Positions 1 to 64,000 of a DNA stretch of 64,000 nt are shown here, in pieces. Position numbers and translations under genes: made by a program. Under the pieces are notes generated by a model, which did not search any database, was not told the DNA's origin, and was given only the letters and a program-made list of their open reading frames with translations. The first letter of the stretch is position 1. Each line of letters opens with the position of its first letter. The DNA lies in assembly GCF_026240635.1 (NCBI RefSeq), contig NZ_CP110848.1:2110501-2174500 (forward strand), given 5' to 3'. The stretch is from Trichothermofontia sichuanensis B231 (lineage in GTDB: Bacteria; Cyanobacteriota; Cyanobacteriia; B231).

Positions 1-274
1 GGAAGTCACGCAGGATGAAAATCCCCGCCGCCTCCGTAGGTAGTTTTTCCACAAATTCCAGGGCTTGCAGGGGGTTGCGCCGACCAAAACCGGCATCGTT
101 AGGATTGCCCTGGTAGCCATCAACAAAATCCCAGGTATACACCGCCCGTTGGCCCTGCTGCTGAGCCACCTGGGCGATCGCGGTTTCTAAACGCTCTTCC
201 TCCCGTGTGACCAGGTAAAGCAGCGAGTAGCGGGCACGCAACAGGAGGCCAAATTCATCCTGAAAATTCATCAT
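1..274 (-). CDS. Ycf46-like AAA+ ATPase, N-terminal part (cut by window edge)
   Basis: The reverse strand reads MMNFQDEFGLLLRARYSLLY and continues to AGIFILRDF at the window edge, without a stop. This N-terminus, with a 'T-R-E-E-E-R-L' stretch and a 'F-I-L-R-D-F' strand, is typical of the Ycf46/AAA ATPase family of cyanobacteria and plastids, whose role is poorly defined (linked in cyanobacteria to CO2 use). Only about 91 residues lie in the window and the Walker motifs are outside it. Two adjacent ATG codons (274 and 271) could start the protein, and no clear ribosome site is visible. The identification rests on recalled family resemblance. Confidence 0.7.
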   Translation of the reverse strand, partial: MMNFQDEFGLLLRARYSLLYLVTREEERLETAIAQVAQQQGQRAVYTWDFVDGYQGNPNDAGFGRRNPLQALEFVEKLPTEAAGIFILRDF

Positions 275-320
275 TAACCATGAGATGGGGAAACAACGGC
301 AAACTGGCGGCCAGAACGGA

Positions 321-638
321 TCACTGCCAAAATTTTACGGTGAGTCGGGCAGCAACATCCTTCGCGTAGGGCCACGGTTCGGGAAGCCGAATCGTCCGTT
401 CCCAACCTTTGCAGTCTGACTCGGAAGGAACATAAAGGCGTTTGCGGAGGTGTTCCAGTAAACGCATCAAACAGCTTAAGAGTCCTTTGCGTTGGGAGAT
501 CCCCCAAGCTTCAACCTCCTCAATCAGATTCTCCCAGTCTAGGTGTTCAAAATCCCTGGCTCTGAGCTTGGTAACAGTATCTTCCACCCACAGCAAAATA
601 TCTGTTTCATAGAGAGAGGGGGGGTTGAGCATGGACAT
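321..638 (-). CDS. DUF29 family protein, apparently shortened inside
   Basis: The 105-residue product begins with the DUF29 signature: 'LYETDILLWVEDT', then 'F-E-x-L-D-W-E-N-L-I-E-E-V-E', then a 'LMRLLEHLRK' helix. DUF29 proteins are small helical proteins very common in cyanobacteria, with unknown function and frequently in mobile or multi-copy settings. Normal members are about 140-150 residues. Here the central helix after 'W-E-R-T-I-R' is followed at once by a tail resembling the family's last segment (L-P-E-P-W-P-Y), so roughly 40 residues seem to be missing. It lies alone between the AAA gene and a MITE. Confidence 0.7.
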   Translation of the reverse strand: MSMLNPPSLYETDILLWVEDTVTKLRARDFEHLDWENLIEEVEAWGISQRKGLLSCLMRLLEHLRKRLYVPSESDCKGWERTIRLPEPWPYAKDVAARLTVKFWQ

Positions 639-706
639 ACGACCACAGTAGGCGAGGTGTCTATCTTTCAGAATCAGGCATCAAATACAGTGGCAGTGGC
701 GAAAAC

Positions 707-818
707 GGCCCTCCTGGATTTATGGTGCGAGCGCTAAGCGCTCCTACCATAAACCTAACATTTCAAATCTTGTGTTTGTAGTTGCGGATAGGGTTTACAC
801 CCAAATATCGGAAGAGTC
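707..818 (-). mobile_element. MITE-like element, degenerate copy 1 (112 bp)
   Basis: This segment has the same length (112 bp) and order as the copies at 42710-42821 and 46762-46873. The ends read GGCCCTCCTG and CGGAAGAGTC, against GGCTCTTCTG and its complement in the good copies. An internal hairpin at 719-753 (TTTATGGT...ACCATAAA arms) is still present. The other half matches the TTTGTAG(C/T)TGC segment of the other copies with many substitutions. The flanks share GAAAAC, a possible worn target duplication. It is the oldest-looking copy of the three and sits just beyond the yceD stop codon. Confidence 0.7.
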
Positions 819-824
819 AGAAAA

Positions 825-1340
825 CTACGAAGAAAGCTGATTTTTCAGCGACTCCAACGCTGCCCAACGGCGATCGATCGCCGTACTCAACTCAGGAGCA
901 CGATCGTCTTCTGGGATAATGCCGGGACAGGTCGCATCACACAGTTGACGCAGGGGCAGAGCCAAACACATCTGCTCATAGAGCCAACCCACTGGATCAA
1001 ACATACCGTGTGGGGAGAGGGACTCAACCAGATCCTCTGGGGCCACCTCTAGTTCAGCCGGTAAAGTATTCGCCACCCGCTCAGCCGCCTCATCCAGCCA
1101 GATCAACTCGCTAGTGTTGGCTACTAGCCGATAGTTATACTGTTGCAAGCAGCGATCGCAGGTAAGGGTTATGATCGCCTCCGCCTGGGTCGATACCTCC
1201 AGATAGGTATGACAGTGGGTGACCTGCACCCAACCTTGTACCGGGGTTAACGTGGGAAGATCGGCCAGAAATTCCTTCACCGTCCACCGCACCGTGTGAT
1301 CCGGCGATCGCGCAATTTGGGGAATGGGGATTGGAGTCAC
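825..1340 (-). CDS. YceD/DUF177 family protein (rRNA accumulation/ribosome-linked)
   Basis: The 171-residue protein carries the DUF177 pattern: a CDRC pair around residue 62 and a second Cys pair (C-D-A-T-C-P) around residue 135, which together would bind a metal. E. coli YceD affects 23S rRNA accumulation, and in plants and cyanobacteria the family is tied to ribosome biogenesis. It is the last gene of the rpmH-rnpA-PH-yidC-jag-yceD run, with a 21-bp gap after jag. This is the usual cyanobacterial order and fits a translation/membrane-insertion operon. The start ATG at 1340 directly precedes a conserved-looking N-terminus. Length is normal. Confidence 0.85.
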   Translation of the reverse strand: MTPIPIPQIARSPDHTVRWTVKEFLADLPTLTPVQGWVQVTHCHTYLEVSTQAEAIITLTCDRCLQQYNYRLVANTSELIWLDEAAERVANTLPAELEVAPEDLVESLSPHGMFDPVGWLYEQMCLALPLRQLCDATCPGIIPEDDRAPELSTAIDRRWAALESLKNQLSS

Positions 1341-1361
1341 GGTTCGTCACCTCACCAGACG

Positions 1362-1889
1362 TTAAGCACCAACCTCCCCAGGCGCAGCCTTCGGCTGGAC
1401 CACCAGATGGCGGGCCGGTTCCCGACCCTGGCTGAAGGTTTCCAGATCGTCGTAGCCGGACAGGAGGTTGTGAATATGTCGCCGTTCCGCCGCAGACAGG
1501 TGTGCGATCACATAGGGTTGACCCGTTGCCCGCACATGGGCAATAGCCGCCTCAGCTAAAGCTTGCAGTTCCGCCTGGCGCTTCACCCGGTAGCCATGCA
1601 GTTCGATCGTATACGCATGTTGCTCCTCCGGCGGTTGACCGAGGTTGACAATCGTATTGGCTAAATACTGAAGGGCATCTAGCACTTCCCCATGTTCACC
1701 GATCAGGATCTTGACCTGCTCCGGCGTCAAATTGTCTTCCGCGATCGTCAACCAGATACTACCCGATGCCTGCGCAAGATCATGCTGCTCAATGCTCACG
1801 GCAGCCGGTAAGTTGGCAAGTTTGAGAAGCTCCTGCAACCAAATCTGGCCACGTTGAAGACCTGCATCAGCGATCGACGTCATGATCAT
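1362..1889 (-). CDS. jag: Jag/KhpB RNA-binding protein (KH and R3H domains)
   Basis: The 175-residue protein has a KH-like middle with the 'L-I-G-E-H-G-E-V-L-D-A-L-Q-Y-L' segment near residues 85-100. The C-terminal R3H domain has the R-R-H-I-H motif near residue 138. Jag/KhpB binds RNA and partners KhpA. In many bacteria its gene follows the membrane insertase gene, as here, where it starts 8 bp after the yidC stop. The N-terminal Jag-N linker domain of Firmicutes is lacking, as is usual in cyanobacteria. Two ATGs (1889, 1883) are possible starts. Confidence 0.88.
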   Translation of the reverse strand: MIMTSIADAGLQRGQIWLQELLKLANLPAAVSIEQHDLAQASGSIWLTIAEDNLTPEQVKILIGEHGEVLDALQYLANTIVNLGQPPEEQHAYTIELHGYRVKRQAELQALAEAAIAHVRATGQPYVIAHLSAAERRHIHNLLSGYDDLETFSQGREPARHLVVQPKAAPGEVGA

Positions 1890-1897
1890 TGGCCCGA

Positions 1898-3124
1898 CTA
1901 TTTGGACGATTTCGGCTGGGACTTTTTGGCTGACTTCGCTGGTTTATTAGGCGTCGGTTTAGCGACAACAGATTTGGGTTCAAAGGGCAAGGTTTTGCGA
2001 TCGGCGCTATTTTTATTACCATTGCTTTCCCCCTTAGCTGCCTTCGTGTTGCGCGCCTCCAAATCCACCAGTTTTTGAATTTCTTCGGGCAGGGGTTCAC
2101 GGGAGAGAATGAAAGTTTGCAGGGTTTGGAAGATGTTGGCAATCAACATATAGAGCAACACCCCCGCCGGCAGCGGGAAAAACAGAAACATGCCGGAGAA
2201 AAGTACCGGCATCACCTTGTTAATGCTGTCCTGTTGAGGATTCCCTGTTCCTCCCCCCTGTCCCGACAGCAACTGGTTGATGTACATACTGACCCCAAAA
2301 GCCAGCACCATCGCCACAATATCCCAGTTAATCGTACCGTCCTCCTGGACAGCCCCCACCCGGCCTAACGCCTTAATAAACAGGAAGCCCTTATTGGCGG
2401 CCAGACCGGGAACCGTTCCTTGCAGGGTGACCTCACCGGGTTGCAGGGCGACGATCGTCCCATCGGGGTCAATTCGCACCCGCTCTTCTCCCTTAATCAC
2501 CTTCCACTGGGGAGTGATATCGGCTTCCGAATGGGCTGCGACCAGTTCCGGCAGGGGTGTCCCAGCCACACTTTGGAATTCAACGCGGGTTTTTTGCCCA
2601 ACAGCCAGACGATTGCCGCCCGGTAACAAGGCCACGATCGCAGCATGATCCCCATCCGCAACATAGATATTCTGGGGCTTAGTCGCATAAACCTGGGGTT
2701 GGATTTGTTCGATCTGCTCCTGGGGAAAAATTTGCAGGTTAACGGTGTAGTTCACATCCGAGAAGGGGGATCCCCGCAAAGTTGCAAACAGGGCGAACAG
2801 AACCGGCATCTGGATCAGCAGCGGCAGACAGCCCGCCAGAGGGTTACCAAACTCCTTATAGAGCTTGCTCACCTCCTCCCGTTGCTTAACGGGGTCGTTG
2901 CTATAACGCTCCTGAATTTCCTTCATGCGCTTTTGCATCAAAGGCTGGGTGACCTTCATGCGGCGCATATTGCGGATTTGGCCAGCATTGAGGGGGTACA
3001 GCGCAAAGCGGACCACCAGCGTCAGAGCGACGATCGCCAACCCATAGCTCGGCACGATCCCGTAGAAAAAGTCCAGGATCGGCAACATCACGTTGTTGGA
3101 AAGAAAACCTACACCGAAGTCCAT
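1898..3124 (-). CDS. yidC: YidC/Oxa1 membrane protein insertase
   Basis: This 408-residue multi-pass protein inserts proteins into the thylakoid and plasma membranes. The N-terminus has the Oxa1 hallmark: a first membrane helix, then 'R-F-A-L-Y-P-L-N', a basic loop, the 'K-E-x-Q-E-R-Y' coiled hairpin and '[16 protein letters not shown]'. A long periplasmic insertion (about residues 130-265) with a Big-like segment is typical of cyanobacterial YidC. Two or three more membrane helices follow, then a basic Lys-rich tail suited to ribosome contact. It lies between the PH-domain gene and jag. The 5' gap (3125-3435) contains a palindromic repeat. Confidence 0.95.
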
Positions 3125-3178
3125 GCGCTACTCTATGCTGCTCTCTAGCGTGTGCAATGTTTAGTCTATCGTACTTGG

Positions 3179-3324
3179 TTGACTGACAAATCTTTTCCCC
3201 TCATCCCTAAATCCTTTCTCCCACAAGGGGCGAAGGGACTTTAACCCAAACCCCTGGCCCGCGAGTACCTCGTCCGCTCTGGGAGAGGGGTGGGGGTGAG
3301 GGCAGCCCGAGCTTTGTCAGTCAA
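3179..3324. repeat. Dispersed palindromic repeat, family C
   Basis: A 146-bp element bounded by perfect 12-bp inverted ends, TTGACTGACAAA and TTTGTCAGTCAA. Its interior is rich in CCCTCATCCC and GGGAGAGG-type palindromes. It occupies the gap between the PH-domain gene and yidC. The repeat at 53161-53338 resembles it in the interior and in its GTCAGTCAAC edge. It likely forms a long hairpin in RNA and could act as a processing site or attenuator within the operon; this is inference. Confidence 0.75.
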
Positions 3325-3435
3325 TTAGCGATCGTACTTTCCCAATCGCCTCGGCACCGGGATTGCCCGACCGCCGTTCTATCGGTTTGAACTCTGCCTA
3401 GACTGGGTTCTCTCAAAGCAGCAGGGGGGACACGC

Positions 3436-3831
3436 TCAGGTTTGACCAATGGGACCACTCGCCTGACGAGCTTTGGGGGCAATTTTATTGCTGATATATT
3501 CGTATACTTCCCGAAAACGGGGAATAGCCCGCAATTCCAAACGACTCCCATCTTTAAGGGTAAGTACCATATCGCCCCACGCCCCCCAACCCCGAGGAAT
3601 CGTGACCACCTTGGTGATCTCAGAGTAAATAACATCGGCGCGCTCGCGGCCCATCCAACCACTGGTAATCGAAACCCGACGATTGGTAATACGATAACGC
3701 AACCATAGTGCCCGCACCACCGCCCCGATTGTCAGCGGCAGACAAATGATGGTAAAGGCAAGTAAAATGCCAATGATGAGATCCCCAATATGGGGACCCC
3801 CATCATAGAAAACCTCTTCACGAATGCCCAT
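3436..3831 (-). CDS. PH domain-containing membrane protein (bacterial PH type)
   Basis: The 131-residue product has a hydrophobic segment (residues 17-45) followed by a bacterial PH-like domain with 'Y-R-I-T-N-R-R-V' and 'G-x-G-D-M-V-L-T-L-K-D-G'. This small protein is conserved between rnpA and yidC in cyanobacteria, and its role is unknown. Its start overlaps the rnpA 3' end by 14 bp, which implies translational coupling. It ends at TGA (3436-3438), one of several genuine TGA stops in the window. Confidence 0.8.
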   Translation of the reverse strand: MGIREEVFYDGGPHIGDLIIGILLAFTIICLPLTIGAVVRALWLRYRITNRRVSITSGWMGRERADVIYSEITKVVTIPRGWGAWGDMVLTLKDGSRLELRAIPRFREVYEYISNKIAPKARQASGPIGQT

Positions 3832-4237
3832 GATGTGTTGCGAGGACTCCAGCTTTTGCCAACAACTGTTCTAATTCTTGCAGAAATTTGCCATAATCGC
3901 ACTCGGCACATCCCGATCGCGCAGAAATGATTAATAACCAACCGGGTTGAATTTGGGGTAAAAGCTGACGACACACTGCCCGTAACCGTCGCTTAACCCG
4001 ATTGCGAACCACTGCTCGCTTGCCCACTGCTTTGCGGCTCACAACAATACCAATCCGGGTTGGCGGAAGCTGGGAGCGCAATCGGGATGCACCGGCGGTT
4101 GGATGAGCACCGGCGGTTGGATGAGATAAAACTGGCAGTGCCCGCAAACCGAGGTGAGGGCTGTTGGCACGGTGACCGTGTTGATAAACCGTCTGAAAAT
4201 CCTGACGGTGCAGGAGTCGGTTCGCCTTCGGCAGCAT
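3818..4237 (-). CDS. rnpA: Ribonuclease P protein component
   Basis: The 139-residue basic protein starts L-P-K-A-N-R-L and carries the RNase P signature R-N-R-V-K-R-R-L-R near residues 78-86. It also has a 'G-I-V-V-S-R-K-A-V-G-K-R' strand. It assists the catalytic RNA in tRNA 5' maturation. An in-frame 18-bp tandem duplication at 4089-4124 adds a repeated H-P-T-A-G-A hexapeptide in the variable loop, so the protein is a little long. It lies 103 bp downstream of rpmH, the standard bacterial arrangement, and overlaps the next gene. Confidence 0.95.
   Translation of the reverse strand: MLPKANRLLHRQDFQTVYQHGHRANSPHLGLRALPVLSHPTAGAHPTAGASRLRSQLPPTRIGIVVSRKAVGKRAVVRNRVKRRLRAVCRQLLPQIQPGWLLIISARSGCAECDYGKFLQELEQLLAKAGVLATHHGHS
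4089..4124. repeat. 18-bp perfect tandem duplication inside rnpA
   Basis: The unit GCACCGGCGGTTGGATGA occurs twice without a gap (4089-4106, 4107-4124). The length is a multiple of three, so the frame is kept and six residues are duplicated in a non-conserved loop. It is one of several short tandem duplications in the window. Confidence 0.9.
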
Positions 4238-4340
4238 GGCTCCTGCTCAGGCCGTTAGTGAAGGTTGAACGGGGATGAACTGGTTGAACCTGATGAACCT
4301 GATGAACTTAAGGGTTAAGCATGAAGCACTGAATTCAGCC

Positions 4341-4478
4341 CTAGACAGCCAATCTTGCCCGTCCTTTCTGACGACGCGCCCGAATTACTTTACGACCTGA
4401 TTGAGTTCGCATCCGTGCCCGAAAGCCGGAAGTGCGTTTGCGCTTGCGATTGGTCCCATGCAAGGTTCGCTGAGTCAT
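4341..4478 (-). CDS. rpmH: 50S ribosomal protein L34
   Basis: A 45-residue, very basic protein starting M-T-Q-R-T-L-H-G-T and containing the L34 signature [11 protein letters not shown]. It ends G-R-A-R-L-A-V and stops with TAG (4341-4343). L34 is a component of the large ribosomal subunit. The first residues match the cyanobacterial form (T-x-R-T-L-x-G-T-x-R-K). It heads the minus-strand rpmH-rnpA-PH-yidC-jag-yceD operon. Confidence 0.96.
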
Positions 4479-4698
4479 ATCCTTAAATACTCCGTCTACT
4501 CCATCCAAATAGATTTCATCCGCTGGGCTGGCGATCGAGCTTTAAAAGCCACGGTTTTTGATCATACCATTGCTACGGTACGATCGCATCTTTTTTCGAC
4601 GGAGGCCGCGATCGGAGCAACTTGGGGAAAGGGGGAGTGGGTCAGAGGTGCCCGGCAGCGAGCTTGTTTGGCATGGCGACAACTCCCCGCGGATTTGT

Positions 4699-5994
4699 CT
4701 ACTGAGTCAACTGACTGGGCAATGCCCCCAGTTGGGCAACTAAGTTTAACGGTTGCTGATTGCGTTTGACTTGCAGGGTCAAGCGATCGCCGACGGCTTG
4801 GCGCGCAACCAGTTTTTGAATCTCGGCGACGTCGGTAACTGATTGCCCATTGACGGACTGGATCACATCTCCTGCCCGTAAGCCGGCCTGCGCCGCTGGT
4901 GAATTGGGGACAACTTTAGCCACAAGGACGCCCCGGTCCTCGTTAACACTTAGCCCACTGTTGAGGTTGCTATTAATTTCCTGTTGGATCTCTGGCGTCA
5001 GGGTTACCATCTGGATACCCAGATAGGGGTGTTCCACCTTGCCGCTGGTGATCAGTTGTTGGGCAACTTGTTGGGCCGTATTGATGGGAATGGCAAAGCC
5101 TAGACCTTGTGCTCCCTGAATAATGGCTGTATTCATGCCAATAACTTCACCGCGAGCGTTGAGCAGGGGACCACCAGAATTGCCCGGATTAATGGCTGTG
5201 TCAGTTTGAATGAAGTCCACCCGTTTGTCGGGAACTCCCACCTGGCTGCTGGATCGGCCTGTCGCGCTAATGATGCCTACGGTCACCGTATTATCCAATC
5301 CCAGGGGATTCCCGATCGCGATCGCCCATTCTCCTGGTTGAATTTGATCAGAATCACTTAGCCTGACTGTAGGTAAATTATCTCCTGTAATTTTAATCAC
5401 GGCTACATCAGTAGCAGGGTCTGTGCCAAGAACCTGGCCATCGAAGGAGCGACCATCCTTGAGGGTGACTTTCACCGTATCCGCGCCATCGACAACATGG
5501 GCATTGGTCAGGATGTGGCCATCAGGATCAAGGATAAACCCGGAGCCAACCCCTCGCTGTAATTCTTGAGAAGGCGGGATGGGGACACTGCCGAAGAAGC
5601 GCTGGAAGAATGGATCATTAAACATGTCTGGGACTTGCTCCGTCACGGTTCGGGAGGCGTCGATCCGGACTACTGCAGGCCCTGCTGTCTCCACCACCCG
5701 GCTGACAAAGTTTTCATCTTGGCCCGCCGCGGCTAGGGCCGGCGTCTGTCCAGGGGCGATCGCAGGAGCCTTCGTTGTCGCTTCCAGGTTGGAGGTGCCT
5801 CCAGCAGCTACTGGCACTGGCACCGTCTGCTGGGGCAGCCACTTCATCATGGCGTAATTCCCTGCTGTTGCCACCCCGGCACCGAGTAGAACCAGGGCTA
5901 GGGCACTGAGGGGGCGTCGCCGCGGCGGGTAGGAATAGCGGGTGTTTAGGGGGGGTGGGGTGATCTCTGGATGGGAATCGGTATGGGTGTTCAT
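4699..5994 (-). CDS. HtrA/Deg-family serine protease with one PDZ domain
   Basis: A 431-residue envelope protease. A single hydrophobic segment (about residues 27-48) follows a proline- and arginine-rich start, giving a signal or anchor. The trypsin-like domain shows the triad His (T-N-A-H-V-V), Asp (P-A-T-D-V-A-V) and Ser (G-N-S-G-G-P-L), followed by 'G-L-G-F-A-I-P'. One PDZ domain (about residues 320-420) includes 'A-G-L-R-A-G-D-V-I'. This is the HhoA/HhoB/HtrA layout of cyanobacteria, which degrade or refold damaged periplasmic proteins. Which of the three paralogues it is cannot be told. It stands alone. Confidence 0.93.
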
Positions 5995-6171
5995 TGCTCT
6001 ATCTCCTCATTGTCTAGCGGGCAACTTCCCCAATCACTCACTTGCAATGGCGAAGTCGTTGCCAGGGCTTATCGCTGCCAACGCTGCGGTTTACTCCCGA
6101 CATCTACACCCTAAACACCCGACATGGCAGAGATATGACAATCCCATCGCAAGCCGATGACACGTTCGGTA

Positions 6172-9100
6172 TCAGGTTTTCGGTGAGATAAAGTGTGCCC
6201 AGATGTGGCCTGCGCCTGGCTCTGGATCACACATCCGCTCCATGTAATCGTTGTCGTAAAAGACTCGCTTGCCATTACGATCGCGGTAACCCGTCAGGGC
6301 ATTGCCATAGGGATCGTGGACAAAGTACCCCTGGGGTGTATAGCCAATAATGCAGACAATGTGCCCAGTCTGGGTGAAGTATCCCCCCACCACCACCGGT
6401 CGCCGGTTGCTGAGTTCAGCTTTGACCTCATCCCACGTTCGGTTGGTGGCATAGCTATCCTGGAAGCCATAAGCCTCTACTAACTTTACTAATACACTGT
6501 GGTCTGTTTGGGCACCATCCCCATACCGATCGCGTACCCAGCGGTACATCTCGTCTTCAAGTTGCTCATTGGCATTTTTCGGCTTGACCCCGTAGTAGGC
6601 TAACACCATCGCGATCGCAGTAACATTGCAGGTAGTCTCAGGCCGGAACCGATTATCCCGCTGCGAGAAGTAGGGCACCGCCAATTCGATACTGTCGGCG
6701 ATATTCATAATGGGCTTGCCCCCCTTTTCCACCTGCACATGGGTGGCGAAGAAGAAGCCTACGGTGCCAACAGGGGGTAGGGCCTGGGCCAGGGTTACCT
6801 GGATATGGCCAGCCGCAGCCGGGGCGTAACTGACCAGGGGATAGATGGCGGCCTTGGGCACCTGTACCCATTCCGTTGGCTTGAGGTTGGCCGAATCAAC
6901 GGGACGCAGTTTAAATAGGGTCGCAGCATTGGCTCGGACGGATAGGGCGTCAGGGTTATAGGGCACTTCTTGGCCGTTCTGCTCAATCCGCACATGTTGC
7001 CAGAAAACATAGCCCTTATCGCCAAAACCGGGGAGTGCGGCGGCCAGTGTAACGTAAAAATGGCCGCTCACCGCCACAAACGCTTTCAGCCCCAGACGTT
7101 GCCCTGCGCTGAGATTAGCTTTCTGATTGGCAGCTAACTTGCTGGAGTCTTCCGGGGTGGCCTTGATGATCGTTGGGTGGGTAACTATTAGTTGAGCGGC
7201 CCCCTGCGCTACCCCATGATCGGGCACCCCAGGATTGATCACTATATCCCCCTGTTTCAGTTCCACATCTTTGTTGAAGAAGTAGCCAGAATTGCCAGGG
7301 GGGAAGGGGGCGATCGTTTCGGCGAGAGCCACTTTCAGGTGGGCATCCACCTGCTCATACGTTGTAACGGTGAAGGAGCGTCCTGCCTTAATCGCTACCT
7401 TTTGATTGGCTGCGAGGGTGGAGGAGTCGGCGGCGGATGCTTTGAACTGAGTATCGCGAAGTACCCGCAATTGCAGGGGAGCCGGATTGGCCACGATGGT
7501 CAGGTCAATCCGTTGTTCACTGACAACCCGACCAGCCCGATCCATCCCCCGTAGATGTAGCCATCGGGAACCAACTTGGTAAAATCCTTCCCGTGATTGG
7601 GCCTGCCACTGACCAGGGGTGGGTTGGTTAAGCGTTACGGGGTATTCATCCCGATCCTCTGCCTTGAGGGAAACGGTCGCGATCGTCGCTGGGGTAAAGC
7701 TGCCCTGGAAGGTGACAGGGGTATTCACCACAATTTCCGTAGGTCCCTGGTAGGTGACACTGGCTACTGTCGGCGGGGGCGGGGGCGGTTGACTGCCATT
7801 GCCGCCACTACTACCGCCTTCACCTCCCTCTGCTGGGGGGGTGAGGTTACTGGTGCTTAAAAGGGCTGACCAATCGTTATCGTCAATGCGACCATCCGCC
7901 GGGGTTAAGTTGGCTTCCTCTTGGTAAGCCACGACGGCATTGTGGGTGTCTTCGTCAAAGTTGCCGCTGATCTCGCCTTTGTAGTAGCCTTCCCCTTTCA
8001 GGAATGCCTGCAATTGGTGAATGGGGCCGTTACTCAGGCTGGCTTTCTGGCGATCGCCCTGTCGCAGTTCAGGCAAGTTCATCGGTGTTCGGTAGGGAAA
8101 ATCCCGCCAGGCGTCTGCTTCTGGCGTAAAGTAACCCAACTGAACGGGCGGGGGTGGGGGCGGGGCAACCGGTGGCGGCGGAACAGGTGGCTCGACCGGT
8201 GGAGGTGGGGCAACCGGTGGCGGCGGAACAGGTGGCTCGACCGGTGGAGGTGGGGCAACCGGTGGCGGGCAAGGGTCAACGGGGGGGGGAATCGGCAGTG
8301 GGCTGACGGTAGTCTCGGCATCCGTGAGCAGACTCTCCCAAGTCCGATCGTTGACCAGGCCAAATTCCAGTAACAGGCTTTGGGCGCGGCGGTACTGAAA
8401 ATCCTTCAGGGCTGTATAGGTGCCGTCGCTAAATTCCCCCATTGGGTTGATATAAACATATCCATTAGCCAGTAGGAGAAGTTGCAACCGCTGCACGGGG
8501 CCGCGCTCCATCCCGCCAGGATCGCGATCGCCTAGCCGCAGTAAAGGTCGACCGGCGGGAGTTTTATCCCCGTTCCATTCCATTCCGATCGGATCAAGGT
8601 CCTTGGGATCTCCCCAGTCTGCCGCTTCTCCAACCGGGGGGATCTCCTGATTGCGCACAGTTGAGCTACTCGCTTGCGCCCCCCCCGCGAGCGGGGAAGG
8701 AGTAATCGAAACCGTGCTTTGACTGGGTAATGAAGGACCCGGTGGCCTCATTTCCGACGCAAGCGTGGTGGCAGGGGATGATCCTGTGACTGGCGCAGCG
8801 GTACTAACCTCGACAGCAGTTTGGCCAGCAGCTACCTCAAAAATTTTTTCCCAGGTGGTATCCCCTACCAGACCATCGGCTTTTTCTCCTGGTAGATACT
8901 TTTGCTGGAAGGCAACGATCGCGTTGTGGGTTGCCGCATCGACGCTACCCGTCAGATCTCCCGCATAGAGTCCCTGGGCTTTGAGGAAAGCTTGCAATTG
9001 GCGGATGGGGCCATCGACAGCCCCGCTTGGATCAGCATCCCCTTGGAGCAGGTAGGGACGATAGTTCTTGGTCCGGTAAGGGTACTGTACCCAACTGGGG

Positions 9101-9471
9101 CTATCGGGGGTGAAGTAGGTCATGGGATTTAGCTCAGGAAAGGTAACCGGGAGATTTCCAGACAGGTTCTGGGGGGTAGCAGAGAGGTCAGACACAGGTG
9201 TCTGGGACGTTGATAAAGCGGCTGGGGGGAATCTAGACGTCGAGGGTTGGATATTCGCTCGCGGCAGCGATCGTAGGGCCGTCCATGTATCGTCATCAAC
9301 CTGTCCATCAGGATGAAGCCCTTGTTGGGTTTGGAAATCTAGAACTGCATAGAAGGTAGCATCATCGAACTCACCTGTCAGCGGCAGGGTAGCTCCGTGG
9401 ACATTCAGCAGGGATTGAAGCTCCCGGACCGCTTCATTACTGTCGCCGTAGAGTAACAGTGAATCGGCCAT
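6172..9471 (-). CDS. Large multidomain protein: peptidoglycan-binding repeats, proline linker, C39-like peptidase domain
   Basis: 1099 residues with four peptidoglycan-binding-like modules (about residues 8-70, 125-215, 300-385, 465-545; each with a 'D-x-x-T-x-x-A-L/V-x-x-F-Q' type helix). A Pro-rich linker (about 395-445) is encoded by near-identical DNA repeats. An Ig-like segment (about 575-680) follows, then three tandem modules of about 75 residues (about 685-925). The C-terminal Peptidase_C39_2-like domain has Cys in 'E-T-T-C-N-V-T-A', His in 'T-G-H-I-V-C' and Asp in 'V-H-D-P-Y-G'. No signal peptide is evident at the N-terminus. It probably acts on or attaches to the cell wall; its substrate is unknown. 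Confidence 0.85.
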   Translation of the reverse strand: MADSLLLYGDSNEAVRELQSLLNVHGATLPLTGEFDDATFYAVLDFQTQQGLHPDGQVDDDTWTALRSLPRANIQPSTSRFPPAALSTSQTPVSDLSATPQNLSGNLPVTFPELNPMTYFTPDSPSWVQYPYRTKNYRPYLLQGDADPSGAVDGPIRQLQAFLKAQGLYAGDLTGSVDAATHNAIVAFQQKYLPGEKADGLVGDTTWEKIFEVAAGQTAVEVSTAAPVTGSSPATTLASEMRPPGPSLPSQSTVSITPSPLAGGAQASSSTVRNQEIPPVGEAADWGDPKDLDPIGMEWNGDKTPAGRPLLRLGDRDPGGMERGPVQRLQLLLLANGYVYINPMGEFSDGTYTALKDFQYRRAQSLLLEFGLVNDRTWESLLTDAETTVSPLPIPPPVDPCPPPVAPPPPVEPPVPPPPVAPPPPVEPPVPPPPVAPPPPPPVQLGYFTPEADAWRDFPYRTPMNLPELRQGDRQKASLSNGPIHQLQAFLKGEGYYKGEISGNFDEDTHNAVVAYQEEANLTPADGRIDDNDWSALLSTSNLTPPAEGGEGGSSGGNGSQPPPPPPTVASVTYQGPTEIVVNTPVTFQGSFTPATIATVSLKAEDRDEYPVTLNQPTPGQWQAQSREGFYQVGSRWLHLRGMDRAGRVVSEQRIDLTIVANPAPLQLRVLRDTQFKASAADSSTLAANQKVAIKAGRSFTVTTYEQVDAHLKVALAETIAPFPPGNSGYFFNKDVELKQGDIVINPGVPDHGVAQGAAQLIVTHPTIIKATPEDSSKLAANQKANLSAGQRLGLKAFVAVSGHFYVTLAAALPGFGDKGYVFWQHVRIEQNGQEVPYNPDALSVRANAATLFKLRPVDSANLKPTEWVQVPKAAIYPLVSYAPAAAGHIQVTLAQALPPVGTVGFFFATHVQVEKGGKPIMNIADSIELAVPYFSQRDNRFRPETTCNVTAIAMVLAYYGVKPKNANEQLEDEMYRWVRDRYGDGAQTDHSVLVKLVEAYGFQDSYATNRTWDEVKAELSNRRPVVVGGYFTQTGHIVCIIGYTPQGYFVHDPYGNALTGYRDRNGKRVFYDNDYMERMCDPEPGAGHIWAHFISPKT
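8165..8270. repeat. Tandem repeat encoding the proline linker
   Basis: Within the large peptidoglycan-binding gene, a block of about 54 bp (GCAACCGGTGGCGGCGGAAC...) is repeated twice nearly exactly. It encodes alternating P-P-P-V-A-P and P-V-E-P-P-V-P runs. Such linkers usually vary in copy number between strains. Confidence 0.8.
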
Positions 9472-9686
9472 GATCCTTGCACCCCACCCTTTATCATTCG
9501 CAAGCTTCCCCCGTTTTAGCAGAAAATGGTTAATGTTTACACGATCGCGGTGGGTGATTCACAATAATTTTTTAACTGCGATCGCTGACCGCAGCTAGAG
9601 ACTTCGCTGACTGGGGCAGTGGGACGCTACAAAGGGGCAATCATTGTCGACGGAAGCCAGTTAAAGACTTTCCTCACCAGTTAAAA
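9472..9686. other. Intergenic gap, nothing recognised
   Basis: This stretch between the broken NYN-LOTUS gene and the large cell-wall protein holds no coding frame, RNA or repeat that I can identify. It presumably carries the promoter of the downstream minus-strand gene ending at 6172. Confidence 0.5.
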
Positions 9687-10895
9687 TCAAGGTTCTGAAG
9701 TATATTCAACGTTGTTAATAATACTTGCTAACTGACTTTGATCATAATTGTTCTTTAGAAGTGGCAAAATTAGTCTGGCATCACAAGGTATACAACCTAG
9801 CTTACAAACATAAACTAAGTTCTTGATCATCAAAGCTTCAATTTGAAGCGATAATGCTTGCTCCGATATTGACATGGAGACAGTCAATATATTTTTTCCA
9901 TTCGTTTGATTTTTCTGGATTACGCAACCCGCCTTATACAAAATATACATGGCCGATCTAAGAGCCGCTCTTGTTTGGCTATGGCCAAATATTTCAATTA
10001 AACATTCAAATTTTTGGCTCCTTGTAAAGCTCTTGGGAAAATTTTCTTGTAGTTTCCTTAAAATCTCCCATAAAAAAGAAGACTCTCATGATCGCCAGCC
10101 ACTTTTTATTAATAACCTTCTATATAGATCGGTAGTGGGTGTTATTAGGTCACTACCAGCAGTGTCCTGATGAGCGTCAAGTAAGTGCCTATTTGACTTG
10201 GTGGACAAGGGCTGTGCATACCAAGTTTGGTTGACTTTGTACAGGGAAACAATCTCTGGGACATTTTCTAGAAATTTCATAAAGCCGCTGAAGCCCAAAG
10301 TTCTTTCATCAAAGGATGAGTCTATCTCTAATATTTTATTTTTCAATCTAGAAAGACTTAATCCTTCTGGAAATTGCTCTAGGATTCACTTCAGTATTTC
10401 TAATGCATCTTCTTTTAATTGGCTATTTATAGAAGATGAACATTCGGTCTCGTCTGTATCATCAATATATATAAATCTATTGCATGAAGTTTTAACTGCT
10501 TCGCTTAAAACCGATCTTGGCCCAACTCCTACAACAGATTTTCCAAGTTCTCTTAGTCTCCGAAATAAAGGCGAGAAATCCGAGTCTCTAGTTGCTAGCA
10601 CAAACCACTCTAGATCTGGAATTCGAGCTAAATATTCCATGACATCTACAATAATTTGGATATCAGCAGAGTTTTTACCTTTAACAGGATGATAAGTATG
10701 TACAAAATCGAAGCCTAATAGATTTAGCTCAGCTTGATGAATGCTGACTCCTGGAATACTAAAATTTCCATAAGCTCGACGCACTACAACCCGTCCTAAT
10801 TCACTTGCTCGTTCTAGTAGTTTTTGCCCACCATCAGCTTTTAACCAAGTTGATAAATTCTCAATATCTAGAAAAATCGCAACTTTATCCGTCAT
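9687..10895 (-). pseudogene. NYN-domain (LabA-like) + OST-HTH/LOTUS protein interrupted by two in-frame TGA codons
   Basis: Read as one frame this is 403 codons. Residues 1-165 form a NYN nuclease-like domain (F-L-D-I-E-N at the start, K-N-S-A-D-I-Q, A-T-R-D-S-D-F-S-P, with the acidic residues present). A TGA follows at 10386-10388. The same frame then continues with an OST-HTH/LOTUS-like segment (D-S-S-F-D-E-R-T-L-G-F-S-G-F). A second TGA lies at 10086-10088, and the frame stays open to 9687 with a helical C-terminal part. No frameshift and no internal TAA/TAG are seen. NYN-LOTUS proteins are predicted RNases acting on RNA. The gene is more AT-rich than its neighbours. It is either decayed by point mutation or read through. 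Confidence 0.75.
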
Positions 10896-10917
10896 GGTCC
10901 TTGAGCTAGGTTTTAGT

Positions 10918-11020
10918 TATACTTATTTCAGATTAGAAAGATATGTCTAAGCCTCTCTCCCCCTCTGGGAGAGGGGTTGGGGGTGAGGGGGCTCTTTCAG
11001 CCTAAATGGCAATGACTATA
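10918..11020. repeat. Dispersed palindromic repeat, family A (103 bp)
   Basis: The element has ends TATACTTATTTCAG and the complement TATAGTCATTGCCA, with a central CCCCTCTGGGAGAGGGG hairpin. It has exactly the same length (103 bp) as the copy at 18807-18909. It lies between the NYN-LOTUS and AIPR loci. Confidence 0.8.
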
Positions 11021-11120
11021 TCAATGGGAGGGTATTCGTGTGTTGGCAAGCGACTATTGATCGGATAGGAAAGGCTCTAATCAATAAGAAACACAACGAA
11101 ACACAATAGACGCTTCCTAC

Positions 11121-12809
11121 CTAAGTTAGGTCAATCTGCTGAAGCCTTTCGATTAAATCCCCGCGTCGGAAGGTAGCAGACAATTGTTGCAACGATAGTT
11201 CTCTGCTGCCATAGAGAGCCTGAAGTGCCTGCTGAATATCCTGGATAGCTGCATTACAATAGGTTTGCCCTTTCTGTTCAATTAATTTCTGGGCTATTGC
11301 AAAATTACGATGACTCATTTCTTCCATAGGAATGTTCATGTCCTTAAGCAATCTTCGTCCCATTTGCATAGCGACAAAGCAGGCTGCATAACGAACAAAC
11401 TCAGGATCATGCTCTTCCGGTCGCTTACGTCGGTTCTCTGCAATTCGATAGAGTTGGACCGCAACCACCACCTGTGAGCCATTAAGCTGCTCTGTAAAGA
11501 TTGAATCATAGAGTTTACCAAAGTGTTCGCGGGGAAAAAACTTGGCCTGATGGGGCTTTTCGCGCCAAACGGATAGAATAGCTTCCGCTGCCACTCCAAC
11601 GGTAATATCTATGGAGCGAGTACTGGTATCTGAGCGTTTACGCCGATAGTTAAATCCCAACTGCTGGATATCCATTTCTAACCGGCATTGTCGCTCATCA
11701 TTGGCTCGTAAATCTTTAAGCTCAACTGGATTCTGACTATTATTTGCATACGTTATCTTCTGTACAAGGTCATCATTATCGTGGGGTAACTGATACAGTC
11801 ACAACAAAACGTAAACCTGCGCATTTTCGTGAAGTAAATTCGGATCTTGCAAAGTTTTAAATATGGTCATACATGTTTGGCCACCATTGATAATTTGCAG
11901 GTTTTCAACCCGGACCTGATAATCACCATCTTGTAAGGCGTTATAGGAGAAACTATCGCAGGTTAGCGTAATGCCATTATTGTAAAAATAAAAATTATTG
12001 CGCTCGTTACTCATCAGTGTCCGACGAATCCCTTCATTGACACGATTGCCCTGCAATCCCAGATAGCGACGAATATTTCGTTCTAATAATCGTTCACCGT
12101 GTCGCTCAATCAGAGTAGCAATTTCGGTCACTGCGATCCTGCCGACCAATACGCGGCTAAAGTCCATATCCTCCACAATCGCCCTGCCACTTAACTGTAA
12201 AGTGTCCTTAACGGGTTTGGCCGTTTGGAGGAGTTTGACTAAACGCTCATGGTTGATATGTTCCCAGGTTACTTGATCCCCAAAATTGGCACAATCGATA
12301 GCTGCCTGGGCGGCGGCATTCCACCTCAAACCATTATTGCAAGCAAGGGCACGAACCTGGGGAATATAGCCATCCCGAATCAAACTACGGGCCTCTTCCA
12401 CCTTGGCTAACAGTCGCCGATTGATATGCTCTAATTGGGCGGTTGGATTAAATAAATACTTGATGGCATTGATTAAGCCTTCGATGCCTTCTTCCGGAAA
12501 GTTAGCATTCCCGTCTAGATTATTTTTGTACTTAGTCTGAAATAAACTAACCGTAAATTCACCATCATACTCCTCGGAAATATGCATAGCATCTACGCCG
12601 AAGTCGCCTCCCCCTTCCGTGAGGCAATCAAACGTCTCATCAGGCTCTAAATCCAGAAGGGTTTTCGTACACAGGTAGGTAAAGGCTAGTGACTTGAGCC
12701 TAGTTTCATCCTTGATCTGAAGCTCGGCTGCTGCCTGTTGTCGAATGTCATTGACGATCGCACCTAAGCGTTGATCAATAATCGCAGTACTGATATCCAT
12801 AACATTCAA
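11121..12809 (-). pseudogene. AIPR-family (abortive infection/phage resistance type) protein interrupted by one in-frame TGA
   Basis: A 563-codon frame. The first 336 codons carry AIPR-family features: an N-terminal restriction-endonuclease-like part with 'G-G-G-D-F-G-V-D-A' and 'F-Q-T-K-Y-K', and the AIPR core 'N-N-F-Y-F-Y-N-N-G-I-T' with 'I-I-N-G-G-Q-T'. After V-Y-V-L-L a TGA (11799-11801) occurs, then the same frame continues L-Y-Q-L-P and 'I-T-Y-A-N-N-S-Q-N-P-V' to 11121. The stop sits where homologues usually have Arg (V-x-V-R-x-Y), so CGA to TGA is the simplest change. AIPR proteins are linked to phage defence. If translated only to the stop, the conserved N-x-Q-x-P-V region is lost. 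Confidence 0.82.
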
Positions 12810-12825
12810 CTAATAACTCTAATAA

Positions 12826-14232
12826 CTAATTTGGAGCGGCGATCGGGGCAAATTCAAACCGTCCCCCGGCCCGTGGACCAGGGACCACCTGTACCAGTTG
12901 TACCGGCGCATTGCGATCGCCCGACGGCAAAAAGCGAATCAGGCCCGTTGCGCCCGTGGTGGAAAACCCTGACTGGGCTAGGGCTTGCTGCACCCCCGTC
13001 CGGCTAGGGTTCCCCTGCCCCAAGGCCGCAATCAACACCTGGGTGGCATCGTAGGCCATCGCTGTGCGCCAATTGACATCCCCACCCCACAACTGCCGCG
13101 CTGTCAACGTAAAGGGCGAATTGGGATTCGCCAAAATATGCCAGGGAACCGCGACCACCATTCCCACCGCATTGTCAGCCCCGATTTCCAGCAGCTTGAT
13201 ATTGTAGAGACTATCCCCCCCCAGGAGGGGGCGCTGCCGTTGGTTCATTAGCACCACCTGTAATGCTTGATCCAGGGTAGCTGTATTCGACAACAGGACC
13301 AGGACCTGTGCTCCCTGCTGCACCGCCTGCTGCAATTGGGCCGAGGCGCTAAACCCTGCCGCTGCCAAATCCACCTCAGCCACGACTTCACCACCGTCTA
13401 ACAGCAGGGCGGTACTGAACTCATTTTTGAGCGACTGGCTATAGTTGCTTTGGGAATTAAAAAAGATTGCTGCTTTGGGTTGCCGGATCTGGTTGACTTG
13501 ATAGCGTGATAGGGCTGAGGCCGTCACCTTATCGCTGGGGACCGTCCGAAACACGTAGTTCCCCACCCCTGATAGGGCTACCGCGGTACTCGTGGGCGAG
13601 ATCATCACCAATTGTCCGGCTTGGTAGATAGGACCTGCGGCCAGGGAGGCTTCACTGCCAAAATGGCCGACGACACCGACGATCGCACTATCCTTCACCA
13701 ACGCCTGGGCCACGCGCTTCGCCCCCTCCGCCGTATTCCCATCATCCGCGATCGCCACCTTCAGGGGCACCCCGTTAATCCCCCCGCTTTGGTTCACCTG
13801 GTTTTGGGCCTGGGCCACCCCCCGCATCAGTTCCTCTGCCGGATTGAGGGCTTGGCTGAGGGGCGCAATCACCGCGATCGTATAGGCCGGTTGGGTCCCA
13901 ATGCGGGCATTGTTGAGGTAGATCAATGCCTCTGGATCATTGCGATTTTGTTGCAACGACAGTTGGAATTGCTGGATCGCCTCCGTATAGTTGCCAGCCG
14001 CCATTGCCGCCACCCCGGCCTGTTTCGCTGCCGTTGGCTGTGGAGTGAGTACCCGGTTCCCCGTACTGATCGGCTCATTGCCCCCCATTCCGGGCAAGCT
14101 GATGGGGGAACCGCCTCCCGGTAACGTCAGGGGTGTCTGCTGCCGAAAGAAGAACCAATAAACCCCCCCGCCCAACAGGATCAGGAAGAGGATGATATAA
14201 ACGATCGGCGGCGGACCACTGCGTTGCGACAT
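12826..14232 (-). CDS. Membrane-anchored ABC-type ligand-binding protein (branched-chain amino acid receptor fold)
   Basis: About 468 residues. An N-terminal membrane helix (P-P-I-V-Y-I-I-L-F-L-I-L-L) is followed by a short linker, a small tetratricopeptide-like segment (A-A-M-A-A-G-N-Y-T-E-A-I-Q-Q-F) and a Peripla_BP_6-type receptor domain starting A-V-I-A-P-L-S. That domain has 'G-V-V-G-H-F-G-S-E' and a fold typical of Leu/Ile/Val-binding proteins. No permease or ATPase gene is adjacent. Its downstream position from a Ser/Thr kinase (72 bp) suggests a sensory or signalling partner rather than uptake. The start at 14232 has AGAGG upstream; an in-frame ATG also exists at 14295. Confidence 0.82.
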   Translation of the reverse strand: MSQRSGPPPIVYIILFLILLGGGVYWFFFRQQTPLTLPGGGSPISLPGMGGNEPISTGNRVLTPQPTAAKQAGVAAMAAGNYTEAIQQFQLSLQQNRNDPEALIYLNNARIGTQPAYTIAVIAPLSQALNPAEELMRGVAQAQNQVNQSGGINGVPLKVAIADDGNTAEGAKRVAQALVKDSAIVGVVGHFGSEASLAAGPIYQAGQLVMISPTSTAVALSGVGNYVFRTVPSDKVTASALSRYQVNQIRQPKAAIFFNSQSNYSQSLKNEFSTALLLDGGEVVAEVDLAAAGFSASAQLQQAVQQGAQVLVLLSNTATLDQALQVVLMNQRQRPLLGGDSLYNIKLLEIGADNAVGMVVAVPWHILANPNSPFTLTARQLWGGDVNWRTAMAYDATQVLIAALGQGNPSRTGVQQALAQSGFSTTGATGLIRFLPSGDRNAPVQLVQVVPGPRAGGRFEFAPIAAPN

Positions 14233-14303
14233 GGATTGACCTCTCAGTAACGATGCTCCGGCGGAGATGTTCCGCAAACGGTCGGCTGGTCCCAAGGGCG
14301 AAC

Positions 14304-15896
14304 TTAGGGAAAGAGACGGGCTAGCCAGCTAAAGAATAAACGATAAAAGACGGCGATCGCTGTACCTAGCAGGGCCAGGACGCTCAATAACAGCAGAAAA
14401 TTGACCGATGGCGGGCTAGCAGGGAGTAAAAATGGAATCACCCCCACAATGGCTGGGATGGGAGCAATCAAAAACAGGAGAGCTAGGGCCACCAGGAGGA
14501 GGACTCCCAGAAAAGAGAAATTAAAAAACCAAGGAAATTGGATCAGGGTCATTTCCGCCAAGAGGGCCAACCAGAACCCTAATCCGATCGGGGTCAGGGC
14601 CAGATTGGCCGGGGCTAAACTGCTGATCATCACTGCCAACACGCCACACACGGCCCCCATCAAAGCTGCTTTTCCTAGAAAACCAACGCTCCAGAGGCCA
14701 GGGGATGTAGAGGAAGTGCCTGACGAGGCGGGCGGGCGTTGGGCAACGGGTGGCGGCACCGCTCGCGCTGGTACGGGGGCTGGTGCGGGGGGCGCCGATG
14801 CGATCGGGGCTGAGGGCGGCATGGGAGCTACAGGTGGACCCGGCACGGCTGCGGCCACGGGAGGTGACGGGGCCGCTGGCGGCACTGGCGCAGGTGAGGA
14901 CGATCGGCTGGCAGGGGACGATCGCGGCAACAGACTAGACTGCTGTTGCTTCAGAACCGCCAACACCGCCGCCGCCGAGGCAAAGCGATCATTGGGCACA
15001 GGCTGTAACATGCGATCGAGGACTGCCGCCAGGGAAGGGTCCAGTTGGGGCACGTGCGATCGCCACCGCCAGGTATTGTGGTAGCCATCATAAAGTTCCA
15101 GGGGGTCCTTGCCCGTCAGCAGCGAGATACAGGTTACAGCAAGGGCATAGAGATCGGTCGAGGGATACACCTGACTGCCCGCCATCTGCTCCGGTGGCGC
15201 ATAGCCCTGGGAATAGATCCCCGTCGAAGCTTGCCGTTGCCCCCCGCCACCCTTGGTCGCCTGCTTGACTGCCCCAAAGTCCAGCAGGTAAATCGTGCCA
15301 TCACGGCTGCGCATGATATTCGACGGCTTAATATCCCGGTGAATTGAGCCATTCTCATGGACAAACTGAAGGATTTTGAGAATTTCCGTCAGAATGTGGC
15401 GCACTTCCTCCTGGGAGAAGGCCCCCCGTTGAGCCAGTTCATCCTCCAGAGTTTGACCATCAATAAATTCCTGCACCAGGTAGAAATATTCCTCCTGCCC
15501 ACTGCCATTGGCACTGGGAACGGTTAAGGGAAAAAAGGCGAACAGGTCGGGGATCTGGGGATGTTTGTTACCCAGTTCTTCCAGAACTTCGGCTTCCCGT
15601 TCAAAGAGGCTCTGGGCAATTTTCAGTTGGGCCGGATTCAAATCCCCTGCTGGCTGAAACAGTTTCACCACACAGGGCCGTAGCCCCGGCGTATAGCGAT
15701 CGCGCGCCAGGAACGCTGCCCCAAAACCGCCTTGCCCCAGCAACCGTTGCGGCAGATAGCGCCCCACCAGGATCAGGGGCATCCCACAGGCCGTACAGTA
15801 CTTTTGCTGGGTAGTGAGCAGGGTATTGCGATCGTCTAGATCCGGGTAGACATTACGCGGACGCGGACAGCCAGGACGGGTGCAGTAAAGCTCCAT
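14304..15896 (-). CDS. Serine/threonine protein kinase with N-terminal zinc ribbon and C-terminal membrane segments
   Basis: A 530-residue Hanks-type kinase. Residues 1-40 contain a four-cysteine ribbon (C-T-R-P-G-C and C-T-A-C-G). The kinase domain (about 47-300) has the glycine loop L-G-Q-G-G-F-G, Lys in C-V-V-K-L, the catalytic H-R-D-I-K-P-S-N and D-F-G. A Pro/Ala-rich linker (about 320-400) is followed by three or four hydrophobic helices near the C-terminus. This ribbon-kinase-membrane type is common in cyanobacteria, and substrates are unknown. It is followed by the ligand-binding protein gene on the same strand, probably in one transcript. Confidence 0.92.
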   Translation of the reverse strand: MELYCTRPGCPRPRNVYPDLDDRNTLLTTQQKYCTACGMPLILVGRYLPQRLLGQGGFGAAFLARDRYTPGLRPCVVKLFQPAGDLNPAQLKIAQSLFEREAEVLEELGNKHPQIPDLFAFFPLTVPSANGSGQEEYFYLVQEFIDGQTLEDELAQRGAFSQEEVRHILTEILKILQFVHENGSIHRDIKPSNIMRSRDGTIYLLDFGAVKQATKGGGGQRQASTGIYSQGYAPPEQMAGSQVYPSTDLYALAVTCISLLTGKDPLELYDGYHNTWRWRSHVPQLDPSLAAVLDRMLQPVPNDRFASAAAVLAVLKQQQSSLLPRSSPASRSSSPAPVPPAAPSPPVAAAVPGPPVAPMPPSAPIASAPPAPAPVPARAVPPPVAQRPPASSGTSSTSPGLWSVGFLGKAALMGAVCGVLAVMISSLAPANLALTPIGLGFWLALLAEMTLIQFPWFFNFSFLGVLLLVALALLFLIAPIPAIVGVIPFLLPASPPSVNFLLLLSVLALLGTAIAVFYRLFFSWLARLFP

Positions 15897-15905
15897 GAGC
15901 AGGAA

Positions 15906-16967
15906 TTAAGAACTGGGAAGGGTCAGAGACGGCACATCAGATGCCGCCTGCGCAGGCGCTTCTGCCCGCAGCGGCGGCGATAGATCATCCGTCAGAGATT
16001 GTTCCGACGTGGGGGTGGGTATCGCCGTAGCCGGGGTCAAATTTGCCTGATTAGCAAACAGCGGCAGAATCTCCTGACTAAAGGCTTCGGCAGCCTTCGA
16101 GCGATACCGGTTCGGGTTGGAGATAACCGACAGAACCCGCTTAATCACCACCGAATCGATCCGGGTCCGATGCAAGGTCCCCATTTGCAGTTCCCGCTCG
16201 ATCGCCGTCACCGAGACAAACGCTGCCCCCAGCCCCGACTGCACCGCATTCTTGATCGCCTCGATCGAATTCAACTCCATTTCGATCTTCAGCCGCCGCA
16301 TCTCAATCCCCGATCGGGTGAGCACTTGATCAATCACCTTGCGGATCGTGGACTGGGAATCCAGGGCAATAAACTGAAGTTTGTACAGATCATCCCGTTG
16401 AATTTTGTCAACCTGCGCGAGGGGGTGAGAGGTTGGTAAAATTAAAGCAAGTTCATCTTCGGCATACGGCACAATTTGCAGCGAATCTTGCAACTCTGCG
16501 GGCACTTCACCGCCAATGATCGCCATGTCTACCTGACCATTGGCGACACTCCAGGAGGTGCGTCGGGTTGAATGCACATGGAGTTGCACCGCCACATCTG
16601 GGTAGCGTTGCCGGAACAACCCAATCATGCGGGGCAAGAGGTAAGTCCCAGTGGTTTGACTAGCCCCAATAATCAGGGTGCCCCCTTGCAGATTTTGCAG
16701 ATCCTCGATCGCCCGGCAGGTCTCTTGACACAAGGACAGAATCCGTTCGCCATAACTGAGCAGGAGGTGGCCGGCTTCCGTTAACTGAGCACGCCGTCCC
16801 CCCCGGTCAAACAGGGGCACATCCAATTGGCGCTCCAGGTTCTGCACCTGTAAGCTGACAGCAGGTTGCGAAACATAAAGGCTATCGGCAGCCCGCTTAA
16901 AGCTACCCTCAGCAGCGATCGCCCTGAGAATGCGGAGCTGGTCTAGGGTAAAGGGGAGGTCAGCCAT
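15906..16967 (-). CDS. rbcR: RbcR/CbbR-type LysR transcription regulator (Ycf30-like)
   Basis: A 353-residue LysR protein. The N-terminal winged helix contains [17 protein letters not shown] and S-Q-P-A-V-S-L-Q. The effector domain begins [12 protein letters not shown]. The sequence is very close to the Ycf30/RbcR group, which activates RuBisCO genes in response to carbon metabolites. The tail after about residue 310 is a low-complexity Pro/Ser extension. The start chosen is M-A-D-L-P-F (16967), where conserved family proteins begin; the frame is open 36 bp further. It ends 9 bp before the kinase gene. Confidence 0.93.
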
Positions 16968-17225
16968 AGGAGTCAACAAGATAGATTCAGCAAAGCAAAA
17001 CAAGCATCAGCCCAACGCTGCCCGCCAAGGGCTAAGGACCTGGAAATTAATGCGGAGAGAGGCAAGCTAGCATGGAATAAAGACAGTAGGTCAGCAGAGA
17101 GCATCTCGTATGTGCATCTTATGACGACGCTGGCTCAACTACAAGAAATTCTTATCGTTTTTACCCAAACCTGGGAAGATCAGGGTCAGCAAATTTAAGC
17201 AACTTAACTTTTGAGCGTTAGTTCT

Positions 17226-18086
17226 ATGAAAAAGGAGGTTATCCGGGAGTTTTTGAACCTACCGGGCATTGCCGGAGTCGCCCTGATGGATGGGCGATCG
17301 CGCCCCTACTTTTTGGGCGTCGATCAGGCGCTCAATTTTCAGCAAAAGGAAGCCCTTGCCCAAGGCATTCGCCAGGTGGTTGAAACCACTCCCGACAACT
17401 TCGGGGTGTTCGAGTTTCAGTTTTCTACCCATCAGGTCCACATCTATAAGCTAGCCTCCAGCTTAATCCTGTTAGCCTTGACCAACCAGGAGCTGGTAGA
17501 GAGCGACTACTACCAGGTCATCACCCGCCTGAAAGAAACCCTGTTGGAAGACGTTACCAATGCCACAGCCACCTTTCGCCTCTTAGCAGGAAACATTACC
17601 TTGCCCGGTCAGCGCTACTGGGGCAGCCAAACTACCACAGCAACAGCGACCCGTCCCCCGGACACGCCAGCATCTGCAGCACCAGCCCCTGTAACCCCGC
17701 CACCGGTGACCCCAGCCCCCACAGCCCCTTCACCTGCGGTCTCCATTGGCGATCGCAATGGGAGTTTGCAACCGTCCCCAACCGCCGCCACGCTTGAACC
17801 AACCCCTCCCAAAAGCCCGACTAGCATCACCTTGGCCGATATGCTCCTCGCCCTGAATTCCCTCAGCCAGTTTACGACCCAGTTCCTGGGAACACCGGTC
17901 ATTGTTAACTACTGGAAGTCCACACGACCGGAGGCGGAGTGGCTCAAGGGATTTGAGGTCAGTCGATCGGCCCGGATCGAGTTGTCAAGCAGCATGACCC
18001 AAGGACCCACCAGTGCCCTCAGTCCAGAGCAACAGCAATGGATTCGGGCATGGGTAGCCGCATTATCAAGCGCTGTAGCCAGGTGA
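17226..18086 (+). CDS. Roadblock/LC7-like cyanobacterial protein, C-terminus probably frameshifted
   Basis: The N-terminal 110 residues (E-F-L-N-L-P-G-I-A-G-V-A-L-M-D-G) have the alpha/beta look of a roadblock/LC7 domain. A Pro/Thr/Ala linker follows, then a C-terminal conserved part ending P-E-Q-Q-Q-W-I-R-A-W-V-A. The annotated frame then ends L-S-S-A-V-A-R. The next frame reads I-I-K-R-C-S-Q-V-I-R-D-F-P-T-L-I-E-N-K with a stop at 18155-18157, which looks like the natural tail, so one base seems to be lost near 18055. Function is unknown; such proteins often sit near G-protein-like switches. The start is ATG 17226, and no good ribosome site is visible. Confidence 0.7.
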   Translation: MKKEVIREFLNLPGIAGVALMDGRSRPYFLGVDQALNFQQKEALAQGIRQVVETTPDNFGVFEFQFSTHQVHIYKLASSLILLALTNQELVESDYYQVITRLKETLLEDVTNATATFRLLAGNITLPGQRYWGSQTTTATATRPPDTPASAAPAPVTPPPVTPAPTAPSPAVSIGDRNGSLQPSPTAATLEPTPPKSPTSITLADMLLALNSLSQFTTQFLGTPVIVNYWKSTRPEAEWLKGFEVSRSARIELSSSMTQGPTSALSPEQQQWIRAWVAALSSAVAR

Positions 18087-18242
18087 TTCGGGATTTCCCC
18101 ACGCTGATCGAGAATAAAGCCTTGCAGGAAGACCAGAAAAAACTGTTACTAGGTTAGGGTGTGTTCACTGATGGCCCTGCGGCAAGGTCGCTAGCCCTAC
18201 CGTTAGACACCGAGTTTGCTAATTCCACGTCAGGAGATTCCG

Positions 18243-18725
18243 ATGGTAAAGATTGTTAAGCTAGAACCGATTGGTCAGGAAACCGAAGTCGAGACCAACG
18301 GGAATTTGCTCTCAGTATTGCTCAATGAAGAACTGGATGTCCTGAAGGAGTGTGGCGGACGAGGGATGTGTGCCACCTGCCATGTTTACATTAAGCAGGG
18401 CATGGAATATCTAACGCCGATGAACCGGCGGGAACAGCGTACACTGGAGGTAATTACCTCCTGTAAGACCAACTCGCGTCTAGCCTGTCAGGCACGGGTC
18501 CTCCAAAACGGCGTCGTGGTCGAACTCCCCCCCGGTATGTATGTGCGATCGCTCCAGGATATCGAGGCCCTCATTGGCCGGCGTGCAGAGCAACCCCTCT
18601 TACACCCGATTACCGGTCAAGTCCTAGTCGAAGAGGGCAAGCTGATCACCCGCTCGATGCTCAAACAACTCGAAGACACCAAGTTCCGCGTCTCCGACTA
18701 CTTCTCGATGACTTCCGAGTATTAA
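18243..18725 (+). CDS. 2Fe-2S ferredoxin-like protein
   Basis: A 160-residue protein with an adrenodoxin-like cluster motif, Cys37-x5-Cys43-x2-Cys46 (E-C-G-G-R-G-M-C-A-T-C-H), and a distal Cys82 (S-R-L-A-C). Another Cys at 74 is extra. It would carry electrons through a 2Fe-2S centre. The C-terminal 50 residues extend beyond the ferredoxin fold, as in a conserved cyanobacterial subgroup. ATG 18243 is preceded by CAGGAG at good spacing, so it is preferred over an upstream TTG at 18216. It has no operon partner, and the redox partner is unknown. Confidence 0.88.
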   Translation: MVKIVKLEPIGQETEVETNGNLLSVLLNEELDVLKECGGRGMCATCHVYIKQGMEYLTPMNRREQRTLEVITSCKTNSRLACQARVLQNGVVVELPPGMYVRSLQDIEALIGRRAEQPLLHPITGQVLVEEGKLITRSMLKQLEDTKFRVSDYFSMTSEY

Positions 18726-18806
18726 GGCCATTTCAATCTATTAAGCGGGGCCGGCACTGCCCCGCCCCAGGAATGCCCTTGCTTATCCTCGATCACTCAA
18801 GACTTT

Positions 18807-18909
18807 TATAGTTATTTCAGATTAGAAAGAGCTGTCTAAGTCTCTCTCCCGCTTTGGGAGACGGGCTGGGGGTGCGGGCGCTGTTTCAGCCTAAATTGCA
18901 ATGGCTATA
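18807..18909. repeat. Dispersed palindromic repeat, family A (103 bp)
   Basis: Ends TATAGTTATTTCAG and (complement) TATAGCCATTGCAA; the interior is CTCTCCCGCTTTGGGAGACGG. It has the same length as the copy at 10918-11020 and about the same order. It lies in the gap between the ferredoxin gene and the phycobilisome-fold gene. Confidence 0.85.
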
Positions 18910-19023
18910 AATTAAAAATTAGTAAATTTATGTAACAATTATTTACAGACAGGTTTTTGGTGCTGAGGCTCAATTCGGAGCTAGCAGCGCGAGCAGTAAC
19001 CTGTCCATCGTTTTGTGGAGGTA

Positions 19024-19529
19024 TGGACGTGTTAACGCAACTTGATCGCTTAGGGAAGGCGGTGGATGGCCGCTATGCCACTGATGCGGAATTGGCCTTT
19101 ATAGCGGGCTATGCCCAGTCCTTTCGGCAGCGGGCACAAACCTATCTAATGCTTCAGAAGTTGGAGCCAGTCATTGTACAGCAGGTTTTGCAACGGCTGC
19201 AAAAGTGTGATCCTTCCCTGCTGAAGCAGGGCGACAAAGATTTAACGGCTAAGTGGCAACTGGATACAGTGCGGGTGTTGCGCTATTCGGCAACGGCTAT
19301 GCTACTCAATGATGGTGAGTGGTTGCGGGAGCAATTGCTATTCTGGTTCCAAACAATTATGCGGGCTTTTCGGGCGGAGCGCAGTTGTCAGGCGACCTAT
19401 GAGGTGATGCAGGCCGTTGTCCAGGAGCACTTAACGCCGGCCCAAGCCGAACTGTTTTGTCCCATTCTGGAATTAAATCGAGTGCTCCTCGGCACTAGCG
19501 ATCGCACTGAAGTGGGTGCTGCGGCGTAG
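19024..19529 (+). CDS. Phycobilisome-fold protein without a chromophore cysteine
   Basis: A 168-residue all-helical globin-like protein. It begins M-D-V-L-T-Q-L-D and has the phycobiliprotein pattern A-E-L-A-F-I-x-G-Y, then K-W-Q-L-D-T-V-R-V-L-R-Y-S-A-T-A-M-L, and W-F-x-x-I-M-R-A-F. In light-harvesting phycobiliproteins a Cys precedes the R/x-D-x-x-x-x-L-R-Y segment; here that position is Lys/Trp, so bilin attachment there is unlikely. Related proteins are annotated as phycobilisome proteins of uncertain role. The start ATG 19024 has GTGGAGG very close upstream; the upstream frame is open to 18957. Confidence 0.75.
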
Positions 19530-19537
19530 GGCTGAGT

Positions 19538-20146
19538 TTAGCAAATGGGTTGACGGCCTGCCTGTACGGCATGGATTTGCTCGCTGCCAGCGGTGGGCCA
19601 GCCCCGTTTGTAGTCAGCGGCATCGGGTTGGCCCCATCCCAGTTGCAGGATCAGTTCCAGGAAATCAGGTCCTTGGTAAGGGGTGAGACTGGCCCACTCA
19701 GTGCGATCGACGATACCAGCAATCTCCTGCGGCGCGATCGCCTGGAAGTCTTTACCGTTGTTGAGGCTGAGGTAACAATCCATATCTGCTGTCACTTGAG
19801 TCCAGAAGTGCAGGATGGACGATCGGGCTAACTTCAGGAGGTTCAAATCGCTGGGCAGCGCAATTAATTGATCATGAATCTGGGGATAGCGCAAGGTATA
19901 GCCCTTGAGGGTTAACTCCCGCCAGATGATCCCAGACACCCCCTGTTCTTGTTGATAGGCGTGAATCATGGCCCGAAAGTCGCAGTAGGCGGCAAATTTC
20001 TGGACACCATCGGGGCGCACTAGACGATCAATGAGGGGATTACCCGAAACGGCCACCGTCAGGTTTAGACGTTGTCCAGTTAAGCAGGCTTGCCGCTCCC
20101 TGTCGAGAATCGTGATTAGCTCCTCAGTGGTATAGACGTGGGTCAT
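19538..20146 (-). CDS. Conserved cyanobacterial protein of unknown function
   Basis: A 202-residue soluble-looking protein with no membrane segment or signal peptide. The N-terminal half (T-E-E-L-I-T-I-L-D-R-E-R-Q-A-C) is helical, and the rest has mixed alpha/beta character. I do not recognise a characterised domain. It is convergent with the phycobilisome-fold gene, with only 8 bp between them, and its 5' flank carries a palindromic repeat. It looks like a real gene because of length, codon pattern and normal composition. Confidence 0.6.
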   Translation of the reverse strand: MTHVYTTEELITILDRERQACLTGQRLNLTVAVSGNPLIDRLVRPDGVQKFAAYCDFRAMIHAYQQEQGVSGIIWRELTLKGYTLRYPQIHDQLIALPSDLNLLKLARSSILHFWTQVTADMDCYLSLNNGKDFQAIAPQEIAGIVDRTEWASLTPYQGPDFLELILQLGWGQPDAADYKRGWPTAGSEQIHAVQAGRQPIC

Positions 20147-20204
20147 CTCGCTGGGATGGGAGACAGTTGAACGTATTGTATCAAATTGCTTTCAGGGGGC
20201 TGTT

Positions 20205-20346
20205 TATAGTTATTTCTAGATAAGAAAGAGATGTCTAAGTCCCTCTCCCGCTCTGGGAGAGGGACTTAGGGTGAGGGCCGCACCAGCGGGGTGCACCCAT
20301 CCTACCCCGGTAAAACTGTACTTTATGATTAAGGTAAAGGCTGTAG
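20205..20346. repeat. Hybrid dispersed repeat (family A left end, family B right end)
   Basis: The left end TATAGTTATTTC and the AAGAGATGTCTAAGTCCCTC part match family A. From GAGGGCCGCACCAGCGG onward it matches family B (TACCCCGGTAAAACTGTACTTTATGATT, ending GGTAAAGGCTGTA). The two families therefore recombine or share an interior. It lies 59 bp upstream of the 19538-20146 gene, outside coding sequence. Confidence 0.75.
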
Positions 20347-20519
20347 CACTTGGTCCCACGCAAGAAAACGGGAGAAGGACTTTTCCCTCTCCCGCGCAGT
20401 TTGTCAACGTTGAGTCAGGAATTTTCAGGTGTAGACGCTGTATCGCTCACGGCAAACAACGTCCCTGTGAACACAAAACTCCTGGCTTTTGATCTCCTCA
20501 CACCACACATCCACTCCTG
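20347..20519. other. Gap between repeat and CHAT gene, nothing recognised
   Basis: No coding frame or RNA is identified. A CTCCTCACACC string near 20494 recalls the Yfr1 core, but there are no flanking stem-loops. Confidence 0.4.
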
Positions 20520-23500
20520 TTACCAGGGATTGCCAATCAACGTCATCCCGGCCCAATAGTAGGGGTGGGAGAGGACGCGATCGCTTAAGGTTTGCACACT
20601 GGCTTCTGGCAGCACCAGGGTTTGCCCGGAGGCCAAGCCCTGCACTTGGGTACCCGCAATCACCACTTCTCCTTTCGCCATTGCCAGTTGCGCCTTTCGC
20701 AAGGCTTCTGCTTTAATCGGGGATTCTCTTAATACGGTGTAGAAATCAGCCATCAGGGCTGCGGTCGCAGCATCGTTAATAAACCAAAGACTGGCTAGCG
20801 CTGATTTGACACCTGCCTGGACAGCTAATCCGGCAAACCCTAATTCGGCTTGCTCGTCACCCAGGGCAGTCCGACAGGCACTTAAACCGAGCAGTTCCAC
20901 GGGTGGATTATTCAACTGTAACTGCCGGATCTGATCGCGGCTGAGGGGAACCCGTCGATCCCAAAATTGAATATAGGAGCGATCGATCGCCCCCCGGCTG
21001 ATGTCAGCATGGGTGGCCAAATGGACGATACCATAAGGGGTTTGCGAGCGCGTGCGTTGGAGTTGTTCAACGGTAAATTGTTCGTTCAGGTATGATCGCC
21101 CGGACCAAAGGCTCACCAATTTATTAATTTCAGCCGGTACCGCTGGGAGGGGGGTCTGTCCCTGAACCGATTCCGATAGCCCCATCGCCAACATTGCGGT
21201 CTGGCGGGGATCAACATAGCGCAGATCCGTCAAGCTGACGCTGGGCATGAGACCCACACTGTAGTCCTCGATGAGGAAGCGATCGCCCTGCATGAGGCTG
21301 GCATAGGGTAGCGATCGCAGCCGCACGTCTGGGATAAAGACCAGATTGCCAATGCCTTGTTGCTGAAGATCCGCCAGGACCGGTTGAATGAGCCATTGAT
21401 ATAACTGTTGGGCCGGTTGTCGATAGGCTTGGCTAAAGGTTTGATCGGGTGTGGCCACCGCAGCGCGTAACTCATCCGCTACAGTCACGATCTGTTTGCG
21501 GGTGGCATTCGCAATCCGCTGGCGAAGGGGCGGACCATCCTTCGTGGTGACGACAATGATTTCCAGCTGATCATTAGGGGAAGCGGGGACAGACAAATCA
21601 GGGGCGAGTTGGGTGGGAACAAAGTTGAGATAAATGAGGGCGGGTTTGATGCCTGTCGCCTCTTCCACCTGCTTGAGTGCATCGCGGATTTGAGTGAGGG
21701 TTGCCCTGGGTGGGGGGGGGACCTCTGGTGCGCCTAAGTGTTGCTCAAAGGTTTGGGTAAAATCGGCTTCAATCGCATTCACGATCGGATCGATCGGGGC
21801 AGGGGGAACGCTGGCCACGATCGGAGGAACAATTTTAGGCACACCCCGTAGGGCTGTCGCGACAGTGACCTGCTCAGAGGGGCTAAGCGCAACGGGAGGG
21901 CTGTCGGGGGGCGGTGGTTCAACAGGGGGGGTAGGCGGTTCAATGGGGGGGGTGGGCGGTTCAACAGGGGGGGTAGGCGGTTCAACAGGGGGGGTAGGCG
22001 GTTCAACAGGGGGGGTGGGCGGTTCAACAGGGGGGGTGGGCGGTTCAATGGGGGGGGTAGGCGGTTCAATGGGGGGGGTAGGCGGTTCAATGGGGGGGGT
22101 AGGCGGTTCAATGGGGGGGGTAGGCGGTTCAACAGGGGGGGTGGGCGGTTCAATGGGGGGGGTAGCCCCAACGTCAACTTGAATCGGCAGAGGGGAGGAT
22201 TGGGCGAGAAAGGGCGAGAAGGTGTTATTTTGTGGGTCAACGGCGGCGATCGTAAAGGCTGTTACACGACCGCTAGCACTACTGGGCGGTGTGTAGGTCA
22301 GGGTGTCTCCAGGGCTGATCCTGATCCCAGTACTGCCTCCAGGGAGGGGGGAGCCGTTCAGGGCAAGGGTACCGGGTTCAAAGTTGGTAATAACGATCGC
22401 CACAAAATCCTGATTGGGATCGCTGCTGCTTACCAGCAAATCTTCAAAGGTCAGCGTCAAGGGTTGGCCCGGTTGCGCACCACTAAACAGCGTCCTAGCA
22501 GAGAACGAGGGGGCGGCATTGATTGAGGCGATCGTGATATCGCTCGCAGGCGTCACACTGTTATTGCTGGCCGACATAGCAAACACTTGCGTTGGCGACA
22601 ACGGATCGCTACTCCAAGCAACGATACTGCCCGCTGTTCCATTCAAGGCTGGATCACCCACAATAAAATCCCAATTCTGTGGGCCACCGCCGTGGGTAAT
22701 GGAGACAGTACCCGAGGGAAAACCCAGGGTACAAATACTTGCGCCTGCACAACTCAAGCTGTCAGGAATAATTCCCGTTACCTGAACGGTTCCCCGCTGG
22801 GTTGAAAGGGTGACATTTCCCCCCGAACCATCTAACCCTTGGGTGTTAATACTGTTAACAACAATGTTGCCGTTAGGGGATGATAGGGTCACATTCCCCC
22901 CAGTAATGCCACTGGTATCAATAGGGATATCAATATTAATGCTATTCGTCCCTTGCGTTGTAATGGCCAGGTTACCCCCTCTAGTCCTGAAGGCAGAACC
23001 CGTTGCAGCGAAATGAGTGCTATTACTGGTAAAATCACCCCCTTCTGTTTGGATAAATGCATTAGGACCTAAATCAACGCGATTATTAGCGCTGATCTGG
23101 ATTTCGCCGCCCTCTGTTCCTAAAAAAGCAAGCTCTATATTTCCCAAGTCATCAACACCTGGTTGCAAACTAAAGTTTGCGCCTTGGATATTGATATTAC
23201 CTCCTCGGGTACCGATCGAACCGACAACCTCAACATTCCCTCTAGAGGTTAATTGCACATCTTCCTGTCCGGTACTGAGGGAATTAGCATTAATCGCATT
23301 ATTTGCGTCAATTTTAATTCGACCATTACCATTGGTTAGACCGATCGCTAGCCTCGCCGTACCTTGCGGTGCTGTAATAGTGATGTTACCTCCCTCCTCG
23401 CTAGAATCAATGCCACTGTAGAGAATGCCATCTGCGTAAGCAGCACTAACATCAATACTACCCTGATCAGCAGTTAGGCTAATATCACCACCACCAGTTT

Positions 23501-25292
23501 GATAATTACTCGTTTGTAATATAGAATCAATCGTAATGCCACTTGAGCGAGTTGTTATAATATCGATTCCACCACCCTTAGTTTCAATTAGAGAATTGCT
23601 ATTAAAACCAGCACTATTACTGGAAAAGTTACCACCACCAGTTGCAATAGGAGCATTAATATTAATTCTGTTGCCGGCTGACAAATTTAAATTAAAGTCA
23701 GCACTGCTGTAGCTCGGATCATCACTAATTGCAGCATTAATCTCAATGTTGTTATTAGCATTTAAAGTTAGAGTCGGCGTCCCTGCGGTTGTGGGAACTA
23801 CGATCGCATCTTGGACGGTAATATTTCCTTCCCCCCCACTGCCGCCTCCTGTGGTTACCGTCACACTTGTCCCAAGTTCTAAGGTACTGGTGATTTGGGC
23901 TATACTCACATTAGCGCTGGCACCAACTGGGTTAAAAATGGGGCCGGACATCTCTGGATCAGTCGGACGATCGGAAATCGTAATATCACTCGGATCAAGT
24001 AACCACGTTCCTGGTTTTCCCTGGGGCGCACGGGCATCAATGCGGGCACCGGCTACATCTAGCCCGACTTTCCCCGATGTTTCAATTAGGCCACCATCAC
24101 CGCCATCGGGGCCGCCCCGCGCCGCCAGCTTGCCGTTAACCTGGGTAGTCTCATCAGACCAGATAATGATCTGCCCCCCTGGCCCCTGGTGTAGCGCATT
24201 GGCTTGGATATCGGAATTGGCATCAACGTAGCTAGAGTTGGCATTCGGGAGAGTCCCATTCCCCTGCAAATCGCCACCGATCCGGACTGTGCCCCCCCCC
24301 TGGGCACCCGCAGCGTTGATATTGGCTCCGGTTAGGATAACCCGATCGCCCACGACATTGACCGAACCGCCTACGCCCTTACTGGCCACATCGATCGCCC
24401 CCACGACGATCGCGGCTCCTGGTTGCGGTGGTACATTCACCCCAGCCCCCGCTAAACGGGTTACGCCATCCGCCCCGACAGTTAAGGAAGTCGCGTTCCC
24501 CTGGGTTCCACCTGTCAGGAGTTCGGGTAACTGGAAGGCTGAGGCCAGGGACCCCGTGGGTAGGGTGGCTGCGGTCGTGGGATCGATCGCCGTGAATTCC
24601 AAACTTAAGAGTTGTCCCGACTGGCTCAGGCGTACCAGGCGCTCACCGGGAACTGCCGCGATCGTCACCTCACCTCCAGGGGTACTTAACTGTCCTGTAC
24701 TCATCACGCCCCCCCCCAAGAGCATCAAGCGTTGTCCCGGTGGAACTGCTAAATCCCCTGCGTTGAGAATGGCACTGGGCCGGGGTGTCATAAAGGCAAA
24801 GGTGTGGGGCATCCCCACCAGATTGGCGTAGTCCGGCAACCCAACGGCACTCAACCAGGCCCCCTCGCCGAAGCCGATCGCCGTTGCCGTCGTTGCCGTA
24901 AAGTCTGCCGGGACATTTAACCGGGCCGTGGGGCCAAAAATAATCCCCGCAGGGTTCAATAAATATAGGTTCGGACTGCCCCCAGTAACTTGAATCAGGC
25001 CATTGATAATGGAAACGTCACCGCCAATAATGCGACCTAGGATGTTGCGCAGTTGGGGATTGGCAAAAAAGTCGGCGATTTGACGTTCGCTCAGGTTAAA
25101 GCGATCAAAGCTATGAAATAAATTAGTGCCGTCTTTGGAGGTTTGCCCTCCCTGAATTTCCAGGCGATCGCCGTTGGGCGTCACCACGGTTCCCGTCGCA
25201 TCGCGCGTCGGAACGATTTGGGCTTGTGCAACCAAAACCAGCCCCAGGCTAACCGCGATCGGCAACCCAGCCAGAATGCAGTATCGTTTCAC
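20520..25292 (-). CDS. Filamentous haemagglutinin-type surface protein with C-terminal CHAT protease domain
   Basis: About 1590 residues. A signal peptide (V-K-R-Y-C-I-L-A-G-L-P then A-Q-A) starts at GTG 25292 with GAGGG upstream; the frame opens at ATG 25352. Next come a haemagglutinin-type N-terminal domain (S-F-D-R-F-N-L, N-P-A-G-I-I-F-G) and a long beta-helix with I-x-A and G-G-N-I repeats. A Pro-rich tract of about 16 repeats of P-P-T-P-P-(I/V)-E follows. The C-terminal CHAT (caspase-like) domain has His in H-L-A-T-H-A and Cys in L-S-A-C-R-T-A. This FHA/CHAT architecture recurs in cyanobacteria as an exported surface protein of unknown target. Confidence 0.9.
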   Translation of the reverse strand: MKRYCILAGLPIAVSLGLVLVAQAQIVPTRDATGTVVTPNGDRLEIQGGQTSKDGTNLFHSFDRFNLSERQIADFFANPQLRNILGRIIGGDVSIINGLIQVTGGSPNLYLLNPAGIIFGPTARLNVPADFTATTATAIGFGEGAWLSAVGLPDYANLVGMPHTFAFMTPRPSAILNAGDLAVPPGQRLMLLGGGVMSTGQLSTPGGEVTIAAVPGERLVRLSQSGQLLSLEFTAIDPTTAATLPTGSLASAFQLPELLTGGTQGNATSLTVGADGVTRLAGAGVNVPPQPGAAIVVGAIDVASKGVGGSVNVVGDRVILTGANINAAGAQGGGTVRIGGDLQGNGTLPNANSSYVDANSDIQANALHQGPGGQIIIWSDETTQVNGKLAARGGPDGGDGGLIETSGKVGLDVAGARIDARAPQGKPGTWLLDPSDITISDRPTDPEMSGPIFNPVGASANVSIAQITSTLELGTSVTVTTGGGSGGEGNITVQDAIVVPTTAGTPTLTLNANNNIEINAAISDDPSYSSADFNLNLSAGNRININAPIATGGGNFSSNSAGFNSNSLIETKGGGIDIITTRSSGITIDSILQTSNYQTGGGDISLTADQGSIDVSAAYADGILYSGIDSSEEGGNITITAPQGTARLAIGLTNGNGRIKIDANNAINANSLSTGQEDVQLTSRGNVEVVGSIGTRGGNINIQGANFSLQPGVDDLGNIELAFLGTEGGEIQISANNRVDLGPNAFIQTEGGDFTSNSTHFAATGSAFRTRGGNLAITTQGTNSINIDIPIDTSGITGGNVTLSSPNGNIVVNSINTQGLDGSGGNVTLSTQRGTVQVTGIIPDSLSCAGASICTLGFPSGTVSITHGGGPQNWDFIVGDPALNGTAGSIVAWSSDPLSPTQVFAMSASNNSVTPASDITIASINAAPSFSARTLFSGAQPGQPLTLTFEDLLVSSSDPNQDFVAIVITNFEPGTLALNGSPLPGGSTGIRISPGDTLTYTPPSSASGRVTAFTIAAVDPQNNTFSPFLAQSSPLPIQVDVGATPPIEPPTPPVEPPTPPIEPPTPPIEPPTPPIEPPTPPIEPPTPPVEPPTPPVEPPTPPVEPPTPPVEPPTPPIEPPTPPVEPPPPDSPPVALSPSEQVTVATALRGVPKIVPPIVASVPPAPIDPIVNAIEADFTQTFEQHLGAPEVPPPPRATLTQIRDALKQVEEATGIKPALIYLNFVPTQLAPDLSVPASPNDQLEIIVVTTKDGPPLRQRIANATRKQIVTVADELRAAVATPDQTFSQAYRQPAQQLYQWLIQPVLADLQQQGIGNLVFIPDVRLRSLPYASLMQGDRFLIEDYSVGLMPSVSLTDLRYVDPRQTAMLAMGLSESVQGQTPLPAVPAEINKLVSLWSGRSYLNEQFTVEQLQRTRSQTPYGIVHLATHADISRGAIDRSYIQFWDRRVPLSRDQIRQLQLNNPPVELLGLSACRTALGDEQAELGFAGLAVQAGVKSALASLWFINDAATAALMADFYTVLRESPIKAEALRKAQLAMAKGEVVIAGTQVQGLASGQTLVLPEASVQTLSDRVLSHPYYWAGMTLIGNPW
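21907..22170. repeat. Minisatellite encoding the Pro-Glu linker of the FHA/CHAT gene
   Basis: About sixteen repeats with a near-30-bp double unit (GGGGGGGT(A/G)GGCGGTTCAA(C/T)). They encode P-P-(I/V)-E-P-P-T-P. Runs of six or seven G occur on the plus strand in every unit. Copy number is likely to vary among strains. Confidence 0.9.
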
Positions 25293-25494
25293 AACCAACC
25301 CTCTTCTCAGATCCGTAGGCAACGGGTAACGTTGACTGGCAGGGAATGCCAACCCTTACCCAGACGGCACTATTGTAACGACACAATTCCGGCTTGACTG
25401 TTTCCGGGTAGCGTAATCTTTTGCAATGTTTGCCCCATCAATGCCATGATCTCAGTACCTGGTTGACCCCAATGCCCTCACCCCGTCAGTGGCT

Positions 25495-26484
25495 ATGTCT
25501 ACACTGCCAGCCTCCCAACTCCGCCCAATCCTCCTCGATACTGATCCAGGTGGCGATGATGCCATTGCTCTGTTGTGGTTACTGAGTCTGGTTAAACAAG
25601 GACTGGCAGATCTGGTTGCCGTTACCACGGTTGCGGGTAATGTCCCCGCCCAGCAAACCTTCAATAACGCCAGCCAACTCCTCCACCTCACCGGTTTTTC
25701 CCATATTCCCGTGGGTCGCGCCAACCGCGATCGTCCTACCCCCGCCCACCAAGCCACCTACATTCACGGTGCCGACGGCTTGGGCAACCTCACCGCCACC
25801 TTACCCCCGGCAACCCATCTCTTTACCCAAGCTCCCACTGCCGCTGATCTGATCATTGAACGCTTGACTGCCGCCCCAGGTCGCCTCACGATCGTGGCCA
25901 TTGGCCCCCTGACGAACCTTGCTGCTGCGGAACAACAATCTCCCGGTATCCTTAAACTGGCCGAGGAGATCGTGATTATGGGAGGCGTCTTCAGCCGCCC
26001 TGGCAACATTACGGCTCAGGCTGAATTCAATCTTTGGTTTGATCCAGCAGCGGCCCAAGTCGTCTTCAATAGCCGCACGGATATCGTGATCCTGCCCCTG
26101 GATGTTACCCAGCACGTCCGGTTTAAGCCCGAAATGGCCCAGGCGATCGCGGCCACAGCTACCACCCACCCAATCAGCCATTTCCTCCTCAAGTTGGTGG
26201 ACTTCATGGTCCAAACCGCCCTCACCTACCGGGCAACTGAGGGTATCCCCAGCTTTCTGGTCCACGACGCCACAACGTTGGCCTACCTGTTCTATCCCGA
26301 AACCCTAGGGTTCCAGCGGGCCTGGGTACACGTGGAAACCCTAGGGGAGTGGACCAGTGGTGAAACCCTGATCGATCAACGGGCGATCGCTAAACCCCGC
26401 CCCAACGCCTGGGTTGCCCTCCGAGTGGATGCGGAGGGGATGCTCATGCATTTAGTCGCCGATCTTAAATTACTCTTAAATTAG
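25495..26484 (+). CDS. Nucleoside hydrolase (inosine/uridine-preferring type)
   Basis: A 329-residue protein starting M-S-T-L-P, with the family signature D-T-D-P-G-G-D-D-A near residue 16 for Ca2+ and ribose binding. Other family features are 'G-N-V' strands, H-G-A-D-G-L-G-N near residue 90, and a late F-L-V-H-D-A-T. It cleaves the N-glycosidic bond of ribonucleosides for purine/pyrimidine salvage. The start is ATG 25495; a GTG at 25489 is also possible. It is divergent from the CHAT gene. After its stop lies a 21-bp near-perfect direct repeat (26478-26518). Confidence 0.9.
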   Translation: MSTLPASQLRPILLDTDPGGDDAIALLWLLSLVKQGLADLVAVTTVAGNVPAQQTFNNASQLLHLTGFSHIPVGRANRDRPTPAHQATYIHGADGLGNLTATLPPATHLFTQAPTAADLIIERLTAAPGRLTIVAIGPLTNLAAAEQQSPGILKLAEEIVIMGGVFSRPGNITAQAEFNLWFDPAAAQVVFNSRTDIVILPLDVTQHVRFKPEMAQAIAATATTHPISHFLLKLVDFMVQTALTYRATEGIPSFLVHDATTLAYLFYPETLGFQRAWVHVETLGEWTSGETLIDQRAIAKPRPNAWVALRVDAEGMLMHLVADLKLLLN

Positions 26485-26518
26485 CTGTTGGATTAACTAA
26501 ATTAGCTGTTGGATTACA
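26478..26518. repeat. Short tandem duplication at the end of the nucleoside hydrolase gene
   Basis: AAATTAGCTGTTGGATTA occurs twice in tandem over about 20-21 bp. The first copy spans the natural end of the gene, including the TAG stop. Confidence 0.8.
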
Positions 26519-26557
26519 CAGTGAACATCAGCGATCCTTGCCTAGGACAGAGCATCG

Positions 26558-27539
26558 TTAGACTTCAGTATGTGGACCAAGAAAACGCTCTCCATTGAAA
26601 TGAATCAAGTGGGAAGGTGCATCCGCAATCCAGACCTCAGTTTCCCAAGCAATTTCAGCGAGGTGGCGAGTCAGGATTGTTCGGTTTGGGAAAGCAGTGA
26701 TGTAGATTAGGCCAGCAGTTAATTTAGCAAACAACTGCGCAAGTTCGGCATAGCGCTTCCCATCAACCGGTCCGTGGCTCGTGACGGACTCAATTAGCAG
26801 TAGCCAGTTTTTTGTAGTGTCATACAGGATGACATCTGGCATCTTGCCATGTGGATTAATCTCAACACCTAATTCAGCTAGCATCGCAGCATCGAAATAG
26901 GCCCATTTATCACCTGCGTCTCCAACGTAAATAAGGAGACTACCGGGTGCAAATCGTGGTGCGAAGTCCCCAATGATGGCCCGGATTAGTTCACTGTGTT
27001 CGCCAGGACTAAGGGTGATGACTTGCTCTGGTCCAATCTCAACTGGAATCTTGCTCTGGTCCAATCTCAACTGGAATACGGTTCTGTTCTCGTTCTTTGG
27101 CATATTGAGCAACGAGCGTTTCACGATTAGCAAGGTAAGCCGTTAATGCGTCATGCCATGCAGTCGTTCCAAAGGTCCGCAGCAGGGCCAGCACGGTAGG
27201 TTCGATCTGATAGACCGTCTTAGGGCTGTTGATTGGGCGATCGGGCTTGTCTGGATTGTAAAGTACGATACCTGCATTGCAGAACTGGTGTATACTCTGA
27301 CGGCGAAAGGTCTCACGGGTGTTCGGCGCATACGCCTTGCCGTAATGTGTCTGCACCCACGTCATGATTGGTGTAATCCCCATCAGGGGATTTTCAGCCG
27401 CTTGCCATACCTTACCTGGCGTGAGGTTAAGCAGAGCCAGTAAACACAGGGCAGAACGTTCGTTCTGTTGCGCACGTGGCAGACCCAGGGAAATTAGGAT
27501 ATGACGTGCAGCGTCAATATAGTCATTCTCCTTGTTCAT
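26558..27539 (-). pseudogene. BsuBI/PstI-type restriction endonuclease, frameshifted by a 28-bp tandem duplication
   Basis: Two overlapping frames form one R.BsuBI/PstI-like enzyme. The N-terminal helical domain is codons from 27539 (N-K-E-N-D-Y-I-D-A-A). The C-terminal catalytic domain runs from about 27085 down to 26558, with P-D-V-I-L-Y-D and W-L-L-L-I-E-S-V-T-S-H-G, the D...E-x-V type core. A perfect 28-bp tandem repeat at 27022-27077 shifts the frame. Removing one copy gives 'E-I-G-P-E-Q-V-I-T-L-S-P-G-E-H' and a 317-residue protein, the family's normal length. It overlaps the methyltransferase stop (ATGA). Restriction is therefore off unless a copy is lost by slippage. Confidence 0.88.
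27022..27077. repeat. Perfect 28-bp tandem duplication in the restriction endonuclease gene
   Basis: Positions 27022-27049 and 27050-27077 are identical (CTTGCTCTGGTCCAATCTCA...). 28 is not a multiple of 3, so the downstream frame is lost. Deletion of one unit restores the frame exactly. Confidence 0.95.
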
Positions 27540-29023
27540 TCAGTTAAGGTGGCCAACTGGGCATCCATCATCGCCTGTGTCAATTCTTGTTGTTGTATGG
27601 CCCATTGTCCCCAAGCGATTAACGTATCGTGGCTGGGATATTTCAGTAGCTTGAGGTCGGTCACATTGACCTGGGTATGGCCACTGAAGCGTCTGAAATA
27701 GCGATCAAGTGCAGTCGTGTTCAAAAACACAGCTAACCCATAGGCCAATGTTTGCGGTAAGCCACGCTTATTTTGATGGAATATGTTAAGATGATTCTCG
27801 AATCCCAGCATGGCTATCTCTCCAAACACAGATGGATCAACCACGTTTGCAACAATTCGTCGTTTTTCTTCTTTGGATGAGAAACGTCGAACTATACAGT
27901 AAAAGCCGATCGGGTAAAGCCATTTTTCAGTATTAGAATTGTATACGATCGCATTAGATTTTCTGTTACCTGTAAGCGGCCATGTCGTGCCACCCTTGCT
28001 GAAATGGTTGGGATACAGTAAGGGCACTGTGTCTGCCTCTGGCATATCCCGTAAATATGCTTTCAGCCGGAAATCAACTACCGGTCCAGTTGACACTTGA
28101 ATGCCAAGCTCAGCCAAGGAGTAGCAAATGGCTGAGGGTAACTCACGGACATAGCCATTAGATGAGGAGGACGGTATATGAATAAACTTTTCTGTCTCGT
28201 CCGGCGGAACGATCTGTGCAAACGGCCATTCATAGCTAACTAAGTTATTAAAGGTGTCGTCAGTTGAAGTAGAAATTGTAACTGGCCCCTGTCGTCCACC
28301 CCGCTCAAGCCGAATAATTATGTTCTCCTGCAATACATCGTCATCTTTAAATGCTTTACTTCGGGACTCAAAGAGGTGAATATGTCGGATAGCCGTATAC
28401 TCCAAAATCAAATCTCGAAACGAGCGATAATACGGCCCGTTACAGAAACTGCGAGGGATAATTGCTACGATCTGTCCCCCCACACCAGTCAACATTACGG
28501 CTAATGCCAAAAAAGCAGCATACAAATTAACAGTTTCAATGCCAACACTACGCAAGGCTAAACGGTAGGGTGAATGGCTGTTTATCTTTTTGTAAGGTGG
28601 ATTAAGGAGTACGTGGGTATATTGAGGAAACGATTCTGCAAAGAGATTTCCGGAAAGCCAATCGGTAGCAGCATTAATAAAATCTTTTCCATAAATTGAT
28701 AAGGTAAGATCAGGATCATCGCTATATCTGTTTAGCGTTTTCGATAAGTAGGGATGCAGAGAATGATCAATTTCAAACGCATCAAGTTTTACTCGCTGGA
28801 AGTGGAATTTACCGGCTTTCCATCGTTCTAGAAAAGCGGCAGATAGTGAACCAATACCAGCCCCTGCATCCAAAAAATAGCAGTTTCCTTCCGATTCTGG
28901 GAAAAGACTAGCCATGAAGGCAGCGGTTCTAGCAGGCGTAAAGAACTGACCAAATCGTGCCTTTTTAGTTGTATGGGTATGCTGTGATAGATACAATCTA
29001 GTTTGCTCGACTGTTGATAACAA
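27536..29023 (-). CDS. Type II N6-adenine DNA methyltransferase (BsuBI/PstI type)
   Basis: A 495-residue gamma-type adenine methylase. It has F-G-Q-F-F-T-P at the start, the AdoMet site L-D-A-G-A-G-I-G-S-L near residue 52, and the catalytic L-N-P-P-Y near residue 145. Size and layout match M.PstI/M.BsuBI (about 500 residues), which protect CTGCAG; the exact site is inferred from the partner. The stop TGA overlaps the start of the endonuclease gene (ATGA), so the two were translationally coupled. The frame is intact, so methylation may continue although the endonuclease is frameshifted. Confidence 0.9.
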   Translation of the reverse strand: MLSTVEQTRLYLSQHTHTTKKARFGQFFTPARTAAFMASLFPESEGNCYFLDAGAGIGSLSAAFLERWKAGKFHFQRVKLDAFEIDHSLHPYLSKTLNRYSDDPDLTLSIYGKDFINAATDWLSGNLFAESFPQYTHVLLNPPYKKINSHSPYRLALRSVGIETVNLYAAFLALAVMLTGVGGQIVAIIPRSFCNGPYYRSFRDLILEYTAIRHIHLFESRSKAFKDDDVLQENIIIRLERGGRQGPVTISTSTDDTFNNLVSYEWPFAQIVPPDETEKFIHIPSSSSNGYVRELPSAICYSLAELGIQVSTGPVVDFRLKAYLRDMPEADTVPLLYPNHFSKGGTTWPLTGNRKSNAIVYNSNTEKWLYPIGFYCIVRRFSSKEEKRRIVANVVDPSVFGEIAMLGFENHLNIFHQNKRGLPQTLAYGLAVFLNTTALDRYFRRFSGHTQVNVTDLKLLKYPSHDTLIAWGQWAIQQQELTQAMMDAQLATLTE

Positions 29024-29156
29024 TGGTATTGATCCTCTCGCTTTGCTTAAGATTAAAAGCTAATGGTGATGAATGATTAAACCAGACAGAGGCTACCTTG
29101 GTTCTGAAAACAAAGCAAGCTAGCCGTCGAAGAGCTAGCTTTGGGGCGATTGAGTT

Positions 29157-29357
29157 TCAATCGTCGGGGAACTGCCAGCAGGCGATGTGTTCGACCCGAT
29201 CGCTCCCACAGGTACACCCTGCATCGTCAGTCGAATCGATCCACTCCCGCCCACAGGCATGGCAGTGACAAAAAATATTATTGTGATTGGCAACCGTTAG
29301 CCGCCATTGCCAATCCCGTTGTTCGGCTTCACTGAACCATTGCGATTGTTCTGACAT
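29157..29357 (-). CDS. Small cysteine-rich zinc-ribbon-like cyanobacterial protein
   Basis: A 66-residue protein starting M-S-E-Q-S-Q-W-F-S. Its Cys pattern is F-C-H-C-H-A-C-G-R-E-W, then G-C-T-C-G, then H-I-A-C-W, which would hold one zinc. The role is unknown. The frame opens 51 bp further upstream, but the chosen ATG (29357) begins a compact acidic protein. It is monocistronic between the methyltransferase and MoaD-like genes, on the same strand as both. Confidence 0.65.
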   Translation of the reverse strand: MSEQSQWFSEAEQRDWQWRLTVANHNNIFCHCHACGREWIDSTDDAGCTCGSDRVEHIACWQFPDD

Positions 29358-29457
29358 GACGATCGCGGCCCCGTTATGGTTAACTGTGCGTGTGTGGTCG
29401 CACGGCATTTAACCCAACCTACACGGTTGAACGAAACTATTGAGGAGCGCGATCGCG

Positions 29458-29733
29458 CTAGCCACCGGCTACTGCTGGAACGATACTCACTTCATCCCCA
29501 TCCTTGAGCGGGGTAGCGACACCCTCTAAAAAACGAATATCTTCGCTGTTCACATAGATATTCAAAAACCGGCGCGGTTTGCCCGCTTCATCACAAATGC
29601 GGGCCTTAATCCCTGGGCAACTACTTTCCAGAGAGTCAAGTAATTCCGCAACACTGGTCCCGCTACAGTCCACTGTAGCTTGATTATTAGTGAAAGTTTG
29701 CAGGGGAGTTGGAATCAGAACTTTAACAGCCAT
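29458..29733 (-). CDS. MoaD/ThiS-like ubiquitin-fold protein
   Basis: A 91-residue beta-grasp protein starting [11 protein letters not shown]. It contains [11 protein letters not shown] and ends with the activated tail A-V-A-G-G. MoaD-type proteins deliver sulfur in molybdopterin synthesis or other pathways. In cyanobacteria this copy usually sits directly next to threonine synthase, as here (145 bp downstream of thrC, same strand). A role in sulfur transfer is likely; the acceptor is uncertain. Confidence 0.85.
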
Positions 29734-29878
29734 AGCAATCCAATCGTGAACTCAAACAATCAATTCGCTGACAACCAATTAACCAACAATCGGTTACCAA
29801 CAGCCCATCCGCTAATGGGTTAAGAGAGAAGAAGGGGGGCACCGCCCCCCTACCGGAGTATTACCCACTGTACTCAGA

Positions 29879-31186
29879 TTAGACCAAAACTTGTTGCCAC
29901 TCCAAACGATCGAGGGTACGGGCACGTTCGAGGGCACGCTCAAAACTTTCCAGCTTAGGTTCGATCGTCAGGGGTTCACCGATATAGCCCTGGACGGCTT
30001 CCTGAGTCTTGAGACCATTGCCGGTAATAAAGGCCACGGTGGTTTCATCAGGATCAATCTTACCCGCTTCTGCCAACTTCTTCAGGACCGCGATCGTGGT
30101 GCCGCCCGCTGTTTCCGTGAAGATGCCTTCTGTTTCCGCCAGCAGCTTAATCCCTTCGACAATTTCCGCATCGGTAACGGCTTCGATCGCGCCATTTGTC
30201 TTTTGGGCTTGCTCCACGGCATACACCCCATCAGCGGGATTCCCAATGGCAATAGACTTGGCGATCGTGTTGGGTTTCACTGGGGTAATAAAGTCACGGC
30301 CCTCACGCCACGCCTGAGCAATCGGGGAGCACCCTTCAGCTTGGGCACCGCTGCACCGTACCGTCTTCTCTTCCACCAAACCTACCTTAATCAGTTCTTG
30401 GAAGCCCTTATAGATCTTGGTATAGAGAGAACCGGAGGCTAGGGGAGCCACAATGTGATCGGGGAGTTGCCAACCCAATTGTTCCGCGACTTCATAGCCG
30501 AGGGTCTTTGAGCCTTCCGAGTAGTAGGGCCGCAGGTTGATATTCACAAAGCCCCAACCGTGGGTATTCGCCACCTCGGAACACAGGCGATTGACTTGAT
30601 CATAATTGCCTTGGACGGCCATCACGGTGGGACCGTAGATCAAGGTTCCCAGGACTTTCCCTGCTTCCAGATCAGCAGGGATAAATACACAGCAGTCCAA
30701 ACCCGCGTGGGCAGCGATCGCTGCCGTCGAATTGGCCAAATTCCCCGTACTGGCGCAGGACACTGTGGTGAACCCCAACTCCCGTGCCCGTGTCAGAGCC
30801 ACCGACACCACCCGATCCTTAAAGCTGAGGGTAGGCATGTTGACAGCGTCGTTTTTGAGATAAAGCTTTTTCAGCCCTAAGCGACGGGCCAGCCGATGGG
30901 CCTGGACCAAGGGAGTCATTCCCGTACCTACATCGATCGGGGTGTTGGTTTCCACAGGCAGAAAGGGACGATAGCGCCAGATTGAGTTCGGTCCCGCCTC
31001 GATGGTTTCCCGGGTCACGGTTTGCCGTAGCCGCCCGTAGTCGTAGGTCACTTCCAGGGGACCAAAACACAATTCACAAACATGAATAGCTTTGGCTTCA
31101 TATTCAGCACCACACTCCTTACAACGCAGCCCCTCAAAGTAATGGGCTTGATGGGTGTGGCTAGGACGGGTTACAGCTTGGGTCAT
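29879..31186 (-). CDS. thrC: Threonine synthase
   Basis: A 435-residue PLP enzyme converting O-phosphohomoserine to threonine. It begins M-T-Q-A-V-T-R, has a Cys-rich N-terminal segment (L-R-C-K-E-C-G-A-E-Y and C-E-L-C-F-G) and the PLP lysine in L-S-F-K-D-R. Later motifs include S-T-G-N-L-A-N-S-T-A and T-A-G-G-T-T. The upstream frame is open to 31285, but the conserved cyanobacterial start is at 31186. The downstream MoaD-like gene may be in the same transcript. Confidence 0.94.
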   Translation of the reverse strand: MTQAVTRPSHTHQAHYFEGLRCKECGAEYEAKAIHVCELCFGPLEVTYDYGRLRQTVTRETIEAGPNSIWRYRPFLPVETNTPIDVGTGMTPLVQAHRLARRLGLKKLYLKNDAVNMPTLSFKDRVVSVALTRARELGFTTVSCASTGNLANSTAAIAAHAGLDCCVFIPADLEAGKVLGTLIYGPTVMAVQGNYDQVNRLCSEVANTHGWGFVNINLRPYYSEGSKTLGYEVAEQLGWQLPDHIVAPLASGSLYTKIYKGFQELIKVGLVEEKTVRCSGAQAEGCSPIAQAWREGRDFITPVKPNTIAKSIAIGNPADGVYAVEQAQKTNGAIEAVTDAEIVEGIKLLAETEGIFTETAGGTTIAVLKKLAEAGKIDPDETTVAFITGNGLKTQEAVQGYIGEPLTIEPKLESFERALERARTLDRLEWQQVLV

Positions 31187-31523
31187 GACTAGGGGTTCCT
31201 TTGACGCGTCAACGTGGAAGAGTGGACTCAACTCGCAGTGCTTTATCTCGTTCAGGATGCTAGCACACCCCAGATCCCTCGTCAAATATACCCGACTATT
31301 TTTGTCGGGATTTCAGCTTTGTCCAAGCTATGCTGTTTGGACAGGCCGCATGGTCCTGGTCCTTAAGGCGTAATTCTTGGATCTTTCTTGGATCTGATGT
31401 CAGGATCTGGTATCAAGCTGTATTCCCAATTGGCACCTACCCGTCAAAACCAGTACAGTTACAAGCAGACAAGTACGCCATGCTGAATTACGTATTGCGC
31501 CGGCCAAACCTGGAGATTAGATA

Positions 31524-31685
31524 ATGGCAACTGTGCTACTGCTCCTCCTTTTCATTTTCCTGGTCTGGAATTTCTACTGTATGAAGCGGGCTGAAGGCGA
31601 AATTCGCCGCCAGCAACAGCATAAAATTGACGATCTGGAACATTTTGTCGAACGGCGATCGGGCTATAACCGGGGTTGGGATTAG
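31524..31685 (+). CDS. Small single-membrane-span protein (53 aa)
   Basis: An ATG at 31524 opens a 53-residue frame: M-A-T-V then a membrane helix L-L-L-L-L-F-I-F-L-V-W, followed by a charged tail (K-R-A-E-G-E-I-R-R-Q-Q-Q) ending R-G-W-D. The frame has good codon structure with third-position G/C. It stops at 31683-31685, overlapping the end of the convergent flavoprotein gene. I do not recognise the family; it looks like a small thylakoid or plasma membrane protein. The start is chosen by the hydrophobic segment; there is no strong ribosome site. Confidence 0.6.
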   Translation: MATVLLLLLFIFLVWNFYCMKRAEGEIRRQQQHKIDDLEHFVERRSGYNRGWD

Positions 31686-32914
31686 GGGTTCCCCATTGCC
31701 TGGCCAGCCAACCAGCCGGTTGTCCAGGCGCTTTGGAAGTTAAAGCCGCCAGTGATCCCGTCGATATCTAAAATTTCACCCGCCAAATAAAGGCCAGGGC
31801 AGCAACGACTGGCCATACTTTTGAAGTCTACTTCTGGCAGGGATACCCCGCCACAGGTGACAAACTCTTCCTTAAAAATCCCTTTGCCTTTGACCGTGTA
31901 TTCTCCCCGCAGAAGTTGGTCGCTAAGTTGGTTCAGGGCACTTTTTGATAGCTCCGCCCAACGGCGATCGGGGGCAATCCCCCCATGCTTGACCAGGCTT
32001 TGCCAGAGACGGCGGGGCAGGGGCAGAGGACAGTGGGCCGCGATCGCTCGTTTGGCCCAGGTTTGCTTCATAGTCAGTAGGTGGGTGCGCAGGCGGTCTG
32101 CAGTGAAGTCGGGGACCCAGTTGATGATGAGGCGGGCTTGATAGTGATGGTCATGGAGCGATCGCGCCCCCCAAGCCGATAGTTTGAGGACAGCAGGTCC
32201 ACTCAGACCCCAATGGGTAATGAGCAAAGAACCCGTTTGGGTGAAGGTTTGAGTCCCCACCTGTAGACGCAGATGAACGTTGGCAACACTGACCCCCGCT
32301 AGATCTTGCAACCGGGGATCGACCACATTAAAGGTAAACAGCGATGGGACAGGGGGTTGGAGGGTATGCCCTAACTGTTGTGCTATCTGATAACCACGGG
32401 GATGACTGCCAGTGGCCAGTAGGACCCGATCGCTCGTAATTTCGTTACCCGATCGCAGGGTGATCTCGAATTGTTGGTCGTGGATGGCAACCTGGGTTAC
32501 GGGGCTGTGGGTCTGTAATTCCACGCCAGCTCGATCAGCCGCTTGCAACAAGCATTGAACGATCGTCTCAGCGTTGTTGCTGGTTGGAAACATGCGGCCA
32601 TCGGCTTCAGTCTTGAGTTGAACGCCGTGGGCAGCAAACCAGGCGATCGTGTTGTGGGGTTGGAAGCGGGTAAAGGCACCCCGTAGTGCCCGACCACCCC
32701 GCGGATAGGCTTGACAGAGGAGAGCGGGGTCAAAACAGGCGTGGGTGACATTACAACGTCCACCACCAGCAATACGCACCTTGGCGAGGGGTTGGGGTCC
32801 CGCTTCCAGGATCAAAACGTGCACATGGGGATGGGCCTCTGCTGCCGCGATCGCCCCAAAGACACCGGCTGCTCCTCCGCCAATAACTGTGATCCTTACT
32901 GGGTTGAGCGACAA
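31682..32914 (-). CDS. HI0933/BaiN-type NAD(P)/FAD-dependent oxidoreductase
   Basis: A 410-residue flavoprotein. The dinucleotide-binding motif [10 protein letters not shown] is at the N-terminus, followed by I-A-G-G-G-R-C-N, the family hallmark, near residue 50. It ends with '[16 protein letters not shown]', also typical. Enzymes of this group are poorly characterised (BaiN acts on bile acids in one gut bacterium). The start is TTG 32914 with AGGGGG upstream. Overlap with the small gene at 31524 is only 4 bp. Confidence 0.88.
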
Positions 32915-33049
32915 CCGACCGTTCCCCCTACTGGTGACTGGTTGCAGAACTAGAATTGATAGTACGGCGATCGGGTTGAATCGCGATCGTAACCTCAGAA
33001 GAGTTGTACCCTTTGCAGGTTGCGCCGATCGATCGCCAGGCTCCGATCA

Positions 33050-33385
33050 GGGGCATTCCACAATCGATGTTGCCGCTGCGGTGTCGAAGGCAGCCCTAGA
33101 GGGGCATGATCCCCTCTGTACTCAAGCCATGCAAATCTTTCTGAGCGCCTACGGTGCGGAAGCCGGCAACTTCGCTCTAAAATTATTGCCCTATGGCGGC
33201 TTATACATTGCGGGGGGAATTGCGCCCAAGATTCTGCCCCTGTTAGAAGGGGGGAATTCATGGCGGCGTTTAAGGATAAGGGGCGGTTTCGAGCAATCTT
33301 GGAACAAATTTCCGTACAGGTGGTTTTGAATCCCCAAGTGGGCTTGCTTGGTGCTGCCCTATATGCAGCCCAAGAGATCCCCTAA
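33050..33385 (+). pseudogene. Glucokinase remnant (5' truncated, frameshifted)
   Basis: The frame [10 protein letters not shown] followed by [11 protein letters not shown] and [12 protein letters not shown] matches the C-terminal third of cyanobacterial glucokinase (Glk). Near 33250 the frame shifts within a G-rich run, then continues as [11 protein letters not shown] and V-V-L-N-P-Q-V-G to the TAA at 33383. The N-terminal ATP-binding half is absent. It is a decayed fragment next to the integron-like region. Confidence 0.75.
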
Positions 33386-33511
33386 CTAGCCACTCTGGTT
33401 AAATCTCGTTCCCTGTCGCTTAGCTATCGCCTGGAAACATCCTAAAATGCGCTCCCCTTCCCCTGCTAAAGGATAATCTTCAGGCAACCGTCCTAACCGA
33501 AATACCAAGCA
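33386..33511. other. Gap at the far end of the integron-like region
   Basis: It has no coding frame. It separates the glucokinase remnant from the first attC-like site and may be cassette junk. Confidence 0.4.
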
Positions 33512-33597
33512 GCCCAACGACCAAGATAAGCGGCGGCAGATAACCTCGAATAGCACCAACAACTCTCAACTGTCCGCTGCGTTGGGGTTGTTGGGAT
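33512..33597 (-). other. attC-like recombination site, second cassette
   Basis: On the minus strand the core R' reads GTTGGGC (fits GTTRRRY), with a partner CCCAAC at the other end and a pair of G+C-rich arms (CAGCGGACAG and CTGCCGCCGC) that form an imperfect hairpin. It lies directly after the end of the BrnA-like pseudogene, where an attC is expected. Not tested with a motif program. Confidence 0.5.
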
Positions 33598-33620
33598 GCT
33601 GGCTGCAACCTAGACCCAAG

Positions 33621-33905
33621 CTAACGCCCAGTTACTTCACCTAGTGCCTCTTGCAGCACTTCATCACTGACACCATGACGCTTTAAACTTGCGATCAACG
33701 CAGACACCGTATCGCCTTCTAAACGCTCTAAGTCAGTCCGCAACCCCTGCCCAATATAAGCCCGCACTAGGGGTTGATACCCGGAGAAACCAAGCAATGG
33801 GGCAACTCACTTCAAATCCTCAATCACATCTTCAGGCATCCGAATCGTAATCGTTGTCATGGGACGATTCCGATTTAACCGCTTTTTCAACGCTTCAGCT
33901 TTCAT
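33621..33905 (-). pseudogene. BrnA-type antitoxin with an in-frame TGA
   Basis: 95 codons. It starts M-K-A-E-A-L-K-K-R-L and has M-P-E-D-V-I-E-D-L-K, then TGA at 33807-33809, and continues V-A-P-L-L-G-F-S-G-Y-Q-P-L-V-R-A-Y and G-Q-G-L-R. Homologues have Arg at the interruption (D-L-K-R-V-A-P), so CGA became TGA. BrnA neutralises BrnT and represses the operon. Its start overlaps the BrnT end (TATGAAAGCTGA). Confidence 0.8.
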
Positions 33906-34191
33906 AATATTGCCGCTCCTTGCGTGTTGCTCTGCGAGCAGAGACGATCCGAATGATGTCGTTTTCGCGCTCAATGAAGACAACGTACAACAAATTCCAA
34001 CGTCACTCTAACCCAATAATGGCATCTCGGGCCTCATCGTTACGACTCGCATCAACCACCACAAGCATTGGATCAAAGAAGGCTTCTGCGGCTTGCTAAA
34101 ACGTGACACCATTATGGTTTATTGGGGTGATCCTGGCTTTTTCGTCATTCCAGACAAAACTAATGCCGTTGGGCACGAAATACACATCCAT
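33895..34191 (-). pseudogene. BrnT-type toxin (RNase family) with TAG and TGA interruptions
   Basis: 99 codons. It starts M-D-V-Y-F-V-P and has F-V-W-N-D-E-K-A, then V-T-F-TAG (34096-34098), then Q-A-A-E-A-F-F-D-P, D-A-S-R-N-D-E-A-R, TGA at 34003-34005, then R-W-N-L-L-Y-V-V and I-R-I-V-S-A-R-R-A-T. This is the BrnT RNase toxin pattern. Two nonsense codons in the same frame make the toxin inactive. Confidence 0.8.
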
Positions 34192-34317
34192 GCCTGGAGT
34201 GTAAGCAGGCTGTATTTACATTGTCAATACATATTTCGTATCCTGAGGCGTTGACGCGATCACTTTCGACACTCAACAGAAGCGATTTGAGTACCGTCCC
34301 AACCGAAGGCTAAAGCA

Positions 34318-34404
34318 GTCCAACGACCAAGTTCACCGGACGCGATAACCTTTGCAACTCAACTGACCAGTGTGCGGCGTTTCGGTGCAGCGACTTGTTA
34401 TGAC
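34318..34404 (-). other. attC-like recombination site, first cassette
   Basis: On the minus strand it reads (T)CATAAC as R'', then an imperfect hairpin with CAAGTCGCTGCACCG paired to CGGTGAACTTG, and ends with GTTGGAC, a perfect GTTRRRY R' core. It follows the end of the PIN-type cassette and precedes the BrnT start, exactly as a cassette junction should. Confidence 0.55.
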
Positions 34405-34428
34405 GCACTGAACGCGGCTCCAATTCCT

Positions 34429-34826
34429 TCACCCAGCATCATTGATAGTATCAACATCTTCAGGCAAAACAACAGAAATTCCTGAATTTGCAAATCCAGC
34501 AGCATCACGAGTAACGATCGCATCAACACTATACGCTACCGCACAAGCATACTGTACTGCATCTTCAAAATCCTCCAAATCTAATGCAAGAGCTTGTTCT
34601 AGGATCTCTAAATCGACTGTACAGATGTTTAAGTCGCTTAATACCTGAGTAACTGCATCCTGCGCCACTGCCCTACCTACTGCCCTACGAACATTGTCGT
34701 TGCTGCGATAAATCCCTCAATTTCCCCAGCATCAATCCGCTCAAATAATCTTGCTGCATTTTCGACAAACGGCTCTCGTTCTCGTAAAAAATCAAGAACA
34801 ACATTAATATCAATCAGAACTCGCAT
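34429..34826 (-). pseudogene. PIN-domain toxin (VapC-type) with a frameshift
   Basis: It starts M-R-V-L-I-D-I-N-V-V-L-D-F-L (first acidic residue present) and runs to I-A-A-T-T-M-F-V, then breaks at TAG. The downstream frame continues R-A-V-G-R-A-V-A-Q-D-A-V-T-Q, D-L-E-D-F-E-D-A-V-Q and T-R-D-A-A-G-F-A, the second acidic part. A small deletion near 34690 has removed a few codons and changed the frame. It is a normally VapC-like RNase toxin paired with the upstream antitoxin. Confidence 0.78.
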
Positions 34827-35047
34827 TATTGATACTTCTGAGTCAGATAGGTTACATAATCCGCTTGGGCGGTGCTTTCCCCCGTGGCTACCGAAATCTT
34901 AGAAACACCTCGCAACCGCGACAAGTTTTTCCGCTTGGGCTTGAGGTTTGCTTCTCGCTTCAACGAGTCTAGAAGAATTTGCACCAACTGCCAGCGATCG
35001 CCAGTAGGCAACTGCAATGCCTGATTTTGGATGTCTTGTAACGTCAT
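34826..35047 (-). CDS. Antitoxin-like protein of the PIN-type toxin cassette
   Basis: A 73-residue protein starting M-T-L-Q-D-I-Q-N-Q-A-L, with L-P-T-G-D-R-W-Q-L-V-Q-I-L-L and a basic centre (K-P-K-R-K-N-L). It ends with TAATG overlapping the toxin start, so toxin and antitoxin were coupled. This small cyanobacterial antitoxin family is common before PIN toxins. The frame is intact, so it might still be made without its toxin. It reads away from the integrase remnant. Confidence 0.7.
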   Translation of the reverse strand: MTLQDIQNQALQLPTGDRWQLVQILLDSLKREANLKPKRKNLSRLRGVSKISVATGESTAQADYVTYLTQKYQ

Positions 35048-35110
35048 TAGCCCTTTCCTAGCAACTCTTAATCTATTGTAAATGCTGCTGCCGTTACCAC
35101 CTGAAAGCAC

Positions 35111-35424
35111 TACCGGGTCAAGATTTCATACTACCTAACCTTAACCGCCAACAGATAAGCTTCTGGTTGCGCCTCAACCGAGAAAAGAACTAAGCAGCAT
35201 AACGTGCATGTTGAGCGGCTATCACAACTTCTGTTACAACGATCAAATTTAATAGTCCGCTCCAGCAAAATTGTTCTACTTGGGAATTGTTTGTTAATCG
35301 GCTACAATAAGACGATTTTATCCATGATGCAAGCAGACTATGCTTGAGTTACTATCAATACCTACAATTAAATCAGTAGAACTAGATATTCAGCGTAAGA
35401 TCTGATGGATAAGTCCGGATAATG
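35111..35424. other. Gap between the antitoxin cassette and the integrase remnant
   Basis: It holds the attI/attC candidate above and an unrecognisable 5' part of the integrase, including the string A-Y-H-A-D-S-R in a degenerate frame. No intact gene is seen. Confidence 0.5.
35172..35217. other. Possible attI or attC remnant beside the integrase
   Basis: CCTCAAC at 35172 and GTTGAGC at 35210 (fits GTTRRRY) flank a short spacer. It lies between the first cassette and the integrase fragment, where attI is expected. The evidence is two short cores only. Confidence 0.35.
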
Positions 35425-35874
35425 GGAGCTTATCATGCAGATTCGCGTGATAATACTAAGCACTTCAGCCTCAAGACCGAGAAGTCCTACGTTTACTACA
35501 TCCGCAACTTCATCCTGTTTCACGGTAAATGCCATCCCAAGGATATGGGGACTGATGAGATCCGGACCTACCTGGCACATCTGGCGCTTGAACGCTCTGT
35601 TGCCGCTCCACGCAAACAGTCGCCCTGAGTGCCTTGGTGTTTCTTTACCGTCAAGTCTTGCAGGTCGATCTCCCCTGTATTGAAGATATTGAACGAGCCA
35701 AGCGGCCTGAACGGCTACCTGTCGTCTTTATCCGATCGGAGGTGAAGCAGATTTTGCGCACTTGGATGGAGTTAACCACTTGGTTGCAAGTTTGCTCTAT
35801 GGCAGCGGTTTGTGCCTCATGGAGGGCCTGCGGCTGCGGGTCAAAGATATCGATTCGGAGCACCCTTGTGCTAT
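35425..35874 (+). pseudogene. Integron-type (IntI-like) tyrosine recombinase remnant, multiply frameshifted
   Basis: Three frames give consecutive parts of an IntI/XerC-type N-terminal region: H-F-S-L-K-T-E-K-S-Y-V-Y-Y-I-R-N-F, then L-V-F-L-Y-R-Q-V-L with [13 protein letters not shown], then [14 protein letters not shown]. The last stretch carries R-L-R-V-K-D-I, close to the first catalytic Arg region. Frame changes lie near 35610 and 35758. The C-terminal half with the remaining R-H-R-H-Y residues is gone, replaced by unrelated sequence. Confidence 0.75.
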
Positions 35875-35965
35875 CCCATTAGCGGGGCGATTTTGCTCGA
35901 CACCCCAGCCCTCTGAAAGATTGGGTGCCTTACAATCAAGATACGGTTTCACCATCCTAGTGATT

Positions 35966-36652
35966 ATGGTCTTGCCACAACCGCCGCATTCGATCATTGT
36001 TCCTCCCCTAGAAAGTGGCGATCGCCTGACTCGTGCCGAGTTTGAACACCGCTACCAGGCAACTCCCGAAAAATTCAAGGCTGAACTGATTGAAGGAGTG
36101 GTTTACGTGGCATCTGCCGTCAAAGTCTTTCACGGTACACCCCATGCCGCTTTAATGACTTGGTTGGGAGTCTATTGGACGGCTACACCGGGTGTGAGCG
36201 TTGCTGACAACAGCACCCTTCGCTTGGATATGGACAACGAACCCCAACCTGATGCCCTGTTGCGCTTTGAAACCGGCGGTACTTCACGAATTAGTGAGGA
36301 TGGTTACATTGAAGGGGCACCGGAACTGGTTGCAGAAATTGCCACTAGCAGTGCAGCCATTGACTTAGGGGCTAAGAAAACGGTCTATCGTCGCAATGGA
36401 GTGCAGGAGTATTTGGTGTGGCAGACTTTTGAAAATCGCTTCAGTTGGTTTCGGTTGCAGGCAGAGGCGTTTGTTTTGGTGGAACCTGATGCTGAGGGCA
36501 TTATTCGTAGCACTGTGTTTCCAGGCTTGTGGTTGGCAGTGGATGCGTTGCTAGCGGGCAGGATGATGGCGGTGTTGAATGTGCTACAAGCTGGCATCGC
36601 TGACCCGGCCCATCAGGGGTTTGTGCAGGCGTTGGCGGGACGATCGGCATGA
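35966..36652 (+). CDS. Uma2-family (DUF820) endonuclease-like protein
   Basis: A 228-residue protein with the PD-(D/E)xK-like Uma2 fold: A-E-L-I-E-G-V-V-Y, later [19 protein letters not shown] and [12 protein letters not shown]. The family is greatly expanded in cyanobacteria, with unknown biological role. The start is M-V-L-P-Q-P-P-H at 35966; the longer frame starting at 35762 is part of the integrase remnant. It appears intact. Confidence 0.88.
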
Positions 36653-36778
36653 CCAGACAAAGGCTGATACCAATAGGCCCGCTCATGAATCTGTGGCTCA
36701 AACCCCATCAATGATCTCACACTGAGATCCTCCTGCCTATTCTTCGAGATGTCCACATAACCCTCTCGGATAACTCGC

Positions 36779-37918
36779 TCAGCATGGCTTGATCGTGGCC
36801 ATGACTTCGCCAGTTTGGCTGGTGTCGTAGCCCCCTAGGGCTGCCAATTGGGACAGAAGCCGGCGATGGCCCAAGGTACTCAAGAGCTGCTGGACTGCCG
36901 GTTCCTCTAAATAGGGTTTGAGGACAACCATATCGTAACGGGCACGAGCTAGGGGAATAAATCCTAACCCAAAGGCTTGGGCCACGGAAGCCGCACTGAC
37001 GCCGGCTGTCGCTTTTCCGGTTGCGATCGCCTGGGCCACGTCTAAATGCCCGTACACGATCTGGTCAAATCCTTGCACTACCTGGAACGGAATCTGAGCC
37101 TCCTCAAGCGATCGCTCCAATAATTGCCGACTTCCCGCCCCCACCTCTCGGTTCACGATCGTCACACCGGGCCGCGTCAAATCCGCGATCGTGGCCAACT
37201 GGCTGGGATTATCAGGATGAATCAGGAAGCCTTCCTCCCAACTGCCTAAATTGATCAGGACAGCAGCCGTTTCCTGCACCGTCGCTTGGACAAAGGGCAC
37301 ATTATACTCTTGCGTAATCGGATCATAGAGGTGCATCCCGGCCATGTGGACCTCCCCACGCCAGAGGCGATCGAGAGCGCTCAGGCTGTTGTCAAAGGTC
37401 CAGTGAACCCGCAGGTTGGGATGCCACCGTTCGGTTGCTCGTGCCCAGAGGGAAAGGGCTGGGGTACAACCGGCCAAAACGACCGTATGCTCCAGTTTTT
37501 CCGGATCATCCAGTAACTTGACCGGTAGGGTTGGGGCGTCAGCCGTATAAACCGCTTCGCCATCCGCTGGAATCATTTCCCACCGAAAGGCATTCTGACC
37601 AATTAAAGGATGGGCAATCCAGCGTCCGCCAACGCGAGCCAGGTTTAAGCGTAGCGGGGTATTTTTGGGAAAATCTTGCGTCGGGACAGCTTCCAGTGCG
37701 GGTGTCTCTTGTTCGAGCCAAAACAAATCTTCGACCTGACAACCCAATGCTTTGGCTAACCGGAGGGCAACAGTTGTAGATGGCGCATACTGCCCTGCCT
37801 CGACCCCACTAATCGTCTGGCGAGAAACCCCCGCGATCGCGGCTAAATCCTGTTGACTCATCCCCAGCCGCAGTCGAATTTGTTTCAGGTTATTGCCAAG
37901 ATTACGCTCTTGCTTCAT
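36779..37918 (-). CDS. XRE-type regulator with a periplasmic-binding-like (molybdate-type) effector domain
   Basis: A 379-residue protein. The N-terminal HTH has L-R-L-G-M-S-Q-Q-D-L-A and G-V-S-R-Q-T-I-S. A linker leads to a PBP_like domain (about residues 95-360) with S-L-W-A-R-A-T-E-R and M-A-G-M-H-L-Y. Such one-component regulators sense oxyanions, by analogy with ModA. It lies 13 bp behind modC, last in modA-modB-modC-regulator, and likely controls the set. The effector and the DNA site are inferred; a palindrome at 40580-40615 is a candidate. Confidence 0.85.
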   Translation of the reverse strand: MKQERNLGNNLKQIRLRLGMSQQDLAAIAGVSRQTISGVEAGQYAPSTTVALRLAKALGCQVEDLFWLEQETPALEAVPTQDFPKNTPLRLNLARVGGRWIAHPLIGQNAFRWEMIPADGEAVYTADAPTLPVKLLDDPEKLEHTVVLAGCTPALSLWARATERWHPNLRVHWTFDNSLSALDRLWRGEVHMAGMHLYDPITQEYNVPFVQATVQETAAVLINLGSWEEGFLIHPDNPSQLATIADLTRPGVTIVNREVGAGSRQLLERSLEEAQIPFQVVQGFDQIVYGHLDVAQAIATGKATAGVSAASVAQAFGLGFIPLARARYDMVVLKPYLEEPAVQQLLSTLGHRRLLSQLAALGGYDTSQTGEVMATIKPC

Positions 37919-37931
37919 TGAGGTTATTGAG

Positions 37932-39017
37932 TTATGACCGGAGCAAGAAAAGCCGGGACGGGTCCAAACTAACGAGCCAGGGTGTGGAACGGTCCTTTAG
38001 ACGCTGCCACTTTTCTTTGAAGACTTCGGCCTGAAGGTGATAATCATCCAAGTCAACGGGTGGCTCTCCTAGCTTAAGATAAATCGTCATGCGATGGGGA
38101 GTTTCACTGGTCCAGGCAACCCAAGCCGGTAGGGTGTTGGGCAATGTCCGGGACTGATCCAGGTTTTCTAAGAAAGTAATCTGGTGGGCACGAATGCCGA
38201 TGTGTGTGTGGTGGGGGGCAATCGGACCCGCCGTTTGCAGCGTGCAGTCCCAAGCCAAAGCGTGCAGGGTATGACGATCGAGCGGTTGAATCGGCGAGAC
38301 GTTCTTACACCCAGTAAGCTGGGCAACGGCGAGGGTACCGGGGCGATCGAAAATCGTTTGCTTATCTCCCGCCGCTGCAATTTTACCCTGATCTAGAACC
38401 AGTAACTTTTGACAAACTCGATAGGCTTCTTCTAGGTTATGGCTGACAAATAGGGTCAGTCCCTGGTAGTTGGCAAGGGTTTTGATCAGATGTTTTTCCA
38501 GTTCATGGCGCAAATGGGTATCTAATGCCGAAAAGGGTTCATCTAGTAACAATATATCCGGCTCCGGCGCTAACGCTCTTGCTAGAGCTACTCGTTGCTG
38601 TTGTCCACCGGATAGTTGCTGGGGATAGCGATCGCCTAGCCCACTAAGTTTGACCTGCTCAAGATGCTGCATTACTCGCTGGCTGATCACCGCCTTGGGT
38701 AATTTTTTCAACCCATAGGCAATATTTTCGGCCACCGTCAGGTGGGGGAAAAGGGCATAGTTTTGAAATAAAAACCCCACTTTACGATCGCGACTGGGTA
38801 CATTAATTCCCTGACGCGAGTCGTATAAAACGCGATCGTTGACGACGATCGTGCCCCTGGTGGGGGTTTCAATCCCCGCAATGCAACGCAGGGTCATACT
38901 TTTGCCCGAACCCGAACTACCTAGGATGCCCAGGGTTTCGCCTGCAAGACTAAAGCTAACGTCCAAGTCGTAATGGGGCAAGTGTTTTTGAATATCGACG
39001 ATCAGTTTCATGGTCAT
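37932..39017 (-). CDS. modC: Molybdate ABC transporter ATP-binding protein
   Basis: A 361-residue ATPase. Walker A is G-S-S-G-S-G-K-S near residue 38, the signature is L-S-G-G-Q-Q-Q-R, Walker B is L-L-L-D-E-P-F, and the switch His lies in V-S-H-N-L-E-E-A. The C-terminal part (residues 235-361) is a TOBE-like regulatory region. The start at 39017 (M-T-M-K-L) overlaps the modB end by 62 bp; an in-frame extension to 39125 is not used. It forms the transporter with ModA and ModB. Confidence 0.93.
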   Translation of the reverse strand: MTMKLIVDIQKHLPHYDLDVSFSLAGETLGILGSSGSGKSMTLRCIAGIETPTRGTIVVNDRVLYDSRQGINVPSRDRKVGFLFQNYALFPHLTVAENIAYGLKKLPKAVISQRVMQHLEQVKLSGLGDRYPQQLSGGQQQRVALARALAPEPDILLLDEPFSALDTHLRHELEKHLIKTLANYQGLTLFVSHNLEEAYRVCQKLLVLDQGKIAAAGDKQTIFDRPGTLAVAQLTGCKNVSPIQPLDRHTLHALAWDCTLQTAGPIAPHHTHIGIRAHQITFLENLDQSRTLPNTLPAWVAWTSETPHRMTIYLKLGEPPVDLDDYHLQAEVFKEKWQRLKDRSTPWLVSLDPSRLFLLRS

Positions 39018-39723
39018 GCTGGGTTGTGCGCGGGCGGTTCCGGGGGGATAATTGCCGTGGTGTTGGCGGCTGTTGACTGTGGGCGTGGTGCGCTTCGAGA
39101 TGCCTGACCCACCAGAGCAGCCCAAAGGCGATTGTCGTCATGATAATCACCATGAGGTTGGCCAGGGTATAACGCTGCATTTGCACGGCATCATAAATCG
39201 CCAGCGGTAGGGTTTGGGTGCGTCCGGGAATGCTACCTGCGACCATCAGCGTCGCGCCAAATTCACCTAAACCACGGGCCACACTGAGTCCAAGCCCCGC
39301 CAAAATCCCCCGATAAGCCATCGGCATCGTAATCCGCCGCAGCACCTCCCACTCGGTTGATCCCAAGGTGCGGGCCGCCGCCTCCAGTTCCGGGTTGACA
39401 TTGGCGATCGCCGCTCTGGCCGATTCCACCATCAGGGGCAGGGCCACCACTGTAGACGCGATCGCCCCAGCCTGCCAGGTAAACAATAAATCAATCCCGA
39501 ACCACTCCTTAATCGGACTCCCTCGACCCAGAACAAGTAACAGGAAATAGCCCACAACACTGGGCGGTAAGACTAAGGGTAGGTTGAGGACAGTAGACAC
39601 AAAAATCTGTCCTCGAAAGTGTTTTTTGGCCAGAAAAATCCCTAAACCCAGACCCAAACTAAAGATCAGTAAACTCGCCAGGGCAGTAACCTGAAGCGAT
39701 AAAATGGTCGGTTGCCAAATCAT
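38956..39723 (-). CDS. modB: Molybdate ABC transporter permease
   Basis: A 255-residue permease with about five membrane helices, beginning I-L-S-L-Q-V-T-A-L-A-S. The EAA loop is E-A-A-A-R-T-L-G-S-T-E-W, and the ModB-like G-L-G-E-F-G-A-T is present. Its last 35 residues are hydrophilic and overlap the modC reading frame by 62 bp, an unusual read-through tail. The start (39723) overlaps the modA stop. Confidence 0.92.
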   Translation of the reverse strand: MIWQPTILSLQVTALASLLIFSLGLGLGIFLAKKHFRGQIFVSTVLNLPLVLPPSVVGYFLLLVLGRGSPIKEWFGIDLLFTWQAGAIASTVVALPLMVESARAAIANVNPELEAAARTLGSTEWEVLRRITMPMAYRGILAGLGLSVARGLGEFGATLMVAGSIPGRTQTLPLAIYDAVQMQRYTLANLMVIIMTTIAFGLLWWVRHLEAHHAHSQQPPTPRQLSPRNRPRTTQHDHETDRRYSKTLAPLRLGR

Positions 39724-40544
39724 GAGATCGGTTCCTCCCCAGGTAGAATAAAGCCATACTTCCGCATTAAGGGTCTTCCCTGTTCACCATTAATAAAGGC
39801 AGCAAACTGTTTAGCCTCCTCCACATGGGCCGCACTTTTAGGGATCGCTAGCATTTGTTCTAAGGGTTTATGCAGTTCCTGTGGCACCAGGACCCATTTC
39901 CCCGGTTTCTCGACACTAATGGAAAGGGCCGCGATCGCCACATCGACATTACCCGTTTGTGCATACTGTTGGGTTTGCTTGATGTTTTCTCCCAGGATTA
40001 ACTTGGGTTGGATGGCCTCCCAAATTCCTGCCGACTGCAACGCTTCCCGTGCCGCCACCCCATAGGGCGCATGATCCGGATTAGCGATCGCCACCCGCTT
40101 GATTTCCGGCTTCATCAAGTCTTTGATGTCCCTGATCTCATGGGGACCCCCTTCCGGTTGCCACAGGGTCAGCCGCCCCACACCATACAGCACCTTCGTG
40201 TCGGCATAAACTAACCCTTTTTTGTCTAAATCCTCGACAAATTTCTTATTAGCCGCCGCAAACAAGTCCACCGGTGCCCCCCGCTCAATCTGCTGGGCCA
40301 GTTGCCCCGTCGAACCCATATTGAACGTGACCCGATGCCCTGTTTCCTGCTCCCACAACTTACCGATTTCTGGAAACACATAATTCAAATCAGCCGCCGC
40401 CGAAACCGTCAAAGTAATGGGCGCAGCCGTTGGCGTCGCAGGCACGTCAGATACCGTAGGCGACTGATTCATCCTGGACACGCCACATGCTGCCAACAGT
40501 CCCACTAACGCCAATACCCAAAACCAGCGTCGTTTTCTGATCAT
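39720..40544 (-). CDS. modA: Molybdate-binding lipoprotein
   Basis: A 274-residue protein. The start M-I-R-K-R-R-W-F-W-V is followed by the lipobox L-L-A-A-C-G, so it is a lipoprotein facing the periplasm. The ModA signature T-V-S-A-A-A-D-L-N and the G-S-T-G-Q-L-A-Q-Q ligand loop are present, as is A-P-V-D-L-F-A-A-A. The start ATG 40544 is preferred over an upstream one at 40640 because it precedes the signal peptide. An inverted repeat at 40580-40615 lies just upstream. It belongs to the modABC-regulator operon. Confidence 0.93.
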   Translation of the reverse strand: MIRKRRWFWVLALVGLLAACGVSRMNQSPTVSDVPATPTAAPITLTVSAAADLNYVFPEIGKLWEQETGHRVTFNMGSTGQLAQQIERGAPVDLFAAANKKFVEDLDKKGLVYADTKVLYGVGRLTLWQPEGGPHEIRDIKDLMKPEIKRVAIANPDHAPYGVAAREALQSAGIWEAIQPKLILGENIKQTQQYAQTGNVDVAIAALSISVEKPGKWVLVPQELHKPLEQMLAIPKSAAHVEEAKQFAAFINGEQGRPLMRKYGFILPGEEPIS

Positions 40545-40579
40545 TTCCTGACAAACCTTCCCCCGCGTTGATAGCTGAA

Positions 40580-40615
40580 TGCAAGTATGATTAACATCAT
40601 GCCAATATACTTGCA
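40580..40615. promoter_or_regulatory. Candidate operator: TGCAAGTAT/ATACTTGCA inverted repeat upstream of modA
   Basis: A perfect 9-bp inverted repeat (40580-40588, 40607-40615) with 18 bp between the arms. It ends 36 bp before the modA start, in the divergent region to mop. It is a plausible binding site for the XRE/PBP regulator of the operon; no binding is shown. Confidence 0.55.
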
Positions 40616-40747
40616 CATCGTTCTGTAGCTCAGGTATCAAAAGGATTCAACCGAGTCAGTTAGCTTGGGGGGGTAAACCTACTCAGGGAACTGAGCAAAG
40701 GAACCGGTAGGGTTGGCTAATTTGCACACAATGGAGGTTTTATCCCA

Positions 40748-40957
40748 ATGGAAGTGAGTGCACGTAATACGTTGAAAGGCAGCGTTAAAGCCTTAGTCAT
40801 GGGAGCGGTCAACGCCGAGGTAACCGTTGAAGTGGCTCCAGGCATCGAAGTTGTGGCTGTGATTACCAAATCCTCGGCGGAAAAGCTGGGGCTAGCTGAA
40901 GGCAAAGCCGTCTATGCCGTCGTGAAAGCGTCAGATGTCATGATTGCAGTGGATTAA
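40748..40957 (+). CDS. mop: Molybdopterin-binding-like protein (molbindin, Mop domain)
   Basis: A 69-residue single Mop domain starting M-E-V-S-A-R-N-T-L-K-G, with the family pattern V-M-G-A-V-N-A-E-V-T and A-V-I-T-K-S-S-A-E-K-L-G-L. Molbindins bind molybdate oxyanions and act as cytoplasmic stores. It is divergent from modA, and TGGAGG precedes the ATG with the right spacing. It is typical of the molybdate cluster. Confidence 0.92.
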   Translation: MEVSARNTLKGSVKALVMGAVNAEVTVEVAPGIEVVAVITKSSAEKLGLAEGKAVYAVVKASDVMIAVD

Positions 40958-41432
40958 ACACTAGTTGAATGCTGGTTTAGACGCTAGTTTTGAGGTTGTT
41001 AGAGACACAGGATTCAACACCTCCACCACTCTGTTACTTGCGATAGAACTCTCAATTGGTTAGTTTATTAATATAGCGTCGGTATCCTGCTCGAATAGGC
41101 TCCGTGCTCGCACCACAATTGTTCATGACAATTATTCGCGAACCCTTCAGGATTGTTTATACCAGTTATCTGAGGTGATTCTAACTATATTGAGATGAGG
41201 GCGTTTTAACTATCCTCAATGGCAAAGATTACATGACATCTTAGCTGTTGGGTATTGGAGCTGATGGCTCTGGCAGTTACTGTCAGGGCTTTTTTGTTGA
41301 GTATGCCTGTGTCGCTTGGGACTTTTCGCTAGGATGGGGAAATCTTCCGAACATACAATGGGGGTTTGATGGCTTGGATGGGTAGATTGGTTATAATCAG
41401 GTGTGGTCTGGAATGGCGGCAGGCAGGGGCCG
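40958..41432. other. Long gap between mop and the coiled-coil gene
   Basis: It contains the terminator-like hairpin above. The rest shows no coding frame and no known RNA. Confidence 0.5.
41267..41295 (+). terminator. Rho-independent terminator-like hairpin
   Basis: Arms GCTCTGGCAG and CTGTCAGGGC (two G-U pairs) with a TTA loop are followed by TTTTTT. It lies 310 bp downstream of mop and has no gene next to it, so it may end a long mop transcript or a small RNA. Confidence 0.6.
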
Positions 41433-41771
41433 ATGCAACAACTGGACAAGATAGAGGCGGATTTAGGTCAGTTGGTGGCCATGAGTGCTGAACTAGTACG
41501 GGCATCGCAGCAGCAAACCCGTAACCTGGAATTGCAAACGCAGCAAATCGGGCTACTGTCTGAGTCGATCACCGAGCTACGGTTGCTGACCGAAGCCCAG
41601 GGGCAACGCATGGAGCAAGGCTTTGAACGCATGGAGCAAGGCTTTGAACGCATGGACCGTCGCTTTGAGGATTTACTAGAGATCACGCGGATGCAGGGGC
41701 AGCAGATGCTAGCAGTCGTGCAGCAATTGGCCCAAGTGGTCGATCGCCTGGTGCCAGAGCGCGATCACTGA
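41433..41771 (+). CDS. Coiled-coil protein of unknown function
   Basis: A 112-residue protein beginning M-Q-Q-L-D-K-I-E. It is almost wholly alpha-helical with heptads, including two identical R-M-E-Q-G-F-E heptads encoded by a 21-bp tandem DNA repeat (around 41609-41650). It is basic/acidic mixed with no membrane segment. I do not recognise a family; it may be a small structural or adaptor protein. CAGGGGCCG lies upstream as a modest ribosome site. Confidence 0.55.
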   Translation: MQQLDKIEADLGQLVAMSAELVRASQQQTRNLELQTQQIGLLSESITELRLLTEAQGQRMEQGFERMEQGFERMDRRFEDLLEITRMQGQQMLAVVQQLAQVVDRLVPERDH

Positions 41772-41890
41772 AGATATCCCGTTACGATCGCCGATCAAGC
41801 GCACGTATGACCACTCCTATAGTGATTTAATAGCTCAACTCCGTTAACCCCAACCCTCCCAGAGCTAACCCGGCCAGAGACACCGCCGCT

Positions 41891-41997
41891 TATAGTCATT
41901 ACAATTTAGGTTGAAACAGCACCCTCACCCCCAACCTCTCTCCCAAAGCGGGAGAGGGGAGCCAAAAACTGTATTATTTTTATTTGGATTGACCATA
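41891..41997. repeat. Dispersed palindromic repeat, family A (inverted, diverged)
   Basis: The left side TATAGTCATTACAATTTAGG and the following GAAACAGC(A)CCCTCACC match the right end of family A in reverse. The other half has diverged beyond the GGGAGAGG stem. It supports the family being mobile or amplified. Confidence 0.65.
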
Positions 41998-42019
41998 GCT
42001 CTGATCCCAAGCATAAGAA

Positions 42020-42065
42020 GTAGATCATGGGGTAGTTGTATCGTAGATCATGGGGTAGTTGTATC
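42020..42065. repeat. 23-bp perfect tandem duplication
   Basis: GTAGATCATGGGGTAGTTGT(ATC) is present twice (42020-42042, 42043-42065) in non-coding DNA. Confidence 0.9.
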
Positions 42066-42225
42066 TAAGATGTGAGTTTTGTTATTCTAGAACCTATAGT
42101 AATCCCAGGTAATTTATGAACGTGGCATGGGCATTCTACCCACTCAGCCTAGCAGCCTATCGCCCAATCATTCATAAACCATTTAGGGTTGCTATAGACA
42201 ATGTTAGGACGAGAGGTATTTACTG

Positions 42226-42642
42226 ATGAAATCAGTTATTTTAGCTAATCTAGCTTCTACAAAAACGCTAATTTCTACAATACTAGTTTCTACAACAACT
42301 GCGCTAGGATTTTCGATGGCTCAAGCTCAGGTTTCAATTCGTGATCTCCAGAGGAATCCTGGCATTCCAATTTCAGGAGAAATCCGTAGTGTTGTTGGCA
42401 ATAAATTTATTTTGGATGACGGAACTGGACAAATCATTGTTGATGCTGGACCACGTTGGTATTATCAACTCAACTTAACTACTGGTGAGCGTGTGACTGT
42501 TCTTGGCAAGTATGACGGTCATGGTGATTTTGATGCTTACACAATCACTCGTCAGGGTGGTGAAGTCATTCCAATCCGTGAGGCGGGTGGACCTCCGCCT
42601 TGGGCAGGTGGTCGTGAACGCAGGCGTAGAGGGGGTTGGTGA
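42226..42642 (+). CDS. Exported OB-fold protein (BOF/YgiW-like)
   Basis: A 138-residue protein. A signal peptide is visible (M-K-S-V-I-L ... M-A-Q-A-Q, cut after residue 34). The mature part has a five-strand OB pattern with I-S-G-E-I-R-S-V-V-G, F-I-L-D-D-G-T-G-Q-I-I-V-D and V-T-V-L-G-K-Y. It ends in an Arg/Gly-rich tail. Related BOF proteins are periplasmic and of uncertain role. It is AT-richer than its neighbours. Confidence 0.7.
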   Translation: MKSVILANLASTKTLISTILVSTTTALGFSMAQAQVSIRDLQRNPGIPISGEIRSVVGNKFILDDGTGQIIVDAGPRWYYQLNLTTGERVTVLGKYDGHGDFDAYTITRQGGEVIPIREAGGPPPWAGGRERRRRGGW

Positions 42643-42709
42643 TTTATTTTGACAGGGTAGGAGGGCTGCGCTCCTACCCTAGACTTTCGTTCACAGTTTT
42701 AAATTTTCT

Positions 42710-42821
42710 GGCTCTTCTGGGATTTTGGGGTAAACAGTATCAGCAACTACAAATAAACGATCGGAAACGTTGAGTTTATGGTGGGGGCGCGTAGCGCCCC
42801 CACCATAAACTCAGGAGAGCC
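42710..42821 (+). mobile_element. MITE-like element, copy 2 (112 bp) with 8-bp target duplication
   Basis: It starts GGCTCTTCTG and ends CAGGAGAGCC. A near-perfect hairpin (42771-42813, 20-bp arms, TGAGTTTATGGTGGGGGCGC) is in its right half. It is flanked by AATTTTCT direct repeats at 42702-42709 and 42822-42829. It is inverted relative to the copy at 46762. Confidence 0.9.
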
Positions 42822-42844
42822 AATTTTCTGATCATGATTGCAGG

Positions 42845-44027
42845 CTATCTGGGTGAGTTGGGCCAGTTAACTTTACCATTAGACCACTCAGTAGCTGTGG
42901 TCAGTTGCGATTTAGGTTTACTGTCACAGTTGCCGGGGGGGCGTAGGCGATCAGGACGCAGGGGTGAGAGCAATTGATTCAGACTACGCAGTTGTTCAGC
43001 AGTGCCCATACAAATGAGCAAATCCCCAGCCTCTAAAATCGTCTCGGCGGTGGGTCCTGCAATTAAGGTGCCATCCCGTCGCCGGATGGCTAATACCAAG
43101 ACACCAGTCTGCGATCGCAGGCGAGCTTCCCGTAAGCTTTGGCCTAAACAGTTACAGGTAGTGGGTTCGAGCAGATATTCCTCCACATAGTAGGTGCGAT
43201 CGCTGCCTGTGAGAATGCCATCCACAAAATCCATGCCTGGGGGTGCAGGGCTGCTGCGGCCATCCGCCGTCCACCGGGCACGTAGGGCGAAATGACGGCA
43301 TCGGCCCCACCGCGCTGGAGTTTTTGGATACCTTCCTCCGTGTTGGCGCGGGCGATCGTGCGGATGCGGGGATTCAGGGTTTTGGCCGACAGCACAGTAT
43401 AAAGATTTTCCGCATCCGTGGGCAGGGCCGTCACCAGACAGATTGCCCGATCAATCCCTAATTTGAACAGAGAGGCATCCAGGATGGCATCCCCCTGGAT
43501 CGCAAAATAGCCACGTTGTTGGGCTAGATGATCGACGCTGGATCGGCATCCATCACGACAAAGGGAATTCCGTCCGCCGCAAACTCTAGGGCAACTTGCC
43601 GCCCAGTCCGGCCAAAGCCACACACAATATAGTGATGGGATAGCTGTTCCATAAATCGCCGTTGGCGTCGCTGACGGATCCCGTGCTGAAAATAGCCTTG
43701 AATGATGGCATCTGTAAAGCGGTTGGCGATACAGGCAATACACACAACGCCAGCCAGGATCAGGGCGATCGTAAAGACACGGCCTTTGTCACTGAGGGGA
43801 TAGGTCTCACCAAAGCCCACCGTCGCCAGGGTGATGACGGTCATGTACAGGGCGTCAAGCCAGCGCCAACCCGCAATGATCTGGTAACCCAGTGTTCCCC
43901 CTAGAATCAAGCCCAGTAGGGCCAGGGACCCCCCCAGCAAATCCCGACGGATTTTGCAGTAGCCCCATTCTAAGGGATCATAGGGGGGTGGCGATCGCTT
44001 GTGGCCCCGCTCCTCAATGGGATTCAC
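42845..44027 (-). pseudogene. Potassium channel/TrkA-N-TrkA-C protein with two frameshifts
   Basis: The N-terminal part has two membrane helices, a filter-like T-V-G-F-G-E-T-Y, then the NAD fold C-G-F-G-R-T-G-R near residue 130. The frame breaks near 43535 (D-A-D-P-A), continues in another frame with V-D-H-L-A-Q-Q-R-G through R-T-I-A-R-A-N-T-E, and breaks again near 43222. It ends with a TrkA-C domain (T-Y-Y-V-E-E-Y-L). It is a K+ channel with an RCK-type gate. Single-base indels suggest decay or sequencing error. A GTG at 44027 is the likely start, overlapping lgt. Confidence 0.8.
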
Positions 44028-44904
44028 GTTGTGGTGGCAGTTGATTATAGGACCAAGCCGAGTCAGCGATGGTGTCGGGCAGCGATCGTCGTCGGCCATA
44101 GAGCCACCAGAGTCCCAGTCCCCCCAGGACTATGCCCAACAGACTCACCACCTGGGCGATGCGCAGCGGCCCCAACATAAGGCTATCGGTCCGCAAGCCC
44201 TCGATCCAAAACCGACCTAAACTGTAGGCGAGCCAGTAAGTCAAAAATAAGGTGCCGGGTTTACAACGGGGTTGGGGTTGGCGCGAATCCCATAGAAAAA
44301 TCCCCATGAGTAATCCAAAAACACCTAGATTCCACAGCGACTCATACAAAAATGTGGGATGAAAATACTCAAAACTGCGATAGGCCAGGGGACGGTGATC
44401 GAGCGGGATATATAGCTTCCAGGGAAGGTCTGTTGGACGACCAAACGCTTCTGAGTTGAAAAAATTCCCCCACCGCCCGATCGCCTGCCCCAAAATCAAC
44501 GACGGTGCAATCAAGTCAGCAATCTGCCAGAAGGAAAGCTTGCGAATACGGCAAAACAGGATCGTCGCGATCGTTCCCCCCAAAATCGCCCCATGAATGG
44601 CAATCCCTCCCTTCCAAATCGCAAACGCTTGCAACGGCTCAGCTGCATATTCGCGCCACTGGAACAGCACGTAGTAGAGACGGGCCGCCGGGATCGCCCC
44701 TACTACCAACCATAAGGCCAGATCCGCGATCGCCTCCGGGTCCACCCGTCGCTGTTTGGCTAGCCATTGCGAGAGAGTCACACCAATCAACACCGCCGTG
44801 GCAATGAGCAGACCATACCAGCGCACGGCTAATGGCCCTAGTTCCACCAGAATCGGGCCAGGAGATTCAAACCGGAAGGCTAAAGGCAGGACAGACCACA
44901 GCAT
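44014..44904 (-). CDS. lgt: Prolipoprotein diacylglyceryl transferase
   Basis: About 296 residues with seven membrane helices. It contains R-W-Y-G-L-L-I, the signature [14 protein letters not shown] near residue 135 of the shorter product, and [11 protein letters not shown]. It transfers diacylglycerol from phosphatidylglycerol to lipoproteins, including ModA-type ones. The ATG 44904 ([10 protein letters not shown]) aligns with the family start; the frame is open to 44961. It overlaps the broken K+ channel gene. Confidence 0.94.
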
Positions 44905-45061
44905 AGGTTGGCTCAGACACAGCATAGACAGCCAGGTTGCCAGCGATCGCAAATTCAACACAGAATAGCCGCCGCGACTGGCGATCGCCCGCTCGGCTGC
45001 CTCGGTCCATTATCCCATAGCCCTAGCCCATCCCCTGCTAACCATCCCAAGACCGCATAAC

Positions 45062-45172
45062 CTATTCCCCCCAAATCTGGCAATATACGGTACGACGCCG
45101 GGGACCATCCAGATCCAAAAACAGCAAAGATTGGTAGGTTCCCAAGGCAAGCTGGCGATCGCGCACAGGAAT
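45062..45172 (-). pseudogene. YjbQ/UPF0047 C-terminal fragment cut by a repeat
   Basis: The reverse strand reads I-P-V-R-D-R-Q-L-A-L-G-T-Y-Q-S, then L-D-L-D-G-P-R-R-R, and ends G-E before TAG at 45062. This is the end of the YjbQ family, with its D-G-P-R motif. The frame enters the family B repeat at 45173, so the upstream two-thirds of the gene has been removed. Confidence 0.7.
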
Positions 45173-45173
45173 T

Positions 45174-45390
45174 ACAGCCTTTACCTAATTTACTCAGTAC
45201 ACCATTAAGGTTTGGATTGTGCTCCTACCGGCAGCCCTCATCCCCCACCCCCTTTTCCCCAAAAAGGCGAAGGGCACCCGGATTTGCCAGTCCCTCTTCC
45301 TCTCTGTCCTTAAAATACAAGGGTGAGGGCCGCACCAAGGGGGTACCCCCAGCCTACCCAGGTAAAGCTGTACTTTGCTGCTCTACAGTG
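45174..45390. repeat. Dispersed palindromic repeat, family B (about 217 bp)
   Basis: It starts ACAGCCTTTACCTAATTTAC, has CCCTCATCCCC in the middle and ends GGTAAAGCTGTACTTTG. It matches the copy at 53821-54043 in order and length. It truncates the yjbQ remnant. Confidence 0.8.
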
Positions 45391-45557
45391 TAAAATATGG
45401 ACACGAGCGGATACATCCACAAAAGTTCCCGCCCCAGTAATGAATATTTCAAGTTAAACCGAGATGTGTAACTGACGCTTTTTTTGATTCTGCGACCCCG
45501 CCTGTTTTCAGCGAAGTAGTGCATTACACCTATATACTTACTGATAAAGTGAAAATC
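45391..45557. other. Gap upstream of the AT-rich membrane protein
   Basis: It shows no coding frame. TTTTTTT at about 45480 may end a transcript from the left, but no stem is clear. Confidence 0.4.
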
Positions 45558-46772
45558 ATGAACGATAAAGTCAAGAGGACAACTATTTTATTAGATTCAG
45601 TAACAAGATGTTATCTAATCTTAATACTGACATCAACAATATGTAGTTTAATTTTTTGTTACATAATCCATCATTCTTGGAATATAGGTGATTGGCTGAT
45701 TAACTATTCAGGCGGATTTGTGCGAAGAGGATTTTTAGGAGAAGTTATCATTTCACTTTCGAGCATTACGGCCATCAATCCAGGATTATTAGTATTGATC
45801 ATTCAAATTCTATCCTATATTATATATTTCCATTTTTCATATCTTTTACTCAATAAAACAAACATTATTACGTATTCAATCCTGACATTTTCGCCATTTA
45901 TATTTACATTTCAATTAAACAGTTTAGGAGCACACAGAAAAGAAATTATATACTTTGCAGTTTTAAGCTTTTTAGTATATGCAAGAAAGCATCTTCACTT
46001 TAAAAAATTCAAGATAATCTTTTTACTCATAACCCTATCGTACCCAGCAATTATATTGAGTCATGAGATGCTCTTCATATTCATGCCATATATTATGGCG
46101 GTATATTTTATTGGCAGCAGGGAAAATTTGCTTAGAAAATTTACTTTGACATCATTACTAGCTTTACCTTCTCTCGTAAGTTTTATCTCATGTTTAATCT
46201 TTAGTGGATCAAGAGATAAAGTTATTGCCATCCGTCAATCACTTTCTCAACTTAATTACCCTATTCCTCGCGGAGGGGCTATTGATGCCCTTGATGATTC
46301 TTTAGTAAACGCAGTAAATACAACAGGTTCTTACATAATACATAATTACTATGTTTTTTATATTCCCATAATCTTATTATCCTTAATTGCTTTTATACCT
46401 ATTTCCAATAAAATTAATGATATCTTAAAAGATCGTTTTGCCTATTTCTTGATCTTAAGCAGTCTATTGGCAACTGTGCCACTTTTGATGTCTGCCCTTG
46501 ATTGGGGAAGATTTATTTATATTCATCTTGTCTCATTTTTTTTGTTATCATTTCTCTCAAAAAAGAGATCAAAACCAACTGATTTTGCTCTCAACAAAAT
46601 CTCAATTTTATTCTTAATTGTTTGGGCTTTACTATTTCGTATACCTCACTGTTGCATAACTAAAAATAACTTTTTTATCGCAACCAATATTCAACAGATC
46701 ACAGTGATGAACTATTTCTTTAATTCACCTATTTCCCTGGTACATATCCTCAAATATAAATGGCTCTTCTGA
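45558..46772 (+). CDS. AT-rich polytopic membrane protein of unknown function
   Basis: About 404 residues with about ten hydrophobic helices and a conserved-looking extracytoplasmic W-L-I-N-Y-S-G-G-F-V-R-R-G near residue 45. Such proteins recall putative polysaccharide-related membrane proteins, but the family is unassigned. Base composition is much more AT-rich than neighbours, suggesting transfer. The 3' end is altered: the last residues W-L-F and the TGA come from the MITE that landed on the original TAA stop. The start is ATG 45558; a GTG at 45519 is possible. Confidence 0.7.
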   Translation: MNDKVKRTTILLDSVTRCYLILILTSTICSLIFCYIIHHSWNIGDWLINYSGGFVRRGFLGEVIISLSSITAINPGLLVLIIQILSYIIYFHFSYLLLNKTNIITYSILTFSPFIFTFQLNSLGAHRKEIIYFAVLSFLVYARKHLHFKKFKIIFLLITLSYPAIILSHEMLFIFMPYIMAVYFIGSRENLLRKFTLTSLLALPSLVSFISCLIFSGSRDKVIAIRQSLSQLNYPIPRGGAIDALDDSLVNAVNTTGSYIIHNYYVFYIPIILLSLIAFIPISNKINDILKDRFAYFLILSSLLATVPLLMSALDWGRFIYIHLVSFFLLSFLSKKRSKPTDFALNKISILFLIVWALLFRIPHCCITKNNFFIATNIQQITVMNYFFNSPISLVHILKYKWLF

Positions 46773-46873
46773 GTTTATGGTGGGGGCGCTACGCGCCCCC
46801 ACCATAAACTCAGCATTTGCGATCGTTTATTTGTAGCTGCTGATACTGCTTACCCCAAAATCCCAGAAGAACC
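46762..46873 (-). mobile_element. MITE-like element, copy 3 (112 bp) with exact 8-bp target duplication
   Basis: It is bounded by GGCTCTTCTG and CAGAAGAACC, with identical 8-bp flanks ATATAAAT at 46754-46761 and 46874-46881. The hairpin (TGAGTTTATGG...) lies in its left half. It is inverted relative to copy 2 and of the same length. It overlaps the last codons of the upstream gene. Confidence 0.92.
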
Positions 46874-46922
46874 ATATAAATAAGAATACAAGCAAGAATA
46901 TTAAGAAGAATTAACTTCTGTT

Positions 46923-47645
46923 CTATCCTATTGTGTTCCCTATTGTTTTCTCAATAAGCAGGTTCACGGATAGACTGTATCCACACTTGTCAGAGTGGGT
47001 CGGCACGGGGTGTTGTCCATAAAAAGGTTGAGCACGGGACCAGTGGGGACGTTGGCCCTGTTGCCATGCGGCGGCGGCCAGGATAAACACGCCGGTAACG
47101 CTGGCTCCCAAGTTGCCCGTGACGGTAATCAGGGTATAGGGGTGGGGCCAAGTGGCCAGAATCTCTTGCCAGCGATCGGGACTCAGGGTCGTATCAGGTA
47201 ACACAGGGGTGAGGTCACCTGTTTCTGGTTGGGGGCGGTAAATGCCGGCGAAGAGTTCACCCCGTTGGGCGGGGAGTTGGATCGCCCGATCGTGATCGTC
47301 TGGCAGGTGGCTCTGGGTGGCCGCGATCGCGGCCAGCGTGGAGATGGCAAACAGCGGAATCTCCAATTGCTGGGCCAGCGTGCGGGCTGTGACGACCCCG
47401 ATGCGGGTTCCTGTAAAACTGCCCGGACCTTTGGCAACCGCAATCCAGGCGAGATCAGACCAGGCATAGGGCTGGATAAACTCGGCCAGGTAAAGCTGAA
47501 GGTGCTGGGAGAGGGCTAACCCCAAATCCCAAGTTTGCTGCTGAAGCAGGGTAAAGCCACGCCCCAGGGCCAATCCCAATTCAGGGCTAGTTGTGTGAAT
47601 AGCTAGCGCTAAGGCAGACAACGACTCACTGGGGTCAGGGGACAT
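46923..47645 (-). CDS. tsaB: tRNA threonylcarbamoyladenosine biosynthesis protein TsaB
   Basis: A 240-residue protein of the ASKHA-like fold, starting with A-L-A-I-H-T-T-S-P-E-L-G-L. The TsaB hallmark G-P-G-S-F-T-G-T-R-I-G is near residue 75. It supports TsaD in forming t6A37 of ANN-decoding tRNAs. The C-terminus ends with Y-G-Q-H-P-V, common in the family, followed by an unusual 25-residue tail. It is divergent from rlmN. Confidence 0.9.
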   Translation of the reverse strand: MSPDPSESLSALALAIHTTSPELGLALGRGFTLLQQQTWDLGLALSQHLQLYLAEFIQPYAWSDLAWIAVAKGPGSFTGTRIGVVTARTLAQQLEIPLFAISTLAAIAATQSHLPDDHDRAIQLPAQRGELFAGIYRPQPETGDLTPVLPDTTLSPDRWQEILATWPHPYTLITVTGNLGASVTGVFILAAAAWQQGQRPHWSRAQPFYGQHPVPTHSDKCGYSLSVNLLIEKTIGNTIG

Positions 47646-47884
47646 ATACTAAAGATTGAGTAAAGATCGGGTTAGGCAGATCGGGTCAGGTGCAAGCACC
47701 CAAGCTCTCCATTCGGAATGTTCAGGGTACTCTGGGTTACCTAGAGTGACGGCAAGCCCTGATCCGCCTATGCAAGAGACCCCTGGGAGAACTCTACGAA
47801 TTATACCGAAATCATTGCCCGTCACTAATAAGTCTGTTCTGACTATCCGCTCGCTCGTTTACCCCTATTGCCTGCATCCTCACC
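47646..47884. other. Divergent tsaB/rlmN promoter region
   Basis: Both genes start away from this gap, so their promoters should lie here. No clear -10/-35 pair or riboswitch is identified. Confidence 0.4.
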
Positions 47885-48958
47885 ATGCTTGCTCCGACTA
47901 CTATTCCGACCGTGCCACCAACCGTAGCCCCAAACCCAGCATCAGACACCGGCCCGTTACTGGGGCGATCGCGGGCAGATCTGATTACCTGGGTCCAGCA
48001 ACAGGGCCAACCCGCCTATCGCGGTCAACAGTTACACCAATGGCTCTACCACAAGGGTGTACGATCGCTGGCCGACATTTCTGTTTTTCCTAAACGGTGG
48101 CGAGCGGAACTGGCTACAGTTCCCATCGGGCGATCGACCCTCTACCAGCGGTTACCCGCCCCGGATGGAGCAGTCAAGTACCTTCTCCAACTGGCCGATG
48201 GTCAGATCATTGAAACCGTCGGCATTCCTAGCGAGAAACGGCTCACGGTGTGCGTTTCTTCCCAAGTCGGCTGTCCGATGGCTTGTGAATTTTGTGCCAC
48301 CGGTAAAGGCGGGTTTCAGCGTAACTTGGCCTGCCATGAAATTGTGGATCAGGTACTGACAGTACAGACAGATTTTCAACAGCGGGTGAGCCACATTGTC
48401 TTCATGGGCATGGGAGAACCCCTCCTTAACGTGGAGGCGGTCTTGGCCGCGATCGCCTGCTTAAACCAGGAGGTGGGCATCGGGCAACGCAGCATGACCC
48501 TTTCCACCGTCGGTATTCCCGGTCGCATTCGCCGTCTGGCAGAGCACCGCTTGCAAGTGACACTCGCCGTCAGCCTCCATGCCCCGGATCAAGCCTTACG
48601 GGAGCAACTGATCCCCAGTGCCCGCCCCTATGCCCTAGCCGACCTGCTGGCCGAGTGTCGGGACTATGTGCAAATCACGGGACGACGGGTAACCTTTGAA
48701 TACATCCTCCTAGCCGGGGTCAACGATCGCCCAGAGCAGGCGATCGCCCTGGCCAAGCACCTGCGGGGTTTCCAAACCCATGTCAATTTAATCCCCTATA
48801 ATCCCATCGATGCGGCGGGTTTCCAACGGCCCGATCGACAACGCATTCAAGCCTTTGTTAATGCCCTGAAAACCCAACACATTACCGTTAGCGTGCGCTA
48901 TTCGCGGGGGCTAGAAGCGGCGGCGGCCTGCGGGCAACTGCGAGCTTCCCAGCGCTAG
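47885..48958 (+). CDS. rlmN: Dual-specificity 23S rRNA A2503/tRNA A37 methyltransferase
   Basis: A 357-residue radical SAM enzyme with the cluster motif C-P-M-A-C-E-F-C near residue 130. It also has G-M-G-E-P-L-L-N, the C-terminal catalytic Cys in A-A-A-A-C-G-Q-L, and [10 protein letters not shown] at the N-terminal domain. It installs m2A at 23S rRNA position 2503 and tRNA position 37. The first about 25 residues are a variable T/P-rich leader. The convergent small zinc-ribbon gene overlaps its end by about 48 bp. Confidence 0.94.
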
Positions 48959-49174
48959 GGGCGACCCCTTCACTTGCCCCTGGATACTGGTTTTTAGCTG
49001 GTGGGTATAGAGACCAGGGGCATACGCCTCAATCACACGGCCACTCTCAGTACAGGTGATTAATAAATAGTCGCAGTGGGAACACTGGGTCCGTGTTACC
49101 CGTTGTTCCCGACAACGATGACGCTCAGCAGGACTACCACAGTTGGGACAGTGAACCATTTGATAAGCTGGCAT
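48911..49174 (-). CDS. Small zinc-ribbon protein
   Basis: An 87-residue protein starting [13 protein letters not shown]. Two Cys pairs (C-P-N-C-G-S-P and C-S-H-C-D-Y) would hold one zinc, and the tail is basic. It has the look of a PriA-like zinc ribbon fragment, but there is no helicase domain. Its last 48 bp overlap the rlmN end. The frame is open to 49198. Confidence 0.65.
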
Positions 49175-50250
49175 CTCAAAACCTCTTGTTAAAAGCATTA
49201 TTGCCTAAAAATATTGCCTAAGATAAAGTCTAAGAAAATTCAGTGTTCACCTCACTGAGTCGGCTGTCTCAGTAAAAGTAATCGCAATCCGAGCCTGTTG
49301 CCACTTAAATAGCAATGTCTTTTGGCCAAGGTGGATAAAAAGGTGGATAACATGCTACGCCTTATCCTAATGAAGAGATGCCAACAATTGACACAAACAC
49401 CGATTTTCCAAAATTGACCCAGAATATAATTGACACAGAATATAATTTTATCCTCCTTTCTAGGCAAAACAGTTAGGCAGAAGCAACACCGTCAGGCCAA
49501 GATGATATAGCACAGATCATTAGGAACACAATCACTCAGTACCTATCGCAGTATAGCGATTTTTCAAAGCTATTGGCGTTGGCAAAGATGATAATAATGA
49601 TTGCTTGTCTGCTTAAACATTAGCGAAACTTATTTTTAATGATCGCAAAATTTTATAAAATCTTAAGATTTTGCCTAGACACGGGGATCAGACTTACAAG
49701 GACTGTAGTGAGGGCTAAGCTAGTCTCCAGGCCAGGAACAGCGGCTGATTTGCCATTACTCCCTAGCGGATGGAGGCAAACTCTGCATTAGGTGATTCCG
49801 GGAAGCAGGTCTTAAATTCAACGTATTACCCCCTCACTCATAAGGCGCCCCGAAAACAACCTTAGCAATCAAGGCCATTATCTTGATGGGCAATCATATT
49901 GTCGCAATCTTTACTGCTGCCTAAGCTAAGATGTAGAGTCTAGGCGATCGTGGTGGTCATTTTCTCTTATAATAAGTGCTGGTAATTCTTGTTTCTTTTG
50001 CCGATCGCTCATATTGCAAGATAGACAGAGTTACCTTAGGTGATCTGTCTGCTGGCAGGTGGCTAAACTCTCCCTTTATTAAGAAAAAATAAGCATTTCC
50101 CAACCCTGCTCAACAGTAGGCTAAATCCATCTCATGGGAACTTTTTGATCCCTTAACGGTCTTAGGGGGGCAGCTACCTCATGGTGAGGTGGGAGCTAGC
50201 CTCGTTTAGATTAAAGGCAGTGTTTTGATACAGCAAGGAGAATAGGCAAC
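49175..50250. other. One-kilobase gap with no recognised gene
   Basis: I see no convincing protein frame, tRNA or repeat. A 71-codon frame at 49252-49467 has unusual composition and no ribosome site. The last 200 bases contain the likely promoter region of the RTX gene. A TATAAT-like string is at about 49967. Confidence 0.5.
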
Positions 50251-50967
50251 ATGGCACTGACACCCGATCTCAGCAATGGTCGATTACTAGGCACAATGGG
50301 GCCTGACAACGTGATTTTATCCTTTGGACAATTGGCGCCGTTCCGCCGAGGTGTTTGGCTGCTCGGTGGTAATGATACCCTGATTGGCTCGGCAGATAAT
50401 GAACTGATCCTGGGTAATCAAGGGGATGACAGCCTGAATGGGGGGGGCGGCGTCGATCGTATCCTGGGCGGCAAGCAAAATGATTCGATTAATGGGGGGG
50501 ATGACAACGATACCCTGCGCGGTGATCTCGACAATGACACTTTGATTGGGGGTAACGGTAACGATGTCCTGCGAGGGGGCAAGGGGGATGACACCCTCCA
50601 GGGAGGGAACGACGATGATACCCTCGTTGGTGATGCCGGTCGAGATACGCTGGATGGTGGCCTTGGCTCGGATCTACTGGTGCTGCGTCGTGATCTCGCT
50701 GATGTGGCCGTCGGTAATGTTGATGTCTTGTTGTTTAACGATGGGCAGGACTTGATTGGCTTGAGTGGTGGGTTGACCTTCAACGATCTGACCTTGATCA
50801 ATCCCGGCAATATTGTGGGGGGTCCTGGCAATGATGTGATTCTCCGCTTGGCCGATGGGCGGGCCTTAGGTGTGGTTGCGGACACCCCGATCGCAAACCT
50901 GACAGCTATCGATTTTGTCAGCGTCACGGATGAGCAACTCAATGTGCTTTGGACCACTGGGGCATAG
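50251..50967 (+). CDS. RTX/hemolysin-type calcium-binding repeat protein
   Basis: A 238-residue protein with about a dozen G-G-x-G-x-D-x-U nonapeptides (residues 40-145, such as L-G-G-N-D-T-L-I-G, I-G-G-N-G-N-D-V). They form a calcium-filled beta-roll. The C-terminal part (150-238) is not repetitive and may hold a secretion signal. There is no N-terminal signal peptide, consistent with type I export, and no exporter gene is nearby. It is preceded by AAGGAGAATAGG, an excellent ribosome site. It is probably surface-bound or secreted. Confidence 0.9.
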   Translation: MALTPDLSNGRLLGTMGPDNVILSFGQLAPFRRGVWLLGGNDTLIGSADNELILGNQGDDSLNGGGGVDRILGGKQNDSINGGDDNDTLRGDLDNDTLIGGNGNDVLRGGKGDDTLQGGNDDDTLVGDAGRDTLDGGLGSDLLVLRRDLADVAVGNVDVLLFNDGQDLIGLSGGLTFNDLTLINPGNIVGGPGNDVILRLADGRALGVVADTPIANLTAIDFVSVTDEQLNVLWTTGA

Positions 50968-51004
50968 ATTCTGGAGCATAAATTCAGGAATAATCCGCTG
51001 ATCA

Positions 51005-51042
51005 GGGGGGGCAGGACTCAGCCGTGAGGAGCAGCCCCCCTT
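51005..51042. terminator. Possible terminator hairpin after the RTX gene
   Basis: GGGGGGGC at about 51005-51012 can pair with GCCCCCC at about 51034-51040 around a 20-base loop. There is no long T tract, so it is a weak call. Confidence 0.4.
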
Positions 51043-51151
51043 ATGTCTTAGAAGTGGGGCGTAGGTGTCAGAGGTCAGTGTCTAGGCTCTTGGCGGGCCA
51101 GAGGTCCATCCCACGGTTATCGGCGTCGATCGGCCTCGATCGTCACAAGGG

Positions 51152-51358
51152 TTAATTGAGTTTCAGCGCATTCACGGGCACCTCATCCCAGGACGGAACC
51201 GTGCGCATCCGGGCAATCCACCCCGCAGCTTTCTGTGCTGGCGTGAGATTGGTCTGGAAGGACTCATAACAAGCCTGAGCCTGGGCCTCATCGCAACAGG
51301 CAATGCAGGCATAAACCAAGCCAGAGGGATCGAGTTGTTCGTTTACCCAAATCGTCAT
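51152..51358 (-). CDS. Small conserved cyanobacterial protein
   Basis: A 68-residue soluble protein starting M-T-I-W-V-N-E-Q-L-D. It has several Cys (C-I-A-C-C-D-E) and an E-A-Q-A-Q-A-C-Y helix. I do not know a characterised family. The N-terminal start at 51358 is chosen because the upstream extension (to 51469) has no coherent protein pattern. It faces the arsR gene divergently. Confidence 0.6.
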   Translation of the reverse strand: MTIWVNEQLDPSGLVYACIACCDEAQAQACYESFQTNLTPAQKAAGWIARMRTVPSWDEVPVNALKLN

Positions 51359-51546
51359 CGGCGATCGCGCCCCCACACTAACCTTCCACCTGCGCGATGA
51401 TCCTAACGCGATCGGGCAGCATTTGTCGGGCTGGCGGCAGAGGGCAATGACTCGAGGCATGACTACCAACGTCGCAAAACTTGATGTTTACTGGACTAGG
51501 GAGTCAGTCTGAGGCGCTGCTCAATATTGATTGCAAAATATCGATT

Positions 51547-51560
51547 TCAAGTAAACTTGA
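51547..51560. promoter_or_regulatory. Candidate ArsR operator: TCAAGTAAACTTGA palindrome
   Basis: A perfect 6-2-6 inverted repeat lies directly before the arsR start (ATG 51564), overlapping the ribosome site region. ArsR/SmtB proteins bind imperfect 12-2-12 repeats at such positions, so autoregulation is likely. Confidence 0.55.
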
Positions 51561-51563
51561 TTG

Positions 51564-51890
51564 ATGACTAATCCTGAATGTGATCCCCTTTCGCTGGTGC
51601 GTGCGGGTTTCCATGCCCTCTCTGATCCTTTGCGCCTACGGATTCTCGACCTGCTGCGACACCAGGAACTCTGCGTTTGTGAGCTAGGCGATCGCCTAGG
51701 GGTTAGCCAGTCGAAACTTTCCTTTCACCTGAAAACCTTAAAGGAAGCTGAATTGTTGCGATCGCGGCAGGCAGGACGCTGGATATACTACAGCCTCAAC
51801 CTGCCCCAGTTCGTCGTCTTAGAGCAGTATCTGGCAGAGTACCGCCGTTTTAGCCCCATTGTGCCTGCACAACTGTGTCCAGAAGATTGA
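51564..51890 (+). CDS. arsR: ArsR-family metal-responsive repressor
   Basis: A 108-residue winged-helix protein. It has F-H-A-L-S-D-P-L-R-L-R-I-L and the metal site E-L-C-V-C-E-L at the base of the recognition region. The recognition helix is V-S-Q-S-K-L-S-F-H-L-K. It senses arsenite and releases the operator. It starts 14 bp after a TCAAGTAAACTTGA palindrome and is followed by acr3 at 69 bp. Confidence 0.92.
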   Translation: MTNPECDPLSLVRAGFHALSDPLRLRILDLLRHQELCVCELGDRLGVSQSKLSFHLKTLKEAELLRSRQAGRWIYYSLNLPQFVVLEQYLAEYRRFSPIVPAQLCPED

Positions 51891-51959
51891 CAAATCAATT
51901 TTTTTTGAAATGATAGAAGAGTCACTTCGGGCGATGATTGTTTAAGATCGGGGGTTTTT

Positions 51960-53114
51960 ATGACCAGTCAACCATCGGCGCGATCGCCCCAAGCGGTGCA
52001 GGCCGGGGGAACGCTGAGTTTTTTTGAGCGCTATCTGACCGTTTGGGTGTTTCTCTGCATGATTGCGGGCATTGGGTTAGGGCGATTATTTCCCCAGGTG
52101 GCCGTCACCCTGGATGCCATGAGTGTGTATCAGGTCTCGCTGCCGATCGCGGTATGCCTGTTTTTCATGATGTATCCGATCATGGTCAAAATCGACTTTT
52201 CCCAGGCAATCCAGGCGGTCCGGGCACCCAAACCCGTCTTGTTAACCCTGATAGTGAACTGGTTAATTAAACCCTTTACGATGGTAGCCTTTGCCCAAAT
52301 TTTCCTGGGTTGGTTATTTCGGCCCTTGATTACTGGCACAGAACTGCTACATGGCGTTGAAGTTCCTCTAGCCAATTCCTATATTGCTGGGGCGATTTTA
52401 TTGGGCATTGCCCCTTGCACCGCGATGGTGTTGATGTGGGGATATCTGTCCTACAGTAACCAGGGACATACCCTGGTGATGGTAGCGATTAATTCCCTCA
52501 CTATGTTGTTTTTATATGCGCCCTTAGGGCGCTGGTTACTGGCAGCCAATGATTTAGTTGTCCCCTGGCAGACGATCGTCCTTTCGGTGCTGATCTATGT
52601 CGGGTTACCGCTGGCGGCAGGGATGTATTCGCGCTATTGGATTTTTCGATATAAGGGGCGAGATTGGTTTAACCGTTATTTCCTGAAATACCTGAGTCCA
52701 ATTGCAACCACGGCACTCCTGGTTACGTTGATTCTGTTGTTTGCCTTGAAGGGTGAGTTGATTGTCAATCATCCTCTGCATATTTTATTGATTGCCGTTC
52801 CCCTGTTCATCCAAACTAATTTTATTTTTTTGATTACCTATGTAGCCGGGTTGAAATTAAATCTGGTCTATGAAGATGCAGCACCAGCCGCCTTAATTGG
52901 GGCCAGTAACCATTTTGAAGTGGCGATCGCGACGGCAGTGATGCTCTTTGGCCTCAATTCCGGTGCCGCCTTAGCGACCGTAGTCGGGGTACTGATTGAG
53001 GTGCCCGTAATGCTGATGCTGGTAGAGGTTTGCCGACGAACCGCGTTTTGGTTTCCCCGCAATCCCGAAAAAGCTACCTTACCCGATCCCCGCTGCTTTC
53101 CCAGCAGCCTTTAG
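51960..53114 (+). CDS. acr3: Arsenite efflux transporter, Acr3 type
   Basis: A 384-residue protein with ten membrane helices of the BART/Acr3 superfamily. It contains [13 protein letters not shown] with the conserved catalytic Cys near residue 157, and [13 protein letters not shown] near residue 322. It extrudes arsenite (and likely antimonite). The ArsR repressor lies immediately upstream; ArsC (arsenate reductase) lies downstream after a repeat. The gene order arsR-acr3-arsC is a standard bacterial arsenic operon. Confidence 0.93.
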
Positions 53115-53160
53115 ACCCTAGCTCACGGTGCAATCAGATTAGGGGAGGAATTAGCCCATA

Positions 53161-53338
53161 CAGGAAATCCTGCTGATTGGGTGGCAAAACTCGAACTGCC
53201 CTCACTCCAACCCCTCTCCCCGAAAAGGTGAGGTGCTCATCGAGCCAGGATTTTGGGTTCAAGTCCCTTCGCCCCTGGTGCGAGAAGGGATTTAGGGATG
53301 AGGGGGCAAAGATGGGTCAGTCAACCCAGTGTTTCCTG
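53161..53338. repeat. Dispersed palindromic repeat, family C-like, between acr3 and arsC
   Basis: The ends CAGGAAA and TTTCCTG pair, and the interior shares CCTCACTCCAACCCCTCTCC and GAAGGGATTTAGGGATGAGG with family C at 3179-3324. It divides the arsenic operon and may act on transcript stability. Confidence 0.65.
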
Positions 53339-53383
53339 GGTTGTTAAACAAAAATCTCAGGATGGAAAATCCAAGGATGTGCT

Positions 53384-53779
53384 ATGAAACGAATCATGTT
53401 TGTTTGTAAGAAAAATTCAGCGCGATCGCAGATGGCCGAAGCCTTTGCAAAGCACTGGGGGAAGGGACAGGTTGCTGTCACCAGTGCCGGTTTGGAAGCC
53501 AGTCAGGTCAACCCAGGCGCGATCGCCGCGATGGACGAGATTGGCATCGACATCCGCCACCAAACCTCTAAGGCGTTAGCAGACTTCCAACCCGAGGATT
53601 TTGATATTGTCATTTCCCTTTGTGGCTGTGGTGTCAATTTACCCACAGAGTGGGTCCTGCGTGAAGTGTTTGAAGATTGGCAGCTTGCAGATCCTGCTGA
53701 GCATCCTGAACTGTTTCCGCAGGTCCGCGATGAAATTCAACGACGGGTACAGGCTCTTTTAGCAAAGATCAATGGGTGA
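53384..53779 (+). CDS. arsC: Arsenate reductase (LMW-phosphatase-like, glutaredoxin-type)
   Basis: A 131-residue protein with the P-loop C-K-K-N-S-A-R-S near residue 8 (C-x5-R-S pattern). Further Cys residues near 80 (L-C-G-C-G-V) take part in disulfide relay in cyanobacterial ArsC. It reduces arsenate to arsenite for Acr3 export. ATG 53384 follows a modest AGGATGTGC ribosome region. Confidence 0.9.
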   Translation: MKRIMFVCKKNSARSQMAEAFAKHWGKGQVAVTSAGLEASQVNPGAIAAMDEIGIDIRHQTSKALADFQPEDFDIVISLCGCGVNLPTEWVLREVFEDWQLADPAEHPELFPQVRDEIQRRVQALLAKING

Positions 53780-53820
53780 TTCAGCGCCGCAGCCACTCCG
53801 GTTCACATCTCTGTTCAGAT

Positions 53821-54043
53821 ATAGCCTTTACCTAATTTACTCAGTACACCATTAAGGTTTGGATCTGGAGCCGACCGGCAGCCCTCATCCCCCAAGCCCT
53901 TCTCCTAAACAGGGCGAAAGGGAGCCGGATGTTTAAGTCCCTCTCCCGTTCTGGGAGAGGAATTTAGGGTGAGGGCCGCTCCAGGGAGTTACCCCCATCC
54001 TACCTGGGTAAAGCTGTACTTTATGATTGAGGTAAAGGCTGTA
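53821..54043. repeat. Dispersed palindromic repeat, family B (223 bp)
   Basis: It starts ATAGCCTTTACCTAATTTAC and ends GGTAAAGGCTGTA, whose complement matches its start, so the ends are inverted. The interior includes CCCTCTCCCGTTCTGGGAGAGG. It agrees closely with the copy at 45174-45390. Confidence 0.85.
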
Positions 54044-54181
54044 TTTTGGGGTAGATATTTGTTACAGATTCTGTTAGCGAGTTACAGAATGATCAGCCAT
54101 CGCTTGCTAGAGTAGCAGTCAACCTAATGCTCTCGTTACAGCAGCCAGGGACAATCAGAGAACAGTTGACGGAGGGTAATT

Positions 54182-54367
54182 ATGTACCAACCCAATATCG
54201 GCGATACAGTTCTACAGTTTTGGCACAAGCGCCCGGATGGCTCGCCCATTACGGTTTTACCTGAGGGCAAAGTCGTTCAGGTCTTTGGTGTCGGTTGCGT
54301 TGTTGAGTGGCAGGGTGGCAAGCGCGAGTTTTTCCACGATACGCGCACATTAGTGAAACAACGATAG
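54182..54367 (+). CDS. Small basic soluble protein, unknown function
   Basis: A 61-residue protein starting M-Y-Q-P-N-I-G-D-T-V, with a compact beta-rich look (I-T-V-L-P-E-G-K-V-V-Q-V-F-G-V-G-C-V-V-E-W). An excellent ribosome site (GACGGAGGGTAATT) precedes the ATG. I do not recognise the family. It is single and monocistronic. Confidence 0.65.
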   Translation: MYQPNIGDTVLQFWHKRPDGSPITVLPEGKVVQVFGVGCVVEWQGGKREFFHDTRTLVKQR

Positions 54368-54483
54368 CCTCTACCTGCGGTCGCGATCGGCTTTTAAGGC
54401 CACCAGAGCACTAGATCCTAATACCCTAATAACGGTAGACCCAGGCAGTCTCAATTCCTTAGCCACATTCCCTAACCACGGTT

Positions 54484-54545
54484 AATCAGCCTATTTCTAT
54501 CAGTTCCTTCAGAGAGTTAGACGAGTTAGCCGAAATAGGCTGATT
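54484..54545. repeat. Perfect 14-bp inverted repeat with 34-base spacer
   Basis: AATCAGCCTATTTC (54484-54497) and GAAATAGGCTGATT (54532-54545) are exact complements. They lie between the small gene at 54182 and the convergent gene at 54684. It could be a bidirectional terminator or an attenuator; no T tract follows. Confidence 0.75.
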
Positions 54546-54683
54546 CCTACAGGGAGCCAGTTGCCTCAAGGGTAAGTACAGGTAGCTGCTGACTGACCAC
54601 TCACGAGCAGGTACTCAGTCAACCCGCCCACAGACTAAGAGTGGGTTAGGCCAACCCAACCCGTTGATGCTACCAGCGATCGT

Positions 54684-54863
54684 TTAGTCCTCAGTCGCAG
54701 CATCCTGCTCTGTACCTTCAGAGAGGTTTTCCTCTTCAGGACGGGTGCCACCTTCTGGCCGCCTTCTGTTGTAGCGACTCCGGCTGGTACGTTTGCGGAA
54801 CTTACGGGCATACGCCTCGTTCCGGAGGGCTTTCTCTTTTTTCAAGTTACGGCGTTTAGCCAT
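54684..54863 (-). CDS. Small basic ribosomal-like cyanobacterial protein (59 aa)
   Basis: A 59-residue protein starting M-A-K-R-R-N-L-K-K-E-K-A and continuing N-E-A-Y-A-R-K-F-R-K-R-T. The first half is strongly basic and the second acidic (E-E-E-N-L, T-E-D). Very similar short proteins occur in most cyanobacteria; the name and role are not established. The charge pattern suggests RNA or ribosome binding. TTAGGATGGC, read on the minus strand, gives weak initiation support. Confidence 0.65.
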   Translation of the reverse strand: MAKRRNLKKEKALRNEAYARKFRKRTSRSRYNRRRPEGGTRPEEENLSEGTEQDAATED

Positions 54864-55318
54864 CCTAACCTCAACTCGTGTGGTCTACAGTTAAACATTG
54901 GGCACATCCTTAAGCAAGGCTCAGCCCGATCGCTGCGCCGCTGCGGTGCCTGCCAAGAGGTGCTAGCCACAACAGCCCGCATTTCTGGCAAATACCCATC
55001 CTACCATACTTCTCCCTAAGACTTTACTCCCTTGTCCACTTCATTAGGCCTCGCCTATCTCGTCCAGCCATCCAGTTTTTAGCCACCATCGAGCGCATCT
55101 GCTACTGGCTCGCCTTGGCTTTAGCCTCCTGCGAGTCAACGCATGGGGAGCCTGAGCCAATCTCAGCCTTCAGGTCTAACCCTACAATTTGAGTAGTGCA
55201 CCGCAGGGGCGGTCACTGTGGGATAGGTGTGCTGCCTGCCATAGTTAAGGCTGCTATTCTCTATTCAATCGGTAATGGCTTAGCTTTTATCCGATCGTCT
55301 GGTCTTGGTGATTACTGT
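54864..55318. other. Gap before the mechanosensitive channel
   Basis: It shows no convincing gene. The downstream channel's frame extends upstream to 55196, but that part is not protein-like. The region likely holds promoters for the two divergent genes. Confidence 0.45.
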
Positions 55319-56773
55319 ATGTACCAAACACTATATCCTGTTTTCGAGCAAGCGATCTCAATTTTTACAGATATCCGTTTCACGATCGGAGGAACAGTAA
55401 TTACATTGGCCGCTATTCTTCAGGCCATCTTCCTATTCCTCATTATCATTTTCCTTGCTCGCGGTTTTAAAGCACTGTTACGCAAACATTTACTGTCACG
55501 ATTAGGGATCGATGCTACTAATCGCGAGGCGATCGCCACCATTATCAGTTATAGTCTAGCGATTCTGAGTTTCCTGATCATCCTGCAATTAACAGGAATT
55601 AACGTTGCCTCACTGGCTGTCATTGCTGGTGGCCTTGGGATTGGGGTTGGCTTTGGGCTTCAGAGTATTACCAAAAATTTTATTAGTGGTTTGACCCTAT
55701 TAACCGAACGTAAGTTAAAGGTTGGTGATTTTATTGAATTTTCAGGCATATCAGGATATGTTAAAGAAGTTTCCCTGCGCTCGACGCTGATTCGGACCCG
55801 TGATGGCGGCGACGTGGTCGTTCCGAACAGTGAACTGGTTGAGAATCACATTTTAAACTGGACTTATGACAGCTATATTGCCCGTATTAAGGTGCCAGTT
55901 GGGGTTGCCTATGGCACTGATCCGGCCTTAGTGACTGAAACTCTGTTACACGTCGCCTATCAGGAACCTACGGTGGTTCATGATCCAGCACCTCGTGTCG
56001 TCTTTCAAGGCTTTGGAGATAGTTCGCTAAACTTTGAATTGTGGGTTTGGGTAACTCGCATTGATGATGAACCGTTTATTAAAAGTGCGTTGAACTTTGC
56101 AATCGAGTATAACCTGCGTCAGCACCAAATTGCGATCCCGTTCCCGCAGCGTGATTTATGGATCAGGAATCCCGAAGCCTTGTCACTAATTGGGTCACGC
56201 CAGACCAGCGTAGCATCGTCGGCTTCCACCGGTCCCTCCTCGCCAATTCCGACAACTCAAGTACCCGCCCTCCGAGATTTTCTCAGACAAGTTCCATATT
56301 TTCATGGCTTCAGTGACCTAGAGTTAAGACAATTGATTGAAATTGGCTATCGTAAGCGCTTGCAACCCAGCGATATTCTCTTTCGGGAAAATGATGCAGG
56401 CGATGCCTTCTATATTGTCTTAAGTGGTTCAGTGGAAGTGTTTGTTGAGAAACTGAACAAACAACTAGCTATCCTGAGTGCAGGGCAGTTTTTTGGAGAA
56501 CTATCCTTAATTCTGGGGATTCCCCGGACTGCGACTGTGCGAGCATTAGAGGTAACGACTTTGTTCGTGATCAACAGCAAAAGTTTTTCTAAATTACTTC
56601 AAAATTATCCTGAATTTTATAATGTGATTTTCAATGAGCTATGCAAGCATCAAAAAGAGCTAGAAGAGCGACAAAAACAGCTTAGAGAACTGGGTCTGCT
56701 AAATCCAGATGAAGATGATAAAAATCCAATTGTCTGGGTGCGTAAACGCCTGAAAAATTTGTTTAATCTTTAA
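55319..56773 (+). CDS. MscS-type mechanosensitive channel with C-terminal cyclic nucleotide-binding domain
   Basis: A 484-residue protein. Three membrane helices are followed by the MscS pore segment (A-V-I-A-G-G-L-G-I-G-V-G-F-G-L-Q-S) and the beta domain with G-D-F-I-E-F and V-P-N-S-E-L. A C-terminal CNBD (about residues 330-450) carries F-R-E-N-D-A-G-D-A-F-Y and F-G-E-L-S-L-I-L-G-I-P-R-T-A-T, the phosphate-binding cassette of cNMP proteins. It would gate on membrane tension and cAMP/cGMP. The start (55319) is chosen at M-Y-Q-T-L-Y-P. Confidence 0.9.
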   Translation: MYQTLYPVFEQAISIFTDIRFTIGGTVITLAAILQAIFLFLIIIFLARGFKALLRKHLLSRLGIDATNREAIATIISYSLAILSFLIILQLTGINVASLAVIAGGLGIGVGFGLQSITKNFISGLTLLTERKLKVGDFIEFSGISGYVKEVSLRSTLIRTRDGGDVVVPNSELVENHILNWTYDSYIARIKVPVGVAYGTDPALVTETLLHVAYQEPTVVHDPAPRVVFQGFGDSSLNFELWVWVTRIDDEPFIKSALNFAIEYNLRQHQIAIPFPQRDLWIRNPEALSLIGSRQTSVASSASTGPSSPIPTTQVPALRDFLRQVPYFHGFSDLELRQLIEIGYRKRLQPSDILFRENDAGDAFYIVLSGSVEVFVEKLNKQLAILSAGQFFGELSLILGIPRTATVRALEVTTLFVINSKSFSKLLQNYPEFYNVIFNELCKHQKELEERQKQLRELGLLNPDEDDKNPIVWVRKRLKNLFNL

Positions 56774-56824
56774 GCATTTAATTTTGCCCCAACCACTTCT
56801 TCCCAACGGGATGCAAGGGCGCCA

Positions 56825-56940
56825 AATTCACAAGTCCCTCTCCTGCTCTGGGAGAGGGACTTAGGGGGAGGGCCGTACCAGCGGGCTGCCCTCAGCCTAC
56901 CCCGGTAAAACTGTACTTGATGATTGAGGTAGAGGCTGTA
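56825..56940. repeat. Dispersed palindromic repeat, family B (right half)
   Basis: It matches the right half of family B: AAGTCCCTCTCC...GGGAGAGGGACTTAGG and TACCCCGGTAAAACTGTACT, ending GGTAGAGGCTGTA. The left half of the element is not clear. Confidence 0.7.
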
Positions 56941-57034
56941 GCTGTCCCACTCTGTAACTGCCCTACGGCGCAATTAATTGCGGTAGCCATTATGTGGTTC
57001 GCGGCTCTATTCCCCCCCCCAACATCCCTACGCT

Positions 57035-60010
57035 CTATTCGGCCCCTTCAATCGGCGCGAAGCCTTGCCGTTGAATATTTTCGGTGACCACTCGCGGTTC
57101 GAGGAACTGCAACAGGTAGTCAGGTCCCCCGGCTTTGGAACCTACGCCAGAAAGCTTGAAACCGCCAAAGGGTTGGCGGGCCACGATCGCCCCGGTAATG
57201 CCGCGATTGATGTACAAATTGCCCACCTCAAACTCGGCCTGCGCCCGTTGAATGTGGGACGGGGTACGGGAATACAGGCCACCGGTGAGGGCATAGTTCG
57301 TCCCGTTGGCAATCCGCAGGGCTTCATCAAAATTAGCTGCCCGGATCACCGCCAGCACCGGCCCAAAGATTTCCTCCTGGGCGATCGTCGCCTCTGGGGC
57401 CACGTCACTAAAGATCACGGGTCCCACAAAGGAGCCGCCTGCCGGTGCAGGTAACTCTAGGGCTAGCGTTGCCTCGGCTTTGCCCTTGGTGATGTACTCG
57501 CGGATGCGAGCTTGGGCGGTGGGATCAATCACGGGACCGACTCTGGTACTGGGGGCGATCGCCGGACCCACTTGGAGCGATCGCGTCGCCTCTACTAGCC
57601 GCGCCAGGAAGGTGTCATAAATCGCATTCAACACAATTACCCGCGAACAGGCCGAACACTTCTGGCCGCTATAGCCAAAGGCCGATTGCACCACCCCCTG
57701 GACCGCCTGATCGAGATCGGCACTTTCATCGATAATGATCGCGTTTTTGCCCCCCATTTCGGCAACGACCCGTTTCAGGTGCTTTTGCCCCGGTTGCAAA
57801 ATGGCGGCATCGGCATAAATCCGACAACCCACCTCCTGGGAACCGGTGAACGTGATCATGTGGACATCGGGATGCTTCACCAGATAGGCACCCACGGTTG
57901 AGCCTTTTCCCGGCAGGAATTGGAACACCCCCGGCGGCATCCCGGCTTCAACCAGGATTTCGGCTAACTTGGCGGCGATCACTGAGGAGGTTTCTGCGGG
58001 TTTGAGTAAGGTGCAGTTCCCCGCCACCAGCGCGGCAACGGTCATGCCAGTGGGAATGGCGAGGGGAAAGTTCCAAGGTGAAATCACGACCACTAGGCCA
58101 CGGGGTTGATAGTGGTAGCGATCGGTCTCGCCCGCCACATCGTAGCTATACCCCTGATCGAGCCGCTCCATTTCATCGGCATAGTAGCGGCAAAAGTCGA
58201 TCGCCTCCGTTACTTCGGGATCAGCTTCCTGGACAATTTTCCCCACCTCGAACACCATCCAGGCAATCAGTTCCGCCCGCCGTGCTTCCATGAGATCGGC
58301 GGCTTTCCGGAGAATAGCAGCCCGTTGGGAAGCCGGGGTTTTACGCCAGGTGGGGAAGGCGGCTTTGGCAGCGGCGATCGCTGCATCCGCTTGTTCAATA
58401 CTTACCAACCCCACGTGCCCCACCACTTCGCTGAGATTGGAGGGATTAACAGAGGCGATCGTGGTTTCTGTCTCCACCCAAGTGCCGTTAATTAACGGTC
58501 GATAGGACTTACCCAGGCGCTCCTGGACCTGTTGGAGGGCGTCTGTGACCACCTGCCGGTTGATCGCGATCGCAAAGTCCGTATCGGCAGCCGCGTGAAA
58601 GGTCGTTGTGGCCACGGGTTCGCCTGTATCGTCTTCAGCCATAACCGGGGGAGCCAGCAATTCTTCCGGGGGGCGGTTTTCCAGGTTTTGACGCAGGAAA
58701 GAGCTATTGGCCGTATTTTCCAGCAGGCGGCGGATGAGATAGGCCATGCCAGGAATGAGTTCCCCATAGGGCGAATAGACCCGCACCCGACTACCGCGAT
58801 CGACCAAGGCTTTAGCCAATTTATCCCCCATGCCATAGAGTACCTGTTGTTCAAAGTGGCGTTGGGGCACTTGCAAATGTTCAGCCACGGCCAAGGCATA
58901 GGCTTGGGTGCGCACATTATGGCTCCCGATCGCCGCATAGAGGACATCATGGTGTTCTAATAAAATCCGCACCAGGTTTTCAAAATTGGCATCGGTGGAT
59001 GGTTTGCGGTTGTAGACCGGTTGGGGCCAGTGGTGCTGTTGGGCTTTGATCGTTTCCTGATCCCAGTACGCCCCCTTGACCAGACGCACAGTGATCGGTG
59101 TACCCCGTTGCTTAGCCCAGAGAATCAGATCACGTAAATCATGTTCACTATCACGTAGATAGCCCTGAATCGTAACGCCAATATCCGATCGCTGGCGGAA
59201 TTCTGACTCCATGAGCAACTGTTTCAGAATCGCCAGGGTCAAATTTTTATAAGCATACTGCTCCATATCAAAGTGGATTGCAGCCCCAACTTCCTTGGCC
59301 CGTCGGAGTAATTGCCGTACCCGCTCTGTCACCTGTTGCTGGGAACCCGCCGCATCCAGGGGATTAAATTGGGAGTAAAAAGCAGTCAATTTGACGGAAA
59401 CTTGTACTTTGGGTAACGCTTCCCCATCAGCCTGATCAATTTGGGGAATCGTGGGCCACGATCGGGCCGCCTCCGTGAGCTTGTCCAGCAATAGTAAATA
59501 GGTATCGAGATACCGTTGGGCTTCGGCTTCCGTAATCACCGCTTCGCCCAACAGATCGAGGGTGAAAGCCATTTTCTCCTTGCGCAGACGCTCGATCGTC
59601 TTAATCGCCTGGGGAATGGTTTCCCCGGCAATATATTTGTGGGCCAGCGCTTCGACCGCAGTAGATACCGTAGTTGCCGCCAATTGTCCGGGTACTGAGT
59701 CGGGGTTAGCGAAGTTGAGCAATCCCTTAAGGACCACCGGGAGTTCGACCGATTCATCTCCCAGATATTCCTGCAAATGACGGGCAATCTCAGCGTTGCT
59801 GTGCAAGGCAGGCAGACAGTCAATAAACCGGAACAACTGCACCCGCAGGCCGGGATTACTCATCGCCCAGCCCAGCAAGCGCTCGTCCCAGCGCATCTGA
59901 TCCCGCATCTGGGCGAAGAAGGACCGGCTTTCCTGGGTCGCAGCCAGCAAGTGGCGGGCGATTTCTTGGGTTTTGGCCTCGTAGGGACTACCGACAACTT
60001 GAGCGACCAC
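57035..60010 (-). CDS. putA: Bifunctional proline dehydrogenase / L-glutamate-gamma-semialdehyde dehydrogenase
   Basis: A 991-residue PutA. The N-terminal proline dehydrogenase barrel (about residues 150-440) contains S-V-K-L-T-A-F-Y and R-L-V-K-G-A-Y-W. The C-terminal aldehyde dehydrogenase (about 500-980) has P-W-N-F-P-L-A-I, T-F-T-G-S-Q-E-V-G, E-M-G-G-K-N-A and the catalytic Cys in S-G-Q-K-C-S-A. It oxidises proline to glutamate with FAD and NAD+. It stands alone. The N-terminal DNA-binding domain of the longer enterobacterial PutA is absent, as usual in cyanobacteria. Confidence 0.95.
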   Translation of the reverse strand: MVAQVVGSPYEAKTQEIARHLLAATQESRSFFAQMRDQMRWDERLLGWAMSNPGLRVQLFRFIDCLPALHSNAEIARHLQEYLGDESVELPVVLKGLLNFANPDSVPGQLAATTVSTAVEALAHKYIAGETIPQAIKTIERLRKEKMAFTLDLLGEAVITEAEAQRYLDTYLLLLDKLTEAARSWPTIPQIDQADGEALPKVQVSVKLTAFYSQFNPLDAAGSQQQVTERVRQLLRRAKEVGAAIHFDMEQYAYKNLTLAILKQLLMESEFRQRSDIGVTIQGYLRDSEHDLRDLILWAKQRGTPITVRLVKGAYWDQETIKAQQHHWPQPVYNRKPSTDANFENLVRILLEHHDVLYAAIGSHNVRTQAYALAVAEHLQVPQRHFEQQVLYGMGDKLAKALVDRGSRVRVYSPYGELIPGMAYLIRRLLENTANSSFLRQNLENRPPEELLAPPVMAEDDTGEPVATTTFHAAADTDFAIAINRQVVTDALQQVQERLGKSYRPLINGTWVETETTIASVNPSNLSEVVGHVGLVSIEQADAAIAAAKAAFPTWRKTPASQRAAILRKAADLMEARRAELIAWMVFEVGKIVQEADPEVTEAIDFCRYYADEMERLDQGYSYDVAGETDRYHYQPRGLVVVISPWNFPLAIPTGMTVAALVAGNCTLLKPAETSSVIAAKLAEILVEAGMPPGVFQFLPGKGSTVGAYLVKHPDVHMITFTGSQEVGCRIYADAAILQPGQKHLKRVVAEMGGKNAIIIDESADLDQAVQGVVQSAFGYSGQKCSACSRVIVLNAIYDTFLARLVEATRSLQVGPAIAPSTRVGPVIDPTAQARIREYITKGKAEATLALELPAPAGGSFVGPVIFSDVAPEATIAQEEIFGPVLAVIRAANFDEALRIANGTNYALTGGLYSRTPSHIQRAQAEFEVGNLYINRGITGAIVARQPFGGFKLSGVGSKAGGPDYLLQFLEPRVVTENIQRQGFAPIEGAE

Positions 60011-60788
60011 GGCGTATGAACTCCATTTCCAAGCGATTCCTACTCTCCATTGTCAGGCTTAAGCGACCCCCGTTTCAGCTTGGCCAGGGGGAAGGCCAGA
60101 CATTCTTGACCAGCGGTGGATACCCAGAGTCGTCCTGAGGGCGTTAAGTTGGATCGAGATCGGCACCGTAAATACACTTAGGCTCATCGCTACCTACTGC
60201 GATGATCTTCACATTTTTTATTAATAAATTAGCCAACTTAGCTACTCTCTTAAACTTTACATTACAGTAATCTTTATTAACTAAAATTCACATTTTGCCT
60301 GATATTTATGGATCGAGTTGTGCCTATAGTAGTAATTGCAAGCAACAATTTTAATGTCTAATTTAATGTCTAAGGCTAGTTAGCTTCATATGTTTTCCAG
60401 TGATGGACAAGTTCTCCAGTGATAGACAAGTTCTGGGCTAACTTAGCTAGACGCCCGTCACCAGACCAAGTAAATTGTGCTTTCCATTCGTGCCTAATCT
60501 AGGTAGGAGTCTCAAGTCCCTTTTTCTGACTAGGTTGAATATATCTTCCTAGGTTGGGAGAACGGGCTAGGTCAATTTTTCCGGTTAGCCGATCGGCTGC
60601 GTTGAGTCTTGGTCTATAGCTCAATACGGGGTTTGGGTTGATTTTTAGGTTCTACCGGCATACAGGTGTCTTGGGGCTGGGCGGCTGAAGTCCTGCATCA
60701 ACGCCAATCGGTTAATTCAGGCCATTTACCTGGCTTTTGGCATTGCGTGTTATGTGAGTACTGTAAAGGCTTTGGAGCAAAAAGAACA
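60011..60788. other. Long gap between putA and the RTX-collagen gene
   Basis: No gene is seen. It contains a 19-bp tandem duplication (60397-60434) and a 13-bp one, T-T-T-A-A-T-G-T-C-T-A-A type, near 60352-60374. The putA and RTX-collagen promoters must lie here. Confidence 0.5.
60397..60434. repeat. 19-bp tandem duplication
   Basis: CCAGTGATGGACAAGTTCT and CCAGTGATAGACAAGTTCT lie side by side with one mismatch, in non-coding DNA. Confidence 0.85.
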
Positions 60789-61472
60789 ATGCTAACGGTT
60801 AATTTCATCGGCACTGAAGGGACAGATGTGTTTCTCGGCACGCCATTTAATGATAATGCCGTGGGCGGTCCAGCACCGGATCAGCTAGCGGGTGGGCTGG
60901 GCAGGGATAGCCTATTGGGTGACGGGGGCAACGATATTCTGATGGGCGGGGAAGGAGATGATGCCCTCTATGGTGGCTTTGGCGATGATCTGTTGATTGG
61001 CGGTCCGGGGGCCGACTTCTTTGAAGGCAGTTTTGGTCGCGATCTGTTTGTGGTGGGTGAAGGCAACGAACCGGGTACGGTGGGTGCTCCCACGGCAGCA
61101 GCGGCAGATTTCATTGGCGACTTTACCCCTGGCGAAGATCGGATTGTCTTACCGGAAGGGTTGAATTTTGATGCCGTTGACATTGTGCAACTGGAAAACG
61201 GTAATACCGCCATTCGCGATCGTGCTTCGGGTAATTTCCTGGTCGTTCTCCAGGGTGAGGTTTCCCTCGGTGCCGATGATTTCCTCACTCCCAACGAAAT
61301 CTTTACCTTTAGAGCCGAAGGCATTGGAGGTCCCACCGGTCCCACTGGCCCGCAAGGACCGGAAGGACCACCCGGCCCCGGCGGTCAAGGAATTCCCGGT
61401 CCCACTGGACCGACTGGACCGACTGGACCCATTGGCCCCACTGGACCCGCCCCTGATGATGTGAGGGGATAA
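60789..61472 (+). CDS. RTX calcium-binding protein with a collagen-like C-terminal tail
   Basis: A 227-residue protein starting [13 protein letters not shown]. Five or six RTX nonapeptides ([18 protein letters not shown]) are followed by a bulb domain ([15 protein letters not shown]) that is found in bacterial adhesins. The last 40 residues are about a dozen G-x-y triplets (G-P-T repeated, with G-P-E and G-I-P). Gly-Pro-Thr tails are glycosylated in spore collagen-like proteins. A terminator-like hairpin and a glycosyltransferase gene follow. Confidence 0.88.
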
Positions 61473-61521
61473 CGGCAGGGGGGTGTAAGCTGGATTAGCG
61501 ATTGCGTAGATGTCACGAAAT

Positions 61522-61562
61522 GGGGAGAGAAATGTTAATATTATTGCTCTCCCTTTTGTTTT
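61522..61562 (+). terminator. Rho-independent terminator after the RTX-collagen gene
   Basis: GGGAGAG (61523-61529) pairs with CTCTCCC (61547-61553) around a 17-base AT-rich loop, followed by TTTTGTTTTT. It separates the gene from the downstream glycosyltransferase. Confidence 0.7.
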
Positions 61563-61617
61563 TCTATTAATCAAATTAATTCAAAATTCAAATTCATCCA
61601 ACTAATCTACGGAGTGC

Positions 61618-63807
61618 ATGATGGCGACGCTATGCTTAAATATGATCGTTAAGAACGAAGCCAAAATTATTACGCGAGCGCTGTCATCAGTTAAAAATTA
61701 TATTGACTACTGGGTCATTTGTGATACCGGATCAACAGATGGGACGGATAAGATTATCGAGCGATTCTTCCAGGAAAATAATATTCCTGGAGAGCTCTAT
61801 CATCATCGCTGGCAAAACTTTGGCTTCAATCGCACCCTAGCTCTCCAACATGCGAAAAATAAAGCCGAGTATATCCTGCTAATGGATACCGATATGGTTC
61901 TAGTTGTCGATGATCCAGCTTTTAAGGAAAAGTTAATCGATGATGTTTACCTAGTCTACCAAGGTACAGATTTCACCTATGCTAATGTTCGCATTCTCAA
62001 AAGCACCCTCGATGCTGAATATCGAGGGGTAACCCATGAATATTTATATGTTCCCAATGTCCGGAGAACTACACTCACTGGGATCAGATTTATTGAGTAT
62101 TGTGATGGAGGAAATCGCCCAGAGAAATTGCAACGAGATGTCCAACTTCTCAAAGTAGGCTTGAAAATAGAGCCAGAAAATGAGAGATATTGGTTTTATC
62201 TTGGTCAAACCTATAAAGACTTGAAACAGTATGATAAAGCTATTTTCTGTTATAAAAAACGATTAGAATTAGGGATTGCATTCAAGGAGAAACAATGGCA
62301 AGAAGAAATGTACTATTCTCTCTATATGCTAGGTCGCTGCTACCAAGAGATTAAAAATTGGGCTGCGGCTCTTGCCTATTACTTGGAAGCCTATGAATAC
62401 TATCCAAAACGATCCGAATCGATTTATGAAATTACCCAGTACTATCGTAGTCTTAAAAAGCATAAACTAGCCTATAAGTTTGCTCAATGGGGGGCCGCCA
62501 TACCCTATCCCCACGATGATATTCTCTTTGTCAGTCGCGATGTTTATAATTACAAATTCCTATATGAATTAAGTATCCTTTTTTACTACTCTGGTGAGAA
62601 AGATAAAGGTTATTTGCTATCGGAACTATTAATTCACGATCGCGAGCGGGGTGTCAATGACACAACCCGCTTTAATGTCCATGCAAATCTATTGTTCTAT
62701 ATTGAATCCCTGGAAAGCTATCTTCAACCGATTGAGGCGCAACAACCCTGCATTACTTTCCAACACTTGACAGCTCAGAAAGTCAAAGACACCAATAAAC
62801 TTATTAACCCTTCTATTCTTTTCGACCCAGCAGAAAACCGATACCTCCTTAACGTTCGCGAGGTCAACTATATCTACGACTTAGAAAGAAACCTACACAT
62901 CCCCGATGGTGATGCGGCCATTACCCATAACCATTTACTAGAGATCAGTGCGGATCACATTGCTAATCTAGAAACCTTATACAAATCTGGAAGTCCCCTA
63001 GTTCGAGAATATTTCATCACCGAACCTCAAGATGCAACCATTGTCAAGACTTATCCTAGCCTTGTCATTGGTTATGAAGACATGCGACTCCTCAAAATCC
63101 AGGGAGAATTGTGGGGACTAGCGGCGGCACGGATGACCAATGAGAAGAACCTAAATGAAATGGTTATTTGTCGGCTTAACCACCAGGCCAGGACCCCTGC
63201 TAGCACTCGCCATGATGCTGAAAATCAACCTCGCATTGATACTAACAAGGTCTTGATCCTCAGAGGGTATGAGGAAGAAAAACATCAAAAGAACTGGATG
63301 CCCTTTTGCTTCAAAGATGAACTCTATTTGATTTATCAAATGGAACCCTTAACTATCTTGAAGCCCAACCTAGAAACGGGTTATTGCGATCGCGTCCACG
63401 AAAGTCGAATCGAACTCAATCTGGGTCAATATCGAGGCGGGAGCCAACTTATTGAGTATGAGGCCGGCTACTTAACCCTCGTCCACGAAGTGATTTGGCA
63501 AAATAATCGACGCTATTATTGTCACCGTTTTGTGTATCTCAAACATCAACAACCGATTGAAGACTGTCAATATCCCCAATTAGAGGTTGCTGAAATTTCC
63601 CCTCTCTTCTACTTTAAGGAGAAATCCGTTGAATATGTCTGCGGGCTGAGCATGACCCCCGATCGCCAATCCCTGCTCATTAGCTTTGGCGTCAACGATC
63701 GTGAAGCCTATCTCGCCACCCTGCCCACGCGATCGCTCCCACACCTGCTTACCCTACGGCACCAGATTGCAACTTACCCCGTCTGTCCACCAGCGGCGAT
63801 CAACTAG
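61618..63807 (+). CDS. Family 2 glycosyltransferase with tetratricopeptide repeats and a C-terminal domain
   Basis: A 729-residue protein. The GT2 domain has L-N-M-I-V-K-N-E-A at the start, D-T-G-S-T-D-G-T near residue 38 and the metal-binding D-T-D near residue 91. TPR-like helices (Y-W-F-Y-L-G-Q-T-Y, Y-S-L-Y-M-L-G-R-C-Y) follow at residues 190-330. The last 350 residues have a beta-propeller look with N-P-S-I-L-F-D-P and R-G-G-S-Q-L. GT2-TPR proteins are common in cyanobacteria. Acceptors are unknown; the neighbour RTX-collagen protein is a candidate. It begins at ATGATG, with GGAG 5 bp upstream. Confidence 0.9.
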   Translation: MMATLCLNMIVKNEAKIITRALSSVKNYIDYWVICDTGSTDGTDKIIERFFQENNIPGELYHHRWQNFGFNRTLALQHAKNKAEYILLMDTDMVLVVDDPAFKEKLIDDVYLVYQGTDFTYANVRILKSTLDAEYRGVTHEYLYVPNVRRTTLTGIRFIEYCDGGNRPEKLQRDVQLLKVGLKIEPENERYWFYLGQTYKDLKQYDKAIFCYKKRLELGIAFKEKQWQEEMYYSLYMLGRCYQEIKNWAAALAYYLEAYEYYPKRSESIYEITQYYRSLKKHKLAYKFAQWGAAIPYPHDDILFVSRDVYNYKFLYELSILFYYSGEKDKGYLLSELLIHDRERGVNDTTRFNVHANLLFYIESLESYLQPIEAQQPCITFQHLTAQKVKDTNKLINPSILFDPAENRYLLNVREVNYIYDLERNLHIPDGDAAITHNHLLEISADHIANLETLYKSGSPLVREYFITEPQDATIVKTYPSLVIGYEDMRLLKIQGELWGLAAARMTNEKNLNEMVICRLNHQARTPASTRHDAENQPRIDTNKVLILRGYEEEKHQKNWMPFCFKDELYLIYQMEPLTILKPNLETGYCDRVHESRIELNLGQYRGGSQLIEYEAGYLTLVHEVIWQNNRRYYCHRFVYLKHQQPIEDCQYPQLEVAEISPLFYFKEKSVEYVCGLSMTPDRQSLLISFGVNDREAYLATLPTRSLPHLLTLRHQIATYPVCPPAAIN

Positions 63808-64000
63808 AGCGTCTTGCTCGTCTATTCAAGCGCCAAACTCCAAACCGATTCCCTGCCCCCGATGCCCATCCTTCGCTATATCCTGCCGGCGCTAAATCTA
63901 ACTCCGCCCACCTCAGTTAACGGGCATCAAGGGATGCAACAAAATGCCAACTTCCCATGCGGCGATCGCCGCCGTAGGGTAAATTACACGTATGCACGAT
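63808..64000. other. Window end after the glycosyltransferase
   Basis: Non-coding as far as seen. Another frame (L-E-R-L-A-R-L-F-K-R-Q-T) is open after the stop and could be the original extension of the protein if a frameshift occurred. Confidence 0.4.

What the first reader, a model, noticed from the sequence alone, without database searches (positions are those of the whole stretch)
42710..42821. A 112-bp MITE-like element defined by three copies with 8-bp target duplications
Copies at 42710-42821, 46762-46873 and 707-818 are all exactly 112 bp and share terminal GGCTCTTCTG-like inverted ends and an internal hairpin based on TTTATGGT. Copies 2 and 3 have perfect 8-bp direct repeats (AATTTTCT; ATATAAAT). 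Copies 1 and 3 are inverted relative to copy 2. This is what a non-autonomous transposon would leave, and the element is not one I can name.
Basis: partly seen in the sequence, partly recalled or inferred. Interest (0 to 1): 0.75.

Follow-up and report, generated by a model that had tools for sequence, protein, structure and literature searches.

The report
High-copy ISL3-type MITE in a cyanobacterium
The 112-bp sequence is a tiny transposon without genes, present in at least 150 places in this cyanobacterial genome; its ends and 8-bp target duplications mark it as a passenger of ISL3-family insertion sequences, and the only transposase gene of that family found in the genome is dead and carries a copy of the tiny element inside it.

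Summary
The three window copies are each exactly 112 bp, and two have perfect 8-bp duplications. The genome (one 4.44-Mb contig) holds at least 150 copies: 119 of the 150 scored are exactly 112 bp, and 89 have perfect 8-bp duplications against 0.01% in mismatched controls. Forty-five and 29 copies, apart from the hairpin loop, match two master sequences, so there were recent bursts. An IS4-type element supplies filled and empty sites within the same genome. The element is therefore a MITE. The guess of an IS4/IS1634 source is not supported: the ends and the 8-bp target match ISL3-family insertion sequences. Intact 1248-bp ISL3 elements with such ends and 8-bp duplications occur in other cyanobacteria. 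The window's genome has only one ISL3 transposase gene, a truncated and frameshifted pseudogene that itself contains a MITE copy. The element has a 19-bp perfect hairpin that occurs in both orientations and is better kept than the rest of old copies. A 2024 paper describes an ISL3-linked 187-bp MITE with 8-nt duplications in Microcystis, so this is a new member of a known kind. The unusual points are the copy number and the lack of an intact helper in the assembly.

The parts
42710..42821 (+). MITE copy, subfamily 1 master (GGC...GGAGAGCC); one of 23 copies identical over 112 bp
42702..42709 (.). left target duplication AATTTTCT
42822..42829 (.). right target duplication AATTTTCT
42772..42812 (+). 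19-bp perfect stem hairpin with GTA loop, inside the element next to its right end
   Evidence: (-39.3 kcal/mol, z -10.6)
46762..46873 (-). MITE copy, subfamily 2 master (GGT...AGAAGAGCC); one of 27 identical copies
46754..46761 (.). target duplication ATATAAAT (window left side)
46874..46881 (.). target duplication ATATAAAT (window right side)
707..818 (-). old diverged MITE copy, duplication decayed

Best explanation
The element is a non-autonomous ISL3-family MITE. Its two ends are ISL3 transposon ends. An ISL3-family DDE transposase acting in trans moves it into AT-rich sites and duplicates 8 bp (family assignment: shown by end sequence, duplication length and end-matched intact ISL3 elements elsewhere; the trans action itself: inferred). 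Two master sequences amplified recently. The helper is no longer intact in the assembled chromosome: the one remaining ISL3 gene is a pseudogene carrying a MITE insertion. Whether a since-lost chromosomal copy, a plasmid or transient horizontal entry supplied the transposase is not known. The internal hairpin is an inverted repeat of part of the right end around a GC-rich core; a role in transposition, or upkeep by arm-to-arm repair, is inferred only.
For: 150 scored copies, 119 of exactly 112 bp, 89 with perfect 8-bp duplications (control 0.0001), longest flanking duplication peaking at 8. Filled site TCCAAAAC-MITE-TCCAAAAC in an IS4-type element, with uninterrupted TCAAAAAC in two other copies of that element. 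MITE left end against ISL3 transposase-proximal ends: 24-28 of 35 identical in five elements from five genomes; positions 9-35, which leave out the first 8 bases, reach p of 1.5e-4 or less by shuffling in all five. MITE right end 21/21 identical to an ISL3 remnant end in G015. Intact 1248-bp ISL3 elements with such ends have 8-bp duplications (GAGTTTGG; CACAGCAG). Single ISL3 pseudogene in the genome, with Zn_ribbon_ISL3 and HTH_Tnp_ISL3 domains.
Against: No intact ISL3 transposase was found in the assembly, so the helper cannot be shown. The ISL3 pseudogene's left end is only 28/35 identical to the MITE left end, so it may be a cousin of the true helper. The MITE is not a simple internal deletion of any ISL3 element seen: its middle has no transposase remnant that was recognised.
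Confidence: 0.92

Rival explanations
1. MITE of an IS4/IS1634-like or other 8-bp-duplicating family.
For: 8-bp duplications also occur in several other IS families (established knowledge). An IS4-type transposase (PF01609) lies at one copy.
Against: The IS4-type element is the insertion target: it exists without the MITE at two other sites. The only IS with this end found in the genome is the ISL3 pseudogene. Ends of five cyanobacterial ISL3 elements match.
Confidence: 0.03
2. A REP/BIME-like or regulatory palindrome amplified by another route (RAYT-type), with the hairpin as the functional unit.
For: The 19-bp hairpin is very stable and better kept than the spacer in old copies (0.11 versus 0.23 changes per site); copies are mostly intergenic (22 of 143 in ORFs versus a 71% coding baseline); similar GC-rich hairpins stand alone in other cyanobacteria.
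Against: Constant 112-bp unit with precise 8-bp duplications and an empty site. Only two hairpin-only palindromes in the genome, neither with a duplication. A 164-bp relative without the hairpin still has a perfect 8-bp duplication.
Confidence: 0.03
3. An RNA gene or cis-regulatory RNA family that happens to be repeated.
For: Strong predicted structure.
Against: No Rfam match, target duplications and even orientation (73 plus, 77 minus), insertions into genes such as LemA and an IS transposase.
Confidence: 0.01

Closest known systems
187-nt ISL3-linked MITE of Microcystis aeruginosa PCC 7806 (PMC11448079)
   Same: No transposase, GGCTCTTCG-type ends matching ISL3 elements, 8-nt duplications, stem-loop, tens of identical copies, gene disruption.
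   Different: 187 nt rather than 112; 31-33 identical copies rather than at least 150 copies in all; ISL3 elements with matching ends are present there, none intact was found here. Its sequence was not compared with ours beyond the published 9-nt end.
ISL3-family insertion sequences of cyanobacteria (L106 Phorm 6, L107 Lyngbya sp. CCAP 1446/10, L105 uncultured cyanobacterium)
   Same: End sequence over about 35 bp; 8-bp duplications (L106, L107).
   Different: 1248 bp with a transposase gene; the MITE middle is unrelated.
Nezha (cyanobacterial MITE; cited in PMC10969869, original text not held)
   Same: A cyanobacterial MITE.
   Different: Not compared at sequence level here; from memory it is linked to another IS.
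MITEs of Anabaena sp. strain 90 (PMC3542288)
   Same: 147 copies in all, mostly intergenic, some disrupt genes.
   Different: Several groups of 77-541 bp, reported as having no matching IS ends in that genome; the text does not mention ISL3.

Membership tests
MITE | short, no coding capacity, constant length and ends | tested here: met
   112 bp in 119 of 150; stops in all six frames
MITE | terminal inverted repeats | tested here: met
   GGCTCTTCTG / GGCTCTCCTG, imperfect
MITE | target site duplication and empty sites | tested here: met
   89/150 perfect 8 bp; empty site
ISL3-derived MITE | ends shared with ISL3-family elements beyond the terminal motif | tested here: met
   positions 9-35 of the left end, p of 1.5e-4 or less in five transposase-proximal ends
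ISL3-derived MITE | same duplication length as the end-matched ISL3 elements | tested here: met
   8 bp in L106 and L107
ISL3-derived MITE | autonomous partner in the same genome (usual, not strictly defining) | tested here: not met
   only a broken ISL3 gene; plasmids may be missing from the assembly; the end-based assignment does not depend on it
ISL3-derived MITE | mobilised by ISL3 transposase | not testable with these tools
   needs a transposition assay
IS4/IS1634-derived MITE | ends shared with an IS4/IS1634 element | tested here: inconclusive
   IS4/IS1634 ends were not surveyed directly; the IS4-like element examined is a target

The most novel reading that the evidence does not exclude
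An orphan MITE that broke its own helper: a MITE copy sits in the last ISL3 transposase gene, yet dozens of identical copies show recent bursts, so the transposase now or lately came from outside the chromosome (plasmid or other visitor), and the perfect hairpin is kept by selection because it helps transposition.
Probability: 0.15. Interest if true: 0.55.

Novelty: new member of a known kind. Interest (0 to 1): 0.35.

Why it matters
It is a clean, countable case of MITE amplification in a bacterium: two master sequences, at least 150 insertions whose relative ages can be read, a known transposase family and a dead last helper. It offers a natural test of how MITEs outlive their helpers and of what the conserved hairpin does. 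It also corrects the assumed parent family.

Tried and rejected
In-frame insertion (112+8 = 120 = 40 codons) as a way to be tolerated in genes: rejected, all six frames hold stops. Recombination between copies as the reason for missing duplications: one exact swapped pair of flank halves, about what chance gives. Hairpin-only palindromes as an active short form: only two, without duplications. Phage, plasmid and viral-contig carriers: none found with the searches made. Close relatives for strain-level empty sites: none in the held set shares genus or family, so the within-genome empty site was used. The original Nezha paper and the Microcystis supplements were not available.

Full report
OBSERVATION. 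The three window copies are real and as described: each 112 bp, at 42710-42821 (+), 46762-46873 (-) and 707-818 (-). The first has AATTTTCT on both sides and the second ATATAAAT. The 707 copy is old and its duplication has decayed.

GENOME CENSUS. The window lies at 2110501-2174500 of a 4,436,989-base single contig. The 24-bp left end occurs 129 times with up to 3 mismatches against 0 for the reversed control. Of these, 119 are exactly 112 bp and 89 have perfect 8-bp direct repeats; the longest exact flanking repeat peaks sharply at 8, and mismatched flank pairs match in 0.01% of trials. Orientation is even (73 plus, 77 minus). Target sequences are AT-rich (34% G+C versus 52% in the stretches read).

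TWO MASTERS AND OLD COPIES. Outside the hairpin loop, 45 copies are identical to master 2 (the 46762 type) and 29 to master 1 (the 42710 type). The two differ at 7 positions. Of these 74 copies, 62 have perfect duplications; of 24 old full-length copies only 5 do. This is the pattern of recent bursts from two sources over an older layer.

EMPTY SITE. The copy at 3654740 sits in an IS4-type transposase gene (PF01609 fragment) with TCCAAAAC on both sides. Two other copies of that element (at 2990377 and 3956189) have the uninterrupted sequence with one TCAAAAAC (in one search the third row was given on the wrong strand, so the reading rests on its second row and). So the 112 bp arrive with an 8-bp duplication.

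WHERE IT INSERTS. By a simple longest-ORF gene model, 22 of 143 insertion points lie inside an ORF against a coding baseline of 71%, so surviving copies are mostly intergenic. Clear disruptions include a LemA-family gene (784311), a DUF3137 gene (456065), an Uma2-type gene (56140) and the IS transposase. In the window, the 46762 copy landed at the stop codon of ORF 45519-46772: the empty site reads ...LKYK*, the filled one ...LKYKWLF*. The 42710 copy lies between convergent ORFs.

PARENT FAMILY. The ends and the 8-bp target point to ISL3, not IS4/IS1634. The genome has one ISL3 transposase gene only (PF01610; protein search with an intact ISL3 transposase). It is a pseudogene at 3638852-3639560: frameshifted, cut after about residue 239 of 387, with a subfamily-2 MITE inserted at 3639564 (duplication TGACTTAT), and with half a MITE abutting its left end. 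Its N-terminal part has the ISL3 zinc ribbon and HTH domains. Its left end, GGCTCTTCTGGGTTTTTGGTGTAAATG, is unique in the genome and matches the MITE left end at 28 of 35 positions. Intact relatives in other cyanobacteria are 1248 bp, with ends of the type GGCTCTTCTGGGTTTGCGGTGTAAA and 8-bp duplications (Phorm 6: GAGTTTGG; Lyngbya CCAP 1446/10: CACAGCAG). Leaving out the first 8 bases, the MITE left end matches all five transposase-proximal ends of this subgroup with p of 1.5e-4 or less. The MITE right end is identical over 21 bp to an ISL3 remnant end in G015.

ELSEWHERE. Among 340 genomes of the class, full-length copies by DNA search are found in this genome and in G007 only. G007 belongs to another family, has at least 13 copies by the model, two of three inspected with perfect 8-bp duplications, and many ISL3 elements. 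G020 has one decayed relative. The other weak model hits inspected are GC-rich hairpins of other kinds. No match in phages, plasmids or viral contigs.

HAIRPIN. The element contains a 19-bp perfect stem with a 3-base loop (-39 kcal/mol). It is an inverted repeat of part of the right end around a GC-rich core. The loop reads GTA in most copies and TAC in many others of both subfamilies, so the hairpin occurs in both orientations. In old copies the stem has 0.11 changes per site against 0.23 in the spacer, and 21 stem pairs changed on both sides while still pairing. Because copies share ancestry, this cannot separate selection from repair of one arm by the other or from inheritance of older masters. 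A 164-bp relative at 3377149-3377312 has the same ends and a perfect duplication (TACCCATT) but another sequence in place of the hairpin; the change may have come after insertion, so it does not prove that the hairpin is dispensable.

KNOWN OR NEW. A 187-nt MITE in Microcystis with 9-nt GGCTCTTCG-type ends, 8-nt duplications and ISL3 partners was described in 2024 (PMC11448079). The element here is thus a new member of a known kind. What is less usual is the number of copies in a 4.4-Mb genome and the absence of an intact helper in the assembly.

Noticed in passing
G000:C1:3377149-3377312 (L059): 164-bp relative with the same ends and perfect duplication TACCCATT, hairpin replaced by a different interspersed repeat.
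   Followed up: partly
L052, around G000:C1:3652600-3652755: A truncated MITE copy is interrupted by a roughly 100-bp repeat with CTATAG at both ends, apparently a second MITE family.
   Followed up: no
G000:C1:3949107-3949165 and 2424458-2424516: Two 59-bp palindromes made of the hairpin with the MITE right end on both sides, without duplications.
   Followed up: partly
window 42650-42680: Another GC-rich hairpin (GGGTAGGAGGGCTGCGCTCCTACCC) just upstream of the 42710 copy.
   Followed up: no
G007: 51 ISL3 transposase matches, many fragmentary, beside about eight intact copies: a genome with heavy ISL3 activity.
   Followed up: partly
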